Source: Spirosoma profusum
GTDB lineage: Bacteria; Bacteroidota; Bacteroidia; Cytophagales; Spirosomataceae
Assembly: GCF_014699005.1 (NCBI RefSeq)
Contig: NZ_JACWZY010000002.1
Coordinates: forward strand, 496,001 to 560,000
Direction of reading: 5' to 3'
DNA: 64,000 bases
A model generated the notes under the pieces. That model had not been told where the DNA came from. It ran no database searches and worked only from the letters and a program-made list of their open reading frames with translations. Shown in pieces: positions 1-64,000 of this stretch. Within the stretch, counting starts at the first letter, position 1; every line of letters starts with the position of its first letter. The position numbers and the translations under genes are program-made.

Positions 1-551
1 GGCAGTCAATAGCAAGAAGCAGAGACTGAGCCTGAATTGTACAACATGTTTCATTAGATAGATTGGTTTGATTGGAAGTTATTAGGTGATACTGAGTGAT
101 TACAGATTGCTTTTGACAACCAGTAACTCGTACTATTTATCCGAAGACGAAGTAGAGAATAACACTAAATTGTCAAATAGACACAATTTTAAAAATGTTA
201 CATTTTATCGGAGAATAATAAAATTTGTCTTTGTTCATAAAGAGATGGCTAAGTAATTCCTACTATGTATCTTAAAAAGAATCAAAAAAATTTGGAAGTA
301 ATATGAAGATTATTCACCTTTGCCCACCGACCTAGAAGAGTAATCATTTTTTTGACTTTATTCTTATGGAAACCAACTACGTATCATCGACTTATTTCTG
401 CACTGGTACTCCTCCTGTCTTTTCTGGAATGGATGCCATGCGAATGTGTTGTTGACCCTATCAGTTTGTCCGATACGTAGCACTAACCCAGCATCATTTT
501 TGATTTAAAGTTCGTTTAGCAAACAATCAGTTTGCCTTTCATAACCTCTAA
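1..551. other. AT-rich region without a recognisable gene
   Basis: I see no convincing coding region in these first 551 bases. They are AT-rich compared with the genes that follow, stop codons are frequent in all frames, and the short open frames show no family motif. Two copies of the over-used TACGT word occur (near 377 and 473). The stretch probably holds the upstream control region of the dioxygenase gene that starts at 596, and possibly the end of a transcript that starts outside the window. Confidence 0.5.
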
Positions 552-574
552 TACTATACTTAATCTGTATAGTA
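552..574. promoter_or_regulatory. Operator-like dyad upstream of the PhyH gene
   Basis: The arms TACTATAC (552-559) and GTATAGTA (567-574) are perfectly complementary and separated by 7 bases. The dyad ends 21 bases before the ATG at 596, a typical position for a repressor site overlapping a promoter or a 5' leader. A TTTG at 531-534 could be a -33 element. The arm length and spacing suit a dimeric regulator; which one is unknown. It has no T-run and is too weak to be a terminator. Confidence 0.35.
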
Positions 575-595
575 AGTATTTTAAAATTATTTGTT

Positions 596-1432
596 ATGAC
601 TTTAATCGCTGAATTGCCTAAAAACCAAGTACGTAGTAGTGTGCAGCCTAATTTCTTGCTGACTGACGAGCAAAAAGCTTTTTTCGACAAGAATGGTTTT
701 TTACATATCAAGGGATTCGTCCAGCGCGAAACGGTGCAACTCTTTATACAGGAGTTACAGCGTGTCGAAGCGAACTGGATCGCTGAAAAGGTCGATAAAA
801 TCAACGGCACACCTATTAAATATGGCCGCGATGAAAACGGACAGCAGATTGTACAGCGATTTGCGTTTGCTTCCTGGTTTAGTCCGGTGCTACGTGAATT
901 TTTACAGGATAAGCGCCTGAAAGCACTTACTACATTGCTGCAGCCGTATGATGGACGTATCGGCGAAGATGAAAAAGACGGTCTGGTGGTGAATCACTAT
1001 GTTCGGACGCCGGAGAGTAATTTCTCGAGAATGGGCTGGCATACCGATAGCCCGCGCGATCTATTTCTGGGCCACCGTATCCGGCCGATGCTCAACGTTG
1101 GCCTGCACCTCGACGATTGCCCCATGACAAATGGTGGCCTACGGGTATTGCCCGGCACCCACAAGCAAAGCACCCTGCTGACCTTGTTCCGCAAACGGCA
1201 GTTCATCGACCACCGCCCCGACCCACGCGAAGTAGGTTTCGACATCGAAGCCGGTGATTTAACCATTCACAATGGCAGCCTGTGGCATCGGGTTGAGCAG
1301 TCACCGAATCTGGGAGCCGCCAGCCGTCGGCGCGTGATGTACATTCCGCTCATTACGGGCGAATACCAACCCAAAACGGCTGCCAGCAAAACGCCATTTT
1401 ACCATATTTTAGGACGTAAAATTTTACGGTAA
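596..1432 (+). CDS. Phytanoyl-CoA dioxygenase (PhyH) family protein
   Basis: The 278-residue product is a probable Fe(II)/2-oxoglutarate-dependent oxygenase of the PhyH family, which hydroxylates lipids or small metabolites in the cytoplasm. The iron-binding facial triad is visible as H149-x-D151 (in GWHTDSP) and a distal His near residue 231 (NGSLWHRVEQ). A following Arg-rich stretch (SRRRVMY, about 243-249) is placed to bind the 2-oxoglutarate carboxylate. There is no signal peptide and the length is normal for the family. The gene for an integral-membrane di-iron hydroxylase starts 54 bases downstream, so the two probably share a transcript and may both modify lipids; the substrate cannot be read from sequence. 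Confidence 0.85.
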   Translation: MTLIAELPKNQVRSSVQPNFLLTDEQKAFFDKNGFLHIKGFVQRETVQLFIQELQRVEANWIAEKVDKINGTPIKYGRDENGQQIVQRFAFASWFSPVLREFLQDKRLKALTTLLQPYDGRIGEDEKDGLVVNHYVRTPESNFSRMGWHTDSPRDLFLGHRIRPMLNVGLHLDDCPMTNGGLRVLPGTHKQSTLLTLFRKRQFIDHRPDPREVGFDIEAGDLTIHNGSLWHRVEQSPNLGAASRRRVMYIPLITGEYQPKTAASKTPFYHILGRKILR

Positions 1433-1486
1433 CAACGCTACGTTCAGACGTAGTAATCTGACTAAAAGCGAAGTAATAACGAACGT

Positions 1487-2773
1487 ATGGATTTCAACTG
1501 GCTAGCTTCTTTTCTTGTACATGCCAATTGGCTGGCTTTTGCCGTTCCGATCTTCCTCTTATTTATGGGGATCGAGTACCTCGTTGCCCGGTGGCAGCAA
1601 AAGAAGTATTTCCAATTCAGTACGTCGGTCGCTAACATAAACGTAGGCATCGCCGAACGCTTGCTGGATACGTTCACTGTTGGCGCTTTTTACTTCGTAT
1701 ACGATTCTCTACACCGCCATTTCGCCATTTTCGATATACGTCCAACGGTCTGGACGTGGGTTAGTTTGCTCATCGTGACCGATTTTGTCTGGTACTGGTA
1801 TCACCGGCTGGCGCACGAAATCAACCTCTTTTGGGCCGTACACGTAGTACATCACCAGAGCGAGGATTTTAACTACACCGTCTCCGCCCGGATCACGGTT
1901 TTTCAGGCCGTGGTACGTACCGGTTTCTGGTCGATTTTGCCGGTTATCGGTTTTCCAGCGGAGATGATTACGACCATTCTGCTCGTTCATGGGCTGTATC
2001 CGTTCTTCATTCATACCCGCACAATTGGGAAACTCGGCTGGCTCGAATACGTATTTGTGACGCCTTCGCATCACCGCGTACATCACGCCAGCAACCCCGA
2101 ATACCTGGACAAAAACTACGGCGACGTACTGATCATTTGGGACAAGCTCTTTGGTACGTTTGTTGAAGAACGTAGTGTGCCGGTCTATGGCTTAACGAAG
2201 CCGCTCGGCAGCCATAGTTTTTTGTGGCAGCATTTTCACGGATTGCTCGAACTGTTGGTGGCAAGCTGGCAGGCCGACGGATGGCGGGCAAAATGGAACG
2301 TATTGTTCGGTCGCCCGGATGAGCTGAACCCAACCATTCGTCAGGAACTTGAATCCAGATTTTTGTCGACCAGCGCGGCTGAACGTCGGGTGGAGCATAC
2401 GCAACGACGGCGTTTTCGGGGGTACGTAGCGGGGCAACTGGCGGGAACGTTACTGATTTTATTCGTTTTCCTATTATTCGAACACTACGTTCCGGGCTGG
2501 CTTCAGTTGCTGACAGCGCTGTTTATCCTGCTGACACTCATCAATTGCGGGGCTTTGCTGGAACAGCGACAGTGGGTTTTGTATCTTGAAGTAGGGCGGG
2601 TAGCCGTGCTCTGGCTGGCGTTGTATGGCTTGCTTGGCTATCCGATGCTGATTGTGTTGGGCTACATTGGCGCACTGTCGCTCTGGGCATATTTCTCGTT
2701 TATTCGAAGGCATTATTTTCAATTAGTGTACGGCTCTGGCCCCGACAGGCTCTGGCTTTCTGAGTCTCAATAG
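1487..2773 (+). CDS. Sterol desaturase / fatty acid hydroxylase superfamily membrane protein
   Basis: This 428-residue polytopic membrane protein carries the histidine clusters of the superfamily: HRLAH at 106-110, HVVHH at 119-123 and HHRVHH at 195-200, which should bind a non-haem di-iron centre. The layout resembles bacterial relatives of alkylglycerol monooxygenase, so lipid C-H or ether-bond oxidation is likely, but the substrate is not determined. Hydrophobic segments lie near 13-35, 88-105 and 140-175, and several more fill the C-terminal 100 residues. The last dozen residues (from GPDRLWLS) are encoded by the left arm of a long dispersed inverted repeat, so the original C-terminus may have been replaced when that element arrived. 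Confidence 0.85.
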   Translation: MDFNWLASFLVHANWLAFAVPIFLLFMGIEYLVARWQQKKYFQFSTSVANINVGIAERLLDTFTVGAFYFVYDSLHRHFAIFDIRPTVWTWVSLLIVTDFVWYWYHRLAHEINLFWAVHVVHHQSEDFNYTVSARITVFQAVVRTGFWSILPVIGFPAEMITTILLVHGLYPFFIHTRTIGKLGWLEYVFVTPSHHRVHHASNPEYLDKNYGDVLIIWDKLFGTFVEERSVPVYGLTKPLGSHSFLWQHFHGLLELLVASWQADGWRAKWNVLFGRPDELNPTIRQELESRFLSTSAAERRVEHTQRRRFRGYVAGQLAGTLLILFVFLLFEHYVPGWLQLLTALFILLTLINCGALLEQRQWVLYLEVGRVAVLWLALYGLLGYPMLIVLGYIGALSLWAYFSFIRRHYFQLVYGSGPDRLWLSESQ

Positions 2774-2824
2774 CGACTAACAACTTTATCAACACAAATC
2801 CGACAGCCAGAGCCTGTCGGGGCC
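2738..2824. repeat. Dispersed long inverted repeat, family B copy 1
   Basis: A 20-bp arm at 2738-2757 (GGCCCCGACAGGCTCTGGCT) is exactly complementary to 2805-2824. The left arm lies inside the desaturase coding region and the stop codon (2771-2773) falls in the loop. Related elements lie at 4149-4235 and 27116-27197. The sequence has no T-run, so it is not a classical intrinsic terminator, though the RNA hairpin could block 3' exonucleases. Confidence 0.85.
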
Positions 2825-2868
2825 GAATACATTCACCATCACGAACAACCTGATAAATAGCTACTCAA

Positions 2869-3879
2869 ATGGCACATAACACGGATGATGAACCAAAAAC
2901 GAACCGATCGACGTATCGAAAGCGGCTCAGAAATGCGCTATCGTTCAAAAAGACACGTAGCAGACGCCGAAAATCACTGAATCCGTATTCCATCAGCTTT
3001 TTCGGCGTATGGTTTCTGGCGATGATAGCCGCCGTAGGATTCCATGCACCTGATGAGCCGTCGTACCGGGCGCAGTTGGAAGAATGGCACCAGAACCGTA
3101 TAAAATCGCTGAAAAGTGAAACCGGCTGGCTGAATCTGGCGGGGCTTTTCTGGTTGAACGAAGGTAAAAATTCAGTCGGTCGCGGCCCTGATTTCGACGT
3201 TCGGTTTCCAGTCGCCAATGAGCTGAAAGAACTGGGCATATTTACCCTGCAAAATGGCGAAGTTCGCTTTACACCGAATCCTGGAGCCAGTGTTCAGGCC
3301 GATGGGAAACCTGTAACGGAATCACTGGTCATTTTTTCGGGCGCTAAAAGTAAACCGCCTGTGTTGGCGCATGAGTCGTTACGTTGGTTTATCATTAAGC
3401 GAGGCCCGAAATACGGCGTGCGGTTACGTGATCTGGAAGGTCAGTTTCTGCGCGATTTTCACGGAATTGATCGTTTCCCTATTGATGAAACCTGGAAAGT
3501 AAAAGCTAAGCTTGAGAAACCTTCGGAACCCAAAACCATTCCTATTCTGGATGTATTGGGTCAAACAACGCAGACGCCGTTGGCCGGTACGTTAGTGTTT
3601 GACCACGCTGGAAAGACGTATCGACTGGATGCCGTAGGTGAAGGCGAAAAGCTGTTCATTTTGTTTGGTGATCCTACGAATGAGCATGATACGTATGGTG
3701 CGGGCCGGTTTCTGTACGCCGATAAACCCGCAGCCGATGGCACCACAACGCTCGATTTCAACCAATCGATCAACCCACCCTGCGCCTTCACGCCCTATGC
3801 TACGTGTCCGCTTCCGCCCAAACAAAACAAGCTGGCAGTGGCTATAAAAGCGGGTGAAAAACGGTACGGCGATCATTAA
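2869..3879 (+). CDS. DUF1684 domain protein
   Basis: This 336-residue protein is recognisable as DUF1684 from the start of the domain (YRAQLEEWHQNRIKSL, about 65-80), the WLNLAGLFWL segment, and the closing signature PPCAFTPYATCPLPPKQN near 308-325. Its biochemical activity is not established. A very basic N-terminal stretch (residues 1-40) precedes one hydrophobic segment (about 43-60), suggesting an exported or membrane-anchored protein with the domain outside the cytoplasm. The upstream basic region is unusual for the family and the true start may lie further in, but the next in-frame ATG (3022) is inside the hydrophobic segment. A small gene follows three bases after the stop. Confidence 0.8.
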   Translation: MAHNTDDEPKTNRSTYRKRLRNALSFKKTRSRRRKSLNPYSISFFGVWFLAMIAAVGFHAPDEPSYRAQLEEWHQNRIKSLKSETGWLNLAGLFWLNEGKNSVGRGPDFDVRFPVANELKELGIFTLQNGEVRFTPNPGASVQADGKPVTESLVIFSGAKSKPPVLAHESLRWFIIKRGPKYGVRLRDLEGQFLRDFHGIDRFPIDETWKVKAKLEKPSEPKTIPILDVLGQTTQTPLAGTLVFDHAGKTYRLDAVGEGEKLFILFGDPTNEHDTYGAGRFLYADKPAADGTTTLDFNQSINPPCAFTPYATCPLPPKQNKLAVAIKAGEKRYGDH

Positions 3880-3882
3880 GTC

Positions 3883-4149
3883 ATGCAGAACGAACGAAAC
3901 GACCGTGGTGCGACTTATTTCTATGGTTTGCCCTATCATGAGCAACTCAATCTGGTCTGGCAGCGGGGGATGCTGATTGAAGCCCGACGAATTCCGGGTT
4001 TCTGGTTGCATCTATACGCGGTCAATACGTTTTTTGTGGAGATGTGGGTTTGCCAGCGTCGGTACGATGTTACGTTGGTGAGAGTGCTCAGTAATACCGA
4101 TGAGTTGGAGCCGTATATTGACAAAATTTCGCTAAAAGAACTGGTGTAG
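3883..4149 (+). CDS. Small hypothetical protein (88 aa)
   Basis: I do not recognise a family. The 88-residue product is rich in aromatic residues, has a normal composition for a folded cytoplasmic protein, and ends in an acidic segment (DELEPYIDKISLKELV). It has no signal peptide and no clear membrane helix. The ATG lies three bases after the DUF1684 stop, which argues for co-translation with that gene. The final base of its TAG stop is also the first base of a long inverted repeat. Confidence 0.6.
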   Translation: MQNERNDRGATYFYGLPYHEQLNLVWQRGMLIEARRIPGFWLHLYAVNTFFVEMWVCQRRYDVTLVRVLSNTDELEPYIDKISLKELV

Positions 4150-4235
4150 GCCCCGACAGGCTCCGGCTGTCGGAGTTGCGGCAGCAAATGCTAGAGAAGC
4201 TGTATTATAGCTGACAGCCAGAGCCTGTCAGGGCC
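4149..4235. repeat. Dispersed long inverted repeat, family B copy 2
   Basis: The left arm at 4149-4172 (GGCCCCGACAGGCTCCGGCT and on) pairs with 4212-4235 with a few mismatches. It belongs to the same family as 2738-2824 and 27116-27197. It starts on the last base of the preceding stop codon and fills most of the gap to the aminotransferase gene at 4251. Confidence 0.8.
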
Positions 4236-4250
4236 AATTAACTGATTTAC

Positions 4251-5411
4251 ATGAATACGCTGACAAGCGCTACGTTGCCCTCGAAACTGCCGAACGTCGG
4301 GACAACCATTTTTACGGTGATGTCGAAACTGGCGGCTGAAGTAGGAGCCATTAATCTGTCGCAGGGATTTCCGGGTTTTGATTGTTCGCCTGAACTGGTG
4401 TCGCTGGTAGAGCATTATCTGCGCCGAGGATTCAATCAATATGCGCCGATGACGGGCGTACCGACGCTACGTGAAGCGCTGGCGCAGAAAACGTCCGATC
4501 TGTATAACGTAGCGTATCACCCTGATACAGAAGTGACTATTACGTCGGGAGCTACAGAAGCGATCTTTGCGGCAGTTACGGCAGTGATACGTCCCGGCGA
4601 TGAAGTGCTGGTTTTTGAACCGGCTTACGACAGCTACGTTCCTGCTATCGAACTGAACGGCGGCATTCCCGTTTACGTAACGCTTACCCCACCCGACTAT
4701 AGCATCGACTGGAAAACAGTACGTGAAAAAATCACCGACAAAACCCGGCTGATTCTGATCAATACGCCCCACAACCCAACAGGCCGCGTCTGGACGGTAG
4801 ACGATCTGGTGCAACTAGCCAACATCGTCCGCGACCGTGATATCTGGATTGTAAGCGATGAAGTGTACGAGCATATTCTGTTCGACAATCGAACACACCA
4901 TTCACTAATGACGCATCCCGTATTGCAGGAACGAACATTTATTGTGGGTTCTTTTGGGAAAACGTTTCACATTACAGGCTGGAAAATCGGTTACTGCCTG
5001 GCCCCGGCTGAACTGACGCGCGAGTTTCGCAAAATTCACCAGTACCTGACGTTCAGTACCGTAACGCCCATTCAATACGCGCTCGCCGATTATCTGGCGC
5101 AGCCTGCTCACTATCAGGAGTTACCAACTTTTTACCAGCGCAAACGCAACTTGTTTCTGGATGGCCTACGGAATTCTCGTTTCGAGTTCAAACCGGCTGA
5201 AGGAAGTTTCTTTCAAACGGTTTCGTATGCAGCCATTACCGACGAACCGGACTATGATCTGGCGATACGTCTGACAAAAGAAATCAACGTAGCGTCGATT
5301 CCGGTATCGGTGTTTTACAATCAAAAAAACGATTACAAGATTCTTCGGTTCTGTTTCGCCAAAGACGACGCTACGTTACAAAAAGCCGCCGAACGACTGA
5401 GCCGATTGTAA
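4251..5411 (+). CDS. Pyridoxal-phosphate aminotransferase, methionine/kynurenine aminotransferase type (YbdL-like)
   Basis: The 386-residue enzyme is a class I/II fold-type I aminotransferase. Visible landmarks are LSQGFPGF near 36-43, NPTG (in NTPHNPTGRV, 171-180), SDEVYEH (202-208) and the PLP-lysine motif SFGKTFHITGWKIGY with Lys237 as the Schiff-base residue. The SFGKT-GWK-GY pattern is typical of YbdL and kynurenine aminotransferases, which transfer the amino group of methionine or aromatic amino acids to 2-oxo acids. No leader is present, so it acts in the cytoplasm. It stands 41 bases upstream of the DUF4395 gene. The exact amino donor is inferred from family only. Confidence 0.87.
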   Translation: MNTLTSATLPSKLPNVGTTIFTVMSKLAAEVGAINLSQGFPGFDCSPELVSLVEHYLRRGFNQYAPMTGVPTLREALAQKTSDLYNVAYHPDTEVTITSGATEAIFAAVTAVIRPGDEVLVFEPAYDSYVPAIELNGGIPVYVTLTPPDYSIDWKTVREKITDKTRLILINTPHNPTGRVWTVDDLVQLANIVRDRDIWIVSDEVYEHILFDNRTHHSLMTHPVLQERTFIVGSFGKTFHITGWKIGYCLAPAELTREFRKIHQYLTFSTVTPIQYALADYLAQPAHYQELPTFYQRKRNLFLDGLRNSRFEFKPAEGSFFQTVSYAAITDEPDYDLAIRLTKEINVASIPVSVFYNQKNDYKILRFCFAKDDATLQKAAERLSRL

Positions 5412-5452
5412 CGCGGGTTTCCAGCTACGGCCGAACGTCCGCACAACATATC

Positions 5453-5926
5453 ATGGAAAAAGAAACGAATCAATCAACCTTATCACTTCATCAACAGGCA
5501 CTCGAATGCCCGGTAGATGGTGTAAAAGTGAACGAAAATAAAGTGCGCACAGTCGCTTTTGGCGTTCTTCTGACCACAATCGCGTATCTGCTTACGGGCT
5601 TCTGGCCGCTCTTCCTGTTCCTGCTAATCGACTTTGCGTTACGTGCCTTTAACTTCGGGCAATACAGCTTACTGGCTCGATTGAGCGATGGAGTCATCAA
5701 ACTGTTAAAGTTTCCAGTTGTGCCCATCGACCAAGCTCCGAAGCGCTTTGCGGCAGGGGTTGGTATGGTTTTTTCGGTTGTTATTCTAGGGCTGCATGGT
5801 TTGGGGATTTCGGCCTTTTGGGTGGCAGGCGTGATAGCTGTTTTCGCAGCGCTGGAATCGCTGGCGGGTTTTTGCGCGGGTTGCTACGTGTATACTTTAC
5901 TGAAAAAAATCCGGGTAATCAGCTAG
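5453..5926 (+). CDS. DUF4395 family membrane protein
   Basis: This 157-residue protein matches DUF4395 by its N-terminal Cys-Pro (C19-P20 in ECPVDG), two pairs of membrane helices (about 35-62 and 103-138), and a C-terminal CAGC motif (C141, C144) followed by a short basic tail. Members of the family often sit beside thiol-redox genes, and the paired cysteines suggest a redox or metal role, but no activity is established. The next gene, 36 bases downstream, encodes an AhpD-like protein that also has a CxxC motif, so the two may belong to one redox operon. Confidence 0.75.
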   Translation: MEKETNQSTLSLHQQALECPVDGVKVNENKVRTVAFGVLLTTIAYLLTGFWPLFLFLLIDFALRAFNFGQYSLLARLSDGVIKLLKFPVVPIDQAPKRFAAGVGMVFSVVILGLHGLGISAFWVAGVIAVFAALESLAGFCAGCYVYTLLKKIRVIS

Positions 5927-5962
5927 GTTTGTATTTCTTTATCTAACTAAATACATTCGGAA

Positions 5963-6520
5963 ATGCCCAGAATTAAGCCATTACCTATCAAAGAAGCTAC
6001 GTCCGACGTACTGGCGGCTTACGATGCGCACATAACGGATTATCCGGGGAGCCGCATCACCAACATGAAGGCAACGCTGGGACGGTCGCTGCTATCGTTT
6101 CAGATTTACATGCAATGGTACCCGTTGTATGAAGAGGTGAAGAAAATTCTTGGCTTTAGATTGGCATATCTGTATGCTCATGCCATTTCCGAAGGTTCGA
6201 ATTGCCCGCTTTGCACAACGTTCTTCCGACGTATCATCATCGACAATGGCGAACGGCCTGAAAACCTGCAGCTAACTGAGCATGAGCAGGAAGTTGTTGA
6301 TTTCGGTAGCGCTATTGCCCAGCATAAAGGTGAGATTTCGGATGAGCTTTACGTACCTGTGGCTGAGCGTTATACCGAGGCACAACTGGTCGTATTGATT
6401 GCATTTGCGGGTCAGATGATTGCTACGAACGTATTCAACAACGTACTGGAGGTGAACATCGACGAATATCTGTATCCGTATTTACCTTTAATGCAGCAGC
6501 AGGTTCAGACACAACAATAA
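5963..6520 (+). CDS. Carboxymuconolactone decarboxylase / AhpD-like protein
   Basis: The 185-residue product has the all-helical AhpD-like fold signature around a CxxC motif (C81-P-L-C84) preceded by HAISEGSN. In AhpD-type proteins this pair of cysteines reduces peroxiredoxins or supports alkylhydroperoxidase activity. The rest of the protein is helical and soluble. Its TAA stop overlaps the ATG of the following SDR gene by one base (TAATG at 6518-6522), strong evidence for translational coupling. Whether it is a peroxidase or a decarboxylase cannot be decided here. Confidence 0.75.
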   Translation: MPRIKPLPIKEATSDVLAAYDAHITDYPGSRITNMKATLGRSLLSFQIYMQWYPLYEEVKKILGFRLAYLYAHAISEGSNCPLCTTFFRRIIIDNGERPENLQLTEHEQEVVDFGSAIAQHKGEISDELYVPVAERYTEAQLVVLIAFAGQMIATNVFNNVLEVNIDEYLYPYLPLMQQQVQTQQ

Positions 6521-7323
6521 TGGCTGATTTCGACGGAAACGTAGCATTTATCACGGGGGCGGCACACGGGCAGGGTAGGGCTGTAGCGCTGGCTCTGGCA
6601 AAAGAAGGAGCTAATATTGTGGCTTTCGATTTGGCGAAACCACAGTCCTATCCCGGATACGCGCTAGGATCTGACACAGAATTAGATAGCCTGAAACGTG
6701 AGGTTGAAGCCCTTGGAAAACACTGCCTGACAGTTCAGGGGGATGTTCGTCGTGATGAAGATATCAGTCGGGCGGTCGATGCTACGTTGGTCAACTTCGG
6801 ACGTATTGATATTCTGTTCAATAACGCGGGCATCTGCGCCTACGGACTCGTCCACGAGCTCCCCGAAAGCGAATGGGACGCTATGCTCGATATCAACCTG
6901 AAAGGAGCGTGGCTGGTGGCCCGACGTATCATTCCGGTGATGATGAAGCAAAAGTCGGGCGTGATTATTAACAACTCATCGATTGCCGGGCTGCGTGGTA
7001 TGAACCGGCTTAGTCATTACGCGGCTTCCAAATGGGGGCTGGTCGGTCTGACGAAATCGTGGGCTATTGAACTGGCTCCCTATAATATTCGCGTCAATTC
7101 CATTCATCCAACGGGCGTAAACACACCCATGAACGACGGTCTGGCTGAGCTAGAAGGTACCACAACGCAGGAAATCGCCGAGCGTTCAGCCGGGAATCTG
7201 CTGCCTGTGCCCTGGGTTGAAACCGAGGACGTAGCAGCTATGGTACTCTACCTGGCTTCTGAGAAAGCCCGCTACGTTACGGGTTCGCAGTTTGTGCTTG
7301 ATGCTGGACTACTAACACGGTAA
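6520..7323 (+). CDS. Short-chain dehydrogenase/reductase (SDR)
   Basis: The 267-residue protein is a classical SDR. It shows the TGxxxGxG nucleotide-binding motif at 12-19 (TGAAHGQG), NNAG in FNNAGICAYG, a catalytic Ser in NNSSIAG, and Tyr167-x-x-x-Lys171 (YAASK). An insertion after the second beta strand (about residues 38-62) is also seen in carveol-dehydrogenase-like and mycofactocin-coupled SDRs, but no mycofactocin genes are present here. It is likely cytoplasmic and NAD(P)-dependent; the substrate is unknown. The start overlaps the upstream AhpD-like stop, and a strong intrinsic terminator follows at 7368. Confidence 0.88.
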   Translation: MADFDGNVAFITGAAHGQGRAVALALAKEGANIVAFDLAKPQSYPGYALGSDTELDSLKREVEALGKHCLTVQGDVRRDEDISRAVDATLVNFGRIDILFNNAGICAYGLVHELPESEWDAMLDINLKGAWLVARRIIPVMMKQKSGVIINNSSIAGLRGMNRLSHYAASKWGLVGLTKSWAIELAPYNIRVNSIHPTGVNTPMNDGLAELEGTTTQEIAERSAGNLLPVPWVETEDVAAMVLYLASEKARYVTGSQFVLDAGLLTR

Positions 7324-7367
7324 TTGTCTGACAACGTAGTGAATAAACGTTGTTTTGCGTATCTACT

Positions 7368-7392
7368 AGCCCTCAAAATGAGGGCTTTTTTG
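7368..7392 (+). terminator. Intrinsic terminator after the SDR gene
   Basis: An 8-bp perfect stem AGCCCTCA/TGAGGGCT with a 3-base loop is followed by six T's. It lies 45 bases after the SDR stop and closes the 4.25-7.3 kb gene run. Confidence 0.85.
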
Positions 7393-7426
7393 TTTGTAAG
7401 CACCTAAACCAAAAAACGGCCTTAAT

Positions 7427-7457
7427 GTTGCAGAAATCCATTATTTTGCTAGTTTTG
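7427..7457 (+). promoter_or_regulatory. Putative Bacteroidota promoter of the SusC gene
   Basis: GTTG at 7427-7430 and TAGTTTTG at 7450-7457 are separated by 19 bases. This fits the Bacteroidota sigma-A consensus (TTTG, about 19 bases, TAnnTTTG), with a perfect -7 box. Transcription would start near 7465, about 60 bases before the preferred ATG at 7525. Confidence 0.5.
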
Positions 7458-7524
7458 ATAATTCTAATATTAAATAATTGTTAACAAATTGTTAAGAAGT
7501 ATGCAGGGAAATCTCCACTCTATT

Positions 7525-10500
7525 ATGCTCAAAAGGCTATCAATCACGCTGATAGCCTTTTTGATTTCTCACTGTATCTGGGCGCAGGGGCTCGTGCAGG
7601 GTACAGTGCTGGATGCCAAGAAAGCGGCTTTGGTAGGTATTAACGTAGTGGTGAAGGGAACCACACGGGGTACAGTAACGGATGTTAACGGTAAATTTTC
7701 GGTAAGTGCAGACCCTTCGTCCACCCTTATTTTTTCGGGGGTTGGTTTTGTGCGTCAGGAAGTACCGATCGGCAACAGTACCGAACTGAACATTACGTTG
7801 TCGGAAGACAATGCCGTACTGAGCGAGGTGGTTGTAACGGCGCTCGGTATCAAGCGCGATAAGCGGTCGCTGGGATATTCGGTGCAGGAAATCAACGGGC
7901 AGGAACTCTCAACGGCGAAAGAAGCGAATCTCGCTACGGCGTTGGCCGGTAAGGTGGCGGGCGTTCAGGTCACGCGCTCGGCGAATGGTGCTGGTGGTTC
8001 GTCGCGAGTGATTATTCGCGGGGCTAACTCGCTGGTGGGAAACAGCCAGCCGCTCTATGTCATCGACGGTGTTCCAATGGATAACCAGAATCCACGTGCG
8101 CCCGGCAGCACAGGTGGTATCGATTACGGCGATGGTATTTCCAACATCAATCCGGAAGATATTGAAACGATGTCGGTACTGAAAGGCCCAAACGCGGCTG
8201 CACTCTACGGTCAGCGGGGAAGTAACGGCGTCGTGCTGATTACCACGAAATCGGGTAAAAACAAAAAAGGAATCGGCGTTAAGTACGGTATTGACTACTC
8301 ATTAGGAAACGCGTTGGTGCTACCTGATTTTCAGGATGAATACGGACAGGGGCTGGACAATACGTTCACCAATTTCCGGGGTAACGATGGCAGAATTTAT
8401 ACCTGGGCGGCTGCTCAGGCGGCTGGCATTCAGGGGATTCCCAAAATGAGCGGTGGTCGCGACCGATTTACCCGCGCCAGTTGGGGGCCGCGTATGGATG
8501 GCCAGCAATACGAAGACCAGTGGGGCAACGTACTGAGTCTGACACCACAACCCAATACGTTCCAGAAGTTTTTCAACACCGAAAAACAGATGGTCAATAA
8601 CCTGAGCGTGGAAGGTGGTAACGAATCGGTAAACTACCGGCTGGCTTATTCCAACACGAAAATTGACGGATACGTACCGACTAATACGTTGACACGTAAC
8701 AACATCAGCTTACGGACGGTCGCCAAAGTGACGTCGAAACTGGAGGCCGATGTGAAGGTCAATTACATTGCACAGGCTGGCGTGAATCGCCCAACGGTTT
8801 CGGATGCGGCTGATAACCCGGCTTACATTTTCATCAGCCAGCCACGTAGCATGCCGATGGACATTCTGGCTAACTCAGCCTGGACTGCCGACGACGTAGC
8901 GAAACAACTCGGCTATGGCACTACGGGTTTTGTAGGCCTGGAAAAAACTTACGCGACCAATTCCTCAACCGCCAATCCATACTGGACCCGAGATCATACA
9001 AGTAACGTCGATGACCGCCGTCGGGTGATTGGTTTGATTCGACTGAGTTACCAGTTCAACGACTGGATTCGCCTGACGGCTCGCTCCGGAACGGATTTTT
9101 ACACCGACCAGCGTTTCCGGTACCGGGAAAAAGGTACCTACGTAACGACGAACAAAAATGGCGACATCAACGAAGAGGTGACACGGACGCGCGAAGACAA
9201 CAGCGACGTACTGCTTTCGCTGACGCCTAAAATTTCGGACGATATTTCGTTTTCGTTGAATCTGGGTGCCAACCACCAGCGCTACACCTCACGTACCACA
9301 GGTAATACGGGCAATGAATTCATTGCGCCAAACCTCTACGTTATCAACAATACGTTGACAAACTCGTATGTTTTCGGCCTCACGGAATCGTCGATCAACT
9401 CGGTTTATGGATCGGGTTCGGTTGGCTATAAAGACATGGCGTTTATCGATTTTTCTGCTCGAAATGACTGGTCGTCAACACTTTCGCCCAAGAATAACTC
9501 ATTTTTCTATCCGGCCATCAGCGGAAGCCTGATTCTAACGGACGCTTTCCGACTACAAAGTCCGGTGCTGAGTTTCCTGAAAGTGAGAGCGTCGTGGGCG
9601 CAGGCAGGTAGTTCGGGAAGCCCGTACCAGTTGAACGGAAACTATTCGCTCGATCAGTACACACAAGGCGGAATTCCGCTGGCGTCGTTCGCGTCAACCA
9701 TTCCCGACCCGAATCTGAAAAACGAGCTCACTACGTCGAACGAGTTTGGGTTGGAAGCTCGCTTGTTGAAAAACCGAATCGGTCTGACTTTCGCGTATTA
9801 CAACGCCAGCACCAAAAACCAGATTCTGAACGTACCACTGCCTCCATCGAGCACGTTCACATCGCGGCTCATCAACGCGGGCGAAATTCGGAACCATGGC
9901 ATTGAATTGTCGCTGACCGGAACGGCGGTGAAAACGCCATCAGGCTTCACCTGGGATGCTACGTTCAATTACTCGCAGAACCGCAACGAAGTTGTCTCGC
10001 TGGCCGAAGGTGTGCCGACATACATTCTCGGTAGCGACCGGGGTGTACAGGTTATTGCGACGCCAGGCAAACCGTTTGGTACCATTCTGGGTAACGGTTT
10101 CCAGTGGTTACGCGATGGCGCTGGCAATCGCATCATCGACCCAGCTACGGGCCTGCCAGTGAAAACGAACGCCAAAATTCTGTACGAAATGGGTAACGCA
10201 CTGCCTAAGTGGATTGGTGGTTTCAACAACGTATTTCGCTATAAAGGCATCTCGCTTTCCGGGTTGGTCGATATCAGCCAGGGCGGCAATGTGTATTCGC
10301 AGAGTTTGCGCGAAGAGTTGATTTACGGCACCATCAAGAAAACCCTTCCCGGTCGTGACGGTAGCTACGTAGCATCGGGCGTCGTTGGGACGAAAGGGGC
10401 CGATGGTACTTGGACGAGCACTGGACAGACCAATACTAAACAGGTACGGGCGCAGGATTACTGGAACGTAATAGCGCCGGATAAAGACAACGTAGTGGCC

Positions 10501-10767
10501 GAAGAAATGCTGAACGACGCGAGCTACATCATCATGCGGGAAGTTACGCTGAATTACAGCCTTCCAGCGAAACTGGTGAGCCGGACACCGTTCCGGGGCA
10601 TCCGTGCGGGAGTTTACGGTCGAAACCTGTTCTATTTCCAGCGGAAAACCGATGGATTTGCGCCCGAAGCGTCGGCTTTCAACGTCAACAACTCGTCGTT
10701 GGGATTGGAATCAACGGCTCTGCCACTGCTACGTTATTTCGGCTTTAGCCTGAATTGTGAATTGTAG
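7525..10767 (+). CDS. SusC/RagA family TonB-dependent outer-membrane receptor
   Basis: This is a 1,080-residue outer-membrane transporter that takes up glycans or peptides using TonB energy. The ATG at 7525 gives a clean signal peptide ending at WAQG (about residue 22); the frame stays open upstream to ATG 7501 and TTG 7489. A carboxypeptidase-D-like regulatory domain (about 23-105) is followed by the plug, with PLYVIDGVP near 175 and the VLKGPNAAALYGQRG / GVVLITTKSG signature to about 240. The remaining 840 residues form the beta barrel and end in aromatic FGFSLNCEL. The partner SusD-like lipoprotein gene follows after a perfect hairpin. A terminator-like hairpin overlaps the signal-peptide codons. 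Substrate not evident. Confidence 0.93.
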   Translation: MLKRLSITLIAFLISHCIWAQGLVQGTVLDAKKAALVGINVVVKGTTRGTVTDVNGKFSVSADPSSTLIFSGVGFVRQEVPIGNSTELNITLSEDNAVLSEVVVTALGIKRDKRSLGYSVQEINGQELSTAKEANLATALAGKVAGVQVTRSANGAGGSSRVIIRGANSLVGNSQPLYVIDGVPMDNQNPRAPGSTGGIDYGDGISNINPEDIETMSVLKGPNAAALYGQRGSNGVVLITTKSGKNKKGIGVKYGIDYSLGNALVLPDFQDEYGQGLDNTFTNFRGNDGRIYTWAAAQAAGIQGIPKMSGGRDRFTRASWGPRMDGQQYEDQWGNVLSLTPQPNTFQKFFNTEKQMVNNLSVEGGNESVNYRLAYSNTKIDGYVPTNTLTRNNISLRTVAKVTSKLEADVKVNYIAQAGVNRPTVSDAADNPAYIFISQPRSMPMDILANSAWTADDVAKQLGYGTTGFVGLEKTYATNSSTANPYWTRDHTSNVDDRRRVIGLIRLSYQFNDWIRLTARSGTDFYTDQRFRYREKGTYVTTNKNGDINEEVTRTREDNSDVLLSLTPKISDDISFSLNLGANHQRYTSRTTGNTGNEFIAPNLYVINNTLTNSYVFGLTESSINSVYGSGSVGYKDMAFIDFSARNDWSSTLSPKNNSFFYPAISGSLILTDAFRLQSPVLSFLKVRASWAQAGSSGSPYQLNGNYSLDQYTQGGIPLASFASTIPDPNLKNELTTSNEFGLEARLLKNRIGLTFAYYNASTKNQILNVPLPPSSTFTSRLINAGEIRNHGIELSLTGTAVKTPSGFTWDATFNYSQNRNEVVSLAEGVPTYILGSDRGVQVIATPGKPFGTILGNGFQWLRDGAGNRIIDPATGLPVKTNAKILYEMGNALPKWIGGFNNVFRYKGISLSGLVDISQGGNVYSQSLREELIYGTIKKTLPGRDGSYVASGVVGTKGADGTWTSTGQTNTKQVRAQDYWNVIAPDKDNVVAEEMLNDASYIIMREVTLNYSLPAKLVSRTPFRGIRAGVYGRNLFYFQRKTDGFAPEASAFNVNNSSLGLESTALPLLRYFGFSLNCEL
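7532..7564 (+). promoter_or_regulatory. Terminator-like hairpin inside the SusC signal-peptide codons
   Basis: AAAGGCTATCA (from about 7533) pairs perfectly with TGATAGCCTTT (ending about 7561) across a 6-base loop, and the right arm runs into a T-run. It lies within the first dozen codons of the receptor gene, so it could attenuate transcription or hide the start region in RNA. It could also be chance constrained by codons for KRLSITLIAF. Confidence 0.4.
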
Positions 10768-10772
10768 ATTAA

Positions 10773-10832
10773 GTAATGCGGGTGGAAACCCGCAAGTCTC
10801 AGCCAATTACTGCGGGTTTCCACCCGCATTAC
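10773..10832. repeat. Perfect 22-bp inverted repeat between susC-like and susD-like genes
   Basis: Arms 10773-10794 (GTAATGCGGGTGGAAACCCG and two more bases) and 10811-10832 are perfectly complementary around a 16-base loop. The element starts 5 bases after the SusC stop and ends 4 bases before the SusD ATG. It has no T-run. A hairpin in this position could stabilise the susC part of the mRNA or lower susD read-through. Confidence 0.85.
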
Positions 10833-10836
10833 GTCA

Positions 10837-12333
10837 ATGAAAAAAATAATAAAACCTCTCTGCATTGCACTCGCGCTATTTATGGCGCAGGCCTGCACCG
10901 ACGATTTTGAAAAAATAAATACGCCACCCACCTCCGTTACGTCCATTGACCCCGGATTGGTACTGTCGAAAGTACAACGGGATGCGGCTTTTTCGGAAGG
11001 ATTTGAATACCCGAATAACCAGTTTGGTTCGTGGGTGCAACAGTGGGCGGGGGGCGTTCTGATTTCGAGTTCGCGCTATATCCAACAGGCTGATACCGAT
11101 CTGTGGGCCAGCCAATACGTTTATATCCGGAACATCACACAGATACGTAACCAGTTGTTAAAAGGGCTCGAAAGCGACCCGCGCGGACGTACCAAACTGG
11201 CCATCGCCCGGATTGTTGAAATAGCTCTTTGGCAGCGACTGACCGATCTGTTCGGCGACGTACCATATTCGCAAACGGCGCTGGGCACCGAAAATGTGAA
11301 TAATCAGCCTGTTTTCGATACGCAGGAATCGATCTATAAGTCGCTGATTACGACGCTCGATGCAGCTATTGCCCAACTCAATGCCAGTGATGCCAGCTAC
11401 GGAACCGCCGATTTTTATTACAAAGGCGACGTAACGAAATGGAAAAAGTACGGCAATTCGCTGAAACTTCGTCTGGGTATGCGCGCCCGTTATGGCGATC
11501 CCACGCTGGCGCAGAAAACCGTGACTGAAGCCATGGGCCAGCCGTTGCTGGAATCGAACGCTGATAACGCGGCTATTCCGACGTATAACGATGCCACTAA
11601 CGCCAACGTCCATCCAGTGTTGAACCACTGGCTGGCTGGTAGCCCGGACTTAAAATATCTGGCTGATACGTTTGTGAACCAGTTGGTTACCACAAATGAT
11701 CCGCGCCTTCCTGCTTTGGTCCAACCGACGGTTAATTCGGTAAAAGCGGGCAAACCAGCTTACAAGGGTATTGGTGTGGCGCTGACGGATGCGCTGCTCA
11801 AAACCATTATTAAGGACGATTATTCGACGGCTTCGCAGGCTACGTTCTTCAACAAGGCATACAATCCGCCCATTCCGTGCGTGCAGATGACCTTTGCCGA
11901 TGTGAGTTTCTATAAAGCCGAAGCTGCGCTTGAGGGCTGGGGTGCTACGTCTGACCAGGCTGAGAAGTTTTATCAGGATGGCGTAAAAGCGGCTATGTCG
12001 ATGGCTCCTTACAACGTAACAACCATTCCTGCTACGTATGGCGAACTGTCGTTTACGGGTTTGACGAAGGAGCAGAAACTAGAGAAAATCGGTACGCAGA
12101 AATGGATTCAGTTGTTCGGACGCTCTTATGAAGCCTTTATCGAATGGCGTCGGATGGGTTATCCAAAACTGACGCCCGGTCCAAACGCTGGTTCGACTAA
12201 CGGGCAGATTCCGCGTCGGGCTGTTTATTCCACGCAGGAAGCGTTGCTGAATAAACCCAATTACGATGCCGCCGTGGGACGTTTGCCAAGTGGCGATACG
12301 TACCTGAGCAAAGTTTGGTGGGATAAACGGTAG
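10837..12333 (+). CDS. SusD/RagB-like nutrient-binding outer-membrane lipoprotein
   Basis: The 498-residue protein is the surface-exposed lid of the SusC/SusD uptake complex. It has a lipoprotein signal peptide with the modified cysteine at C20 (AQAC) and an acidic stretch just after it (TDDFEKINTPPT), as expected for surface export in Bacteroidota. The body is helix-rich with TPR-like repeats and fits the SusD_2 branch (for example ALWQRLTDLFGDVPYSQTAL near 128-147 and FIEWRRMGYPKL near 432-443). It lies directly downstream of the receptor gene. The ligand cannot be read from sequence. A long hairpin and a separate intrinsic terminator follow. Confidence 0.9.
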   Translation: MKKIIKPLCIALALFMAQACTDDFEKINTPPTSVTSIDPGLVLSKVQRDAAFSEGFEYPNNQFGSWVQQWAGGVLISSSRYIQQADTDLWASQYVYIRNITQIRNQLLKGLESDPRGRTKLAIARIVEIALWQRLTDLFGDVPYSQTALGTENVNNQPVFDTQESIYKSLITTLDAAIAQLNASDASYGTADFYYKGDVTKWKKYGNSLKLRLGMRARYGDPTLAQKTVTEAMGQPLLESNADNAAIPTYNDATNANVHPVLNHWLAGSPDLKYLADTFVNQLVTTNDPRLPALVQPTVNSVKAGKPAYKGIGVALTDALLKTIIKDDYSTASQATFFNKAYNPPIPCVQMTFADVSFYKAEAALEGWGATSDQAEKFYQDGVKAAMSMAPYNVTTIPATYGELSFTGLTKEQKLEKIGTQKWIQLFGRSYEAFIEWRRMGYPKLTPGPNAGSTNGQIPRRAVYSTQEALLNKPNYDAAVGRLPSGDTYLSKVWWDKR

Positions 12334-12336
12334 ACG

Positions 12337-12417
12337 GTAAGGAATTCAGGGGCGAACATGACGTATGCCATTACTTGGAGTAATGGCATACGTCATGTTC
12401 GCCCCTGAATTCTTTAC
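12337..12417. repeat. Near-perfect 37-bp inverted repeat, family C copy 1
   Basis: Arms 12337-12373 and 12381-12417 pair with one mismatch around the 7-base loop CTTGGAG. The inner 33 bases (starting ACGTATGCCATTA) are the same as in the element at 51128-51202 except for one loop base, whereas the outer arms are unrelated in sequence yet still complementary to each other. It begins 3 bases after the SusD stop. Confidence 0.92.
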
Positions 12418-12421
12418 TCAA

Positions 12422-12460
12422 CAGAACCGCACCGGTAACCCAGTGCGGTTCTGTTTTTTT
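12422..12460 (+). terminator. Intrinsic terminator of the SusC/SusD operon
   Basis: An 11-bp stem (CAGAACCGCAC / GTGCGGTTCTG) with a 10-base loop is followed by seven T's. It follows the family C hairpin immediately, so the operon ends in two stacked hairpins. Confidence 0.88.
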
Positions 12461-12490
12461 GCTTATTTTGTCAGATAACCTCTTTCTTAT

Positions 12491-14086
12491 ATGAAAACGA
12501 GCCTGTTACGTCTCCTGCCAGTTTTTATTCTTACTTGTTTCATTTGGAACAATTCGGTTAACGCCCAGCCCATAACGTCTGCGCAGATTGATGACGTAGT
12601 ACAGCGAACACTCACTACGTTCGATGTGCCGGGTATTGCCGTGGCTGTGGTGAAAGATGGGAAGGTTATTCATTCAAAAGGTTATGGCGTTCGATCACTG
12701 AGAACCAAGGAGAAAGTGGATGAAAATACGCTGTTTGGCATTGCGTCGAACAGTAAGGCGTTCACTTCGGCATTATTAGGCATCCTCATTGATGAGGGTA
12801 AACTGAAATGGGACGACAAAGTGATTGACTATATTCCCGAATTTCGGATGTATAACGGCTACGTAACCGAAGAATTTACGATTCGTGATTTGCTAACCCA
12901 CCGCAGCGGTCTCGGCCTCGGCGCAGGCGACCTGATGTTCTGGTCCGATTCGAGCAATTTCACCATGAAAGACATTATCCATAACCTGCGCTATCTGAAA
13001 CCTGTTTCAGGTTTTCGGACGAAGTATGATTACGATAATCTGCTTTATATGGTGGCGGGCGAAGTAATTGAACGTATTAGCGGCAAAAGCTGGGAAGCGT
13101 TCGTAGAGGAACGTATCATGAAACCGCTTCAGATGACACGTAGTGCCGGTACGTATAGTCGACTGGCCGATAAAGTCAATGTCATTGATGCCCACGCGTC
13201 GGTCAATGGGAAAGTGCAGGTAATCAGCCGCGATATGTTTCGGTTTGGTAATTCGGCGGGGGGCATTAATTCGAGTGTAGCCGACATGAGTAAATGGGTA
13301 ATTATGCAGTTGAACCGCGGAAAATACGGTCCAAATCAGAGCCAGCAATTGTTCAGTGTAAATGTGCACAACGACATGTGGGCACCGCAGACTATTACGC
13401 CAGTTAGTCCGACGCCTGTTCCACCCTACAATACGCATTTTTCGGCTTACGGGCTGGGTTGGGGCCTCAGTGATGTGAAAGGCTACAAGCAAGTGACACA
13501 CACGGGCGGCCTCGCGGGTATGGTAACGCAGGTAACGTTACTTCCTGAGCTTCAACTTGGTATCATCGTTTTCACAAATCAGCAGGTCGGCGCGGCTTTC
13601 AGTGCTGTTACGAACACAATTAAAGACAGCTACCTCGGCTTACCGCAAACCGATTGGGTGAAGACTTTCAGTGAACGGGTAAAAAAGGGCCAGGACGAAG
13701 CAAATCAAATCACCAAAAACATCTGGGACAGTATCGAGAAAGAACAGAAAGGCGGTACGTCGAAAACGGATGTTACGTCTTATCTCGGAACGTATCACGA
13801 TAACTGGTTTGGCGACGTATTGATTAGTAAGAAAAACGGACAGCTTTGGTTTCAGTCACTACGTTCGCCGAAGCTGACGGGCGAAATGTTCTTCTACAAA
13901 AACAATACGTTCATCGTGAAATGGCTGAACCGCAGCCTCGATGCTGATGCCTACGTTACGTTCCAGACCGATGAAACCATGAAGCCGGTTTCTCTCAAAA
14001 TGAAGCCTATCTCGCCCCTCACCGATTTCAGCTTCGATTTTCAGGATCTGGATTTGCAGCGTGTGCCAGAAAAGACAGCTAATTAA
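12491..14086 (+). CDS. Serine hydrolase, class C beta-lactamase / penicillin-binding protein-like, with DUF3471-type C-terminus
   Basis: The 531-residue secreted enzyme has a signal peptide (cleavage near VNA-Q26) and the three motifs of the beta-lactamase-related serine hydrolases: S86-N-S-K89 (SxxK), Y181-D-N183 (YxN) and H337-T-G-G. These proteins act on D-amino-acid peptides, esters or lactams in the periplasm; true beta-lactamase activity is unproven. The C-terminal 120 residues (from about 415, TSYLGTYHDNWFGDV) resemble DUF3471, a small beta domain common in this group. It has its own start behind the operon terminator. No BlaR/BlaI genes are adjacent; the nearest are at 31-35 kb. Confidence 0.87.
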   Translation: MKTSLLRLLPVFILTCFIWNNSVNAQPITSAQIDDVVQRTLTTFDVPGIAVAVVKDGKVIHSKGYGVRSLRTKEKVDENTLFGIASNSKAFTSALLGILIDEGKLKWDDKVIDYIPEFRMYNGYVTEEFTIRDLLTHRSGLGLGAGDLMFWSDSSNFTMKDIIHNLRYLKPVSGFRTKYDYDNLLYMVAGEVIERISGKSWEAFVEERIMKPLQMTRSAGTYSRLADKVNVIDAHASVNGKVQVISRDMFRFGNSAGGINSSVADMSKWVIMQLNRGKYGPNQSQQLFSVNVHNDMWAPQTITPVSPTPVPPYNTHFSAYGLGWGLSDVKGYKQVTHTGGLAGMVTQVTLLPELQLGIIVFTNQQVGAAFSAVTNTIKDSYLGLPQTDWVKTFSERVKKGQDEANQITKNIWDSIEKEQKGGTSKTDVTSYLGTYHDNWFGDVLISKKNGQLWFQSLRSPKLTGEMFFYKNNTFIVKWLNRSLDADAYVTFQTDETMKPVSLKMKPISPLTDFSFDFQDLDLQRVPEKTAN

Positions 14087-14103
14087 TTTAATCGCTTTTA
14101 CTA

Positions 14104-14648
14104 TGGCAGTTGTTTCACCTTCTACCACATTTCCGCTGGCCGGTTATCAACGGTTGTGCTTCCTGAAAACCTGATTAATCATCCCCAAATTACGATTGGC
14201 GATTATGCGTACTACGATGATTTTGAGACGGTTGAGAACTTTCAGAAAAATGTGCGTTACCTGTTCGATTTTACCGGCGCCCACCTCACAATCGGTAAGT
14301 TTTGCATGATTGCTTCTGGCGTCGAGTTTATCATGAATGGCGCTAACCACCTTGTTGAAGCCGTTAGTTCGTATCCTTTTGCTGTTTTTGGTGGCGACTG
14401 GAGCAAGGCTATGGACGGCAAATCATATCCACAAAAGGGTAATACGTTTATTGGGAACGATGTATGGATTGTTACCGGGCCAGTATTTTACCGAGCATTA
14501 CCATCGGTTATGCTCGGATGGGCGCTTTTTTGGGCCATGCTTATGGCTTGGCCTGCTACCGGGCCGGGTGGGTTGGTGACCAGAATCAATGTAGTTCTGA
14601 GCTGATTCGCTTTGGATTGAGCTACAAACTTGGTGATAGTGTTTTTTG
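14104..14648 (+). pseudogene. Frameshifted Vat/CatB-type (xenobiotic) acetyltransferase
   Basis: Pieces of a left-handed beta-helix acetyltransferase of the streptogramin/chloramphenicol (XAT) group lie in three frames. Frame one begins at ATG 14104 and reads GYQRLCFLK. After a one-base shift at about 14166-14170 (run of A's) the frame continues through NHPQITIGDYAYYDD, LTIGKFCMIASGVEFIMNGANH and KGNTFIGNDVWI, all family hallmarks. A second shift near 14468-14472 moves the hexapeptide part (YRASILPSITIG) to another frame, and the C-terminus is degenerate with only ELIRF recognisable. At least two frameshifts mean no full protein. Sequencing error is possible but the neighbouring genes are intact. 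Confidence 0.75.
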
Positions 14649-14656
14649 ATAAACGC

Positions 14657-15370
14657 CTAGGAATGACTCCGTAACCACTCTTTAATGGCGTTGTCCAGAT
14701 TGACATACTTAAACCAGGCCTGCTTATAAAAAACCGTTCCGTCGGGCTCGATAAAATAAGCCATATTGGGCGCCTGACCGTAAGCGAGCCAGAAATCATT
14801 CGTTGGTTTATCGACCACAACGGGCGCTAAAATGTTGTTCTGTTGCTTCCATTTCTGGGCGAGCGTCTTCCTTTCTCCATACGTTTTAGCCTGTTTGGCC
14901 TCAATGTGCTCCCGAATATTATCTTTCGCCAGACTGACCTGATTCGTCTGGGAATAAGGGCTGGCTACATCCGATGGATGTGCATCGATTGTGTAGATGA
15001 GGTAAATACTGGCTTTATCTTTATACCGGGCAGTCAACGCATTTACATCCAGTAAGTTATGTCGGCTGATGTCGCATGTATAGCTACCCGAGATCAGCAG
15101 GAGTGGTTTGCCTTTCGCCAGTATTTCCGACGTATTAAACTTCACACCATCAGGAGAATACAGTGTCAAATCCGAGATTTTTGCGCCTTTCTGGTAGCCT
15201 AATTTCTCAAAATCTCTATAATTATTTTTGATGCCTTCTGATACAGGCAAATTTACAGTTGCTTCATCTTTAGGAAGTTGACTATTACCTCTTGATACAT
15301 TGTAACTTGTCTGGCAGGAACATAAAGTAGCCACTAAAAGTAAGCTAAATAAGTAGCTTATTAATTTCAT
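14657..15370 (-). CDS. Deiodinase-like thioredoxin-fold lipoprotein
   Basis: The 237-residue protein has a lipoprotein signal (LCSC, acceptor Cys19) and a thioredoxin-like domain from about 60 on. The core reads GSYTC99DISRHN, then YLIYTIDAHPSD (123-134). This matches the iodothyronine-deiodinase family pattern, in which selenocysteine in a GSxTU context is followed by an E/D-A-H-x-S-D motif; here Cys takes the place of Sec. Bacterial members are probably thiol-dependent reductases, but the substrate is not known. It lies convergent with the acetyltransferase pseudogene, in an area poor in the genome's TACGT word. A peroxiredoxin-like role is the alternative. Confidence 0.65.
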   Translation of the reverse strand: MKLISYLFSLLLVATLCSCQTSYNVSRGNSQLPKDEATVNLPVSEGIKNNYRDFEKLGYQKGAKISDLTLYSPDGVKFNTSEILAKGKPLLLISGSYTCDISRHNLLDVNALTARYKDKASIYLIYTIDAHPSDVASPYSQTNQVSLAKDNIREHIEAKQAKTYGERKTLAQKWKQQNNILAPVVVDKPTNDFWLAYGQAPNMAYFIEPDGTVFYKQAWFKYVNLDNAIKEWLRSHS

Positions 15371-16023
15371 AACTAAAACGTTGATAAAAATGGGCGATTT
15401 TATAATCGATAAAAATTGGTTTTAAACTAAGCAATTATGAGATCGAAAAATTTTTTAAGGGTTAAAAAGATCTTAAAATAAATTATGTATAATTATTTGA
15501 TTTTCAAATTATTGGGTAAAATTTCTAGTGTTAAATATGAAATAATAACCTGGTATTTTATTGCTATTATAAGCGAATAGTACTAGGTAATTCATTGCTA
15601 TTTTAGCAAAAGAAATAGTGAAAATAAATATTTAAAAACCCTGATATATAGGCATTTGTACGGGTAAAAAAATTCTACAACTTACTTAGTAGTCAGTATG
15701 CACTATAATAAGTCAATTGGGTAAGAATGTAATAAATACTCACTCGTTTGAATAAGTAGATAACACACATTAAAAATTTGAAAATCTTTTAGGAGAAATG
15801 CAGAAAATAGTATTGGGTTAGCTGCACTCATTAAATGAACGGGTAAACCCAATTTTGGGCTAGCTTTCTTTTAGAAAGCGTAGTTCGATAAGGCTCGCTT
15901 ACCATATAGGAAACTACCGTAACCTAAATAGTTCGTAGTCAGTATCATAGGTTTTACTTTATTGGCACTCTATTCTATGAGGGCTAACTGAGATCATTTC
16001 TAACCTTAATTCATTATTCAGGC
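15371..16023. other. AT-rich intergenic region without a gene
   Basis: This 653-base gap has no plausible coding frame on either strand. It is clearly richer in A+T than its surroundings and contains no copy of TACGT/ACGTA, which is common elsewhere in the window. The short string GTAGTCAGTAT occurs twice (near 15691 and 15932). It must contain divergent promoters for the lipoprotein (minus) and the methyltransferase (plus), but I could not place them. It may be the eroded remains of transferred DNA. Confidence 0.5.
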
Positions 16024-16836
16024 ATGAATCCGAACAAAGCATTGTGGGAAAAAGGGGATTTTACCCAAATTGCCCAAGCCATTCGTGAAAGCGGTGAAGC
16101 GCTGGTCGCCCAACTTGGTATCACACCCGGACTTAATGTTCTGGATCTGGGGTGCGGTGATGGTACCACCGCCATACCGGAAGCCAGACTAGGAGCTACA
16201 GTTTTAGGTGTGGATATTGCCAGTAACCTGGTCGAAGCGGGAAACCGTCGGGCTAAAGCCGAAGGACTTACCAATTGCCACTTTCAGGAAGGGGACGCAA
16301 CTGACCTACATGAGTTAGAGGATCAGCGTTTTGATCTGGTTGTGACCATTTTCGGAGCCATGTTCGCGCCAAAGCCATTTGACGTAGCAAAGGAAATGGT
16401 TCGGGTTACGCGCCCGGGAGGACGTATCGTGATGGGCAACTGGATACCGGGCGATCCTACTCTGGTTGCGCAAGTCTTAAAAATTAGTTCGGCTTATACC
16501 CCGCCACCTCCAGAGGGTTTTATCAGTCCTATGTTGTGGGGCGTCGAAAGTCACGTAATCGAACGGTTTGAACAAGTGGGCGTACCCAAGGAGAACATTA
16601 GCTTTTTAAAGGATACGGCTACTCTCAGGGCTTCGTATTCCCCCGCTGAGTTGCTCAGTAAGTTCAGAAACTATTATGGACCTACCATGAATGCCTTCGA
16701 AGCGGCTGAGAAGAATGGTAAGGCTGAGGCTCTACAGGAGGAACTAAAAGCCCTGTTTGAAAGCCAGAACATAAGCGACGATAAGACTAAAACGTTGATA
16801 CCTGCCGCATTCTTAAGGGTAACGGTTACTGTTTAG
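16024..16836 (+). CDS. Class I SAM-dependent methyltransferase
   Basis: The 270-residue cytoplasmic protein has the SAM-binding motif I (VLDLGCGDGTTA, about 39-50), the acidic end of strand 2 (GVDIASN), a motif II/III region (GDATDL, FDLVVTIFGAMF) and RVTRPGGRIVMGNW. This pattern fits the UbiE/Methyltransf_11 group acting on small molecules. It is not a DNA methyltransferase: there is no DPPY or PCQ motif. It appears to be a single-gene unit between an AT-rich gap and an unrelated secreted protein. The substrate is unknown. Confidence 0.85.
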   Translation: MNPNKALWEKGDFTQIAQAIRESGEALVAQLGITPGLNVLDLGCGDGTTAIPEARLGATVLGVDIASNLVEAGNRRAKAEGLTNCHFQEGDATDLHELEDQRFDLVVTIFGAMFAPKPFDVAKEMVRVTRPGGRIVMGNWIPGDPTLVAQVLKISSAYTPPPPEGFISPMLWGVESHVIERFEQVGVPKENISFLKDTATLRASYSPAELLSKFRNYYGPTMNAFEAAEKNGKAEALQEELKALFESQNISDDKTKTLIPAAFLRVTVTV

Positions 16837-16955
16837 CCCCACAAACACGCATTTTCGGCCTGTACCGTTCGATCAGTCGTCCTTATTTTCCGACCACTCA
16901 TCAAATCCCGTTGCCGTTCCAGTAGTTTGTAATACATAGTACTAGCTACCGCCTA

Positions 16956-16963
16956 TAACTTTG
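16956..16963 (+). promoter_or_regulatory. Putative -7 box for the small secreted protein gene
   Basis: TAACTTTG matches the Bacteroidota -7 consensus TAnnTTTG. A TTTG at 16926-16929 is the only -33 candidate but lies 26 bases away, too far for the usual spacing. The inferred leader is about 55 bases long. Confidence 0.35.
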
Positions 16964-17025
16964 GTGCAACAAATCGGGAAAGAAACCCCGACCTGCTTAG
17001 AACTAAACACAAACAACAACATACA

Positions 17026-17430
17026 ATGAAAACGCTCATCAAATCTTTCGCTCTTGCTCTTTCACTGGGTATCGTTACTGCATCTGCTACGTTAACCGAA
17101 GCTAAACCAATCGGTATCAAGGACCCTTCGTCTGCCGTTTCTTACCAGACCGGTATTTATACCTCGAAAGACAATAAACTGAACATTGCCCTGAATAAGG
17201 AACTAGGTGGAACTGTCGATGTTAAATTCAAAAACAATGAAGGTACGGTTTTATTCAGCGAACGCTTGGGTAAAAACGAAACCGCCTACCGCACTCGCCT
17301 GAACCTGGGCGAACTGCCCGACGGCGTGTATCAGGTTGAAATCACCAACGGTGTTGAAACCCAGAAGCACGTAGTGACGATCAAAACCGAGCAGCCTGCA
17401 ACCTCTGGCCGCGTAGTGGCTATGAATTAA
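17026..17430 (+). CDS. Small secreted beta-sandwich-like protein
   Basis: The 134-residue product has a signal peptide (about 1-27, ending at TEAKP) and a compact beta-rich body. The middle and C-terminal part (LGELPDGVYQVEITNGVETQKHVV) resembles the fold of T9SS type A sorting tails and DUF3244-like proteins, in which a short beta-sandwich closes with a GxYxVxI strand. It may be a free-standing periplasmic or surface protein rather than a sorting signal, because no large passenger domain is attached. Function unknown. A terminator follows at 17472. Confidence 0.65.
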   Translation: MKTLIKSFALALSLGIVTASATLTEAKPIGIKDPSSAVSYQTGIYTSKDNKLNIALNKELGGTVDVKFKNNEGTVLFSERLGKNETAYRTRLNLGELPDGVYQVEITNGVETQKHVVTIKTEQPATSGRVVAMN

Positions 17431-17471
17431 TAGGATTGAATTAAAGTTAGTTTTTCCGGACTGGACACCCG

Positions 17472-17510
17472 ACTTCCCCAAAGCTCTAGACTTTCGGGAA
17501 GTTTTGTTTT
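17472..17510 (+). terminator. Intrinsic terminator after the small secreted protein
   Basis: ACTTCCC pairs with GGGAAGT, extended inwards by AAAG/CTTT, and is followed by TTTTGTTTTT. It sits between convergent genes and closes the plus-strand one. Confidence 0.7.
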
Positions 17511-17522
17511 TAACGCTACGTA

Positions 17523-18590
17523 TCAGAAAACGCCTGGTCTTCCAACGAGCAATCGGCTGATGGGCCGGTAATCAGTGAACTCGATGGACGGTGCTACGTA
17601 TCCGGGTTTTATGGGTTCTTCACGTACCAGATCGGTACTGAGGTATTTTTTGTTACTATCGCACAAAATGGTCACGACGCGGGCATCAGCACCTAATTCG
17701 GTTTGTAAATTAATTGCTCCGATCAGGTTGGCGCCTGATGAAATACCAACTGCTACGCCCAGTTGCAGGGCCAGTTTTTGCGCCACCAGAATAGAATCGC
17801 CATCGCTGGCTTGTACTACGTGGTCCAGCTCGTCCAGTTTCAGAATGTCGGGAATGAATTCATCGAAAAACCCCTGAATTCGGTGTGAACCCGTTTTATA
17901 CCCGACTGACAACGTGGGTGATTCGGCAGGTTCGAGCGGATGAACGCGAATATCCCGTTTGCGCGATTTGAGATACCGACCGACGCCCATCACCGTTCCG
18001 CCCGTTCCGACACCAGCCACAAACGCATCGGGTGTTACGTCGACTCCCTGCAATTGCAGCCAGATTTCTTTGCCCGTCGTAAGTCGGTGCGCTTCAGCGT
18101 TATATTGATTGGCAAACTGACGTGGCAGAAAAACTTGTGAGTCAGCCGCAGCCATCTCCTCCGACCGACGTATCGCCCCCAGAAAACCGCCTTCTTCTTT
18201 GGTAAACAGAATAATATCGGCTCCCAGGCTGCGGATGATGTCGATACGTTCCTGACTGATACCAGCGGGCATGATGATGGTAACCGGATGACCAAGCGCC
18301 CGACCCACCGCTGAAAAAGCAATCCCCGAACTGCCGCTGGTGGCTTCCACAATCCGGTCGCCGGGTTGAATATGCCCCTGCCGGTATGCCTGATGCAGTA
18401 CGTGCAGGGCCATGCGGTCTTTCATGCTGCCGGTCAGGTTATAATGCTCGCATTTGACGTAAAGCGACCGGGGCTGGCCTTCGTAGGTATAAAATAATTC
18501 CAGCATTGGCGTGTTACCGACCAGGTGCCAAAGGTGCTCGAATTTTTCCTGAATGGCGGGTTTTAAGGTGATTTCGGAAGATGAAGTCAT
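17523..18590 (-). CDS. Cysteine synthase / cystathionine beta-synthase family PLP enzyme
   Basis: The 355-residue protein is a fold-type II PLP enzyme. Lys57 (TGSMKDRMA) is the expected Schiff-base lysine, ATSGSSG (about 83-89) corresponds to the substrate loop TSGNTG of cysteine synthases with two substitutions, and GVGTGGTVMGVGRYLK is the phosphate-binding turn. The C-terminus carries about 40 residues beyond the usual O-acetylserine sulfhydrylase end. The altered loop suggests a substrate other than, or in addition to, O-acetylserine. It is cytoplasmic, convergent with the small secreted protein gene, and separated from the upstream TlpA-like gene by a long palindromic repeat. Confidence 0.85.
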   Translation of the reverse strand: MTSSSEITLKPAIQEKFEHLWHLVGNTPMLELFYTYEGQPRSLYVKCEHYNLTGSMKDRMALHVLHQAYRQGHIQPGDRIVEATSGSSGIAFSAVGRALGHPVTIIMPAGISQERIDIIRSLGADIILFTKEEGGFLGAIRRSEEMAAADSQVFLPRQFANQYNAEAHRLTTGKEIWLQLQGVDVTPDAFVAGVGTGGTVMGVGRYLKSRKRDIRVHPLEPAESPTLSVGYKTGSHRIQGFFDEFIPDILKLDELDHVVQASDGDSILVAQKLALQLGVAVGISSGANLIGAINLQTELGADARVVTILCDSNKKYLSTDLVREEPIKPGYVAPSIEFTDYRPISRLLVGRPGVF

Positions 18591-18617
18591 ACGTAGTGAA
18601 AAAGTTGGCCTGTAACG

Positions 18618-18709
18618 TTTTTGTCATTCTGACGCAGGAAGAATTTTAACGCATCCTAACTAGAACGTAAGGAAACACTGAGATTCTTCCTGCGTCAGAA
18701 TGACAAAAA
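18618..18709. repeat. Family A palindromic element (27-bp arms)
   Basis: Arms 18618-18644 (TTTTTGTCATTCTGACGCAG and on) and 18683-18709 are complementary. The tips TTTTTGTCAT/ATGACAAAAA are shared by the elements at 35053, 38321, 47140, 49927 and 58531. The loop resembles that at 47140 (GCATCCTAAC and AAGGAAAC in both). Confidence 0.85.
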
Positions 18710-18742
18710 AATCGGCGTGTTACGTTTCAGACGGAGTTGTAT

Positions 18743-18781
18743 AAAAAAAAGTACCCGCAACGTTCGGAAATCATTGCGGGT
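18743..18781 (-). terminator. Intrinsic terminator of the TlpA-like gene (minus strand)
   Basis: On the minus strand ACCCGCAA pairs with TTGCGGGT and is followed, after TAC, by eight T's. It lies 27 bases beyond the stop of the gene at 18808-19944. Confidence 0.8.
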
Positions 18782-18807
18782 AACGTAATACGTTGCTGGA
18801 TTTATCG

Positions 18808-19944
18808 TCAGGGTTTGGCGGCCAGAATCTCGCCGAGTTTTTTGCCGAGTTCTTCGCCCCGAATGTTCTTGGCGACGATTTTACCATCAGGACCGAGCAG
18901 AAAATTCTGCGGAATAGACCGGATACCGTACTGTTTTGCTACGTCGTTCTCCCAGAATTTTAAATCCGATACGTGCGTCCAGGTCAGATTATCCTTGTGG
19001 ATGGCTTTTAACCAGGCTTCTTTCGCGTTAGGACGGTCTAAGGAAACGCCCAGAACGGTAAAGTTTTTGTCTTTATACTGCTGGAAGTTTTTCACTACGT
19101 TCGGGTTTTCAGCCCGGCAGGGGCCACACCAACTTGCCCAGAAATCGACCAGTACGTATTTACCCCGAAAACTCTTGAGTGATACGTCCTTACCAGACGT
19201 ATCGGCCTGTGAAAATTCGGGAGCGATCTCGCCAATGGACGTAGCTTTTACGCTGGCCAGAACTTTGGCGTACTCTTTTCCGCTTTTACCGTTTTTGATT
19301 ACTTCACCTAAGCCCTCATACATAGGTGCAACTTCGGCGTACTCGGGTGTGTAGTCATATTGTTGTAGTGTATACAGACTAACCAGTGAATTCGGGTTTT
19401 CTTTAATGAACTGCGCCTTCACTTTTTTCTGCTCGGCTTCGATGGCTTCGTACCGTTTATCAAGATTTTGCTCAAACTCTTTCGATTTTTTCTGCTCAGG
19501 CGTAGCAGCCCTATATTCTTTCATCAACTCCGCCATTTTATCGGTCGTTTGTCTCAGCATGCCCGTTAGCTTCTGATTATCAATATTAAGCGGAGTTCCG
19601 TCGGCAAAGGCATTGGCGAGCGAATCAGGGCTTTCTACGGTAATGTTACCTGGTTCCAGATAAAGGCTTATGTATGAAATGGGACGTTTCGTCGTGAAGC
19701 CCGTTCCAAGCTTATCGACGTATAAACCTGCTGAAATAGGTTCGTCGACGGCGCCCATAAACGAGAACGTACCATTATCAATCGTAACCGAATCCATTTT
19801 TACGTCGGTACCGATCCGGTAACGCAGGTAGGCTTTAGCTGGAGCGTTTACGCCACGAAGTTTTCCCTTTAGGTTATACGTACCTTTCTGTGCCCAAAGC
19901 AGCGATGGACTTAGCAGGCATATAAGAACAAGTAATTGTTTCAT
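18808..19944 (-). CDS. TlpA-like thiol-disulfide oxidoreductase with N-terminal DUF4369-type domain
   Basis: The 378-residue exported protein starts at ATG 19944, giving the signal peptide [19 protein letters not shown]; the frame extends 20 codons further upstream but that would bury the signal. An N-terminal beta-rich DUF4369-like domain (about 20-125) is followed by a charged helical linker (130-200) and a thioredoxin domain with the active site WCGPC (Cys273, Cys276). Such proteins reduce disulfides in the periplasm, for cytochrome c maturation or stress repair. It is followed by a terminator and lies downstream of two paralogous lipoprotein genes, each with its own end signal. Confidence 0.87.
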
Positions 19945-20014
19945 AGTGATGAATGTGTTCAGTTGCAAAGCTCTAAAAGTAACGATAATCTGCGGAGTTC
20001 GCACATACGTAACA

Positions 20015-20048
20015 GAAAAACGGTCAGCTCCTTGCGAGGCTGACCGTC
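20015..20048 (-). terminator. Intrinsic terminator of the 20073-20570 lipoprotein gene (minus strand)
   Basis: On the minus strand ACGGTCAGC pairs with GCTGACCGT, followed by TTTTT. It lies 25 bases beyond the lipoprotein stop. Confidence 0.75.
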
Positions 20049-20072
20049 GGTGATACGTAGTAGTAAACCTTA

Positions 20073-20570
20073 TTATTTGATCGGTACGTTGAACGTACCA
20101 TCGGTTAGGGTGATTTTAATTCCTTTTTCATTATACGCGGTGAAGGAGAACGTACCAGCAATTTCAGTAGCGGTCTTTTTCGTTATCGTAACCGTGCCAG
20201 TTCCAGGCTTAACTACTGTTGAATACGCGTCACTAGTGCTGGCTTTGGTAAACGAACCGAAACTGATAGAGCTTAATTCGTGCGTTCCTACTTGTGCTGA
20301 GTTTGGCAGGGCGATAACTGCTACGTCACTGGTTTTGCTGTCGAGGCCGTAGATGCCGTAGTAACCATCATTACCGGGGAAACTAATTTTAGCGTAGGCG
20401 AAGTCAGGTTTAAACTCTTTACCATCAACTTTGGTAGCGAAGGCTACACTCGACTGTTGCTGTGTTCCGGTTCCGGTTGGAGTGACACTATCGTCATTTT
20501 TTTTGCTGCACGAGGTTAAGCTAATGATACCAGAGAAGGCGAGGATTGCTGCGAAACGTAACGTTTTCAT
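20073..20570 (-). CDS. Lipoprotein, paralogue 1 of a tandem pair
   Basis: The 165-residue lipoprotein (lipobox LTSC, Cys21) has a short Thr/Gly/Gln-rich linker and one beta-rich domain of about 125 residues. Recognisable stretches are [25 protein letters not shown] and [23 protein letters not shown]. The domain resembles the small DUF6252-type lipoproteins found in Bacteroidota, whose role is unknown; I am not certain of the family. It is about half identical to the gene just upstream at 20643-21212, so the two arose by tandem duplication. Confidence 0.75.
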
Positions 20571-20642
20571 GATTTGAGAAGATTTTTTGTTTTTGAAAAA
20601 GTGAAGGGTTTGATTTAGTGTCAGGAGATTCAGTACATCAGA

Positions 20643-21212
20643 TTACTTAAATGGTACGTTGAATTTCCCGTCGGTGATGGTACGTTTAACGGTGCCTTTG
20701 TCATTATAAGCCACGAACGAGAAGGTGCCTTCGACGTTAGTAGTAGTTACTTTAGTGATCGTAACAGTACCTTCGCCGGGTTCCACGCGGGTTGAGTATG
20801 AATCAGTGCCGTTACCAAGCGAGAAGCCACCGTAATTAACGTAGCTTAATTTGTGGGTACCAACCAGCGCTGCATAAGGCAGGCCAATAAACACTACGTC
20901 GCCGGTTCTGCTGTCGAGGCCGTAGATGCCATAGTAACCATCATTGCCAGGCATTACTGCTTTGCTATATACAAAATCAGGGATGTAGTCTTTGCCATCA
21001 ATTTTGGCCACGAAGCCTGTTGAAGTCAGAGCCGCCGTTGATGATGTTGTAGTGGTGGTGGTTGGCGTGGTTGTCGAAGTGGTAGTGGATGTTGGTGTTG
21101 TTGGTGTGGCTTGAGTCGGCGCAGGCATTACGTCGTCATTTTTTTTGCTGCAAGACGTTAAACCGATGATACCAGAAAAGAAAAGGATTGCTGCTACGTG
21201 TAAAGATTTCAT
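20643..21212 (-). CDS. Lipoprotein, paralogue 2 of a tandem pair, with Thr/Pro/Ser-rich linker
   Basis: The 189-residue lipoprotein (lipobox LTSC, Cys21) shares the domain of its downstream neighbour ([38 protein letters not shown]) but carries a longer low-complexity linker of Thr, Pro and Ser at about 31-65. Such linkers hold a domain away from the membrane and are prone to length change by slippage. A 72-base gap separates it from paralogue 1, so both may be read from one promoter above 21212. Confidence 0.75.
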   Translation of the reverse strand: MKSLHVAAILFFSGIIGLTSCSKKNDDVMPAPTQATPTTPTSTTTSTTTPTTTTTTSSTAALTSTGFVAKIDGKDYIPDFVYSKAVMPGNDGYYGIYGLDSRTGDVVFIGLPYAALVGTHKLSYVNYGGFSLGNGTDSYSTRVEPGEGTVTITKVTTTNVEGTFSFVAYNDKGTVKRTITDGKFNVPFK

Positions 21213-21532
21213 GATTGAAAGAGTTGTTTGTGCCTGTTAAAAGTTAGTTGCTATGTTAGGATGATTCAGTCACCTGAGTCAGTGAGGAGAGCGCCGTGCG
21301 GTGTTTCTTCCTGTTTGACGATTCAAAACTACTACGTCCAGAAAGCGACTATCGGAGAGACTATACAGAAGGCGGTCTCTGGTTTAAAAGCGGTGGAAAT
21401 GACTCTAAAACTGGCGGAATTTTGGAGAAGTTGTCCCAGTCAGCAAGATGCTGTCTGGGCCTGCCCTAAAAAGCAACAGCCCGATACGCTGGGCATATCG
21501 GGCTGTTGAATTAAAAAGTATGAATCACTACG
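21213..21532. other. Intergenic region with the terminator of the cytochrome c gene
   Basis: This 320-base stretch separates two minus-strand units. Apart from the terminator at 21467-21510 I see no gene. An open frame on the plus strand (21228-21509) has no family motif and runs through the terminator stem, so I regard it as chance. The promoter of the lipoprotein pair should lie here but has no clear consensus match. Confidence 0.5.
21467..21510 (-). terminator. Intrinsic terminator of the cytochrome c/beta-propeller gene (minus strand)
   Basis: On the minus strand the 13-bp stem CAACAGCCCGATA/TATCGGGCTGTTG is followed by CTTTTTAG. It lies about 25 bases beyond the stop at 21533. Confidence 0.82.
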
Positions 21533-23530
21533 TTATGGCTTCGCTTCCTCTTTCGAAGCGTTGCCGCTGGCGGGTGCAAGTGAGTTAATCCAGGCAGCAA
21601 TCTTCAGCGCGTCGGCTTTGGGGACCTGCGGCATAGGAGGCATCTCGGTCGCGTAATCGGGCCAGTGTTGTGGTTTAGGGCTGTAAATCAGCTCAACAAT
21701 CTGATCGTTGGTATATTTCCGTTTCGCTACGTCCGCGAAAGCAGGGCCGACCTGCCGTTTATTGGTCTGATGACAGGCTGCACACGTATGACGTGTCAGC
21801 AAGCTTTTTACCTGCTCATAAGTCGGGGCTTTGGCCATCGTTACGGCCTGACCTTCCACCAGTTTTGGCTTGCCGCCTTTGGTAGCCGCTGCTTTCGTGG
21901 CGGCTGGCGTTGTTGCTGGTGTGGCTGCCGGAGCTGGTGTTGCCGCCGAATTTTTGGTGCTCAATTCACTAGCAGCCAGTTTTTGCCCTTCGGGAATATT
22001 ATTCAGCGTATAATAGGCAATCGGATGCACGAGCGAGTAGGAGCCTTCTGTTCCGCGAACGCCGTCGAGTGTTAGCTGATGAATGTAGTACTTCCGAAGA
22101 TTATCGACTACCAGACGAGCTTTCAGACCATCGGCCGACACTTTTACTCCTTTGAGAGGCAGCGCTTCTTTATTAATAGTCGGGCTGCCATAAACCGGGT
22201 GGTATTTGTAAATGAAACTTTCGACCCGATATGAAGCCAAATCCTCGGCAGTTTTCCGGTCAACCGGTTTGGTGAATTCGATTTCGAAACCATCGGGCAT
22301 CGCTTTTACGGTACGCATCTCGAATGGAATCACGTTGTTCCAGGCAAGGCGTTGCAGTCCTTCGTTGGCTTCACCGGCTGAACCCCAACCCCGGTTGGTT
22401 TCGCCTACAAACAGCGATCCGTCTTTAGCAAAAGCCATACGTAACACCCCTGATTTGAAACCGTTACGGAACTCGATGGCACCACCCTGGTATTCGCCAT
22501 TCACTTTTTCCATGAACACCCGCGAAATTTTACTCATACCCTGGTCGCCCACGAGCAGTTGCCCGGAAAACGGCCCGAAAGCGCCCTGCGGAATTTCAAG
22601 AATTTCGGAATTGGAGATACCCAGAATACCGTGCGGCAACCAGACGGAAGGCGTTTGAATGTCAACACCCGGAAACTTATCTTTCATCTGATAAAGCATG
22701 TTCGGGGTTTCGTTCACTACGTTTTCGGGTTTAATAGCCCGTCCATTTTCGCCCCGGCGCTTGCGCTCATCAATTTGCGCATCGAATTGCTCAATAGACA
22801 ATTTAACCGGCGAATTGGCCTGCCCTGTCCAACGTAGTCCTGCTGGATGCCCCACAAAAGAGCCTTTCTTTACATGCACGATGCCGCCTGAGCCCATCCA
22901 GTCGCCCTGGTTATCAGCGTAGAACAGTTCACCATCAAAAATACCAAGTCCGCAGGGTGAGCGCATACCCGTAGCCCAGGGCTGCATATTGCCTTTTTCA
23001 TCTATTTTCATGGTCCAGCCTCGCCAGGGAACACGACTTTCGCCCCGCCACCATTCCTCGTCGCCGAACGCTACGTTACCCGTTACGAAAAACTGACCGT
23101 CGGGCGCAATCTTAGGACCGAAGCTATACTCATGATAGTGGCCCGACAACGGCCAGGCGAATATGGTTTCGAATACGTCGGCTTTCCCATCGTCGTTGGA
23201 ATCAACCAGTTTCGTGAGTTCACCACGCTGAGCGCAGTAAAAAGCACCTTCTTTGTATGTAAGCCCCAGAATTTCGTGCAGGCCTGTAGCAAACTTGCGG
23301 AAATATGGTTTGCGGCTGGTTGGGTTTTCGACAACCCAGATATCACCCCGGCGTGTAGCTACACCCAGATCGCCGTTGGGCAGTACAGTCAGGCCGCCGA
23401 CTTCGAGCAGAGTACCCTCCGGTGCGGTTACTTTCAGAATCTTAAAAAAATCCTCCTCTTTCGGCGACTCCTGTGCCTGAACCGCTACATAGCTGGCAAC
23501 CGTGAAGAGGGCAGTTAGTATGTATTTCAT
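21533..23530 (-). CDS. Secreted beta-propeller (sugar dehydrogenase-like) protein with C-terminal cytochrome c domain
   Basis: The 665-residue exported protein (signal peptide to about VQAQ) has a large six-bladed-propeller region (about 30-400) like PQQ-dependent glucose/sorbosone dehydrogenases (GGLTVLPNGDLGVATRRGDIW, GMRSPCGLGIFDGELFYADNQGDW). A second beta region, an Ala/Pro/Thr-rich linker (about 525-560), and a cytochrome c domain follow, with the haem site C583-A-A-C-H587 and likely axial Met near 630 (TEMPPMP). A periplasmic electron-transferring oxidoreductase is likely, but catalytic residues of the propeller are not verified. Two DUF1080 genes lie next door, suggesting linked sugar oxidation and cleavage. 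Confidence 0.82.
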   Translation of the reverse strand: MKYILTALFTVASYVAVQAQESPKEEDFFKILKVTAPEGTLLEVGGLTVLPNGDLGVATRRGDIWVVENPTSRKPYFRKFATGLHEILGLTYKEGAFYCAQRGELTKLVDSNDDGKADVFETIFAWPLSGHYHEYSFGPKIAPDGQFFVTGNVAFGDEEWWRGESRVPWRGWTMKIDEKGNMQPWATGMRSPCGLGIFDGELFYADNQGDWMGSGGIVHVKKGSFVGHPAGLRWTGQANSPVKLSIEQFDAQIDERKRRGENGRAIKPENVVNETPNMLYQMKDKFPGVDIQTPSVWLPHGILGISNSEILEIPQGAFGPFSGQLLVGDQGMSKISRVFMEKVNGEYQGGAIEFRNGFKSGVLRMAFAKDGSLFVGETNRGWGSAGEANEGLQRLAWNNVIPFEMRTVKAMPDGFEIEFTKPVDRKTAEDLASYRVESFIYKYHPVYGSPTINKEALPLKGVKVSADGLKARLVVDNLRKYYIHQLTLDGVRGTEGSYSLVHPIAYYTLNNIPEGQKLAASELSTKNSAATPAPAATPATTPAATKAAATKGGKPKLVEGQAVTMAKAPTYEQVKSLLTRHTCAACHQTNKRQVGPAFADVAKRKYTNDQIVELIYSPKPQHWPDYATEMPPMPQVPKADALKIAAWINSLAPASGNASKEEAKP

Positions 23531-23544
23531 GAGCTGAATTAGTC

Positions 23545-23629
23545 AATGTATGCTGTGTGATATACGATCGGGGCCGCCCGTGCGGTATGGTTACGCTTCA
23601 TATATCCTACTACATACATCATACATTTA
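23545..23629. repeat. Imperfect inverted repeat, family D-like
   Basis: AATGTATG...GATATA at the left and TATATC...CATACATT at the right form an interrupted stem about the GC-rich centre GGGGCCGCCCGTGC. The outer parts resemble the elements at 26449-26518 and 31103-31174. The right end abuts the stop codon of the DUF1080-PA14 gene (23627-23629). Confidence 0.5.
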
Positions 23630-25528
23630 AAATAGGATTGAGTAAACCACTTTGCCTTTCACAGGGACAATCAGTTCCTGCCGCCCGTTTGCTTCCCGAA
23701 TGCTGGGTTTTGCTCCTGCTACGTCGTCGATACGTACATACGCCTGCCCATCGACCATATACGTACCATTTTCCAGCGCGCTGATGGTGCTGCCGCTCAC
23801 CAGACGAGCGTAGAGGTCGCTGGGGGGATTGGCAATGGTTACTTCCCGTTGAATGCCTTTTCCTTCACCTAACGTCCGGATTTTATCATCGACAGAAGCG
23901 CCAAAACTTTGGTAGCGGAACGTAGGACGGTCGTTGTCGTCCAGTACGTATCCTTTGGGATGGTATCCGGAACCGGTTGTATCAGCAGGCCAGTTGGTTT
24001 GTGCCGATCCGAGTTTGGCGAGGAAAAACACGGGCGCGCCCAGCCGCTGAACCATTCCCATTGGTCGGGAAGAACCGTCGCCCCGTTCGTGCCACATGGG
24101 CGTTGTGTCCAGAAACATACCTCGCCATACTTGCACCAATGCGCCTTTGTCGAGATCGTACGTATAATGTACCTGTTCCGGGCTGCCTACCGACACGGCG
24201 TGGGTGACACGTAGCGTTCGGCCCTGCGTGTTTTTCTCGCCGGGCATGTCCATGAAACTACGTAGCATCGTATTCGTATTGGCTTCGACCAGAATAGGAT
24301 CGGCTTCTTCGCCAGAGCCACCTGCGCCATCTCCGATAACGTATTCGCGGATGCCCGGTCCGGCAATGGTCAGCCCTATTGCGGGTTGCGCCCAGTCGAC
24401 AAATTTCGAGTACAAAAGCTCAAAAGGAAGGTCGCCTTTAGCTAACGTCGCTTGCCCACGAGCATTCCATTCGCCGGGCGAAATGACAGTCTGATTATTA
24501 ATTTTCATCAGACCACCGCCCCCGGGTACGCCCAGATTGAATTTGTATTCACCAGCCTCAGAAACACGTAACGTACCCGTGTAACGAATCAGAAACTCGT
24601 TCGGAATCCGGCTCACGTTAGCCGAAAGTACTGTAGTGGCCCCTTCTGATTCAGGAGCGGTTTTGTCGTAAGCAGGTTCTTTTTCAAACTTCCCTTTGTA
24701 GACAGCGTATTTCAGATTGACCAGTTCGGGACGGGGTTTGTCGTAGGCAACGTAGCGGATGTTACGGAAAGCTACCGCTCCGTGGTCGCCCTGAAAACGG
24801 ATGGGGCCTAGTGATTTTTCGTCGGCGAAAGCGGAACCGCGTGTGGGGCCAGTCAACTCAACATTTTCCTGAACCACTACGCCGTTTAGTTCAATCCGAA
24901 TCACGCGGGCGTTTTCGGTTTTCTGCGGTACCCCGCCGGGACCGTTGCTGTTGAAACGCGGTGCCTGAAACGAGATTTTGATGTGTTGCCACAAACCCGG
25001 CGCGCGACTGGCGTTCTGACGGGCAGCATGGCCCTCGTAGCCTTTTTGTCCATCAGGTCGTTTGTCGTCCCAACGTTCGTACACGGCTCCATTGTCGTGT
25101 ACGTTCGGGGTGCGAATTTCCCAGCTATCACGCAGTTGTACTTCGTAGCGACCTTGCAGATACACCCCAGAATTCGACTTTACAGCCATCATATAATCGA
25201 GTTCCAGGTCGACATCGCCGTGCTGTAGACTTGTAAACAAGTCGTATTTGTACGGATTCTGAGCATCGGGTGGCATTTTAGCCATCGGGATATTCGCCAG
25301 AACACCGGTGCCTTTATCGGTCACGAGCGTGTTGTCCTTGGACAAATCTGCCCGAACACCGCCTAGAATCTGCCAATTGGCTGTGGGCGATACAAAAGCA
25401 CTTAAATCGTTGAGGGTGACTGAAGTTCCCGGCATCGGGGCGGGTTGAGCCAGTGCCAGACCGATACCCAAAAGGCAGCCCAGACTCAGCAGCCCTCCGA
25501 AACGAGCTGAAAGAATAGAGGTTATCAT
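23627..25528 (-). CDS. DUF1080 (3-keto-disaccharide hydrolase family) protein with PA14-like domain
   Basis: The 633-residue secreted protein has a signal peptide (to about ALAQ) and an N-terminal lectin-like DUF1080 domain (about 30-260). Characteristic stretches are NSGVYLQGRYEVQLRDSW and GAVAFRNIRYVA. A PA14-like carbohydrate-binding region follows (about 270-400: RYTGTLRVSEAGEYKFNL), then a further 230-residue beta region I cannot name. DUF1080 proteins are established in part as hydrolases of 3-keto-glycosides. It is transcribed away from a second, smaller DUF1080 gene and in the same direction as the cytochrome c/propeller gene. Confidence 0.82.
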   Translation of the reverse strand: MITSILSARFGGLLSLGCLLGIGLALAQPAPMPGTSVTLNDLSAFVSPTANWQILGGVRADLSKDNTLVTDKGTGVLANIPMAKMPPDAQNPYKYDLFTSLQHGDVDLELDYMMAVKSNSGVYLQGRYEVQLRDSWEIRTPNVHDNGAVYERWDDKRPDGQKGYEGHAARQNASRAPGLWQHIKISFQAPRFNSNGPGGVPQKTENARVIRIELNGVVVQENVELTGPTRGSAFADEKSLGPIRFQGDHGAVAFRNIRYVAYDKPRPELVNLKYAVYKGKFEKEPAYDKTAPESEGATTVLSANVSRIPNEFLIRYTGTLRVSEAGEYKFNLGVPGGGGLMKINNQTVISPGEWNARGQATLAKGDLPFELLYSKFVDWAQPAIGLTIAGPGIREYVIGDGAGGSGEEADPILVEANTNTMLRSFMDMPGEKNTQGRTLRVTHAVSVGSPEQVHYTYDLDKGALVQVWRGMFLDTTPMWHERGDGSSRPMGMVQRLGAPVFFLAKLGSAQTNWPADTTGSGYHPKGYVLDDNDRPTFRYQSFGASVDDKIRTLGEGKGIQREVTIANPPSDLYARLVSGSTISALENGTYMVDGQAYVRIDDVAGAKPSIREANGRQELIVPVKGKVVYSILF

Positions 25529-25602
25529 GCGTTTACCATAAGATTTGAAGGGCGAAAGTTACATTTTTTCCCCGTAAAAGACTGCGAATAAACAGTTAGA
25601 CT

Positions 25603-25610
25603 TATCTTTG
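25603..25610 (+). promoter_or_regulatory. Putative -7 box for the plus-strand DUF1080 gene
   Basis: TATCTTTG matches TAnnTTTG and lies 40 bases before the ATG at 25651, within the 122-base divergent gap. No good -33 element is present at 19-20 bases upstream, so the call is tentative. Confidence 0.35.
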
Positions 25611-25650
25611 ATCGTTTTACGGACGAACTCATTATTTCGAAACATTTTCC

Positions 25651-26445
25651 ATGAAAAACGTACGATTACCAATTGCCCTTTGCCTCGCTATTGTTTGTCA
25701 GGGTTATACCAATCTGGCCCTTGCTCAAACGGAACCAAGCAAACAGACTCCCCAGTCCACCGAAATCTGGGAACCTGTTCCGCCTGTCGTAACGCCCGGT
25801 ACGATTACCGCCAATACATCCGGCACAACTCCTCCTTCGGATGCCATTGTGCTTTTCGACGGAAAAAATGCCGATCAGTGGGTAGCCAACAAAGGTTATA
25901 ATCCAACGCCTAGCACTGATCCACTTCAGTGGCCCGTACGTGATGGTGTCCTGTATTCATCAAAAACGTCGTCGGCGAAAACCAAGCAGGAGTTTGGTGA
26001 CATGCAATTGCACATTGAGTTTCAGACACCGGCCAAAGTGGAAGGCAACGGTCAGGGACGTGGCAACAGTGGTATTTTCCTGCAGGGACGTTACGAATTG
26101 CAGGTGCTGGATAACTACGAAAATCCAACCTACGTAAATGGTATGGTCGGCTCAATTTACAAGCAGGCTATTCCGCTGGCGAACCCCAGCCGTAAACCCG
26201 GTGAATGGCAGTCGTATGATATCATCTATAATGCTCCCAAATTCAATAAAGCTGGCCTGATGCTGGAACCTGCTTTTGTAACTGTGCTGCTCAATGGCGT
26301 GCTGGTGCAGAACCACGTAGCGATTCGCGGTACAACCGAATACATCGGCTATCCGAAAGTTGTAGCGCACGGCAAAGGCCCCCTCATTCTGCAAGACCAC
26401 GGAAACCCGGTTGGTTTCCGCAATATTTGGGTAAGAGAATTGTAA
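25651..26445 (+). CDS. DUF1080 (3-keto-disaccharide hydrolase family) protein
   Basis: The 264-residue secreted protein has a signal peptide (to about ALAQ) and a single DUF1080 domain: DAIVLFDGKNADQW near 70-83, GRGNSGIFLQGRYELQVLDN near 132-150, and the closing strand DHGNPVGFRNIWVREL. This is the usual single-domain size of periplasmic or secreted 3-keto-glycoside hydrolase family members. It is divergent from the larger DUF1080-PA14 gene across 122 bases, so the two are probably co-regulated. Catalytic activity on a keto-sugar is inferred from family only. Confidence 0.85.
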   Translation: MKNVRLPIALCLAIVCQGYTNLALAQTEPSKQTPQSTEIWEPVPPVVTPGTITANTSGTTPPSDAIVLFDGKNADQWVANKGYNPTPSTDPLQWPVRDGVLYSSKTSSAKTKQEFGDMQLHIEFQTPAKVEGNGQGRGNSGIFLQGRYELQVLDNYENPTYVNGMVGSIYKQAIPLANPSRKPGEWQSYDIIYNAPKFNKAGLMLEPAFVTVLLNGVLVQNHVAIRGTTEYIGYPKVVAHGKGPLILQDHGNPVGFRNIWVREL

Positions 26446-26448
26446 AAA

Positions 26449-26518
26449 GATGTATGAAGTATGATGTAGGATATATTCTTGATTCTGATTTTATAGCTTA
26501 TATCATACCTCATACATT
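26449..26518. repeat. Inverted repeat, family D
   Basis: TGTATGAAGTATGATGTAGG and on at the left pairs imperfectly with TATATCATACCTCATACAT at the right. It begins 3-5 bases after the DUF1080 stop and shares its outer arm (TGTATGAAGTATGAT) with the element at 31103-31174. Confidence 0.7.
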
Positions 26519-26542
26519 CCTGTAAACTTGCCATTTAATAAG

Positions 26543-26570
26543 AGCCCTCGGCGTTTGTCGGGGGCTTTTT
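26543..26570 (+). terminator. Intrinsic terminator after the plus-strand DUF1080 gene
   Basis: AGCCCTCG pairs with CGGGGGCT (one G-T pair) across a short loop and is followed by TTTTT. It lies behind the family D hairpin. Confidence 0.7.
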
Positions 26571-26602
26571 GTATCATTGCCTGATTATTTGATGGATAGC
26601 CT

Positions 26603-27112
26603 ATGCGCGTTATTTACTTCCTATTTTGTCTGATGACCAGCTTGCTGACGGCGTGCTCTACGACGACAGTATTTATCGTGCGCCATGCCGAGAAAGTCAG
26701 CGAAGCCGACACGACTGATTTGACCCCGGCGGGTCATGAACGGGCGCAGGCGTTAGTCGACGTATTAGCCTCCAAAGGAGTCGATTCGATTTTTACGACA
26801 CCGTATCGACGTACCCGCCAGACTGCCGCACCGCTCGCCCGTCAACTCGGGCTGACGATGGTCGATTATCCAGCCCGACCCAATGAGGCAATTGTGAAAC
26901 GTATCAACCTGATACGTAGCAAAATGGTGCTGGTCGTTGGGCACAGCAATACCATTCTGGATATTGCCAAAGGATTAGGCACACAGCCGTCCATGACAAC
27001 AATTGCATCAGGCGATTTCGATAATCTGCTACGTGTCCAGATCAAGCGGGGATTGTTTGGTACATCAAGAACAATTTCGCAGACAACTTACGGCCAGCCA
27101 ACGCCACCGTAA
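26603..27112 (+). CDS. Histidine phosphatase (phosphoglycerate mutase-like) lipoprotein
   Basis: The 169-residue protein has a lipoprotein signal (LTAC, Cys18) and the histidine-phosphatase core: R27-H28-A-E with catalytic His28, TPYRRTRQTA near 65-74 and VVGHSNT near 111-117 supplying the second histidine. Its size fits the SixA/PhoE-like branch. Anchored in the envelope, it likely hydrolyses a small phosphoester outside the cytoplasm; its substrate is unknown. It is a single gene ending in a family B repeat. Confidence 0.85.
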   Translation: MRVIYFLFCLMTSLLTACSTTTVFIVRHAEKVSEADTTDLTPAGHERAQALVDVLASKGVDSIFTTPYRRTRQTAAPLARQLGLTMVDYPARPNEAIVKRINLIRSKMVLVVGHSNTILDIAKGLGTQPSMTTIASGDFDNLLRVQIKRGLFGTSRTISQTTYGQPTPP

Positions 27113-27115
27113 ATG

Positions 27116-27197
27116 GGCTCCGACAGGCTCCGGCTGTCGGTTGTAGTTACCAGGTTAGTCGCTGTCGGAGTCGCGACAGCCGGAGCCTGTCAGGGCC
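27116..27197. repeat. Dispersed long inverted repeat, family B copy 3
   Basis: GACAGGCTCCGGCTGTCG at the left pairs with CGACAGCCGGAGCCTGTC at the right, with imperfect outer ends. It is the same family as 2738-2824 and 4149-4235 and starts 4 bases after the phosphatase stop. An extra internal copy of CTGTCGGAGTCG lies in the loop. Confidence 0.8.
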
Positions 27198-27292
27198 TGC
27201 TATTCAACTATTCTTAAAATCATGCAAATGCAGTATTGATGAAGGTGTTACGTGCTTCTACCTTTGTTCAGCAACTGCCAACCAATCGACTC

Positions 27293-27790
27293 ATGAAATC
27301 AGTGCGTAGTATCGGGTTAATCAGTTTGTTTTTTGTGCTTCTGCTACGTGTCCAGGCGCAGGAACCACGGTCGGCCGGCGATAAAATGCCGACGCTACGT
27401 AAGAAGGTTGCTGTTACACCTGCTACCTATACGGGTCGCCAGCTAATCATAGGGAGCGGAGGAGGGTTCACCGGCGCTGCAACTGCCTATTACTTATTCG
27501 AAGACGGAAAATTGTTTGGGTGGCGCAATCGCGATACTACGTTCACATTCATTGCCCAGCAAACGCCCGCCAACACCAAAAAAGTCTTCGCTACGTTCGA
27601 CGAAAAGTGTAAAATAAAAACCACCAAATTCGATTACCCTGGCAATACGTACAAGCTCGTGCGCTGGAAAAAAGGGAAAGAAATCTATAAGGTAGCCTGG
27701 GGCGAATCTGGCAAAATAGTCCCACCTAATTACCCGAAATTTTACGATTCGTTCATGGCCATGATTCCGGCTTCACTACGTCTGAAATAG
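27293..27790 (+). CDS. Secreted hypothetical protein
   Basis: The 165-residue product has a signal peptide (MKSVRSIGLISLFFVLLLRVQAQ) when started at ATG 27293; the frame is open to 27236, but an upstream start would bury this signal. The mature part begins with a charged stretch, then a Gly-rich turn (IIGSGGGFTGAATAYYLFEDG) and beta-strand-like segments. I do not recognise a family. It precedes the M4 protease gene by 35 bases and might be a chaperone or accessory protein for it, but that is guesswork from position. Confidence 0.6.
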   Translation: MKSVRSIGLISLFFVLLLRVQAQEPRSAGDKMPTLRKKVAVTPATYTGRQLIIGSGGGFTGAATAYYLFEDGKLFGWRNRDTTFTFIAQQTPANTKKVFATFDEKCKIKTTKFDYPGNTYKLVRWKKGKEIYKVAWGESGKIVPPNYPKFYDSFMAMIPASLRLK

Positions 27791-27825
27791 CGCTCTTTCG
27801 CTCATTCATTCTTTCACTCTTTGTC

Positions 27826-30800
27826 ATGAAACCACAGCTATTCTTACTAACGGGCCTTTTTGTTGCCTCCGCTACGTTGGCTCAGCAGCCTGAATCTGGA
27901 TTTGCCCAGAAACGAAAAACTGGTGCTGCTTCATCCGATCTGCCGCAACGTCTCGGTGCTACGGTGGTATCGCCACCTACCAATAAAATTGGACGGCAGA
28001 CAATGTTGGGAACGAGTCAAAATGCTTCTTCGCTGGAGCCAATGCGTCTGCGCGTGGTACGTGACGCAACGACCAATCTGCCCATCTTTATCGAACGTAG
28101 AGTGAGCCCGAAAACGGCTATCAATAAAGGGGCGCGGTTGTCGGCTGCGGCCGCTACGTCGGTAACGTATCAGTTTATGGGGCAGCTACGTAGTTTGCTG
28201 AAAATCGAAAATCCTGAATCACAATTCACGGTTCGGCAATCTGAAACGGATGACCTCGGGCAAATGCACCTTCGCCTGATGCAGACTCACCGGGGCATCC
28301 CCGTCCTCGGCGCTGAACTGGTTGCTCACCTCACCGACGGCAACGTAACAACGTTGAATGGACGGTATCAACTGGTACCGGAAACATTGTCAACGACCCC
28401 AAAACTAAATCTGACAGATGCCTCAGAACGGGCGCTCAACGATGTGCGCAAAACCGCTACCGTCCGTTCGTTTGGGGATAATATCCTGAAACTGAAATCG
28501 TCGGAAGGCGATTTGTGCGTGTTCATGGCTGATAACGGCGAGGCTAAACTGGCTTATCAACTGACAGTACGTCCGAACATGCTCGAACGCTGGGAATATA
28601 CCATCGACGCGCAAACTGGCGAAGTTCTCGATAAGTATAATCACACTTGTTCGTTTGCAGGGCCAATCAAAGCAACTGGTAAAGACCTCAACGGTGCCAC
28701 ACGTACGTTCCAGACGTATCAGCACACGAACAATACGTATTACATGGTTGATGCCTCACGGGCAATGTTCAAGTCGTCGACGTCTAAAATGCCGGACAAT
28801 CCGGTTGGGGCGCTCTGGACGGTTGATGCGAAAAATACGTTCGGTGATAAACAGGAAATCTACCAGATTACGTCTGCCAACAACACCAACTGGACTCCTA
28901 CAGCAATTTCGGCACATTACAACGCTGGAATTGCCTATGAATATTACCTCAATACGTTCAAACGTAACGCGCTCAATGGCAATGGCGAAACCATCGTATC
29001 GATTGTGAACATGCCCGACGACGATGGGAAAGCAATGGATAACGCTTACTGGAACGGCAAGGTAATGGCGTATGGCAACGGCAAATTGCTGAAACCACTG
29101 GCGGGCGCTCTGGACGTAGCGGGCCACGAAATGACCCACGGCGTGATTCAGAACACGGCCAATTTGCAGTACAAAAATCAGTCGGGCGCGATCAATGAAT
29201 CGATGGCCGACGTTTTCGGAGCTATGATCGACCGCGACGATTGGAAGCTTGGCGAAGACGTAGCAACGTCCCAGGTATTGCCATCGGGTGCGCTACGTGA
29301 CCTCTCGAACCCAAATCAGGGCGGGAAAGCCAAAGATCCCAATGGCTATCAGCCGGCTACAATGTCGCAATACGATAATACGACGGAAGACAACGGTGGC
29401 GTACACATCAACAGCGGCATTCCCAATTTTGCTTTCTTCAAATTCGCTACGGCTGTCGGAAAAGACAAAGCCGAGAAAGTGTATTATCAGGCGTTGACTA
29501 AATATCTGGTACGTACCTCTCAATTCCTCGATTTGCGACTGGCCGTTATCAAAGCCGCCGGCGACCTCTACGGGGCCACCGGAGCCGAGGTCAATGCTGC
29601 CAAAGCGGCTTTTGATGCTGTCGGCATACTGGATGGCACCCAGACAAACCCCGGCAAACAGCCCGACGTACCAGTTGCCAACGGTCAAGATCTGCTCCTA
29701 TTAACCCGAACAACTGACAGCCGACTTTATGCAACGACAGTAGGTTCCCAGCAGTTAACAGTGAAATCGGCGTTGGCATTGAAACACCGCCCGAGCGTAA
29801 CCGACGATGGGAAATTTGCGTACTACGTAACGACGGACAAACGCATTCGTGCGGTAAGTCTGACTGGTACGGCTTCTGAAACAGTTATTTCCGATGAGAC
29901 AATCTGGAGCAACGTAGCGATATCAAAAGACGGTACTAAACTGGCCGCCCTGACTGATGCACAGGATGCTTCCGTCTATGTGTATAGCTACGCTAAAAAG
30001 AAATGGACGCAGTTTAAACTGTATAACCCAACTTACACGGAAGGCGTTGGAACAGGCGACGTAAAATATGCCGATTCGTTCGAGTGGGATTTTACGGGCG
30101 AGAACATTGTCTATGATGCATACAACTCCCTGAAAAACAACACAGGTGATGCCGTCGATTACTGGGACGTAGGCTTTATCAATGTCTGGAATAACAAAAC
30201 GGGCGACTTCGCAAAAGGCAATATCGAAAAGCTGTTCTCGGGTCTGGAGGAGGGTGAAAGTATTGGAAACCCGTCGTTCTCTAAAAACTCCCCCGATATA
30301 ATTGCTTTTGACTACGTCAACGAAAATGACAACAGCTATTACGTAGTGGCTACCGACATCAGCACAGGTGGTTTGGAGGGCGTTTATGAAAACAATACGT
30401 TAGGTTTTCCGAGTTACTCCCGGCTGGATAATCAGCTGGTGTTCAGTACAAAATCGGGTTCGAAAGAGAATGTATCGGGTATAAAACTGGGAACCGATAA
30501 AATATCGCCTTCGGGATCGGTATCGCTGCTGTATGAAAACACAAAATGGCCGGTATGGTATACCCAGGCTAACCGCGCCATTCCGACAAAAACCGCACAA
30601 ACCATTACGTTCGATGCCATTTCCGACCGCTATTTCAACCAGGGCGATCTGCCATTAAAAGCAACCTGTTCGTCAAATCTGGCGGTTAGTTTTCAGGTGA
30701 AAAGTGGCCCCGCTACGTTGAGCGGTAGTACGTTGAGATTTACGGGTGTGGGTGTGGTGACGATTCGCGCATTCCAGAACGGAAACGACCAGTTTTCTGC

Positions 30801-31104
30801 GGCAACCGACGTAGAACGAAGCTTTAACGTACTGGCCGTTCTCGGAACGGAACCCGCGTGGTCTGATGCGCTGTCGGTATACCCAAATCCGGTTGGTAAT
30901 ACGCTCAACGTCGAGTTGCCATCTACCGAACGTATCGAACAGGTATTGATTCAGGGACTGACGGGTGCTACATTGTTGAAGCCGTCGATTCAACCTCGTC
31001 AGCATTCCACTACGTTAGATGTTGGCCAACTGCCGAAAGGGTTGTACATCCTGCAAATCCAAACCCCCAACGGAGCCACCAGCCGCAAAGTGGTGAAGGA
31101 GTGA
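27826..31104 (+). CDS. M4 family (thermolysin-like) metalloprotease with T9SS sorting tail
   Basis: The 1,092-residue secreted protease has a signal peptide, a propeptide region with FTP/PepSY-like sequence (about 90-280), and the M4 catalytic domain (about 330-610). The zinc site is H434-E-M-T-H438, with the third ligand Glu458 in NESMAD. A beta-propeller-like region (about 620-920), an Ig-like domain (about 925-1005) and a C-terminal type A sorting domain (SVYPNPVGNTLNVE ... GLYILQIQT ... KVVKE) follow. The tail directs outer-membrane passage and surface attachment through the type IX system. The propeller fused to a thermolysin core is unusual compared with Bacillus enzymes. The stop overlaps a family D hairpin. 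Confidence 0.9.
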   Translation: MKPQLFLLTGLFVASATLAQQPESGFAQKRKTGAASSDLPQRLGATVVSPPTNKIGRQTMLGTSQNASSLEPMRLRVVRDATTNLPIFIERRVSPKTAINKGARLSAAAATSVTYQFMGQLRSLLKIENPESQFTVRQSETDDLGQMHLRLMQTHRGIPVLGAELVAHLTDGNVTTLNGRYQLVPETLSTTPKLNLTDASERALNDVRKTATVRSFGDNILKLKSSEGDLCVFMADNGEAKLAYQLTVRPNMLERWEYTIDAQTGEVLDKYNHTCSFAGPIKATGKDLNGATRTFQTYQHTNNTYYMVDASRAMFKSSTSKMPDNPVGALWTVDAKNTFGDKQEIYQITSANNTNWTPTAISAHYNAGIAYEYYLNTFKRNALNGNGETIVSIVNMPDDDGKAMDNAYWNGKVMAYGNGKLLKPLAGALDVAGHEMTHGVIQNTANLQYKNQSGAINESMADVFGAMIDRDDWKLGEDVATSQVLPSGALRDLSNPNQGGKAKDPNGYQPATMSQYDNTTEDNGGVHINSGIPNFAFFKFATAVGKDKAEKVYYQALTKYLVRTSQFLDLRLAVIKAAGDLYGATGAEVNAAKAAFDAVGILDGTQTNPGKQPDVPVANGQDLLLLTRTTDSRLYATTVGSQQLTVKSALALKHRPSVTDDGKFAYYVTTDKRIRAVSLTGTASETVISDETIWSNVAISKDGTKLAALTDAQDASVYVYSYAKKKWTQFKLYNPTYTEGVGTGDVKYADSFEWDFTGENIVYDAYNSLKNNTGDAVDYWDVGFINVWNNKTGDFAKGNIEKLFSGLEEGESIGNPSFSKNSPDIIAFDYVNENDNSYYVVATDISTGGLEGVYENNTLGFPSYSRLDNQLVFSTKSGSKENVSGIKLGTDKISPSGSVSLLYENTKWPVWYTQANRAIPTKTAQTITFDAISDRYFNQGDLPLKATCSSNLAVSFQVKSGPATLSGSTLRFTGVGVVTIRAFQNGNDQFSAATDVERSFNVLAVLGTEPAWSDALSVYPNPVGNTLNVELPSTERIEQVLIQGLTGATLLKPSIQPRQHSTTLDVGQLPKGLYILQIQTPNGATSRKVVKE

Positions 31105-31174
31105 TGTATGAAGTATGATATAGGGTGTATGATTGTCAGCACTTTCATACACCCTACATCATACTTCATACATC
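31103..31174. repeat. Inverted repeat, family D, between convergent genes
   Basis: Arms 31103-31132 and 31145-31174 (30 bp) pair with one mismatch. The left arm starts inside the TGA stop of the M4 gene and the right arm ends 3 bases before the end of the convergent M56 gene, so the hairpin fills the whole gap. No separate terminator is present; it may end transcription from both sides. Confidence 0.85.
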
Positions 31175-31177
31175 TTT

Positions 31178-32656
31178 TTACCTCGTTGCTATCCGAATCG
31201 TTTGGTCGCTTGAGCTGGCTTCTACGATGGCGGCCTTGTCATACTTTTGAAATTCCTGGAAAGCCACTTCTTTATCGTCGACGATGAAGTGAGCGAACGA
31301 ACGCTGAATAGTTTCGTCATCGGTCGGAACGCTGAAAAAGGTCGATTCTTTGCCGTTTTCGCCCGGTGGCGGGGGAGGAGGAGGTGGCGGGCCTAACTGC
31401 TTAAAGGCTGCGTCCTTCGTTTCCTCATCCAACTGGAACCAAATCGGGATATTATATCGTGTATTAACCGCTTTGCCATTTTGTCGACCTGGAATCCAGT
31501 TGGGCATCTGCGATAGCACACGAATCGCTTCTTCATCGGCTCCAAAACCGATTCCCTTTAACAACTGCACATCTGTAATTTCCCCCGTTTTTGTAACAAC
31601 AAAGTTGAGATATACCTTACCTTCAACATTTGCTTTCTCGGCTGCGGCCGGATATTTCAGGTTGGCACCTAAGTATTCGCCTAATTTGGCCATACCACCC
31701 GGAAACGCAGGTTGCTGTTCAACAACTGTAAAAATTTCGCCTTCCACTTTCACGCTTTTACGGGTGGCGTTTTCAGGCGTGATAACCGCACTTTGAGGCT
31801 GGTCGCGGTCCGATTGCGTACACATGAGCAAACCGGCTGCCAGTGGCAAAACCAATGCGTAGCCGAATAACGCCCGGCGATGTGAAGCAGGCTTTTGTAA
31901 CATAATGATACGTTGTTTAAGGGTTGATTTTGAGGCAAAAGACGTAGTGAGCGCGGCTGGCGTTACGTTGAGCGCGTAGGCTACCAACTGACGCGGATAA
32001 TCGGGTTGGGGTGTTTGCAAAACGGCTCGGTCGGCCAGAAATTCGTGTACTTCCTGCAACGATTTTTTATAAAAAACCAGGATGGGGTTGAACCAGAAAA
32101 TAGTCTGTATTATTTCCAGAAACAGCACATCGGTGGTGTGGCACTGGCGAATATGGGCTTCTTCGTGACGTAGCAGCGCGTCGGGTTCCGAGTTTGAATC
32201 GGCCTGATTTAGTACCAGATACGTCCCAAATGAGAACGAAGGCGTTACGTTGTTTGTCAGGCGAACCAGCGTGTAATTTGGTTTGCGTTCAGCGTTCCCT
32301 CTGTTGATCAGATGCATTACCGCCCGTAGATGGATTATCATCCTGACAAGCATGATCAATACGCCGAGTCCGTAAAAAAGCCATAGCCATTGGGTTACGG
32401 TCAACGCATACGTAGCACCGGAATGGCCTCCCGAATTGACCACAAAAGCTGGAAGCGTGATAACACCCGTAGGTAACGTATCGGATAACGTAGCGGGCAG
32501 CTTGACAAAAGGCAGCACCAACGATAGACCGATTGATCCCAAAAGATAAGCCCGGTTGAGACCGAAAAACGTATTTCGACGTAGCAACAGGACGTAGCAT
32601 CCGTAGAAAAGCAGCAGATACAGGCTGACGGTCAGAAGGTAGGCGAACGTGCTCAT
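31178..32656 (-). CDS. BlaR1-like M56 metallopeptidase with TonB C-terminal domain
   Basis: The 492-residue membrane protein has BlaR1-type N-terminal membrane helices (about 5-25, 35-52, 88-110), the zinc-protease motif H164-E-E-A-H168, and a further helix near 262-278. A TonB C-terminal domain follows (about 315-405: EQQPAFPGGM, YPAAAEKANVEGKVYLNF, GRQNGKAVNTRYNIPIWF). A run of nine prolines (near 428) and about 60 extra residues end the protein. By analogy with BlaR1 it should sense an envelope signal and cleave the BlaI-type repressor. Its start overlaps the stop of the upstream M56 gene by 4 bases. Confidence 0.87.
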   Translation of the reverse strand: MSTFAYLLTVSLYLLLFYGCYVLLLRRNTFFGLNRAYLLGSIGLSLVLPFVKLPATLSDTLPTGVITLPAFVVNSGGHSGATYALTVTQWLWLFYGLGVLIMLVRMIIHLRAVMHLINRGNAERKPNYTLVRLTNNVTPSFSFGTYLVLNQADSNSEPDALLRHEEAHIRQCHTTDVLFLEIIQTIFWFNPILVFYKKSLQEVHEFLADRAVLQTPQPDYPRQLVAYALNVTPAALTTSFASKSTLKQRIIMLQKPASHRRALFGYALVLPLAAGLLMCTQSDRDQPQSAVITPENATRKSVKVEGEIFTVVEQQPAFPGGMAKLGEYLGANLKYPAAAEKANVEGKVYLNFVVTKTGEITDVQLLKGIGFGADEEAIRVLSQMPNWIPGRQNGKAVNTRYNIPIWFQLDEETKDAAFKQLGPPPPPPPPPGENGKESTFFSVPTDDETIQRSFAHFIVDDKEVAFQEFQKYDKAAIVEASSSDQTIRIATR

Positions 32657-34515
32657 TTCTTCTTGGTAGTTATTAGAATGACGCCATTTTTCCCTTTTTC
32701 GCCGTATACAGCGGCTGATGCATCTTTCAATACGGTGATGCTTTCAATATCATTCGGGCGAATATTTATATCATTTTTCCCAGGTATATCTCCTTCTTTG
32801 GTGAACTTAGCGCCTTTTGGTTTTTCAACGCCATCAATAATGTAGAGCGGATCACCTTCCGTAAATGCGTTTCCTCGTACTTGAATGGTCGTCGATTTAT
32901 TAGGAACAGAGTCTGCAAGGAGATTAGAAGCTTGATTATTTGCATGGCCAACAACCGCAACGCCCTCACTTCTAGGGATATCGGATTGTGGAGTTACGAG
33001 CCCAGTACGTTTATCTTCTGCTTTTCCCAGTGAGAAGTTAATGGGGAGATTATACAGTACGCTCACGGCTTTGCCCTGCTGCTGACCAGGTTTCCAGGCT
33101 GGCATTTGACTTACTACCCGTACCGCTTCTTCGTCGCAGCCACTGCCGATGCCTTTCAAAACACTTACGTCGCGAATGCTGCCCGTAGAAGCGACAACAA
33201 ATCGGACAAATACCCGCCCCTGAATCCGCTTCTCTCTTGCTTCTTTTGGATAACGTAAATTACGGGCCAGATACTGCCAAAGCGCCTGCATACCACCTGG
33301 AAATGTTGGTTGTTGCTCAACAACCGTGAACACAGGATCCTGCCCAGACTGAACAGCTTCCGTGGGGCCAGCAGTCGGTTCGTAGGCAACCACACGATCC
33401 TCGCTTAACGTACTGCTTTTGACAGGCAGACTGATATCAATCATGGAACGGCCTTTTACGTCAACTACTTTCGTTTCGAGGCCGACAAAACTGAATTTCA
33501 TGGACGCTTCTTTTGGAATAGCCGTTAGTTTATATCGCCCATTTACGTCAGTTGCCGTATAGTATTTATTTTTTACAAAAACAGAAACCCCCGGAATTGC
33601 TTTTCCATCGGCCGAATCAGTCACCTTGCCCGATACCATGATTGGTTCGTTGGCTACCTGATTAACAATGGCAGCCAGTTCTTCGCGAGCGGTGGTCATA
33701 GAGAGTAAACTCAACGCCAGCGGAATCACCAGCACGTATTTGCCCAGTGCCCAGCGCGTAGTAGCTTGCTGGTGCAGCATCAGAATGCGCTGTTTGAGCA
33801 GAGACGGATTAAAAAAACCATTCACCAACGTATCAGGCTGAGCGCCAAAAGCATACCCAACCAGAAATTGGGCGTAGTCGGCTGGATGCGCGATTGCTTT
33901 ATCGGCCAGAAATTCGTGTACCTGACGTAGCATTTTGTCGATGAGCCACAACGCCGGACACGCCCAAAACAGAGCCCGCAATAGGGCCACACTTAGTACG
34001 TCGGTGCTATGATGCTGACGGATATGAACCAGCTCATGATCGATAATAGCGCCGGTGTATCGGTCTTCTGGATTTAGTACCAGATAGCGGAAAAATGAAA
34101 AGGTAGGCACCTGCGTGCTTTCAGGCTGGACCAGAACGTAGTCATCGGTACGTTGTTGAGGTGATCGACGAATGAAACGTAGCAGTCGCGTAGTACGTAG
34201 CAGCAGACGTAGCACCAGCAACGTAGCAATAATTCCATAAGCTATAAGCCCAATTTGCACCCAATCTGGCCCGGTTTCGACCGGGGCTGCGACGACATAA
34301 TCCGGCAGGGCAATTACGCCGACAGGCATCGGAAGCGCATCGACGGTGCGGGTCGGTAACTTCACCAGCGGCAATACCAGTGTCAACAAGGCCGATACCA
34401 ACAGATACGCCCGATTGAGTGACAAAAAAGTATGCCGCCGGAGAAAGAGCCAGTAGCAACTGACGAACAACAGGCCATACAGGTTGGCTTTCAGGAAATA
34501 GTCGAGCGTATTCAT
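32653..34515 (-). CDS. BlaR1-like M56 metallopeptidase with CarboxypepD-reg, TonB and plug-like segments
   Basis: The 620-residue protein has an M56 membrane part with H160-E-L-V-H164. After the last helix it carries a carboxypeptidase-D-like regulatory domain (about 295-370: GKVTDSADGKAIPGVSVFV), a TonB C-terminal domain (about 400-495) and a final stretch that copies the SusC plug signature: DPLYIIDGVEKP, then IRPNDIESITVLKDASAAVYG and NGVILITTKKK to the end. No beta barrel follows. The gene overlaps both neighbours by 4 bases (BlaI-like at 34512, second M56 at 32656), so the three are translationally coupled. The periplasmic domains may sense TonB-linked transport. Confidence 0.85.
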   Translation of the reverse strand: MNTLDYFLKANLYGLLFVSCYWLFLRRHTFLSLNRAYLLVSALLTLVLPLVKLPTRTVDALPMPVGVIALPDYVVAAPVETGPDWVQIGLIAYGIIATLLVLRLLLRTTRLLRFIRRSPQQRTDDYVLVQPESTQVPTFSFFRYLVLNPEDRYTGAIIDHELVHIRQHHSTDVLSVALLRALFWACPALWLIDKMLRQVHEFLADKAIAHPADYAQFLVGYAFGAQPDTLVNGFFNPSLLKQRILMLHQQATTRWALGKYVLVIPLALSLLSMTTAREELAAIVNQVANEPIMVSGKVTDSADGKAIPGVSVFVKNKYYTATDVNGRYKLTAIPKEASMKFSFVGLETKVVDVKGRSMIDISLPVKSSTLSEDRVVAYEPTAGPTEAVQSGQDPVFTVVEQQPTFPGGMQALWQYLARNLRYPKEAREKRIQGRVFVRFVVASTGSIRDVSVLKGIGSGCDEEAVRVVSQMPAWKPGQQQGKAVSVLYNLPINFSLGKAEDKRTGLVTPQSDIPRSEGVAVVGHANNQASNLLADSVPNKSTTIQVRGNAFTEGDPLYIIDGVEKPKGAKFTKEGDIPGKNDINIRPNDIESITVLKDASAAVYGEKGKNGVILITTKKK

Positions 34516-34913
34516 TGGTTTTTCTGTTGGTTTAAGAGTTTGATGATTTCGTCGGCTTCGTTCAGACTAATGTTTTTATCCTGCACAAAAAAGGACACCA
34601 GCTTCTTGAGTGAATTGTCGAAGTAGTTGGCCATCAACTGTTCCGTCTGAAAACGGCGATATTCCTCTTCCGTAATGAGCGGATAGTATTCGTGCGTTTT
34701 GCCGTAGGCCGTGTAGCCGACTAATCCCTTCTTCTCCAGAATACGGATGATGGTCGAAACGGTATTGTAAGCGGGTTTAGTTGGAGGTTCCGATCCGTCG
34801 CTGCGGCCCGATTCAGGAAGTTCGGCCAGTACGTCTTTCACGAAGCCTTTTTTTAGCTGCCAGAGTACCCGCATGATTTCTTCTTCAGCTTTGGTCAGTT
34901 CACGTATCGCCAT
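34512..34913 (-). CDS. BlaI/MecI/CopY family transcriptional repressor
   Basis: The 133-residue protein has the BlaI winged-helix N-terminus (LTKAEEEIMRVLWQLKKGFVKDVL, TVSTIIRILEKKGLVGY) and a helical dimerisation C-terminus (FVQDKNISLNEADEIIKLLN). It likely represses its own operon and is cleaved when one of the two M56 proteins is activated. Its ATG is followed upstream by two tandem 14-bp dyads overlapping a promoter. It is the first gene of the operon. Confidence 0.9.
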   Translation of the reverse strand: MAIRELTKAEEEIMRVLWQLKKGFVKDVLAELPESGRSDGSEPPTKPAYNTVSTIIRILEKKGLVGYTAYGKTHEYYPLITEEEYRRFQTEQLMANYFDNSLKKLVSFFVQDKNISLNEADEIIKLLNQQKNQ

Positions 34914-34944
34914 TGTCTTTTTAGGTGATTACTGATTGATAAAC

Positions 34945-34976
34945 GAAAGTTATGACTAATAGTTTAGTTTTACAAC
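34945..34976 (-). promoter_or_regulatory. Promoter of the BlaI-M56-M56 operon
   Basis: On the minus strand GTTG (34976-34973) is followed after 20 bases by TAACTTTC (34952-34945), close to the Bacteroidota consensus TTTG-19-TAnnTTTG. The operator dyad at 34955-34968 lies wholly between the two boxes. Confidence 0.55.
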
Positions 34977-34988
34977 TAATAGATTAGT
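34955..34988. promoter_or_regulatory. Double-dyad operator for the BlaI-type repressor
   Basis: Two 14-bp dyads, ACTAATAGTTTAGT (34955-34968, one mismatch) and ACTAATAGATTAGT (34975-34988, perfect), lie 20 bp apart centre to centre, about two helical turns. They overlap the promoter 40-75 bases before the repressor ATG. Paired dyads near the promoter are the classic BlaI/MecI arrangement. Assignment to this repressor is inferred from position. Confidence 0.75.
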
Positions 34989-35000
34989 TATTTCTTCTGG

Positions 35001-35048
35001 CCGAACAAAAAAGCCGATTCTGAGCTCAGAATCGGCTTTTTTGTTCGG
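35001..35048. terminator. 48-bp perfect palindrome, bidirectional terminator-like
   Basis: CCGAACAAAAAAGCCGATTC (35001 on) reads identically on the other strand through 35048, with no unpaired centre; the axis lies at GAG|CTC. A stem of GC-rich sequence ends in six T's on either strand, so it can act as an intrinsic terminator in both directions. It stands just upstream of the BlaI promoter and would shield that operon from minus-strand read-through. Confidence 0.85.
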
Positions 35049-35052
35049 CGAT

Positions 35053-35146
35053 ATTTTTGTCATGCTGACGAAGGAAGCATCTTAATATACCCTAACGTTC
35101 GTGTCATGATGCTTTAAGATGCTTCCTTCGTCAGCATGACAAAAAT
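35053..35146. repeat. Family A palindromic element, orientation 1
   Basis: Perfect 33-bp arms 35053-35085 and 35114-35146 (tips ATTTTTGTCATGCTGACGAA) surround a 28-base loop. The element at 38321-38410 is its inverted copy, with one difference in the loop. Confidence 0.92.
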
Positions 35147-35185
35147 GCGCTTTGTAACATATTCTTGATACGTTAGACAGGCTCA

Positions 35186-37696
35186 TCATTTCACTAGCTT
35201 TCCTTCCAACATTTTAATAAAATATCCACCTACTACTGACCGCGCCTGAAAACCAACCTGCTTGGCGTCGGTGGTTTCGTGCCAGTCGGAAAGGGGGACG
35301 CGGCTGGGGGTTTCGTTGGCGTATTTCCAGACGGGTTTTACCAGTGCCTGAAAATCTTTCGGTGATTGGGCGAGTGTGGCCGTCCACATAATCCAGTCTG
35401 ATTTGGTGTAGGTTTTACGACTGTCGAGAGGCAGGCCGTATGGTTCCTGTTTGGTCAGGTAGTACGCGATTTCTTTCTGCGTAATATCCTTCGGGAAAAT
35501 GTTCATGTTGAGCAGTTTATCCCAAACCAGATTGTATTTCTGACTCCATGTATCGGCGCTGTTTTCAAACGTTAAATCGTAGTGCGTTTTTGCCGAAGCC
35601 GTTTTGTCGAGGGCGAGTTGCTGCCATTTAGCTGCCATCTCACGAGCGGTTTTCAGATTGCTTTCGGCGGTTGCTTTGTCGCCCAGCATAGCCGCCATTT
35701 GGCCATAAGCCGCAATTCCCAGAATGGCTTTTACCGATAAGTTGGCATTACGAGCGATGTGCCCGGCGAAATCATCGGTACACAACTGATTGGCGGGATC
35801 GAAACCATCTTTTTTGAGGTAATTGACCCAGGTAGTCAGCGTTTTCCAGTGTTGTTTGGCGTAGTTGGCGTTGCCTTCGGCCTTCGCGATGGCACCCGCC
35901 AGAAGTAGCATATTACCAGATTCTTCTACAGGCATGTCTTCGCCGTACGTCTGACCGTTCGCCAGCGGATACGTACCGACGTCATGAGCTGCAAAAGGCT
36001 TAGTCCAGCGGCCACTTTCGGAGTACTGGAAAATCGGTTCCATCATGCCTTTCAGCAACGTAGTGTTGTACAGCAGGTAAAGCGGTGCCGAAGGATACGT
36101 TATATCGACCGTTCCGATAGAACCATTTGAGAAGTTCTCTTTGGAGAAAAAGAGGATTTCGCCTTTGGGTCCCGCTACAATTTTGTGAGCGGCAATGGAC
36201 TGCCGATAGGCCAGAACGCACAAATCAGCGTATTCTTTACCACCCGCTTTTTGCGCATCGGCGCGGAGTTTGGCGTCGAACGTAGTACATTTCTGACGCA
36301 ATCGGCTGTAGTCGGTTTCGGCAGTTTGTAGCAGTTCGCCCATGCTGATTTTGCCGGTTTTGTTCCACCAGGGGCGTAAGTTCTGTTTGAAATACTGAAC
36401 CGAATATAAATCGTCGTAACCCAGCAAAATATGCCGAGAAGCTGGCCCCGTTACGTTGCTGAAATCCAGAACAGCGGCCAACGCTACGTCTACCGCAGCG
36501 CGTGCCGGCAGCTTAGCTCCCGAAGCTGGCAACTGACCTTTGCTTATGAAAGATTGTTTGAGCGCATTCGATAATCCCGAACCAGTCTGATTACCAGTTT
36601 GTTGTGGAGCGGCCAGATACGCATACCCCCAGTCGATACGTACGTTATCGCCCTTCCGACCTAATAATTGCTGTGCCTCCGTACCGACTACCTGATACGT
36701 CAGACTGCCCGTTTGCGCTACTTTGGTAACGACTTCCTGCCCAATGGTGTTGGTCGCAACCGTACCCGATTCACTGAAAAAGACCTGCACCGCATGTGGC
36801 TTGCCATCCTGCGACCGCACATCGAACGTAACGTAGCTGATGGGGCGAGCCGCTACGTTCAATTCATCGAGCAGCAAAGGCGACAGAAAATTTACAGAAA
36901 AATTCACTGCACCCGCCGTGAACGTGTATTTCGTCTGCGTGGCCGATACCGTTACGTCGGTTTGCTCAGCGGGCGTAACCGACGACAACGTTACGGGATT
37001 GACCAGCCCAACATCGATAAACGAACCACCACGCGGACTCACGCAATGCACGGCCAAAACGTTCTTGCCGGTTTGTAAAGCTTTCTGACCCGCAGCCGAT
37101 AAAGGCAGGTAGATGTGCTCGTGGATGTACCCTTTTTTGTCCAGAATTTCGGTGCCGTTCAGGTAAATCACTACGTCGTCGTCGTGGTTGAGAGCGAGCA
37201 GTAATTTGGAGGGATCAGCTTTGCCGTCGTAGGTAAATTCCCGTCGGAAGTAGATGCCGTCTTTCATCGTTTCGCTGTTGACCCACTTGGTTTTGGCGTC
37301 GGGAGTATCGCCAAATGGTCCCGGTCCCGATTGCCATTTGCTATCGTCGAAATCTGATTTTTCCCAGCCGTTTGCGGGTTTGTCCATCGTGTAGCGGGCC
37401 ATGTAGGACTTCACTTCGCCGGTCGGCAGAATGGGTTCGTACGTAGTGGGCACCGCTCCCAGAAACTGATACGCCTTCCCATCGACCCGAATGATTCCTT
37501 CGAGCGACTGTGCTTTGCCTGTCCAGTGGCGCGTGGGCGAATCGGTCAATTTATCCGTATTGCTCCAAAGACTGAAATATGGATCGTGGGTGATGAGTGG
37601 GTAGGCGGGTGGGCGTAACTTCTGTGCGTAGCTGACGCCCAGCACAAGAGAGAGAAATAAAATGCCTGAAAAACGGAATGAAGCGTGTAGCCGCAT
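35186..37696 (-). CDS. Glutaminase A-like secreted protein (DUF4964/DUF5127/DUF4965/DUF1793 architecture)
   Basis: The 836-residue exported protein has a signal peptide (to about SYAQ25) and the multi-domain layout of fungal/bacterial GtaA-like glutaminases. The N-terminal DUF4964 segment reads LRPPAYPLITHDPYFSLW. A beta-sandwich insert (about 100-235: GIYFRREFTYDG, LLALNHDDDVVIYLNG) resembles a carbohydrate-binding jelly roll, then DUF5127-like sequence follows to about 430 and an alpha/alpha-barrel-like C-terminal half (FSKENFSNGSIGTVDITYPSAP, ESGNMLLLAGAIAKAEGN, LCTDDFAGHIARNANLSVKA) completes it. True substrate is not shown; many bacterial members may act on glycoconjugates. It is a single gene between palindromic elements. 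Confidence 0.82.
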   Translation of the reverse strand: MRLHASFRFSGILFLSLVLGVSYAQKLRPPAYPLITHDPYFSLWSNTDKLTDSPTRHWTGKAQSLEGIIRVDGKAYQFLGAVPTTYEPILPTGEVKSYMARYTMDKPANGWEKSDFDDSKWQSGPGPFGDTPDAKTKWVNSETMKDGIYFRREFTYDGKADPSKLLLALNHDDDVVIYLNGTEILDKKGYIHEHIYLPLSAAGQKALQTGKNVLAVHCVSPRGGSFIDVGLVNPVTLSSVTPAEQTDVTVSATQTKYTFTAGAVNFSVNFLSPLLLDELNVAARPISYVTFDVRSQDGKPHAVQVFFSESGTVATNTIGQEVVTKVAQTGSLTYQVVGTEAQQLLGRKGDNVRIDWGYAYLAAPQQTGNQTGSGLSNALKQSFISKGQLPASGAKLPARAAVDVALAAVLDFSNVTGPASRHILLGYDDLYSVQYFKQNLRPWWNKTGKISMGELLQTAETDYSRLRQKCTTFDAKLRADAQKAGGKEYADLCVLAYRQSIAAHKIVAGPKGEILFFSKENFSNGSIGTVDITYPSAPLYLLYNTTLLKGMMEPIFQYSESGRWTKPFAAHDVGTYPLANGQTYGEDMPVEESGNMLLLAGAIAKAEGNANYAKQHWKTLTTWVNYLKKDGFDPANQLCTDDFAGHIARNANLSVKAILGIAAYGQMAAMLGDKATAESNLKTAREMAAKWQQLALDKTASAKTHYDLTFENSADTWSQKYNLVWDKLLNMNIFPKDITQKEIAYYLTKQEPYGLPLDSRKTYTKSDWIMWTATLAQSPKDFQALVKPVWKYANETPSRVPLSDWHETTDAKQVGFQARSVVGGYFIKMLEGKLVK

Positions 37697-37847
37697 TGGG
37701 AAAGTTATTTTTGAATTTGAACATTATCCACTGATAAAGTAGGCTGTCAGTGGCACTTTACTTATCGGTATTCATACAGTATCCGGTTTTTCCCTGGCAG
37801 AAGACGTATTGGGACGTATCGCGTGGGGAATTGTCGGCTGAGATTTC

Positions 37848-38314
37848 ATGGACGTTTATCGGATTAATAAAGAGCCCTGCCATACAGAACCACTATCGGT
37901 TGCCGGAAGCTATCGTCAGGGCGGCCGCTGGAATCCAAAGGGAGTCGAGATTCTGTATACCAGCCGTACGCCGGAACTGGCTCTGCTCGGAACACTGATT
38001 CATTTGCCGCCTGTCAGTCTGTGTGAATTGCCTCAACTCTGGCTTACTACGTTACGTTTGCCCGATTTACCTGATACTGTTTTCTGGCTTAAGTCAACAT
38101 TGCTGCCAACGTACTGGAAAACAGGAACGCTGGCCGAAACGCAAACCATTCTGACCGAATGGCTCAACGATCCTTTCTCGCTGGCGATTGCTGTTCCGTC
38201 GGTAATTATGGAGGTGTCGTATAATCTGCTCCTGCACCGCAGCACCCAGCCTATGAACAAATTGAGGTCGTTAGCCAGATAATGCTACCGCTCGATGGCC
38301 GCTTGAGGGTGTAA
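37848..38314 (+). pseudogene. RES-domain toxin gene with a frameshift near the 3' end
   Basis: The frame from ATG 37848 matches RES-domain NAD-degrading toxins: VYRI, GGRWNPKGVEILYTSRTPELALL, and LPxLPDTVFW. It closes at 38282 after an atypical tail. Shifting frame at about 38235-38239 restores the family end (PQHPAYEQIEVVSQIMLPLDGRLRV, stop 38312-38314), so one base has been lost in the codons for the conserved N-P of YNLLL-NP. No Xre/ParS antitoxin gene lies on either side. A family A repeat begins 7 bases after the restored stop. Loss of the toxin's C-terminus would make it harmless without antitoxin. The truncated 144-residue product could still be made. Confidence 0.65.
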
Positions 38315-38320
38315 GTCTCG

Positions 38321-38410
38321 TTTTGTCATGCTGACGAAGGAAGCATCTTAAAGCATCATGACACGAACGTTAGGATATATTAAGATGCTTCCTTCGTCAG
38401 CATGACAAAA
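38321..38410. repeat. Family A palindromic element, orientation 2
   Basis: Arms 38321-38351 and 38380-38410 (31 bp, perfect) begin TTTTGTCATGCTGACGAAGG. The loop is the reverse complement of the loop at 35086-35113 with one base different, so the two elements are inverted copies 3.2 kb apart. Confidence 0.92.
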
Positions 38411-38727
38411 ACGCTCTCTACAGAAAAATTAATTTCCGGACCGAATACTCAAACCGATTTTGAGATTTTTTCGCTGAAAGCCATTTTGCGAAAATTTCCT
38501 TAGAGCCAGTCGATTTTGACACGATTTCGCTTTTCTTTACGTAAAAGTGCGTAGCGAGGCTTTTCTATACGTAGTACAATTAATCAAATTCCGAGATTGT
38601 AGTAAAACTTAACGAGTGGCCTCTTTTTAGGAAACGCTTTCTTACTGAACGCTCGTAGAATTAAGTATAGGAGCCGCGCTCCGAAATAATATAACAGATC
38701 AGATCGATTCGAACGGTTTTGAAAAAT
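38411..38727. other. Intergenic region without a recognised gene
   Basis: These 317 bases between the family A element and the next CDS contain no supported gene. A GC-poor stretch with two TACGT words (near 38538 and 38569) and a short hairpin-like GGAGCCGCGCTCC (near 38671) are visible. The promoter of the following TonB-receptor operon should lie here, but no convincing TTTG/TAnnTTTG pair was found. Confidence 0.45.
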
Positions 38728-39453
38728 ATGTACTCTATACGTTTGGTATGCCTCTTTCTCCTACTAACTCCAGGGGTTTGGGGGCAAACGATTAAAGCCG
38801 ATAGTTCATTTACGCAAATTGCCCGAAATACGGCCATTCGTTCGTATGACAAGGCGATGTACCGGCAAATACATATCTACGAAGGTCATGAGTACATTGT
38901 TCATGACCATCGAATCAAAATTCACCCGTACTACGTGACTGATAACCTTCAGACGGGGACAATTTTCTACAATGGCGTCGATTACGATAAGGTGGCGATG
39001 TTGTATGATATTGTCCGTGATGAGCTGGTTGTTCAGCCACCCGAAGGTGCGTATCGGTTAACATTGCGGAACGAGAAAATTGCCCGTTTTACGTTAGGTA
39101 CGCACGCTTTCACCCGAATTGTGAGCGATAGCACGACCGGTATTCGAACGGGATTTTACGAGTTATTGCACGATGGCAAAACAAAAGCCCTTGCCAAACG
39201 ACAGAAAACCATACTGGAAGATATTTCGAGTGGAGTGTACAAAGGCGAGTATCTGTTAAATGATAAGTTCTATATTTTTAAAGATAATACGTACCGGGAA
39301 GTAAAATCGAAACAGTCGTTGCTACGTCTCTTCCCCGATCAATCGAAAGAGTTACGGAAATATATTCGTAGTAATAGTCTTAAATTCAAAAATGAACTGC
39401 GCGAGGAAGCCATCACGAAGGTAACCCGACGTTATGATGAACTAACCCGTTGA
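38728..39453 (+). CDS. Secreted hypothetical protein, first gene of a TonB-receptor operon
   Basis: The 241-residue product has a signal peptide (MYSIRLVCLFLLLTPGVWGQ) from ATG 38728; the frame extends three codons upstream to a TTG. The mature part has mixed beta sequence (EGHEYIVHDHRIKIHPYYV, GTIFYNGVDYDKVAMLYD) and ends in a basic helix (RKYIRSNSLKFKNELREEAITKVTRRYDEL). I do not know the family. Its TGA stop is two bases before the ATG of the TonB-dependent receptor, so they are co-translated, and the protein may be a periplasmic accessory of that receptor. Confidence 0.65.
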   Translation: MYSIRLVCLFLLLTPGVWGQTIKADSSFTQIARNTAIRSYDKAMYRQIHIYEGHEYIVHDHRIKIHPYYVTDNLQTGTIFYNGVDYDKVAMLYDIVRDELVVQPPEGAYRLTLRNEKIARFTLGTHAFTRIVSDSTTGIRTGFYELLHDGKTKALAKRQKTILEDISSGVYKGEYLLNDKFYIFKDNTYREVKSKQSLLRLFPDQSKELRKYIRSNSLKFKNELREEAITKVTRRYDELTR

Positions 39454-39455
39454 CC

Positions 39456-42224
39456 ATGAGCCAACTGTACCGAATTACTTTATTGCTTTTGCTGCTGACC
39501 GGTTCGATGGTTGATCTACGCGCGCAGATCACCGAAAAACCCATTAGTGGAGAGTTCTCGAACCTGCGTTTTGAAGCGTTCGTACAGCAGGTTGAAGCCC
39601 AGACGACGTACCGTTTTTTTTACAATCCCAGAGAGGTCGACAGTCTGATTGTGGATATGAAAGTGGATAAACAGCCGCTTTCGACGGTGCTACGTCAACT
39701 GTTTCAGGGCTCGAAATTTGGGTTTGCCATCGACAACCAGCAGCGCGTTTACATCACGGTTAATCGACTCATCCGTACTGAGTTGCCGATTGGTTTCTTC
39801 CGACGTGGTAACGCCGAAACTGGTTCCGACTCGACGTTATCGGCGTACATGACCGAAACGCAGAAAAAGCGCGTCGAACCCGAAGCGAAAACCTACGAAA
39901 TCGGAAAACCTACCAATCCTATCCGATCCGGTCGTGCTACGTTGTCAGGGCTGGTACGTAACGTAGCGTCGGGTGAGCCGATTGTGGGGGCGGCTGTTTA
40001 CATCGAAAACCCCAGAATTGGTACCGTTACCGACCAGTTTGGTCATTATTCCTTTACGTTGCCCCGTGGCCGTCACGATCTGAAACTACGTAGCATTGGC
40101 CTGAAAGATACCCGGCGCCGAATCATCCTGTATGCTGACGGTAAGTTCGATGTGGAGATGGAAGACGACGTAATTGCCCTGAAAGAAGTGGTGATCGAAG
40201 CCGAAAAAGATGCGAATATTTCGGGCGTTCAGATGGGGCAGGAGCGGGTCGATATCAAGAGCATTAAACAGGTGCCAACGGCGCTGGGCGAAGCCGATTT
40301 GCTACGTGTTATCCAGACGTTGCCCGGTGTGAAAACGGTCGGTGAAAGTTCAACGGGTCTCAACGTGCGTGGGGGGGCCACCGACCAGAATCTGATTCTG
40401 TACAACGACGCGCCTATTTACAATTCGTCGCACTTGTTTGGCTTTTTCTCGGCGTTCAACCCCGACATGATCAAAAGTGCCGAGCTCTATAAAAGTGCAA
40501 TTCCGTCGCGGTTTGGCGGTCGGCTGTCGTCGGTGCTGGACGTACAGACGCGAGACGGCAACAAGAAAAAATTTGTTGGTTCGGGCGGTATTGGTCTGCT
40601 TACGGGACGTATCACCGTGGAAGGGCCGATTCTGAAAGATAAAACGTCGTTTATTGCCGGTTTTCGTTCGACGTATTCCGACTGGCTGCTACGTCAGTTG
40701 TCGGCCAAGTCGTTTCAGAACAGCCGCGCTTCGTTTTATGACATCAACCTGCACGTTACGCACGATGCCAACGAAAAGAATACGTTCTACCTGACGGGTT
40801 ACTGGAGTCAGGACCGATTCCGGCTCAACAGCGATACTACGTACGGCTATCGTAATCAGACTGCTACGTTGAAATGGAAACACATCATTACCAATAAACT
40901 GTATAGCGTTTTCACCGGCAGCTACAGCGGTTATGAATACGGCGTTTCGAGTGAAAAACAGCCCTTAAGCGCGTATCAACTCGATTTTTCCATCAACCAG
41001 TCGCAGTTTAAAGCCGATTTCAATTTTTACCCTACCAATCAGCACGCGCTTGATTTTGGACTTAGCAGCATTTATTACAAACTCTCGCCCGGTAATTTTC
41101 AGCCTAAAGGCGAAAAATCGCTCATCATTCCGGACGTAGTACCATCCGAAAAAGGCGTAGAGAGCGCGGTTTACATCGGCGACCGTTTCGACGTATCGCC
41201 CAAACTAACCATCAGCGCCGGACTCCGGTATTCGTTCTATTCGTATCTGGGACCAAATACGGTTTATCAATACGCTACTGGAGTTCCCAAGTCGGTGAAT
41301 ACAATTGTTGATACGCTGACTTACGGTAACAATAAAGCCATTGCTACGTATCATGGACCAGAGTATCGGGTAGCACTACGTTACGCCCTATCGCCCACGG
41401 CATCCGTGAAAGCGAGTTTCAATCGCACCCGGCAGTACATTCAGATGCTGTCGAATACAACCGTTATTTCGCCAACCGATATCTGGAAATTAAGCGACCA
41501 GTCCATCAGGCCACAGGTTGGCGATCAGTTCGCGCTGGGTTTCTATAAAAATAACCAGACCAACACCATAGAAACCTCAGTAGAAGCGTATTACAAAACC
41601 ATGAGCAACCTGCTCGATTACCGAAGTGGGGCTTCGCTGATTCTGAATCACCACATCGAAACCGACGTAGTGAACGCCGAGGGCATGGCGTATGGGATTG
41701 AATTTCTGGTGAAAAAATTAACCGGCAAACTGAATGGCTGGATCAGCTATACCTACGCCCGGACGCTGCTACGTTCGACCAATATAAACAATACGGAAAT
41801 CATTAATTCAGGCAGTTATTACCCAAGTAGTTACGACAAACCACACGACGTAACGATGGTGGGCAACTATAAAATAAACCGGCGGTTCAGCCTGTCGCTC
41901 AACTTTACCTACAGCACCGGGCGGCCCATTACGTTACCTGTTAGCAAATACATACTCGATAATTCACCCCGGCTATTGTATTCCGAGCGAAACCAGTACC
42001 GAATTCCTGACTATTATCGGGCCGATTTTGCGATGAATATCGAAGGCAATCACAAGATTAAGAAGCTGGCGCACAGTTCCTGGACAATTTCGGTCTACAA
42101 TTTATTGGGGCGACATAATGCATACTCAGTGTATTTCAAGTCGGAGCTGGGCCGAATCAACGGGTATCAGTTGTCTATTTTTGGAGAACCGATTCCCTCT
42201 GTTACGTATAATTTCAGATTCTAA
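39456..42224 (+). CDS. TonB-dependent receptor with STN and CarboxypepD-reg domains
   Basis: The 922-residue outer-membrane receptor begins at ATG 39456, giving a signal peptide to about RAQ. It has an STN (secretin/TonB short N-terminal) domain at about 25-100, which usually contacts a FecR-type anti-sigma factor, then a carboxypeptidase-D-like domain (about 160-245: LSGLVRNVASGEPIVGAAVY), a plug (about 255-375, LRVIQTLPGVKTV, LNVRGGATDQNLILYND) and a 540-residue barrel ending YNFRF. No sigma/FecR genes are in the window. The stop overlaps the DUF4249 start (TAATG). The last 68 bases recur 1,334 bases downstream as part of a tandem duplication. Confidence 0.9.
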   Translation: MSQLYRITLLLLLLTGSMVDLRAQITEKPISGEFSNLRFEAFVQQVEAQTTYRFFYNPREVDSLIVDMKVDKQPLSTVLRQLFQGSKFGFAIDNQQRVYITVNRLIRTELPIGFFRRGNAETGSDSTLSAYMTETQKKRVEPEAKTYEIGKPTNPIRSGRATLSGLVRNVASGEPIVGAAVYIENPRIGTVTDQFGHYSFTLPRGRHDLKLRSIGLKDTRRRIILYADGKFDVEMEDDVIALKEVVIEAEKDANISGVQMGQERVDIKSIKQVPTALGEADLLRVIQTLPGVKTVGESSTGLNVRGGATDQNLILYNDAPIYNSSHLFGFFSAFNPDMIKSAELYKSAIPSRFGGRLSSVLDVQTRDGNKKKFVGSGGIGLLTGRITVEGPILKDKTSFIAGFRSTYSDWLLRQLSAKSFQNSRASFYDINLHVTHDANEKNTFYLTGYWSQDRFRLNSDTTYGYRNQTATLKWKHIITNKLYSVFTGSYSGYEYGVSSEKQPLSAYQLDFSINQSQFKADFNFYPTNQHALDFGLSSIYYKLSPGNFQPKGEKSLIIPDVVPSEKGVESAVYIGDRFDVSPKLTISAGLRYSFYSYLGPNTVYQYATGVPKSVNTIVDTLTYGNNKAIATYHGPEYRVALRYALSPTASVKASFNRTRQYIQMLSNTTVISPTDIWKLSDQSIRPQVGDQFALGFYKNNQTNTIETSVEAYYKTMSNLLDYRSGASLILNHHIETDVVNAEGMAYGIEFLVKKLTGKLNGWISYTYARTLLRSTNINNTEIINSGSYYPSSYDKPHDVTMVGNYKINRRFSLSLNFTYSTGRPITLPVSKYILDNSPRLLYSERNQYRIPDYYRADFAMNIEGNHKIKKLAHSSWTISVYNLLGRHNAYSVYFKSELGRINGYQLSIFGEPIPSVTYNFRF

Positions 42225-43489
42225 TGAACAGGCAAAAACTCATCGGCTGGCTATGCATAGCTCTGGTGGGCGGTTGCGTTGATCCCTACCGACCACCTGA
42301 AATAACGTCGCCAGCGAGCTATTTGGTGGTGAACGGTTTTTTTAACAGCGCTCCCGGCACGACGACCACGATTCGGTTGTCGCGGACGCAAAACCTGACC
42401 GATTTTAAAACGCCTGCCGTCGAAACCAAAGCCATCGTAACGATTGAGTCGCAAAACAAGGCGGTTTATACACTGAAAGAAGGTACACCGGGGAGTTATA
42501 CGCTGGCAGGTGTCACGCCGGTAGAGGGTGATACGTATCGGCTGCATATTCAGACCCGAGGTACCGATTATTATTCGGATTACGTGCCTATGGTCAAAAC
42601 GCCCCCCATCGACAGTGTTAGCTGGGACGTGGTGGATGATGGTCTGCAAATTAGTGCGAATACCCATGATCCTCAGAACAATACCCGATATTACCGCTGG
42701 GAGTACGAGGCTACGTGGGAATATTACTCACAATACTATTCATCACTTGAACTGAATGGTAATCGAATTGTGAGTCGTCAGTTTCCGGTAAATCGGTGCT
42801 GGAACAGTGAGTCATCGACCAATATTATTACGACGTCGACAACTCGGCTGAGTCAGGATATCGTCAGTAAACATCCGCTGACGTTCATTCCGGGAACATC
42901 CATTAAACTGGAATCCCGGTACAGTATTCTGGTGAAACAGTCGTCACTGACAAAAGCGGGATTCGAATATTATGATCAACTAGCGAAAATAACGCAAAAT
43001 ATCGGCTCTATTTTCGATCCGCAACCTTCCCAGATTACGGGTAATATTAAATCATCGGCGAGTGCTACGGATCTGGTATTAGGGTTTTTCCGGGTCGGCA
43101 ATGTCGAAACGAAACGTATTTTTATTACCAAATCACAGTTGCCGAGGTGGTACACCTTTACGGGCCTGGAAGGTTGTGTAACCGATACGTTGGGGCTTAA
43201 AGACATTCTTGATGCAAAACCCGCCATTCTTACTGAGTACCTTACTGAATACATCACATCATCGGAATACTGTGTGGATTGCCGCCTTCGGGGTGGCGTT
43301 TTAACAAAACCTGCATTCTGGTAATAGACTATGACCGTACGAAGATATTTAATATGTTTCTTGCTGATAATGAGCAAACTACCGGGGTGCTGCCAGACAA
43401 TGGAGTCGGTCAAAGCGATTACACAATCGTTTGGTACGTATCACCAGCAGACTATTCAGGGAAACGGTTCGTTCACACCGTTCAGTCAG
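42156..43489 (+). repeat. Tandem duplication, unit 1 (about 1,334 bp)
   Basis: Unit 1 contains the last 68 bases of the receptor gene, the whole first DUF4249 gene and about 155 bases of the 5' end of the MG2 gene. Unit 2 (43490-44823) repeats the same order at once. The spacing is 1,334 bases for three landmarks: DUF4249 starts (42224, 43558), DUF4249 stops (43324, 44658) and MG2 starts (43331, 44665). Confidence 0.9.
42224..43324 (+). CDS. DUF4249 family lipoprotein, copy 1
   Basis: The 366-residue lipoprotein (VGGC, Cys18) belongs to DUF4249: VDPYRPPEI after the lipobox, LVVNGFFNSAPG, TIRLSRTQNL, YYRWEYEATWEYYS and a C-terminal pair of cysteines (YCVDCRLRGG). These proteins are paired with TonB receptors in Bacteroidota and are thought to be periplasmic or surface partners, with function not established. 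It overlaps the receptor stop by one base. A nearly identical paralogue (copy 2) lies 1,334 bases downstream; differences are scattered and concentrated in the region after residue 160 and at the C-terminus. Confidence 0.85.
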   Translation: MNRQKLIGWLCIALVGGCVDPYRPPEITSPASYLVVNGFFNSAPGTTTTIRLSRTQNLTDFKTPAVETKAIVTIESQNKAVYTLKEGTPGSYTLAGVTPVEGDTYRLHIQTRGTDYYSDYVPMVKTPPIDSVSWDVVDDGLQISANTHDPQNNTRYYRWEYEATWEYYSQYYSSLELNGNRIVSRQFPVNRCWNSESSTNIITTSTTRLSQDIVSKHPLTFIPGTSIKLESRYSILVKQSSLTKAGFEYYDQLAKITQNIGSIFDPQPSQITGNIKSSASATDLVLGFFRVGNVETKRIFITKSQLPRWYTFTGLEGCVTDTLGLKDILDAKPAILTEYLTEYITSSEYCVDCRLRGGVLTKPAFW

Positions 43490-43558
43490 ATCAACGGGTA
43501 TCAGTTGTCAATTTTTGGAGAGCCGATTTCCTCTGTTACGTATAATTTCAGATTCTAA
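43331..43558 (+). pseudogene. Chimeric remnant: MG2-protein N-terminus fused to receptor C-terminus
   Basis: This 75-codon frame starts like the MG2 protein at 44665 (RRYLICFLLIMSKLPG, then AITQSFGTYHQQTIQ) and after one missing base near 43462 changes to the receptor's last residues (INGYQLSIFGEPISSVTYNFRF). It is the junction scar of the tandem duplication. It keeps a signal-peptide-like start and the TAATG overlap to DUF4249 copy 2, so it may still be translated to carry ribosomes to that gene, but a function for the peptide is unlikely. Confidence 0.85.
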
Positions 43559-44823
43559 TGAACAAACAAAAACTCATCGGCTGGTTGTGCATAGCCCTGG
43601 TGGGCGGTTGCGTTGATCCTTATCGACCACCCGAGATAGCGTCTCCGGCGAGCTACTTAGTCGTGAATGGTTTTTTTAACAGCGCCCCCGGCACGACGAC
43701 CACGATTCGGTTGTCGCGGACGCAAAACCTGACCGATTTTAAAACGCCAACGGCTGAAACTAAAGCCATCGTAACGATTGAGGCTCAAAGCAAAGCGGTT
43801 TACACACTAAACGAAGGAACGCCGGGAAGCTACACGCTGGCAGGTGTTACGCCGGTTTCGGGTGATACGTATCGGCTGCACATCAAAACCCGAGGTACCG
43901 ATTACTACTCGGATTACGTACCGGTTGTGAAGACGCCCCCTATCGACAGCATTAGCTGGGATGTGGTAGATGATGGTCTGCAAATAAGCGCGAATACCCA
44001 TGATCCTCAGAACAATACCCGATATTATCGCTGGGAATTCGACGCTACGTGGGAGTATTATTCGCGCTTTTACTCCTCGCTGGAGTTGAAAAATAATCAG
44101 ATCGTGGGCCGTCAGATACCAATAAACCGATGCTGGAACAGTGAGTCATCGACCAATATTATTACGACGTCTACGGTGCGGCTCAAGCAGGATATAGTCA
44201 GTAAATACCCGCTTACCTTCATTCCCGGCACATCGCTTAAACTGGAATCCAGATACAGCATTCTGGTTAGGCAGTCGTCACTGACTCAGTCGGGTTTTGA
44301 GTATTACGACCAACTGGCGAAAATAACGCAAAATATCGGCTCTATTTTCGATCCGCAACCTTCCCAGATTACGGGTAATATTAAATCATCGGCGAGTGCT
44401 ACGGATCTGGTAATGGGCTTTTTTCGAGTCGGCAACGTCGAAACGAAACGTATTTTTATTACCAAATCGCAGTTGCCGGTCTGGTATACGATCACGGGGC
44501 AGGAAGGTTGCGAAATCGATACGTTGGGACTCGGTGACATTCTGGATTCCAGGCCCGCCATTATCGAACCTTACAACAAACTATACCTGACCACACCTGA
44601 ATATTGTGCGGATTGCCGCCTTCGGGGTGGTGTTTTAACGAAACCTGATTTCTGGTAATAGACCATGTTGGCACGAAGATATTTATTGGGTTTACTGCTG
44701 ATAATGAGTAGCTTATCCGGCTTTAGTCAAACGACAGAGTCCGCAAAAGCTATTGCGCAATCGTTTGATACGTACCGTCAGCAGACGATACAGGAAAAGC
44801 TGTTCGTTCATACCGACCAGTCG
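43490..44823 (+). repeat. Tandem duplication, unit 2 (about 1,334 bp)
   Basis: This is the second copy of the segment 42156-43489. It starts with the receptor tail ATCAACGGGTATCAG and ends within codon 53 or so of the intact MG2 gene. A block of about 95 bases in the DUF4249 genes (around 42982-43078 and 44316-44412) is identical, whereas flanking parts differ at many sites. Confidence 0.9.
43558..44658 (+). CDS. DUF4249 family lipoprotein, copy 2
   Basis: This 366-residue lipoprotein has the same length and lipobox (VGGC, Cys18) as copy 1 and matches it along the whole chain. Substitutions include TATWEYYSRFYSS in place of the QYYSS stretch, different residues near 175-185 (KNNQIVGRQIPI) and a changed C-terminal segment (RPAIIEPYNKLYLTTPEYC). 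Cys positions are kept. It is preceded by the chimeric scar and followed 6 bases later by the MG2 gene, so it now occupies the original place between receptor and MG2 gene. Divergence between the copies allows distinct partners or ligands. Confidence 0.85.
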   Translation: MNKQKLIGWLCIALVGGCVDPYRPPEIASPASYLVVNGFFNSAPGTTTTIRLSRTQNLTDFKTPTAETKAIVTIEAQSKAVYTLNEGTPGSYTLAGVTPVSGDTYRLHIKTRGTDYYSDYVPVVKTPPIDSISWDVVDDGLQISANTHDPQNNTRYYRWEFDATWEYYSRFYSSLELKNNQIVGRQIPINRCWNSESSTNIITTSTVRLKQDIVSKYPLTFIPGTSLKLESRYSILVRQSSLTQSGFEYYDQLAKITQNIGSIFDPQPSQITGNIKSSASATDLVMGFFRVGNVETKRIFITKSQLPVWYTITGQEGCEIDTLGLGDILDSRPAIIEPYNKLYLTTPEYCADCRLRGGVLTKPDFW

Positions 44824-47055
44824 ACCTACGTTACTGGCGAAACCATCTGGTTTAAAGTTTATTACGTCGATGCTACGTTACACAAACCGCTGGATGTGAG
44901 CAAAGTAGCTTATGTAGAATTGCTGGATAAAGAGCAGAAATCGGTTCTTCAGGCGAAAGTGGAGTTGAGTGCCAATGGCGGAAATGGTACGTTCTTTCTG
45001 CCTGCGTCAATGAACTCTGGTACGTATCGGATGCGGGCGTATACCTGCTGGATGAAAAATTTCAGCGCCGATTTTTTCTTCGAGAAAAACCTGACCATCG
45101 TCAATCCCTTCAAAACGCTTGGCCTACCTGCTGAGAAATCGGCTCCTGCGTATGACATTCAGTTTTTTCCGGAAGGTGGCAATCTGGTGCAGGGAATTGC
45201 CAGCAACGTAGCGTTCAAAGTCGCCGACGAAGCGGGGAAAGGCGTGACGGTTCGGGGTGGCATCATCAATGCGCAGAATGATACGTTGGTCCGGTTTCAG
45301 TCGCATAAGTTTGGCATCGGTACCTTTACATTTACGCCCTCAGAATCAGCGAATTATCGGGCTGTTATTCAGGATGCACAGGGCCGCTCGGTTACGCGCC
45401 CGCTCCCGGTCGTTCAACCGCAGGGATACGTAATGCGGCTGGAAGAAGACGGCCCGGAGAAGCTGAAAGTCACCATCAGGACTAATCTGAGTGGCATTAA
45501 TCAGATATACCTGTTTGCCCACACGCGACAGGAAATAAAAGTTACTGAAGGCCGGCCATTCCAACAGGAAACTACGTTCTCCATTGACAAAAAAGCGCTG
45601 GGTGATGGGATTTCGCACATTACTTTATTTGATGGCAATCAGAAGCCCGTCTGCGAACGACTGTATTTCAAACGACCAGCGCAGGAGCTACGTATCCAGC
45701 TCAAATCCGACCAGCCGCAATATGCTTCCCGCAACAAAGTGACCTTGGAAGCCGCTGTTCAGGCATCTGCTGCTACTACTAACAAAGCGTCGCTGTCGGT
45801 ATCGGTGTATCGGATCGATTCGCTGGCTACGTCGACTACTGACAACATTCTGAACTACTTGTGGATGACTTCGGACCTGGCCGGACGTATCGAATCACCT
45901 GAATATTACCTGCAACCTGCCAGCGCCGACGTAACACTTGCCACCGACAACCTGATGCTGACGCACGGCTGGCGACGGTTCCGCTGGGACGACGTACTGA
46001 CCAACAAACCGGCGCTACGTCCTTTTCTTCCTGAACCCAATGGACTGGTTATTCAGGGGAAAGTGACTAATCCTGAAACTGACAAGCCTGTATCGAACGT
46101 AATGACGTATTTGTCGACACCCGGTCGTCCGACCCGGTTGTACGTTTTCCGGAGTGATACCGAAGGGCGGGTGCGCTATGAAATGCAGGATTTCTACGGC
46201 CCTAAAGGCATTATTGCTCAGACAAATCCAGAGGACAGCCTCAACAAACTAACCATTGACAGCCCGTTCACTACGTCGATTTCCACGAATCGTCTGCCTG
46301 AAATAAATTTCAACGAATCACACACTACGCAGTTGCAGAATCGGAGTGTGGCTATGCAGGTTCAGTCGACGTATTGGGGAGATGAAATTATTCGATACCG
46401 ATACCCGGAAATTGATAGTTCTGCTTTCTACGGAAAGCCCCCTGAAAGTTATCTGCTCGATGCTTACACTCGGTTTCCGCGCATGGAAGAAGTACTGCGG
46501 GAATACGTAACAGGTGTTTTACCCCGGAAGAAAGATGGCCATTTTCGTCTGGCGGTGCCAAACCTGCCATACCGTGCGCTTTTTGACGAACAATCGCTGG
46601 TGCTGATGGATGGTATACCTGTTTTCAACATGGACAGAATTATTGATTTCAATCCGCTGAAAATCAAGCAGATCGACGTAGTGACGAATCGATACATTAT
46701 GGGAACGGCGGGCTTCAGCGGCATCATTAACTTCATGACCTACAAAGGTGATCTGGCTGGTTTTCTGCTGGATAACCGACTGGTGAAACTCGACTACGAC
46801 GGCCTGCAACTACAACGTGAATTTTACGCACCCCGCTACGAAACGCCCAGACAACAAACCAGCCGCCTACCCGATGGCCGGACGTTGCTGTACTGGAACC
46901 CAAATCTGATAATCGATTCGCAGGGCAAGTCTCAGGTCGATTTCTTTACATCCGACCAGACGGGTACGTATCTTGTAGAAATCAACGGCCTTTCTTCGGA
47001 TGGGCAGGCGGGCTATCAACGGACACTGTTTGAGGTGAAGAATGTGGCGAAGTGA
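44665..47055 (+). CDS. MG2-domain (alpha-2-macroglobulin-like) outer-membrane-associated protein with plug-like C-terminus
   Basis: The 796-residue secreted protein (signal peptide to about FSQ) begins with an MG2-type beta-sandwich domain (VHTDQSTYVTGETIWFKVYY, about 48-67; SGTYRMRAYTCWMKNF). Further Ig-like domains follow, one of CarboxypepD-reg type (about 455-520: IQGKVTNPETDKPVSNVMTY), and the C-terminal part has a plug-like segment (LVLMDGIPVFNMDRIIDFNP, KQIDVVTNRYIMG, FSGIINFMTYKG near 645-695). No barrel is present. It is the last gene of the operon with the TonB receptor and the DUF4249 pair and may bind or gate the receptor. A terminator follows at 47109. Confidence 0.78.
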   Translation: MLARRYLLGLLLIMSSLSGFSQTTESAKAIAQSFDTYRQQTIQEKLFVHTDQSTYVTGETIWFKVYYVDATLHKPLDVSKVAYVELLDKEQKSVLQAKVELSANGGNGTFFLPASMNSGTYRMRAYTCWMKNFSADFFFEKNLTIVNPFKTLGLPAEKSAPAYDIQFFPEGGNLVQGIASNVAFKVADEAGKGVTVRGGIINAQNDTLVRFQSHKFGIGTFTFTPSESANYRAVIQDAQGRSVTRPLPVVQPQGYVMRLEEDGPEKLKVTIRTNLSGINQIYLFAHTRQEIKVTEGRPFQQETTFSIDKKALGDGISHITLFDGNQKPVCERLYFKRPAQELRIQLKSDQPQYASRNKVTLEAAVQASAATTNKASLSVSVYRIDSLATSTTDNILNYLWMTSDLAGRIESPEYYLQPASADVTLATDNLMLTHGWRRFRWDDVLTNKPALRPFLPEPNGLVIQGKVTNPETDKPVSNVMTYLSTPGRPTRLYVFRSDTEGRVRYEMQDFYGPKGIIAQTNPEDSLNKLTIDSPFTTSISTNRLPEINFNESHTTQLQNRSVAMQVQSTYWGDEIIRYRYPEIDSSAFYGKPPESYLLDAYTRFPRMEEVLREYVTGVLPRKKDGHFRLAVPNLPYRALFDEQSLVLMDGIPVFNMDRIIDFNPLKIKQIDVVTNRYIMGTAGFSGIINFMTYKGDLAGFLLDNRLVKLDYDGLQLQREFYAPRYETPRQQTSRLPDGRTLLYWNPNLIIDSQGKSQVDFFTSDQTGTYLVEINGLSSDGQAGYQRTLFEVKNVAK

Positions 47056-47108
47056 TATTCGTGTAGGAGAGTGCAGTACGCCATACTGGTTTTAAATGTG
47101 TTTCTTTA

Positions 47109-47143
47109 AAGGCTGTCTAATAAAATTATAGACGGCCTTTTTT
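47109..47143 (+). terminator. Intrinsic terminator of the TonB receptor/DUF4249/MG2 operon
   Basis: AAGGCTGTCTA pairs with TAGACGGCCTT (one G-T pair) over a 9-base loop and is followed by a T-run. The T-run is also the tip of the family A element that follows. Confidence 0.75.
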
Positions 47144-47229
47144 GTCATGCTGAGGAACGAAGCATCTTGAAGCATCCTAACATTCAAATAAGGAAACCTT
47201 AAGATGCTTCGTTCCTCAGTATGACAAAA
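47140..47229. repeat. Family A palindromic element
   Basis: Arms 47140-47168 (TTTTGTCATGCTGAGGAACG and on) and 47201-47229 pair with one mismatch. Loop similar to that at 18645-18682. It sits between the operon terminator and the GH106 gene. Confidence 0.88.
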
Positions 47230-47263
47230 CCAATGATTCTGGTTTTGATTGACCTTACTTACC

Positions 47264-49861
47264 ATGAAACACATTCTCCTTGCCGCATTCACCCTCTTTT
47301 TTAGCCTGATATTTCAACCCGCTTTAAGGGCACAGCAACGAATAACTGCTACTGGTAATACCGCCAAACCCTGGACGTATTGGTGGTGGATGGGTAGTGC
47401 CGTAACCGAAGCCGACATTACGCATCAACTGGAACAATTCGCGAAGGCGGGGCTGGGTGGTGTTCATATCATTCCGATTTACGGCGTCAAAGGTTTTGAG
47501 AATCAGTTTATTACGTTCCTGAGCAAGCGCTGGCAGGACGTACTGGCGCATACCGTGCGCGAGGGTAAACGGTTGGGCGTAGGTGTTGACCTGACGACGG
47601 GCACCGGCTGGCCGTTTGGTGGTCCGAACGTATCGAATGAAATCGCGGCAAAAGCCTGGAAAAATGAGAACGGAACGCTCGTAACGGTTTTGACCAAGCA
47701 ACAAGTGAAACGTCCCGCGCCGGGTGGGCAGGGGCTGGTTGTCGATTATTTTAATAAACCGGCCGTTGAGCAGTATTTACGCCGTTTCGACTCCACGCTG
47801 CTACGTATGCCTGAACGTCCGCGAGCCGTCTACAACGATTCCTACGAAGTGTATGGTGCCAACTGGACGGCTAATTTTCTGACCGAATTTAAATCCCGGC
47901 GCGGTTACGACCTGAACAGCCAGATCGCCCTTCTGACCGATACAACGCAACGTAGCGAGAGTATTCTGGTACACCAGGATTACCACCAAACCTTGGCGGA
48001 ACTACTGAACGATGGTTTTGCAAAAACGTGGGGTGGCTGGGCCAAAAAAGCAGGTTACCTATCTCGTAATCAGGCCCACGGCTCGCCGGGAAACCTAATT
48101 GATCTCTACGCTCAGGCCGATATTCCCGAAACAGAATCCTTTGGCTCCAGCCGTTTTCCGATTCCCGGCCTTCGCGTTGATGCAAATTACGAAGTCGACC
48201 GGTTTGGAACGCCTAACCCGCTGGCTATGAAATTTGCCTCGTCGGCTGCTCACCTGTTGGGTAAACCGTTGGTGAGTTCCGAGAGCACTACGTGGCTGGC
48301 GAACCATTTTCAGGTATCGTTGTCGCAGATAAAACCGCAGATCGATGAGTTATTTGCGGCTGGCATCAACCATATTTTTTACCACGGTACTCCCTATTCA
48401 CCACCGTCAGAGACCTGGCCCCGCGTGGATTCGCCCGGTTGGTTATTCTACGCATCGACTAATTACGGCCCTTCATCGCACTTCTGGCCGCATCTGCCAC
48501 TGCTAAACCAATACATCGAACGCTGCCAGACGCGTTTACAGGCCAGCAAACCCGATAACGACGTACTGGTTTATTTCCCAATTCATGATTTGTGGGCCAC
48601 TCCGGCCAAATCGGCGGGCGGTATTCATCAGTTGGAAGTTCACCACGTAGAACGCTGGTTATTGCCGCAGCCATTTGGTCGGTTGTGCGAGCAATTGAGC
48701 CAGCGCGGTTATTCATACGACTACGTATCAGACGAACTGCTCAATAAGCTGACAATCAGTAAACAGACCATACAAAGTCCGGGTGGAGCAACGTATCAGG
48801 TGATTCTGGTACCCCGCACTACATATATTCCCGAAACCACGCTACGTCGGCTGGAGCAACTGGCTCGTCAGGGGGCTCGTATCGTGTTCGATCAACAGCT
48901 ACCGGAACAGGCGTCGGGGTTTTATAATCACGAATCTCGTTCCAGGAGCGTAGTGCAAATAGGGCAGGCGCTTCGACAACTGAAAAACGTAACGGTTAGT
49001 ACCGACGTATTCACTACGTTGCCCCAGTTAGGTGTTCGGGTTGAAAGCTGGGCCGCGGAGGGGCTGTCGCTCCTGCGCAAACGTAATGGTGATTCAACTA
49101 TATATTTTATCACCAATCTCGACAATCGTTTTCGTCAGAACTGGATTCAACTTTCGGCCAAAGGACGTATCAGTTGCTACGACCCACTTACAGGCAAACA
49201 AGAATGGCTTCCGGTTCGAAAAGGACGTAACGGCCAGCCTGAAACATTTCTATCAGTAGAGCCGGGACAAGCGTTTTTTGTGACTGTCGGCCCAGAAATA
49301 GCCTCGTCGGTCCAGAATTCTAGCCAGCAGCCAGCCATACGTAGCGTCGGTACGTCGGTGCCGCTCAAGAATCCGTGGCAGGTTGATTTTCTACAAGGTC
49401 GTCCGTCGTTAGCCCTAACGACAACAGTCGCTAATCTTAGTTCGTGGACAACCTTTTCTGATTCAGCGGGTTATTTCTCTGGAAAGGCCCGCTACCGTAC
49501 TACGTTCGATTTGCCAGACGGCCCAAAACCAGCTGCTTATCAACTCAATTTAGGCGACGTTCGTGAAGTGGCTGATGTCCGCGTGAATGGTCAACCGGTT
49601 GGAACGGCCTGGTGTTTGCCTTTTCGTGTGACGATACCGGCCAATTTATTGAAACCAACTGGGAATCAGCTGGAAATCGACGTAACGAATCTGTCGGCCA
49701 ATTATATGCGGTTGTATGATCGCCAGAATCCGGGTTGGAAGAAGTTTTACGATATCAATATTGTTGACATCAGGTACCGGCCTTTCAATGCAGCTTCCTG
49801 GGATGCAGTGCCCTCTGGCTTGCTGGGACCAGTAATGCTGACTCCGGTTAGTTCGTTATAA
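47264..49861 (+). CDS. Glycoside hydrolase family 106-like (alpha-L-rhamnosidase type) enzyme
   Basis: The 865-residue secreted enzyme starts at ATG 47264 with a signal peptide ending at RAQQ. The N-terminal TIM-barrel region shows the GH106-like opening KPWTYWWWMGSAVTEADI, GLGGVHIIPIYG, and the stretch VGVDLTTGTGWPFGGP, then NDSYEVYGANWTANF and SSESTTWLANHFQVSL. A C-terminal jelly-roll (about 745-860: YRTTFDLPDGPK, VRVNGQPVGTAWCLPF) is typical of the family. It should cleave rhamnose (or a related deoxy-sugar) from plant pectin or glycosides. It heads a run of glycan and sugar genes to 59.5 kb. Confidence 0.85.
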   Translation: MKHILLAAFTLFFSLIFQPALRAQQRITATGNTAKPWTYWWWMGSAVTEADITHQLEQFAKAGLGGVHIIPIYGVKGFENQFITFLSKRWQDVLAHTVREGKRLGVGVDLTTGTGWPFGGPNVSNEIAAKAWKNENGTLVTVLTKQQVKRPAPGGQGLVVDYFNKPAVEQYLRRFDSTLLRMPERPRAVYNDSYEVYGANWTANFLTEFKSRRGYDLNSQIALLTDTTQRSESILVHQDYHQTLAELLNDGFAKTWGGWAKKAGYLSRNQAHGSPGNLIDLYAQADIPETESFGSSRFPIPGLRVDANYEVDRFGTPNPLAMKFASSAAHLLGKPLVSSESTTWLANHFQVSLSQIKPQIDELFAAGINHIFYHGTPYSPPSETWPRVDSPGWLFYASTNYGPSSHFWPHLPLLNQYIERCQTRLQASKPDNDVLVYFPIHDLWATPAKSAGGIHQLEVHHVERWLLPQPFGRLCEQLSQRGYSYDYVSDELLNKLTISKQTIQSPGGATYQVILVPRTTYIPETTLRRLEQLARQGARIVFDQQLPEQASGFYNHESRSRSVVQIGQALRQLKNVTVSTDVFTTLPQLGVRVESWAAEGLSLLRKRNGDSTIYFITNLDNRFRQNWIQLSAKGRISCYDPLTGKQEWLPVRKGRNGQPETFLSVEPGQAFFVTVGPEIASSVQNSSQQPAIRSVGTSVPLKNPWQVDFLQGRPSLALTTTVANLSSWTTFSDSAGYFSGKARYRTTFDLPDGPKPAAYQLNLGDVREVADVRVNGQPVGTAWCLPFRVTIPANLLKPTGNQLEIDVTNLSANYMRLYDRQNPGWKKFYDINIVDIRYRPFNAASWDAVPSGLLGPVMLTPVSSL

Positions 49862-49926
49862 GGTTGTAGCGTTATAGAGTGAGCAGCCGAATCTGTTTAA
49901 ACTTTATAAAAGAGCTAGAAATGAAC

Positions 49927-49972
49927 GTTTTTGTCATGCCGCTTCGGCGGTCCGACTCAGCATGACAAAAAC
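49927..49972. repeat. Short family A-like element
   Basis: The tips GTTTTTGTCATGC (49927-49939) and GCATGACAAAAAC (49960-49972) match the family A ends. The centre differs and holds its own small hairpin (CCGCTTCGGCGG). It appears to be a minimal version of the element. Confidence 0.7.
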
Positions 49973-50008
49973 TACTATAACTTTCTTTACCTTACTCAAC
50001 CTGACTGT

Positions 50009-51121
50009 ATGATAAACCGACGAGATTTTCTGACTGGATTATCAGTATTGCCATTTACTGGCACGTGGGCACGTGGCCTGACCGATTCATTTCTGACCGA
50101 TAACCGCTCGGCATTTAGCAAACATTTGAAACCCGTTGGACGTATTCTGGAATCGCCGGATTGGTACGTCTGGTGCAGCAGCCCGATTTATGGGACCGAT
50201 GGAAAGGTGCATCTGTTTTACTCACGCTGGTCGGCCGACAAAAAAATGGAAGGCTGGATAAATGGTTCGGAAATTGCCCACGCTGTCGCCGAATCGCCCG
50301 AATCGCCTTTCGAATATGTGGAAACAGTGCTGGCTCCGCGTGCAGATGCCTGGGATGCCACTACGTGCCACAATCCACATATTGTTTTCACTGATGGGCG
50401 TTATTGCCTGTTTTATATGGGTAATTCCAACGGAAAAACGGATACGCAACGTATCGGTATGGCTACGGCAAAATCGTTGAAAGGCCCCTGGAAACGAATG
50501 GATAAACCGCTGCTTCAACCGGGTATAGCTGGCGCTTGGGACGACCATTGCACGACCAATCCTTCGTTTGTGAAACACCCCAACGGTCAGTACTGGCTCT
50601 ATTATAAATCGTGGAATACCCAGGATGAAGAAAAGTCGACCGGTGCGGATGTTCGGGGGAATCGGAAATATGGATTAGCCGTTGCCAATACGTTGACAGG
50701 TCCGTATCGACGGGTGAGTACGAAGCCAATTCTCGATTTTTCCGGTCGAGGAAATAATGCCCAGTTTGAGGATGCGTACGTCTGGCTTCAGCACGGCGAA
50801 TTCAATATGCTGGCCCGCGATATGGGCGTTTTTGGTCATGATGATGGCCTTTTTCTGAACTCTACCGACGGCATTCACTGGGACGCTCCCCAAATCGCTT
50901 ACGGCCCGATTCAGGATTATACCAAAGAACCCGAAGCTCCGAAGCATCTGAGTCGATACGGTCGGCTGGAACGCCCGCAATTACTCATGCGTCACGGACG
51001 ACCCAGGTACTTGTTTGCGGCTGCGCAGGGAGGGAAACACATGACCTCTTCGCCCTTTATTTTTAGAATTACGGGCGGTGATAAAGAAGATAAAAAGGGG
51101 AGGGGAGAGAAAGAAGTTTAG
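50009..51121 (+). CDS. Glycoside hydrolase-like five-bladed propeller (GH43/GH117-related)
   Basis: The 370-residue protein starts at ATG 50009 with a twin-arginine-like leader (NRRDFLTGLSVLPFTG). The rest repeats five beta-propeller blades: DWYVWCSSPIYGTDGKVHLFYSRW, NPHIVFTDGRYCLFYMGNS, NPSFVKHPNGQYWLYYKSW, FEDAYVWLQHGEFNMLARDM and LERPQLLMRHGRPRYLFAA. This is the pattern of GH43, GH117 and related hydrolases, which act on arabinose- or anhydro-galactose-containing glycans; exact family and substrate uncertain. The C-terminal tail is lysine/glutamate rich. It lies between the GH106 gene and a convergent aldose epimerase gene. Confidence 0.75.
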   Translation: MINRRDFLTGLSVLPFTGTWARGLTDSFLTDNRSAFSKHLKPVGRILESPDWYVWCSSPIYGTDGKVHLFYSRWSADKKMEGWINGSEIAHAVAESPESPFEYVETVLAPRADAWDATTCHNPHIVFTDGRYCLFYMGNSNGKTDTQRIGMATAKSLKGPWKRMDKPLLQPGIAGAWDDHCTTNPSFVKHPNGQYWLYYKSWNTQDEEKSTGADVRGNRKYGLAVANTLTGPYRRVSTKPILDFSGRGNNAQFEDAYVWLQHGEFNMLARDMGVFGHDDGLFLNSTDGIHWDAPQIAYGPIQDYTKEPEAPKHLSRYGRLERPQLLMRHGRPRYLFAAAQGGKHMTSSPFIFRITGGDKEDKKGRGEKEV

Positions 51122-51127
51122 CCTGAT

Positions 51128-51202
51128 AAGCGTATAACGAAGCGCGGTACGTATGCCATTATTTGGAGTAATGGCATACGTACCGCGCTTCGTTATACGC
51201 TT
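51128..51202. repeat. Perfect 34-bp inverted repeat, family C copy 2
   Basis: Arms 51128-51161 and 51169-51202 are perfectly complementary around the loop TTTGGAG. The inner 33 bases match family C copy 1 (12337-12417) except for one loop base, but the outer 21 bases (AAGCGTATAACGAAGCGCGG and on) are unrelated to the outer arm there. It lies between convergent stops at 51121 and 51208. Confidence 0.92.
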
Positions 51203-51207
51203 GTCAA

Positions 51208-52368
51208 TTACTCTTTCCGCGTTGAGAACTGGTAAACCGTTGAGGATTTGTAGGTTTGTCCGGGACGTAGCACTGTCGAGGGGAAATTTGGCTGGTTCGG
51301 CGAATCGGGATAGTGTTCCGTTTCGAGGCAAAGTGCGTAGCGTTTTTTGTAGGGAAAACCTTCGCGACCCGTTACCGTGCCATCTAAGAAATTGCCGGTG
51401 TAAAACTGAACAGCCGGTTCAGTAGTACGTACCTCCATCACGCGGCCGCTGGTTGGTTCAAACACCGTTGCCGCCAGTTTTAGTGAATCGCCCGTACCGT
51501 CCAGCACCCAGGCGTGGTCGTAGCCTAGGCCGTATTTAATCTGCGTATCCGTCGAATCGTTGATACGTTTGCCAATTGGAGTCGGTTGGGTAAAATCGAA
51601 AGGCGTTCCGGCTACTGGCATCAATTTACCCGTCGGAATCAACGTATTATCGACCGGAACCAGATTGCCGGAATTGAGCGTGAGTACGTGATCAAGCACA
51701 TCCCGTTTGGCACCGCCCGTCAGGTTGAAGTACGTATGGTTTGTCAGGTTCACTACTGTCGGTTTGTCGGTAGTGGCCAGGTAGTCGATACGTAGCGCAT
51801 TGTCTTTTTGCAGTGTGTACGTCACTTCCACCGACAGATTTCCGGGGTAACCTTCTTCGCCATCTTTCGAGGTATACGTCAATTTAAGCGCCGGTTCATC
51901 ACCTTCGACGGGCGTCGCATTCCAAAGCACTTTATCGAAACCGACCAAACCGCCGTGCAGGTGGTTGACCATATTGTTGACGGCAAGCGTATAGGTTTTA
52001 CCATCCAGCGTGAATTTACCTTTTGCAATCCGGTTTCCGTAACGACCAACCAGCGCTCCGAAATAAGGCGTTCCTTTCACGTAGCCCGCCAGCGAATCCA
52101 TGCCCAGCGTTACGTCCTCAAACTTGCCATTTCGGTCAGGAGCCGTAAGGCCAACGATGATGCCGCCGTAGTTGGTGATCTGGGCAGTCATGCCAGCCGC
52201 ATTGTGGAGTTTATATAAATCGGCTGTCTGGCCATTAGGTAACTGGCCGTAAACCGTTTTTTCGATACCCGGCTTTTGCTCAGCCGTTTCTTTGTTAGAG
52301 GAACAGGAAGTCATAACTACACAGCCCGTCAGGAGAGCCAGCGAGAGAAATTGAGTCAGAAATTTCAT
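51208..52368 (-). CDS. Aldose 1-epimerase (galactose mutarotase) lipoprotein
   Basis: The 386-residue protein, started at ATG 52368, has a lipoprotein signal (LLTGC, Cys16, or the later TSC). The mutarotase fold shows ITNYGGIIVGL, RYGNRIAKGKF, NHLHGG (active-site His), NLTNHTYFNLTGG, GYDHAWVLD and CLETEHYPDSPNQPNFPS, whose glutamate is the catalytic base. The enzyme interconverts alpha and beta forms of aldoses outside the cytoplasm, ahead of sugar uptake. It is convergent with the GH43-like gene and lies between it and araD, both on themes of pentose or plant-sugar use. Confidence 0.9.
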   Translation of the reverse strand: MKFLTQFLSLALLTGCVVMTSCSSNKETAEQKPGIEKTVYGQLPNGQTADLYKLHNAAGMTAQITNYGGIIVGLTAPDRNGKFEDVTLGMDSLAGYVKGTPYFGALVGRYGNRIAKGKFTLDGKTYTLAVNNMVNHLHGGLVGFDKVLWNATPVEGDEPALKLTYTSKDGEEGYPGNLSVEVTYTLQKDNALRIDYLATTDKPTVVNLTNHTYFNLTGGAKRDVLDHVLTLNSGNLVPVDNTLIPTGKLMPVAGTPFDFTQPTPIGKRINDSTDTQIKYGLGYDHAWVLDGTGDSLKLAATVFEPTSGRVMEVRTTEPAVQFYTGNFLDGTVTGREGFPYKKRYALCLETEHYPDSPNQPNFPSTVLRPGQTYKSSTVYQFSTRKE

Positions 52369-52400
52369 GAATAAATGCAATGAGGTACAGGATTATGGAC

Positions 52401-52420
52401 TAAAGCCACCAGCGGCTTTT
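52401..52420 (-). terminator. Weak terminator-like hairpin after araD
   Basis: AAAGCC and GGCTTT pair around a 6-base loop between araD and the epimerase gene. The T-run is on the plus strand (TTTTT), so for the minus-strand araD transcript it is a weak terminator at best. Confidence 0.3.
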
Positions 52421-52457
52421 TAATACTATAAAGCAGATTTCGCTACGTATTATCCCA

Positions 52458-53156
52458 CTAACAGCCCTGGCCATAGTATGCATTTTTACCATGCTTGCGC
52501 TCGTAGTGCTTCAGACGTAGCGTGTCTTTGATACGTGGCGTATCAGGATTAATCTGAAGCGTCAGGTAGGCCATGCGGGCGAGTTCTTCGAGTACAGCCG
52601 AGTTATAGACTGCTTTCTCAGCCGTTTTGCCCCATGTGAACGGGCCGTGATTTTGCAGTAAAACCATCTCTACTTCGCTGTATGACAAGCCTTTTTCGGT
52701 AAAGGCGTTCATAATCTGATGCCCGGTTTCGTGCTCGTAATCGCCTTCGATCATCTCGTCGGTCAGGGCGGGGGCGCAGGGAATATCCTGATGGGTGTGA
52801 TCGGCGTGGGTGGTTCCAAAAATAGGAATGTCGAGGCCAGCCTGCGCCCAGGCAACGGCGTGTGTGCTGTGCGTATGCGAAATACCACCAATTTTCTCCC
52901 AGGTTTTATAGAGAAGCGCATGGGTTTTTGTGTCGGACGAAGGGCGCAATTGGCCTTCTACAATAAGTCCGTCGTAATCGCAGATAACAATATCCTGAGG
53001 TTTTAATTCGTCGTAGGGGACACCGCTTGGCTTAATGGCAAATACAGCGCGGCTACGGTCGACAGCACTAACATTACCAAACGTAAACAACACCAGTCCC
53101 AACTTCGGGAGTTGCATGTTGGCTTCGTAGCATTCTTCTTTTAACGTCGTATACAT
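52458..53156 (-). CDS. araD: L-ribulose-5-phosphate 4-epimerase
   Basis: The 232-residue enzyme is a class II aldolase-fold epimerase converting L-ribulose 5-phosphate to D-xylulose 5-phosphate in L-arabinose use. The family signatures are FTFGNVSAVDR (25-35), KPSGVPYDEL (42-51), the zinc histidines H94 and H96 (SHTHSTHAVAW) and the third one in LLQNHGPFTWGK (about 172). Length is as in E. coli AraD (231). No ribulokinase or classical AraA is adjacent; a fucose/arabinose-type isomerase gene lies 3.7 kb away on the other strand. A possible -7 box TACTTTTG lies at 53193-53186 on the minus strand. Confidence 0.93.
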   Translation of the reverse strand: MYTTLKEECYEANMQLPKLGLVLFTFGNVSAVDRSRAVFAIKPSGVPYDELKPQDIVICDYDGLIVEGQLRPSSDTKTHALLYKTWEKIGGISHTHSTHAVAWAQAGLDIPIFGTTHADHTHQDIPCAPALTDEMIEGDYEHETGHQIMNAFTEKGLSYSEVEMVLLQNHGPFTWGKTAEKAVYNSAVLEELARMAYLTLQINPDTPRIKDTLRLKHYERKHGKNAYYGQGC

Positions 53157-53335
53157 GAGTTGACTGAATCCGTTCAGATACGGGTCAAAAGTATCACTTT
53201 TATTTTGTCTGGCCTGCCTGTGCGTCTTGGCTCAGACAGTCAAAACGGTAAAAAAGAACCGTTTCCCGCTTTGCTACGTGTCGGGAATCGCGAATGATTT
53301 CCCGGATTTCTCAACTGCAACTCGTTCGTTACCCC

Positions 53336-54643
53336 ATGAACCGTTCCGATTTTCTGAAAACGTCTGCCCTTGCCAGTGCTACGCTTATTACCGATCCTAT
53401 TCAGGTTCGGGCTTTCATTACGCGTCAACCCGCTCAGAAATACCGCACAGCGTTAGTTGGTGCGGGTTGGTGGGGAAATAACATACTACGTTGTGCATTG
53501 CAGGCGGGTGAGTCGAAACTCGTGGCGCTCTGCGATGTAGATACGCGTCAACTTCAGAAAACGAGCGATGAGGCAGCAAAACTGACATCAGACAAGCCGA
53601 AATTATACCGCGATTATCGGGAAATGATTAATACCGAAAAACCCGAAATCGTGATCGTCGCTACGCCCGACCACTGGCATCCGCTGATCGCCATTGCCGC
53701 TATGAAAGCTGGTGCGCACGTGTACGTCGAAAAGCCGATTAGCCATACCATCAACGAGGGAAAAGCGATGGTAAAAACCGCCCGCGATACAGGCCGGACT
53801 TGTCAGGTTGGGATGCACCGGCGCGTATCGCCCCACAACGTATCGGGGATGGAGTTTCTGAAGTCGGGGAAAGCGGGAAAAATCGGGATGGCGCGGGCGT
53901 TCGTTTATTACGCGGGTGGCGCCGGTCAGCCCACACCCGATACCGAAGCTCCTAAAGAAATGGACTGGGATATGTGGTGCGGACCAGCCCCGCTACGTGC
54001 CTTCAACCCAACCATGCACCCCAGAGGCTGGCGCAATTATCTGAATTATGCAAACGGCGTACTCGGCGACTGGGGTATTCACTGGATGGACCAGATTTTG
54101 TTCTGGACAGACGAAAAGCATCCGCGCAAGGTGTATTCGACCGGTGGACGTCCTATTAAAAATGACACCACCGATGCGCCTGATCATCAGGTTGCTACGT
54201 ACGAATTTGAAGGGTTTACAGCTTTATGGGAACAACGTACCTTCGCCGGAAATATGGCCGAAAAAACACACCCACAACAGGCGGTAGGCGTTTATTTTTA
54301 CGGAACGGAAGGTACGTTCCACATGGGTTGGCTCGACGGCTGGACATTCTATCCGTCAGATCCTAAAAAACAGGTTATTCATCAGGACGCTCAATTAGAC
54401 AAGCCTGATGATCAAAATATTGCGTTGCTCTGGCGTAATTTCCTGGATAGCATCAAAGCGAAAAAAAATCCTGTTGCTGACATCGAAATCGGGCATCGCT
54501 CCACCAACATGGCCTTGCTCGGTATGCTTTCAATGAAACTCGGACGTAGCGTTGAATGGGACGGGAAACAGATTCCGAACGATCCTGAGGCTAATAAACT
54601 ACTGAGCCGCGCCTACCGGGGTGAATGGCAATATCCAACCTAA
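53336..54643 (+). CDS. Gfo/Idh/MocA family oxidoreductase (1)
   Basis: The 435-residue protein starts at ATG 53336; its leader NRSDFLKTSALASATL resembles a Tat signal but has only one arginine. The Rossmann motif is ALVGAGWWGNN, followed by ALCDVD, ATPDHWH, the family Lys in VEKPISH, and C-terminal alpha/beta domain features (MDWDMWCGPAPLRAFNP, GVLGDWGIHWMDQ). It likely oxidises or reduces a sugar or cyclitol with NAD(P). The export signal suggests function in the periplasm with tightly bound cofactor. A relative with a true RR motif lies at 55567. Confidence 0.85.
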   Translation: MNRSDFLKTSALASATLITDPIQVRAFITRQPAQKYRTALVGAGWWGNNILRCALQAGESKLVALCDVDTRQLQKTSDEAAKLTSDKPKLYRDYREMINTEKPEIVIVATPDHWHPLIAIAAMKAGAHVYVEKPISHTINEGKAMVKTARDTGRTCQVGMHRRVSPHNVSGMEFLKSGKAGKIGMARAFVYYAGGAGQPTPDTEAPKEMDWDMWCGPAPLRAFNPTMHPRGWRNYLNYANGVLGDWGIHWMDQILFWTDEKHPRKVYSTGGRPIKNDTTDAPDHQVATYEFEGFTALWEQRTFAGNMAEKTHPQQAVGVYFYGTEGTFHMGWLDGWTFYPSDPKKQVIHQDAQLDKPDDQNIALLWRNFLDSIKAKKNPVADIEIGHRSTNMALLGMLSMKLGRSVEWDGKQIPNDPEANKLLSRAYRGEWQYPT

Positions 54644-54665
54644 GTCGTTGATAAACGTTAATTAC

Positions 54666-54711
54666 CAATCGGCGTCAAATCGACGGAATTTAGTCGATTC
54701 GACGCCGATTG
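54666..54711. repeat. Inverted repeat after the first Gfo/Idh/MocA gene
   Basis: Arms 54666-54684 and 54693-54711 (19 bp) pair with one mismatch over an 8-base loop. No T-run follows. The hairpin is GC-richer than its surroundings and could protect the upstream 3' end. Confidence 0.75.
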
Positions 54712-54808
54712 ACGTAAAGTGGACTGTAGAATAGGGAAGAGCCATTGAATCCAACGGGGTTGCGCAACAGGAATCTTTACTTTTCTCATCATCAAGGCCA
54801 AAATAACT

Positions 54809-55303
54809 ATGCGTGACAAACGATTTGTGGCTATACATCGAGGAGGATCACTTACGAAAGACAATCACCGTCAATTGATGCATTGGGCTAGAAAATGTTC
54901 CGAACATGTTTTGCCACTTCTGGAGCTACCTATAGATGACCGCCTTTTATACGCCCTACAGATAGCTAAAGAATGGGAAGAAGGTCAGGTAAATGTGGGA
55001 AAAGCAATGAAAGCTTCATTAGGTGCTCATGCGGTGGCCAGAGAATTATCAAACCCAGCTTCCATAGCGATTGCTCGTGCCATTGGCCAAACAGTGGCCA
55101 CCGCTCACATGGCCGATCACTCACTGGGTGGCGCCTTATACGGTTTAAAAGCAGTGCAACAGGCTGGTAACTCAATTGAAAAAGAGCGGCAATGGCAAAC
55201 CAGTCAATTACAGAAATTGCCTTCCGAGATCGTTGAGTTAGTGCAGGCAACTTTGATACAAAAAGCAGCAGCACTCAAGGGCTTCGGTGACTTCTTTACC
55301 TGA
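54809..55303 (+). CDS. Imm-5-like putative immunity protein
   Basis: The 164-residue all-helical protein matches the widespread putative immunity proteins that open with RDxRFVAxHRGG and contain HRQLMHWARKC, HAVARE and a conserved VATAHMADHSLGGALYGLKA region. Such proteins are thought to protect against polymorphic or contact-dependent toxins; no toxin gene is present here. Unlike nearly every other gene in the window it contains no TACGT/ACGTA word and uses more AT-rich codons (TTA, AAA, ATT), which fits recent acquisition. It stands alone between two Gfo/Idh/MocA genes. The family name is from memory and could be off, but the pattern is distinctive. Confidence 0.7.
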   Translation: MRDKRFVAIHRGGSLTKDNHRQLMHWARKCSEHVLPLLELPIDDRLLYALQIAKEWEEGQVNVGKAMKASLGAHAVARELSNPASIAIARAIGQTVATAHMADHSLGGALYGLKAVQQAGNSIEKERQWQTSQLQKLPSEIVELVQATLIQKAAALKGFGDFFT

Positions 55304-55566
55304 TTCGATTGTGATTTTCCAGCGTTGAGTCCTGCACGGAGAAGCAATCTGTTTAGTTCACCCTCTAACAAAAAATACAAATTAGCAGCTCCCAACTTCA
55401 GCGTGTTGAGCCTGATTTGGCAACCATTCAGGACTCAATAAACGGGCCCCTATTAGTAAGTTTAAAGACTGGTAATCTTCTGGTATTGACGGTTCGTGAG
55501 TTACCGCAATTCTAATCAACGTATCTGGTTAGCGCTGGATACGTAGCGCCTAAACCCCAATTTTAT

Positions 55567-56880
55567 ATGCCTTCGTCCCGACGCGATTTTCTTCAGAAAT
55601 CAACCCAACTGGCGGCTGGCTTGAGCCTTGCTACGTTGCCTACTACAGCCCAGCAGCGTCTGGCAGCCGATGCCATACGTATTGGCCTGATTGGAGTGAA
55701 CAACATGGGCTGGGCGGATTTGACATCAATGCTCAAAAACCCCGATGCTGTCTGCGTGGCCTTGTGTGATGTCGACAGCAACGTATTGAACAAGCGGGCC
55801 GCTGAACTGGAGAAAAAGACGGGCAAAAAGGTTACTCTGTACAACGATTTTCGGAAGCTCATCGATGATAAATCAGTCGATGCCGTGATTGTTGGTACGC
55901 CCGACCACTGGCACTGTCTTCCAGCGGTGTATGCGTGTCAGGCGGGAAAAGATGTTTACGTTGAAAAACCCTTGGCCAATTCAATCGAAGAATGCGACCT
56001 GATAGTAGCGGCTGCCAAACGCTATAACCGAATTATACAGGTAGGGCAGTGGCAACGTAGTGGCGAGCATTGGAAAGCGGCCCTGGCTTACGTTCAGTCT
56101 GGAAAAATCGGCCCTGTACGTACTGTAAAAACCTGGGCGTTTATGGGGTATGGCAAAGAATTTCCGCCCAAGCCCGACGTAGCAGCACCAGCAGGTGTCG
56201 ATTACGATATGTGGTTAGGACCAGCACCTAACCGCCCATTCAATCCGAATCGCTTTCACGGAAGTTTCCGATATTATTGGGATTATGCCGGCGGACTCAT
56301 GACCGACTGGGGAGCGCACATGATCGACGTAGCGCTCTGGGGAATGAACGTAGCGGCTCCCCGCTCAGTGGTGGCAACGGGCGGCAAATTCGGATTTCCC
56401 GACCACGACGGCGATACACCCGACACCATGCAGGTTGTTTATGATTATGGCAAATTCTCGGTGCTGTGGGAGCAATCGTTAGGTACGGTACGTGGCCCTT
56501 ACGACCGCGACCACGGCGTGGCCTTCATCGGTAACCTCGGAACGGTTGTCATTGACCGGGGAAAATGGGAAGTTCTGCCCGAAGTGGAGCAGGGACGTTA
56601 CCTGAGCCCTGCTATGCCTATCCAGAAAGCAACGGCCAACGATTTAGACGCTCACACCCGTAACTTCCTCGACTGCATCCGTTCGCGCAAGCAACCCAAC
56701 TGCCCGGCAGAGGTTGGTCGGAACGTAGCATTACATTCGCATCTGGGTAACATCGCGTATCGGACTGGTCATAAATTGGTCTGGGAGGCCGAAAAAGGAA
56801 TGATTGTGGATGATACGTCGGCGCAGCAACTTGCCAAAGCACATTATCGCTCGCCCTGGACATTGCCAAAAGTATCATAG
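55567..56880 (+). CDS. Gfo/Idh/MocA family oxidoreductase (2), Tat-exported
   Basis: The 437-residue protein has a twin-arginine leader (SSRRDFLQKSTQLAAGLSLA) and the family layout: IGLIGVNNMGWAD (Rossmann), ALCDVDSNV, GTPDHWHCLPA, VEKPLANSIEE, and the C-terminal domain with GAHMIDVALWGMNV. Export through Tat implies folding with its nicotinamide cofactor before transport. It probably oxidises sugars in the periplasm, in line with the 3-keto-sugar pathways known in this phylum. A sugar isomerase gene starts 23 bases downstream, probably in the same transcript. Confidence 0.88.
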   Translation: MPSSRRDFLQKSTQLAAGLSLATLPTTAQQRLAADAIRIGLIGVNNMGWADLTSMLKNPDAVCVALCDVDSNVLNKRAAELEKKTGKKVTLYNDFRKLIDDKSVDAVIVGTPDHWHCLPAVYACQAGKDVYVEKPLANSIEECDLIVAAAKRYNRIIQVGQWQRSGEHWKAALAYVQSGKIGPVRTVKTWAFMGYGKEFPPKPDVAAPAGVDYDMWLGPAPNRPFNPNRFHGSFRYYWDYAGGLMTDWGAHMIDVALWGMNVAAPRSVVATGGKFGFPDHDGDTPDTMQVVYDYGKFSVLWEQSLGTVRGPYDRDHGVAFIGNLGTVVIDRGKWEVLPEVEQGRYLSPAMPIQKATANDLDAHTRNFLDCIRSRKQPNCPAEVGRNVALHSHLGNIAYRTGHKLVWEAEKGMIVDDTSAQQLAKAHYRSPWTLPKVS

Positions 56881-56903
56881 AGAACGTATTGACTCGCCCA
56901 CAA

Positions 56904-58388
56904 ATGCAGTCTCCTATTGAGATAATACCCGAAAATATGCGTCAGATCGAACGTAGCGCCGGTATGTATGCACTTAAAGTTGGTCTGTTTGGGATAGGAT
57001 TGGAAGCGTACTGGGCGCAGTTCGATGGATTACAGGCCCGCCTGGAAGGTTATCTGAGTGAGTTGGCTCAGAAAATGAAGCGGCCCGGTGTTGAGATTGT
57101 CAATATAGGCATGGTCGATACGCCCGAGAAGGCCATGCACGCCGGGCACCAGTTTCGGCAGGCCGATGTCGATTTGATTTTTCTCTACGTTACCACCTAC
57201 GCCCTTTCATCGACGGTGTTGCCTGTCGTGCGCCGGGCTAAAGTACCAGTAATTGTCTTAAACCTTGCGCCTGAACCAGCTATCGACTACGCCTGGTTCA
57301 ACAAGCTGGGCGACCGAACACGCATGACGGGCGAATGGCTGGCGTATTGCTCAGCCTGCCCGGTTCCGGAAATTGCCAGTGTGTTCAAACGGTCGAATAT
57401 CCCTTTTTACCAGGTTACGGGTTTGCTACGTAACGATCCGGCGGCCTGGACCGAAATCGATGATTGGATAGAAGCCGCTCGCGTGGTCAACATCATGGCC
57501 CACAATCGATTAGGCGTAATGGGAAATTACTACGGCGGTATGCTCGACATCTATTCGAACCTCACGCTACACAGTGCTACGTTCGGTGGACATATCGAGA
57601 TGATTGAAGTCGACCAGCTTTCGGCCCTTCGTAAAGACGTAGCAGATGACGAAATTCAGCAACGTATCACTGAATTTCAGGCAGTTTTCGACGTACAACC
57701 CGACTGTACCCACGCCGAACTTGAACGAGCCGCTCGTACGTCGGTCGCCCTTGACCGTCTGGTGCACGAACTTCAGCTTGGTTCGCTGGCCTATTATTAC
57801 AAAGGTTCAGGTAATCCCTGTAATGAAGACACCATGAGTTCGGTCATTCTGGGAAATTCGTTATTGACGGCTCGTGGTGTGCCCGTTGCGGGCGAGTATG
57901 AAGTCAAGAACGTACAGGCCATGAAAATCATGGATTCGTTTGGCGTAGGTGGCTCATTTACTGAATACTACGCTATGGATTTCCAGGACGACGTAGTGCT
58001 GATGGGGCACGATGGACCGGGGCATATTGCCATTGCAGAGGGTAAGACAAAAGTTCGTCCGCTCTACGTTTATCATGGCAAAGTAGGTAATGGGTTATCG
58101 GTTGAGATGTCGGTGAAACACGGCCCTGTTACGTTGTTGTCGGTCGTTGAAACCGTCGACGGAAAAATTCAACTGCTGATGGCAGAAGCGGAATCAGTGC
58201 CAGGACCAATTCTGGAAATCGGGAATACGAACAGTCGATACCGTTTCTCGATTGGGGCGCGTCAATTTGTGGAAAGCTGGAACAGCCACGGGCCGGCTCA
58301 CCACTGCGCCATTGGCGTGGGTCATAGTGCGGCTAAAATCAGGAAGTTAGGTGCTTTGCTGAACGTGGACGTGATTCAGGTTTGCTAG
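56904..58388 (+). CDS. L-fucose/L-arabinose isomerase family protein
   Basis: The 494-residue cytoplasmic protein matches the broad fucose/arabinose isomerase family: an N-terminal alpha/beta region (LKVGLFGIGLEAYWAQF, NIGMVDTPEKA), a central GVMGNYYGGMLDIYSNL, and metal-site-like residues in GEYEVKNVQAMKIMD, EYYAMDFQDDVVLMGHDGPGH and SWNSHGPAHHCAIG. A typical role would be aldose-ketose isomerisation of L-arabinose, L-fucose or a rare sugar. It is distant from classical AraA and lacks a kinase neighbour. I chose ATG 56904; the frame is open five codons further to a TTG. A terminator follows. Confidence 0.82.
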   Translation: MQSPIEIIPENMRQIERSAGMYALKVGLFGIGLEAYWAQFDGLQARLEGYLSELAQKMKRPGVEIVNIGMVDTPEKAMHAGHQFRQADVDLIFLYVTTYALSSTVLPVVRRAKVPVIVLNLAPEPAIDYAWFNKLGDRTRMTGEWLAYCSACPVPEIASVFKRSNIPFYQVTGLLRNDPAAWTEIDDWIEAARVVNIMAHNRLGVMGNYYGGMLDIYSNLTLHSATFGGHIEMIEVDQLSALRKDVADDEIQQRITEFQAVFDVQPDCTHAELERAARTSVALDRLVHELQLGSLAYYYKGSGNPCNEDTMSSVILGNSLLTARGVPVAGEYEVKNVQAMKIMDSFGVGGSFTEYYAMDFQDDVVLMGHDGPGHIAIAEGKTKVRPLYVYHGKVGNGLSVEMSVKHGPVTLLSVVETVDGKIQLLMAEAESVPGPILEIGNTNSRYRFSIGARQFVESWNSHGPAHHCAIGVGHSAAKIRKLGALLNVDVIQVC

Positions 58389-58409
58389 TGCTGCTACGTT
58401 CAAAAACAC

Positions 58410-58438
58410 AAACGCCGGTTCAATTAAAACCGGCGTTT
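58410..58438 (+). terminator. Intrinsic terminator-like hairpin after the isomerase gene
   Basis: AAACGCCGGTT pairs with AACCGGCGTTT over a 7-base loop. The T-run is short (the stem's own TTT, then AGG), so it may rely on stem strength; on the minus strand a longer run (TGTTTTTG) follows. Confidence 0.65.
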
Positions 58439-58530
58439 AGGTAATCCCATAAGTGTTGGCTGCATAACAAAGATACAATCAAATTTTCGATTAACGTAGC
58501 AAAAACGGTTGCAAAACCACTATTTTGACG

Positions 58531-58650
58531 TTTTGTCATGTTGACCGGGCCGCCGGAGCGGGAACGAAGCATCTTTAAGTTTCTTCACTCTCAGGTTTGG
58601 ATACGTTAGGATGCTTCGTTCCCGCTCCGGCGGCCCGGTCAACATGACAA
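58531..58650. repeat. Family A palindromic element with extended GC-rich arms
   Basis: The left arm 58531-58573 (TTTTGTCATGTTGACCGGGC and on) pairs with 58610-58650. The tips fit family A, but an extra GC-rich block (CCGCCGGAGCGGGAACG) lengthens the stem to about 41 bp. It ends 28 bases before the esterase ATG. Confidence 0.85.
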
Positions 58651-58677
58651 ATAAAAATTATTAACTCTTTTTCTAAA

Positions 58678-59505
58678 ATGCGCCTTTTTTGCACTCTATT
58701 TTGCCTTGTACTGTTGGGCTCCGGCCATGCGTTGGCAGTAAAAGTCGATACAGTCGATACGTATAGTTCGTCCATGAAAAAGACGATTAAAGCCGTTGTC
58801 ATGACGCCCGACTCATACACAACGGGCAGCGAATTTCCGGTAGTCTACTTACTGCACGGGTACAGCGGCAACTACAGCGACTGGCCTAAAAAAGCTCCCG
58901 GTGTTGGGCGACTGGCTGATACACAACAGATTATTATTGTCTGCGCAGACGGCAACTTTGGCAGTTGGTACTTCGACAGCCCCGTCGACCCTACTTTCAA
59001 GTACGAAACCTACGTAGCAAACGAATTAGTGGCCTGGGTCGATAGTCATTACAAAACCGTCAAGAGCCGCCAAGGGCGTGCCATTACGGGTTTAAGCATG
59101 GGCGGTCATGGGGCTTTATATCTGGCATTTCGGCATCAGGACGTATTTGGAGCAGCTGGTAGCATGAGCGGTGGTGTCGACATTCGCCCGTTTCCAAATA
59201 ACTGGGATATGGCCAAACGACTCGGTACGTATGCCCAATCTCCGGAGAATTGGGAGAAAAATACGGTCATTAACCTGCTTCACTTACTCACGCCCGGCGC
59301 CCTGGCCTTGTTCGTTGATTGCGGTACGGAAGATTTCTTCTTTAAGGTCAATAACAACCTGCACGAGAAATTGCTGGAACGTAACATCGCCCACGATTAT
59401 ACAACCCGACCGGGCGGCCATAACTGGGTCTACTGGAACACGGCTATTACGTATCAAATTCTGTTTATGCGGCAGTATTTCGACCGGGCTGCCGCTGCTA
59501 AATAA
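58678..59505 (+). CDS. Secreted esterase of the FrmB/feruloyl-esterase D-like alpha/beta hydrolase family
   Basis: The 275-residue protein has a signal peptide (to about ALA20) and an alpha/beta-hydrolase core: VVYLLHGYSGNYSDW (55-69, oxyanion region), GLSMGGHGALY with the nucleophile Ser140, an Asp in DCGTEDFFF and a His in GGHNWVYW (about 247-254). This is the esterase-D/antigen-85-like branch, which includes acetylxylan and feruloyl esterases as well as S-formylglutathione hydrolases; a signal peptide and neighbours favour plant-glycan ester cleavage. It ends the sugar-use region. Confidence 0.85.
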   Translation: MRLFCTLFCLVLLGSGHALAVKVDTVDTYSSSMKKTIKAVVMTPDSYTTGSEFPVVYLLHGYSGNYSDWPKKAPGVGRLADTQQIIIVCADGNFGSWYFDSPVDPTFKYETYVANELVAWVDSHYKTVKSRQGRAITGLSMGGHGALYLAFRHQDVFGAAGSMSGGVDIRPFPNNWDMAKRLGTYAQSPENWEKNTVINLLHLLTPGALALFVDCGTEDFFFKVNNNLHEKLLERNIAHDYTTRPGGHNWVYWNTAITYQILFMRQYFDRAAAAK

Positions 59506-59683
59506 TGTGAGTTGTGAATAAGCTATAGCTTAACTAATTGATTGAAGTAAGCCCTATGCATCAGCAATACGTTTTCTTACTCAAATAGAACGTAACAGCC
59601 TTCATGCAGTACAAAAAGAACCGTTTGGGTCAATCACGAGGAATAGCGAGTTTTGCCAGTATAAATTCAATTACTAACGTCTA

Positions 59684-60730
59684 GTGCGAACGATACACGA
59701 TAGCCCAGAGCGCGCTAAACCGAACGATAAATGGTTTAGAATCATCGGCGTTCCTCTGTTCGTCTTACCGTTTGTGTATTACTACGTAAACAAGTATGGG
59801 TTTAGTTGGGCTTTAGTACTGCTTACGTTTTTCTGGGGAGTGACATCAACAGTCGCAACCTGGGAACTGCTACGTTGGTGGGTATTTCGGGCCAGAGCGC
59901 GCTACATGCAAATTGACCGAACGGGTTGGCGGGTTCTGCTCACGTTTATCGGCTACGCCCTACTGATCGCCATTCTGCAACCTATCGAAACCTGGAGCCT
60001 TAGCCAGATTGACCCAACTGGGTTGATTGCGACACCAACACGGCAAACGTACCTGACGCACATTGCGATGGCTATTTCGTTTGCCTTCATCGTAGGTGGT
60101 ATTTACGAAGTTATCTATTATCTGAAATTGTATCGACTGGCAATAACCGATGCCGAAGCCCTCAAAAAGGCGAAGATGCAAACCGAACTGGACGCGCTAC
60201 GTCAGCAGGTTAACCCTCACTTTTTGTTCAATAGTCTTAACTCGCTCACTGCCCTGATTAGCGAAGATCCTCAGAAGGCTGAACTGTTCAGTGAAGAACT
60301 TAGCACGGTTTATCGGTATCTGCTACGTAGCAACGAAACGCCCCTGGTTCCGCTGGCGAGTGAGCTGGATTTTATCAACTCGTATTACCACCTGCTGAAA
60401 ACCCGCCACGGCGACGCGTTAACGCTCATTACCGCTATACAACCTGGCCTGGAAACACGCCAGCTTCCGCCACTGACGCTACAACTGCTGATCGAAAATG
60501 CGGTGAAGCACAATATTATTTTGCCCGAGCAACCGCTCATTATTTCACTCACAACGGATGCTCAACAACAACTGATTGTCAGTAATAATCTGCAACGGAA
60601 ACTGACCCGCGCATTGAGTAATGGAGTAGGACTGAGCAACATTCTGAGCAAGTATCAGATGCTGGGCCAACCCACACCTACCATAGAAGACGACGGCCAC
60701 GAGTTTCGTGTTACGTTGCCATTGGTTTAG
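59684..60730 (+). CDS. LytS/YehU-type sensor histidine kinase
   Basis: The 348-residue protein starts with GTG at 59684. It has about four membrane helices (22-37, 40-62, 84-100, 125-147), a short coiled-coil (155-175), then the His_kinase domain with phospho-acceptor H179 in QQVNPHFLFNSLNSL and the N-box in LLIENAVKHN. C-terminal glycine boxes are NGVGLSNI and the protein ends VTLPLV. Such kinases work with LytTR response regulators, but none is encoded on either side, so it is an orphan here. It precedes a perfect 36-bp inverted repeat. Confidence 0.87.
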   Translation: MRTIHDSPERAKPNDKWFRIIGVPLFVLPFVYYYVNKYGFSWALVLLTFFWGVTSTVATWELLRWWVFRARARYMQIDRTGWRVLLTFIGYALLIAILQPIETWSLSQIDPTGLIATPTRQTYLTHIAMAISFAFIVGGIYEVIYYLKLYRLAITDAEALKKAKMQTELDALRQQVNPHFLFNSLNSLTALISEDPQKAELFSEELSTVYRYLLRSNETPLVPLASELDFINSYYHLLKTRHGDALTLITAIQPGLETRQLPPLTLQLLIENAVKHNIILPEQPLIISLTTDAQQQLIVSNNLQRKLTRALSNGVGLSNILSKYQMLGQPTPTIEDDGHEFRVTLPLV

Positions 60731-60833
60731 ATTTTCCTCTGAATAATGTCATTGCTACGTAGTGCTTAACTTAATGTGAACTATGAGATTCTGAGTCAAT
60801 AATACGTTGGTTGGTCGAGACTGAGTTGAAATT

Positions 60834-60946
60834 AGCTGACGCATGGCCCTTCGACAAGCTCAGGGTGACCGCCACTTTGGAGCTATTTAATTAGATGACT
60901 CAAGTTCCCTGTCACCCTGAGCTTGTCGAAGGGCCATGCGTCAGCT
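60834..60946. repeat. Perfect 36-bp inverted repeat between convergent genes
   Basis: Arms 60834-60869 and 60911-60946 are perfectly complementary (AGCTGACGCATGGCCCTTCG and on) around a 41-base loop. On the plus strand the right arm runs into TTTTT, so it may terminate the kinase transcript. It lies between the kinase and WYL genes. Confidence 0.88.
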
Positions 60947-60980
60947 TTTTAGCCAAAGAAATATCATAGTTCGCGTTAAC

Positions 60981-62009
60981 TTAGTCAATGTTCTCAAGTA
61001 ACGTATCGTAAGCGGAAAGACTGGATTTCAATCTGGCGCGGATGGCTGCGCGGAGTCGTTCGGGAGCGAGAACAATCATGCCTTCGCCAAAGCCCAGAAT
61101 TTCGCGTTCCAGTTCAAAATTATGTTGTACCTGAAGTTGTATGACTACACCTTCTGACGTCCGTTTAATCACCTGCTGTGAATGATGAAGGGGTTTGGTC
61201 ACTACGTAGGGAGCGTGGTGGTGAGTAACCAGTAATTTCACCGGTATTGTCCGCATGTTGGGGCTTACCGAAACGCCAATGACATCGCGGTAGTACGTAT
61301 CAGGATCAACCTGACTTGCTACGTAGTTGAGGTCGGGGGCGGGCGTGATACGTAACATTCTGTCCAGAGCCAGGGTCAGAATTTGTTCTTTCCCTTCGCA
61401 GACGCCGACTGCAAACCAGCGATTTTTAAATTCCTTGAGCCACCAGACATGGAACGTAAGAGTTTGAGGATTTCGCGCCGAAAACGACTGATAATCAATG
61501 GCAAGTGGCTGCTTCTGAACAATGGCCCGATACAGATCATCCAGCAGATGAAGCCCTTTCAAATTCTCATTTTTCTCGAAATCGATAACCGAACCCGACT
61601 TTTGTGCAGTCGAGTACACGTGATCTTCCAGCTTTTGGACAACCTCGTTCAACGTAGCAAAATGCGAGAAACCTTTGAATTGTTTTAGTACTTCAACAGC
61701 CTCGTTCATGCGTGATAAATCACCGTCCGAAAGCGGAATATTGGTGATGCTGTACGTTGGATCTTCGTAGGTATAATACTTCTTATCGACCACGATAATG
61801 GGCGCGAAATAGCCTAGTTTATCGCTTCGCATCAATTGCAAATCGGCCTGAACGGTACGTCGACTGATGCCTTTTACCACGCCTTCGTATTCATAAAGCG
61901 CATCCGAAACTTTCTCGATTAAATCGTCAAGCGTCCATTTGCGGTACCGATTCCGTAAGCAGGCATCCAGCGTTTTGTAACGTATCAGGGCGTTTCGATT
62001 GGCAGGCAT
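60981..62009 (-). CDS. WYL-domain transcriptional regulator
   Basis: The 342-residue protein has an N-terminal winged helix-turn-helix (about 10-75: IRYKTLDACL, WTLDDLIEKVSDAL, SRRTVQADLQLM) and a WYL-type ligand/nucleic-acid sensor domain (about 165-240, with WWLKEFKNRWFAVG at the position of the WYL motif), then a C-terminal WCX-like region. These regulators respond to nucleotides, nucleic acids or stress. It is divergent from rtcB with 98 bases between the starts, so it is probably the regulator of RNA repair here. E. coli instead uses RtcR. Confidence 0.85.
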   Translation of the reverse strand: MPANRNALIRYKTLDACLRNRYRKWTLDDLIEKVSDALYEYEGVVKGISRRTVQADLQLMRSDKLGYFAPIIVVDKKYYTYEDPTYSITNIPLSDGDLSRMNEAVEVLKQFKGFSHFATLNEVVQKLEDHVYSTAQKSGSVIDFEKNENLKGLHLLDDLYRAIVQKQPLAIDYQSFSARNPQTLTFHVWWLKEFKNRWFAVGVCEGKEQILTLALDRMLRITPAPDLNYVASQVDPDTYYRDVIGVSVSPNMRTIPVKLLVTHHHAPYVVTKPLHHSQQVIKRTSEGVVIQLQVQHNFELEREILGFGEGMIVLAPERLRAAIRARLKSSLSAYDTLLENID

Positions 62010-62045
62010 AAGGTGTATTTTTAAGAAAAGTCGAAAAAATTTCTC

Positions 62046-62084
62046 AACTGCGCAAAAACACTGCGTAGTATGTTATAACCTTTG
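62046..62084 (+). promoter_or_regulatory. Control region between the WYL regulator and rtcB
   Basis: ACTGCG occurs as a direct repeat at 62047-62052 and 62060-62065, and TAACCTTTG (62076-62084) resembles a -7 box with one extra base. These are candidates for a regulator site and the rtcB promoter; the rtcB ATG is 24 bases beyond. Neither is strong. Confidence 0.3.
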
Positions 62085-62107
62085 TACCACACAAATACAA
62101 AATCCAC

Positions 62108-63634
62108 ATGGAAACCCTTATTTCAACAGAAGACCTTTTACAACTCGCGCCCATTCCTGAGCATTTACATGATATGTTTCTGCGAGTAGCGAACGGCATG
62201 ATTCAACGGGCTAATTATCCGAAAGAGAAAGTCATGGAATTGCTGGCCCAAATGTTTCAGAACCCTAAAAAAGCGGCTTTCTCCCGAAACAAAGTCACGA
62301 ATCTGGCGCAGGCTATTTATACGCTGAATAAGCAGGGAATTGCCGTTCCACTTAGTGAGACGGGCAAAACATTTCTGCCAGCCGAACCAGCTCCCTACGT
62401 ACTAAACACGGACGAAAAACAGTCAGAACAAATGTTCGAGTTGCGGTCAGAAACGCTGCCCTATGCCATTTTCGGACGAGATTATATTGAAGAAGGCGCT
62501 CTGCAACAGATGGCAACGGCAGCAAGTCTGCCAATTTCGGTGGCGGGTGCGCTCATGCCCGATGCCCATCAGGGGTATGGCTTGCCGATTGGCGGTGTGC
62601 TGGCTACGGAGTCGAATACGGTGATTCCGTTTGCAGTTGGCGTCGATATTGCCTGCCGAATGTGCCTTTCAGTGTTCGATTTACCGCCCGCATTTATGAA
62701 ACGAGAACCGCATCTGCTGAAAAAATCGCTGGTAGAGCAAACTAAATTTGGCATCGGGGGCGAAACCCGCGACAAGTTCGATGAAAGTGTCATGGATTTG
62801 CCCGAATGGCAGGCTACCAAAGTTATTCGTGACCTCAAAGACAAAGCGTATCGGCAGTTGGGAAGCTCCGGAACCGGCAACCATTTTGTGGAGTGGGGAA
62901 TTGTAGATGTGTATGAACAAGACCCTCAACTGAACCTGCCACCGGGTGAGTATCTAGCCTTATTATCGCACTCGGGCTCGCGGGGATTTGGTGGCAACGT
63001 AGCGAATTATTATTCCAAACTGGCCATGCAGAAAACCCGTCTGCCAAAGCAGGCAGCTCACCTGGCCTGGCTCGATCTGAACTCTGAAGAGGGACAGGGA
63101 TATTGGATTGCCATGAACCTGGCGGGTGAGTACGCGTCGGCCAATCACCACGAAATTCATAGCAAACTGGCTAAATCCATTGGGCAAAAACCGCTGGTCA
63201 TGGTTGAAAACCACCACAATTTTGCCTGGAAAGAAAAACTGGCCGATGGACGCGATGTGATTGTTCACCGAAAAGGTGCTACGCCCGCTGGCCCCGACGT
63301 ACTGGGTATCATTCCGGGGTCGATGACGCAGCCGGGATTTGTAGTAAGCGGTCGCGGTAACAGCGACTCAATTAACTCGGCATCACACGGAGCTGGTCGT
63401 CGGATGTCACGTACGCAGGCGTTCAACAACATTACGCGTTCTCAGTTGAACAAGGCGTTGCAGGAGGCTGACATCCAGTTAATTGGTGGCGATTTGGACG
63501 AAGCGCCGATGGTTTATAAAGACATCGAAACCGTAATTGGCGCTCAAAGCGATCTGGTATCGGTACTGGCGAAGTTCACGCCCAAAATCGTCCGAATGGC
63601 CGACGCCAACCGGAAAGAAGGGCGAGAGGATTAA
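62108..63634 (+). CDS. rtcB: RtcB family RNA ligase
   Basis: The 508-residue enzyme seals RNA 2',3'-cyclic phosphate or 3'-phosphate ends to 5'-OH ends using GTP and Mn2+. Motifs in order are MPDAHQGYGLPIGG (about 151-164), GVDIACRMC (about 178-186, metal Cys), SSGTGNHFVEW, SHSGSRGFGGN, the NHHEIH site and the guanylylated His in SASHGAGRRMSR (about H427). A 150-residue N-terminal part precedes the core, longer than in compact homologues, suggesting the bacterial branch often placed apart from E. coli RtcB. It is divergent from a WYL regulator and has no RtcA partner in the window. A hairpin begins one base after the stop. Confidence 0.92.
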   Translation: METLISTEDLLQLAPIPEHLHDMFLRVANGMIQRANYPKEKVMELLAQMFQNPKKAAFSRNKVTNLAQAIYTLNKQGIAVPLSETGKTFLPAEPAPYVLNTDEKQSEQMFELRSETLPYAIFGRDYIEEGALQQMATAASLPISVAGALMPDAHQGYGLPIGGVLATESNTVIPFAVGVDIACRMCLSVFDLPPAFMKREPHLLKKSLVEQTKFGIGGETRDKFDESVMDLPEWQATKVIRDLKDKAYRQLGSSGTGNHFVEWGIVDVYEQDPQLNLPPGEYLALLSHSGSRGFGGNVANYYSKLAMQKTRLPKQAAHLAWLDLNSEEGQGYWIAMNLAGEYASANHHEIHSKLAKSIGQKPLVMVENHHNFAWKEKLADGRDVIVHRKGATPAGPDVLGIIPGSMTQPGFVVSGRGNSDSINSASHGAGRRMSRTQAFNNITRSQLNKALQEADIQLIGGDLDEAPMVYKDIETVIGAQSDLVSVLAKFTPKIVRMADANRKEGRED

Positions 63635-63712
63635 GTCAATAGTCGTCAGTAAATAGTTATTAGTGTGAGCAATGATTTAATCACTAATGACTATTTACTG
63701 ACGACTATTGAC
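63635..63712. repeat. Inverted repeat abutting the rtcB stop
   Basis: Arms 63635-63665 and 63682-63712 (31 bp) pair with one mismatch (GTCAATAGTCGTCAGTAAAT and on) over a 16-base loop. It begins immediately after the TAA stop. Confidence 0.85.
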
Positions 63713-63749
63713 CCTAAAAATAAAAAAGTCGCTTCCGTGAAAGCGACTT
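63713..63749 (-). terminator. Intrinsic terminator of the Hsp20-like gene (minus strand)
   Basis: On the minus strand the 9-bp stem AAGTCGCTT/AAGCGACTT (over a 6-base loop region) is followed by TTTTTTATTTTT. It lies 57 bases beyond the stop of the partial gene. Confidence 0.8.
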
Positions 63750-63805
63750 AGTAATCATCTATAGGCAACAGGGCAAGCAAAGCCCCGGAAGGGAAATAAA
63801 ATACG

Positions 63806-64000
63806 CTACTCAAAAAGGTTTTTAATATCAATACGTCGGTGCATCTGCTCTTCATCTTTGAAGGGCAACGTAACACGTACTTTACCGTGTTCGTGGATGG
63901 CTTCAATCTGGTCGACGTCCACAAACGATGGAATATCCAGCACCCTCAGAAACATTGGCACAGCTAACCGTTGGCTATGACCATCTTCCTGCTGCTCGGA
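63806..64000 (-). CDS. Hsp20/alpha-crystallin-like small heat-shock protein (C-terminal part)
   Basis: The last 64 residues of a minus-strand gene are present; its start lies beyond the window. The sequence FLRVLDIPSFVDVDQIEAI, then HEHGKVRVTLPF and RRIDIKNLFE, resembles the end of the alpha-crystallin domain (VDVDKIEAxxxNGVLxVTLP) followed by a short tail. Small heat-shock proteins hold unfolding proteins in oligomers. With the N-terminal part missing, the family call is moderate. Stop codon on the minus strand at 63808-63806, followed by a terminator. Confidence 0.6.
   Translation of the reverse strand, partial: SEQQEDGHSQRLAVPMFLRVLDIPSFVDVDQIEAIHEHGKVRVTLPFKDEEQMHRRIDIKNLFE

Follow-up and report, generated by a model that had tools for sequence, protein, structure and literature searches.

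A dispersed Spirosoma palindrome family at gene 3' ends, with a conserved apex and outer arms probably renewed by template switching

Introduction

Two long hairpins in one bacterial genome share the same centre and have outer arms that differ from one hairpin to the other, each arm being complementary to its own partner. How can one centre come to stand between such different, paired arms? The hairpins lie in the window, by which we mean the whole stretch of 64,000 nucleotides of Spirosoma profusum that was analysed here. A sequence-only reading of the window had offered two answers, namely that the arms were formed locally around a mobile core, by inverted duplication or template switching, or that the core inserts at the centre of existing palindromes.

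The locus touches a wider question that is open, which is whether stems are kept paired by template switching of DNA or by selection on single mutations. Homogenisation of arms together with inversion of the spacer has been described as a signature of template switching (PMC8604942; PMC8794818), and the authors who published evidence that template switching maintains stems themselves called it circumstantial (PMC8794818). The reading that we prefer, with a probability of roughly 0.6, is that the hairpins belong to a family placed at gene 3' ends, with an apex under selection and a resident core around which template switching renews the outer arms.

Results

Structure of the two window hairpins

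Two near-perfect hairpins with a common 33-base centre were borne out by the analysis, and their centres differ at one base (C/T). The first description of their limits and pairing was right in giving hairpin 1 a single arm pair that is not Watson-Crick, which is G.T, while hairpin 2 proved longer than 51128-51202 and includes an extra T.G pair at 51127/51203 (Table 1). Both are among the longest inverted repeats in the window, their predicted folds have energies of about -70 kcal/mol (z = -16 to -18 against shuffled sequences), and a Markov-1 randomised sequence of 200 kb held no hairpin with a comparable score. No further occurrence of the core was found in the window, and a search of the window against Rfam 15 gave no family match above the gathering score. 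The stop codon of a SusD-like gene (10837-12333) lies 3 nt before the left arm of hairpin 1, and hairpin 2 occupies the whole spacer between two convergent genes, leaving gaps of 2 and 1 nt.

Other repeats were observed in the window as well. One family, TTTTGTCATGCTGA...GAAGCATCTTAA, consists of dispersed palindromes with differing middle parts, and an inverted repeat, GGCCCCGACAGGCTC...GGCTGTCGG, is present in three copies (Table 1).

Table 1. Coordinates of the hairpins and of other palindromes (window positions unless a genome and contig are given)
Feature	Position	Strand	Remark
Hairpin 1	12337..12417	.	39 pairs, triloop TGG, one G.T arm pair (12341/12413)
Hairpin 1, conserved core (apex)	12361..12393	.	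ACGTATGCCATTACTTGGAGTAATGGCATACGT
Hairpin 1, left outer arm	12337..12360	.	
Hairpin 1, right outer arm	12394..12417	.	
Separate hairpin with T-run, directly 3' of hairpin 1	12420..12455	+	looks like a conventional terminator
Hairpin 2	51124..51206	.	about 40 pairs
Hairpin 2, conserved core	51149..51181	.	ACGTATGCCATTATTTGGAGTAATGGCATACGT
Hairpin 2, left outer arm	51124..51148	.	resembles arm of copy G000:C22:40449
Hairpin 2, right outer arm	51182..51206	.	
TTTTGTCATGCTGA...GAAGCATCTTAA copies	18618-18709, 35053-35146, 38321-38410, 47140-47229, 49927-49972, 58532-58651		
GGCCCCGACAGGCTC...GGCTGTCGG copies	2738-2824, 4149-4235, 27116-27197		
Second-family loci, G001	G001:C1:6918658-6918738 (L241); G001:C1:7331426-7331515 (L261)		
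Second-family loci, G018	G018:C1:9769846-9769912 (L248); G018:C1:9881617-9881696 (L254)		

The core defines a dispersed family

The window hairpins are members of a dispersed Spirosoma palindrome family. A search at up to 3 mismatches found about 19 copies of the core in the window's genome; the relatives G007, G012 and G016 have about five to nine each, and most other Spirosoma genomes have zero or few weak matches, so that the family is patchy among species. Its consensus, GWATGCCATTAC-loop-GTAATGGCATWC, is a palindromic apex that pairs down to a short loop with varying bases, and the conserved apex amounts to 13 bp plus this small loop. Exact core hairpins were found in 11 stretches among 84,980 species genomes, 7 of them from Spirosoma, and the four others, from distant groups, look like chance matches. 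As far as the literature searched goes, the family is apparently undescribed.

An assembly artefact was rejected as the source of the family, because the single-contig genomes G007 and G016 have copies. The draft assembly of the window's genome seems to break at the core hairpin: contig C20 begins inside a copy (G000:C20:1-49), and the same core hairpin is found near the start of contig C61 (G000:C61:205-253). DNA uptake sequence pairs were rejected on copy number, only 18 exact half-sites being present genome-wide, mostly within the hairpins.

The expectation that copies elsewhere would also have complementary flanks held in part, since outer arms of at least 8 bp were present in 31 of the 50 copies compared and arms of less than 8 bp in the other 19; complementary outer arms are common, not obligatory. 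In the 31 copies with the longer arms 540 of 546 arm pairs were Watson-Crick and 3 were G.T, values that are somewhat inflated because the arm ends were defined by pairing. The arms of the two window hairpins had been called unrelated, and they are indeed unlike one another, but each hairpin has a similar-armed relative elsewhere in the genome. The best two of 210 pairwise arm comparisons each matched a window hairpin with another copy of the same genome, the 51128 arm resembling that of G000:C22:40449 (P about 0.0005) and the 12337 arm that of G000:C22:339221 (P about 0.002), both values being per pair and uncorrected for the 210 comparisons. The idea that the arms are themselves conserved repeats is therefore true to the extent that some arms are common to several copies. 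Since some paralogous copies have similar arms, arms can also travel with the element; probably some dispersal took the arms along, and afterwards the copies diverged with joint changes in both arms.

The core is kept at orthologous loci where the arms differ

At L120 (G007) and L127 (G012), the genes on both sides are orthologues (protein identities of 95% and 90%) and the core lies at the same place, between arms that are long and perfect in both species and dissimilar between the two. In the trio L206 (G007), L125 (G012) and L110 (G016) the core lies behind one and the same gene in all three species; the arms are 11-13 bp long at L206, where they end exactly at both stop codons, nearly absent at L125 and about 2-4 bp long at L110. 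A further orthologous pair, with the core behind the same gene, is formed by L098 of this genome and L122 of G012. As the core is kept while arms differ or are absent at these three sets of loci, it is the arms that change and the core that is resident. The loci thus speak for an old core, selected at these places, around which arms were formed or lost. The conserved apex is probably under selection, because it is retained there.

These loci bear on the suggestion that a mobile core inserts at new sites and that an inverted duplication of the flank is made at the moment of insertion. Such a process would agree with one core between different arms at many loci, with the patchy species distribution and with the existence of armless copies. 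However, species have the core in common at orthologous loci with arms that differ or are absent, so the arms were not fixed at insertion; some paralogues have arms in common, and neither an empty site nor a linked Y1 transposase was found. We consider duplication at insertion highly unlikely. Mobility of the core, as assumed by the sequence-only reading, is indirectly suggested by its many loci and patchy distribution, but neither an empty site in a relative nor a target-site duplication was found for this core, and no transposase is linked to it. At the hairpin 2 locus, the galM orthologues in the genus have no core behind them and their neighbours differ, so that no empty site can be read for hairpin 2. 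Matches to PF01797 (RAYT/Y1 transposase) in seven genomes had no core nearby, and the sole PF01797 match of G007, a genome with many core copies, is broken. A REP/RAYT element was rejected, as no core lies beside any PF01797 match in the seven genomes.

Insertion into the middle of hairpins or terminators that were already there, which would make the outer arms the remains of an older palindrome, has precedents. Insertion sequences are known to target the centres of REP palindromes (PMC1525189), and a second family in G001 and G018, GTGCCACGGTT-loop-AACCGTGGCAC, which is likewise built of a conserved apex with varied outer arms, was seen to do the same (Table 1). This second family has empty sites, whole hairpins being present in one sister and absent from the other, and one insertion is accompanied by a likely 9-bp direct repeat, TAGTCAATA/TGGTCAATA. 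One G018 insertion sits in the loop of a hairpin that is intact in G001, and one G001 insertion sits inside a 23-bp hairpin of G018; the two insertions within the sister's hairpins directly support insertion into existing palindromes, for the GTGCCACGGTT/AACCGTGGCAC family only. The same claim is unsupported for the core of the window hairpins, which stays at orthologous loci while the arms vary between species at one locus, and the armless copies have no outer palindrome. We therefore give insertion into palindromes very little credence as the origin of the window arms, and prefer renewal of the arms around a resident core.

Copies lie at gene ends

The neighbours of 45 copies, with ORFs called by a simple script and not by a gene finder, placed 32 copies between convergent genes, 12 in tandem spacers and one between divergent genes, and the convergent share of 32/45 compares with 16% among the gene pairs of the genus sample (P 3e-16). 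The distance from the centre of a copy to the stop codon has a median of 41 nt, and the arm ends typically lie within about 15 nt of the stop codon and overlap with it in some copies. From this position, a role of the family at 3' ends is likely, and the two window hairpins may have such a function as well. The palindromic core means that the same stem would be present in RNA transcribed from either side.

Next to the stem, T makes up 49% of the bases on the two outward strands in copies from other genomes, against 29% (P 3e-13), and T4 is present on both sides in 9 copies from other species, whereas no such enrichment is seen for the copies in this genome, the window pair included (27% vs 30%). 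A terminator role is not supported for the window copies, because they are without a T-tract and hairpin 1 has its own terminator-like hairpin behind it. In several copies (e.g. L124, L108, L211, L112 and L123) the arms remain complementary for 6-20 bp past the T-tract, which marks the predicted transcript end, and a terminator would not need pairing beyond it.

The location also bears on the view that a dimeric protein binds the core as duplex DNA, the long arms being incidental. A core that is palindromic, conserved in sequence, variable at its centre and retained at orthologous loci would suit such a site, but the copies lie at 3' ends and not at promoters, and a binding site has no need of complementary arms. 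We regard this view as very doubtful. It is compatible with the template-switch half of the preferred account, since the arms may be purely mutational.

Compensated changes and loop inversions in sister species

Core-family orthologues are only about 80% identical, with the result that their intergenic sequence is saturated, except for two decayed copies (L200/L205) in G001/G018. Because the core family has no close sister orthologues, the mutation process was examined on other hairpins of the genus, using two independent sister pairs. These were G001/G018, about 93% identical and compared over 400 kb of each genome, and G025/G035, 94% identical at one gene and compared over 200 kb of each genome. 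From the two pairs 44 well-aligned orthologous hairpins were taken, and 6 hairpins in which >40% of the pairs differed were excluded as replaced or impossible to align. The 44 hairpins held 49 double changes that stayed Watson-Crick, 19 of them transversions, together with 3 double changes that did not and 58 one-sided changes; independent arms would give 11.5 double changes of any kind, and a control with the partner slid by 1-3 bases gave 9-15. Five of 28 changed loops were exact reverse complements (TGAT->ATCA, CAA->TTG, AAACTC->GAGTTT, TTAAT->ATTAA and CTCA->TGAG), and none of the 28 was an exact reverse or an exact complement. Compensated changes with exact loop inversions are the signature of template-switch (quasipalindrome) mutation, a mechanism that is already known and shows with unusual clarity in this genus.

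Selection of point changes could, in principle, also account for the compensated changes. The hairpins would then be ordinary gene-end RNA structures, with successive compensating point mutations fixed by selection and no special mutation process. This agrees with the place of the copies at gene ends between convergent genes, with the T-tracts flanking copies outside this genome, with the 58 one-sided changes in the sister pairs and with the compensatory evolution shown by intrinsic terminators of Bacillus cereus (PMC5381666). Against it, the 19 transversions among the 49 compensated changes have no wobble intermediate, G.T is rare in the arms (3/546), loops are inverted exactly, and arm complementarity continues past the T-tract. 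Selection on point mutations is in our view unlikely as the full explanation, and template switching around the resident core is preferred.

Related changes were observed at other hairpins of the genus. At one locus of G006/G009, compensated arm changes occur with an apparent loop inversion. The gene to the left of the L120 hairpin was compared at its 3' end in 30 Spirosoma loci (L169-L198), at least 13 of which have a hairpin at or overlapping the stop codon. As a rule the sequences of these hairpins are unrelated, and often they are of low complexity, which looks like wholesale replacement of hairpins at a single site. A conserved gene (L183, L188 and L195) is followed, after its stop codon, by a AAAGAGTGAAAGAGCG-armed hairpin with a loop of about 19 bases; compared with G020 and G027, G004 has this loop inverted.

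Discussion

In the account that we prefer, the conserved apex would be kept by selection, and the stem common to the transcripts from both sides would be comparable to a bidirectional terminator or to a stabiliser of mRNA 3' ends. During replication, the growing strand would fold back at the strong apex and copy its own arm, or alternatively jump to the other strand. One arm would thereby be rewritten as the complement of the other, and arms could be extended, replaced and kept complementary. For the core family template switching is suggested because the arms are pure and complementary past the T-tract, and we infer that the same process made the arms of both window copies. Local formation of arms around a mobile core, as first proposed, thus survives as template switching around a resident core, by analogy with other hairpins of the genus and with orthologues where the core was kept and the arms changed.

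A more specific and rather improbable extension is that hairpin-primed copying is unusually active at Spirosoma gene ends and keeps rebuilding terminator-like hairpins, with a conserved apex recognised by a factor nucleating the fold-back and the arms arising as a by-product of the renewal. The gene-end hairpins of Spirosoma offer many natural cases in sister species, with compensated transversions, exact inversions of the loop, and gain or loss of arms about a centre that stays the same. An apex that is conserved and arms that change freely separate the share of selection (apex) from that of mutation (arms), and the genus looks a good natural test case.

The RNA genes studied by Monttinen and Loytynoja (PNAS 2022, PMC8794818) resemble the present hairpins in their multi-base compensatory changes, in perfect stems made or repaired by copying one arm off the other and in loop inversions as the signature of the interstrand form. 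Loop inversions are very rare there, whereas in the bacterial gene-end hairpins 5/28 changed loops were exactly inverted. Quasipalindrome correction (van Noort 2003, cited in PMC10434271; yeast, PMC8604942) likewise combines arm homogenisation with spacer inversion; in Spirosoma the process would be centred on an apex that is conserved and repeated at the 3' ends of genes, within a single bacterial genus. REP/REPIN elements with their RAYT transposase (PMC3116915, PMC3733652) are also short, dispersed, intergenic palindromes, but the present family has no linked RAYT gene, a copy number of about 5-20 and locus-specific outer arms. Bidirectional intrinsic terminators (Kingsford 2007, PMC1852404; PMC5381666) are alike in location, in the stem-loop and, for copies of other species, in T-tracts on both strands. 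The Spirosoma family differs from them in an apex sequence that is conserved between loci and not GC-rich, in arms that pair past the T-tract and in window copies without T-tracts.
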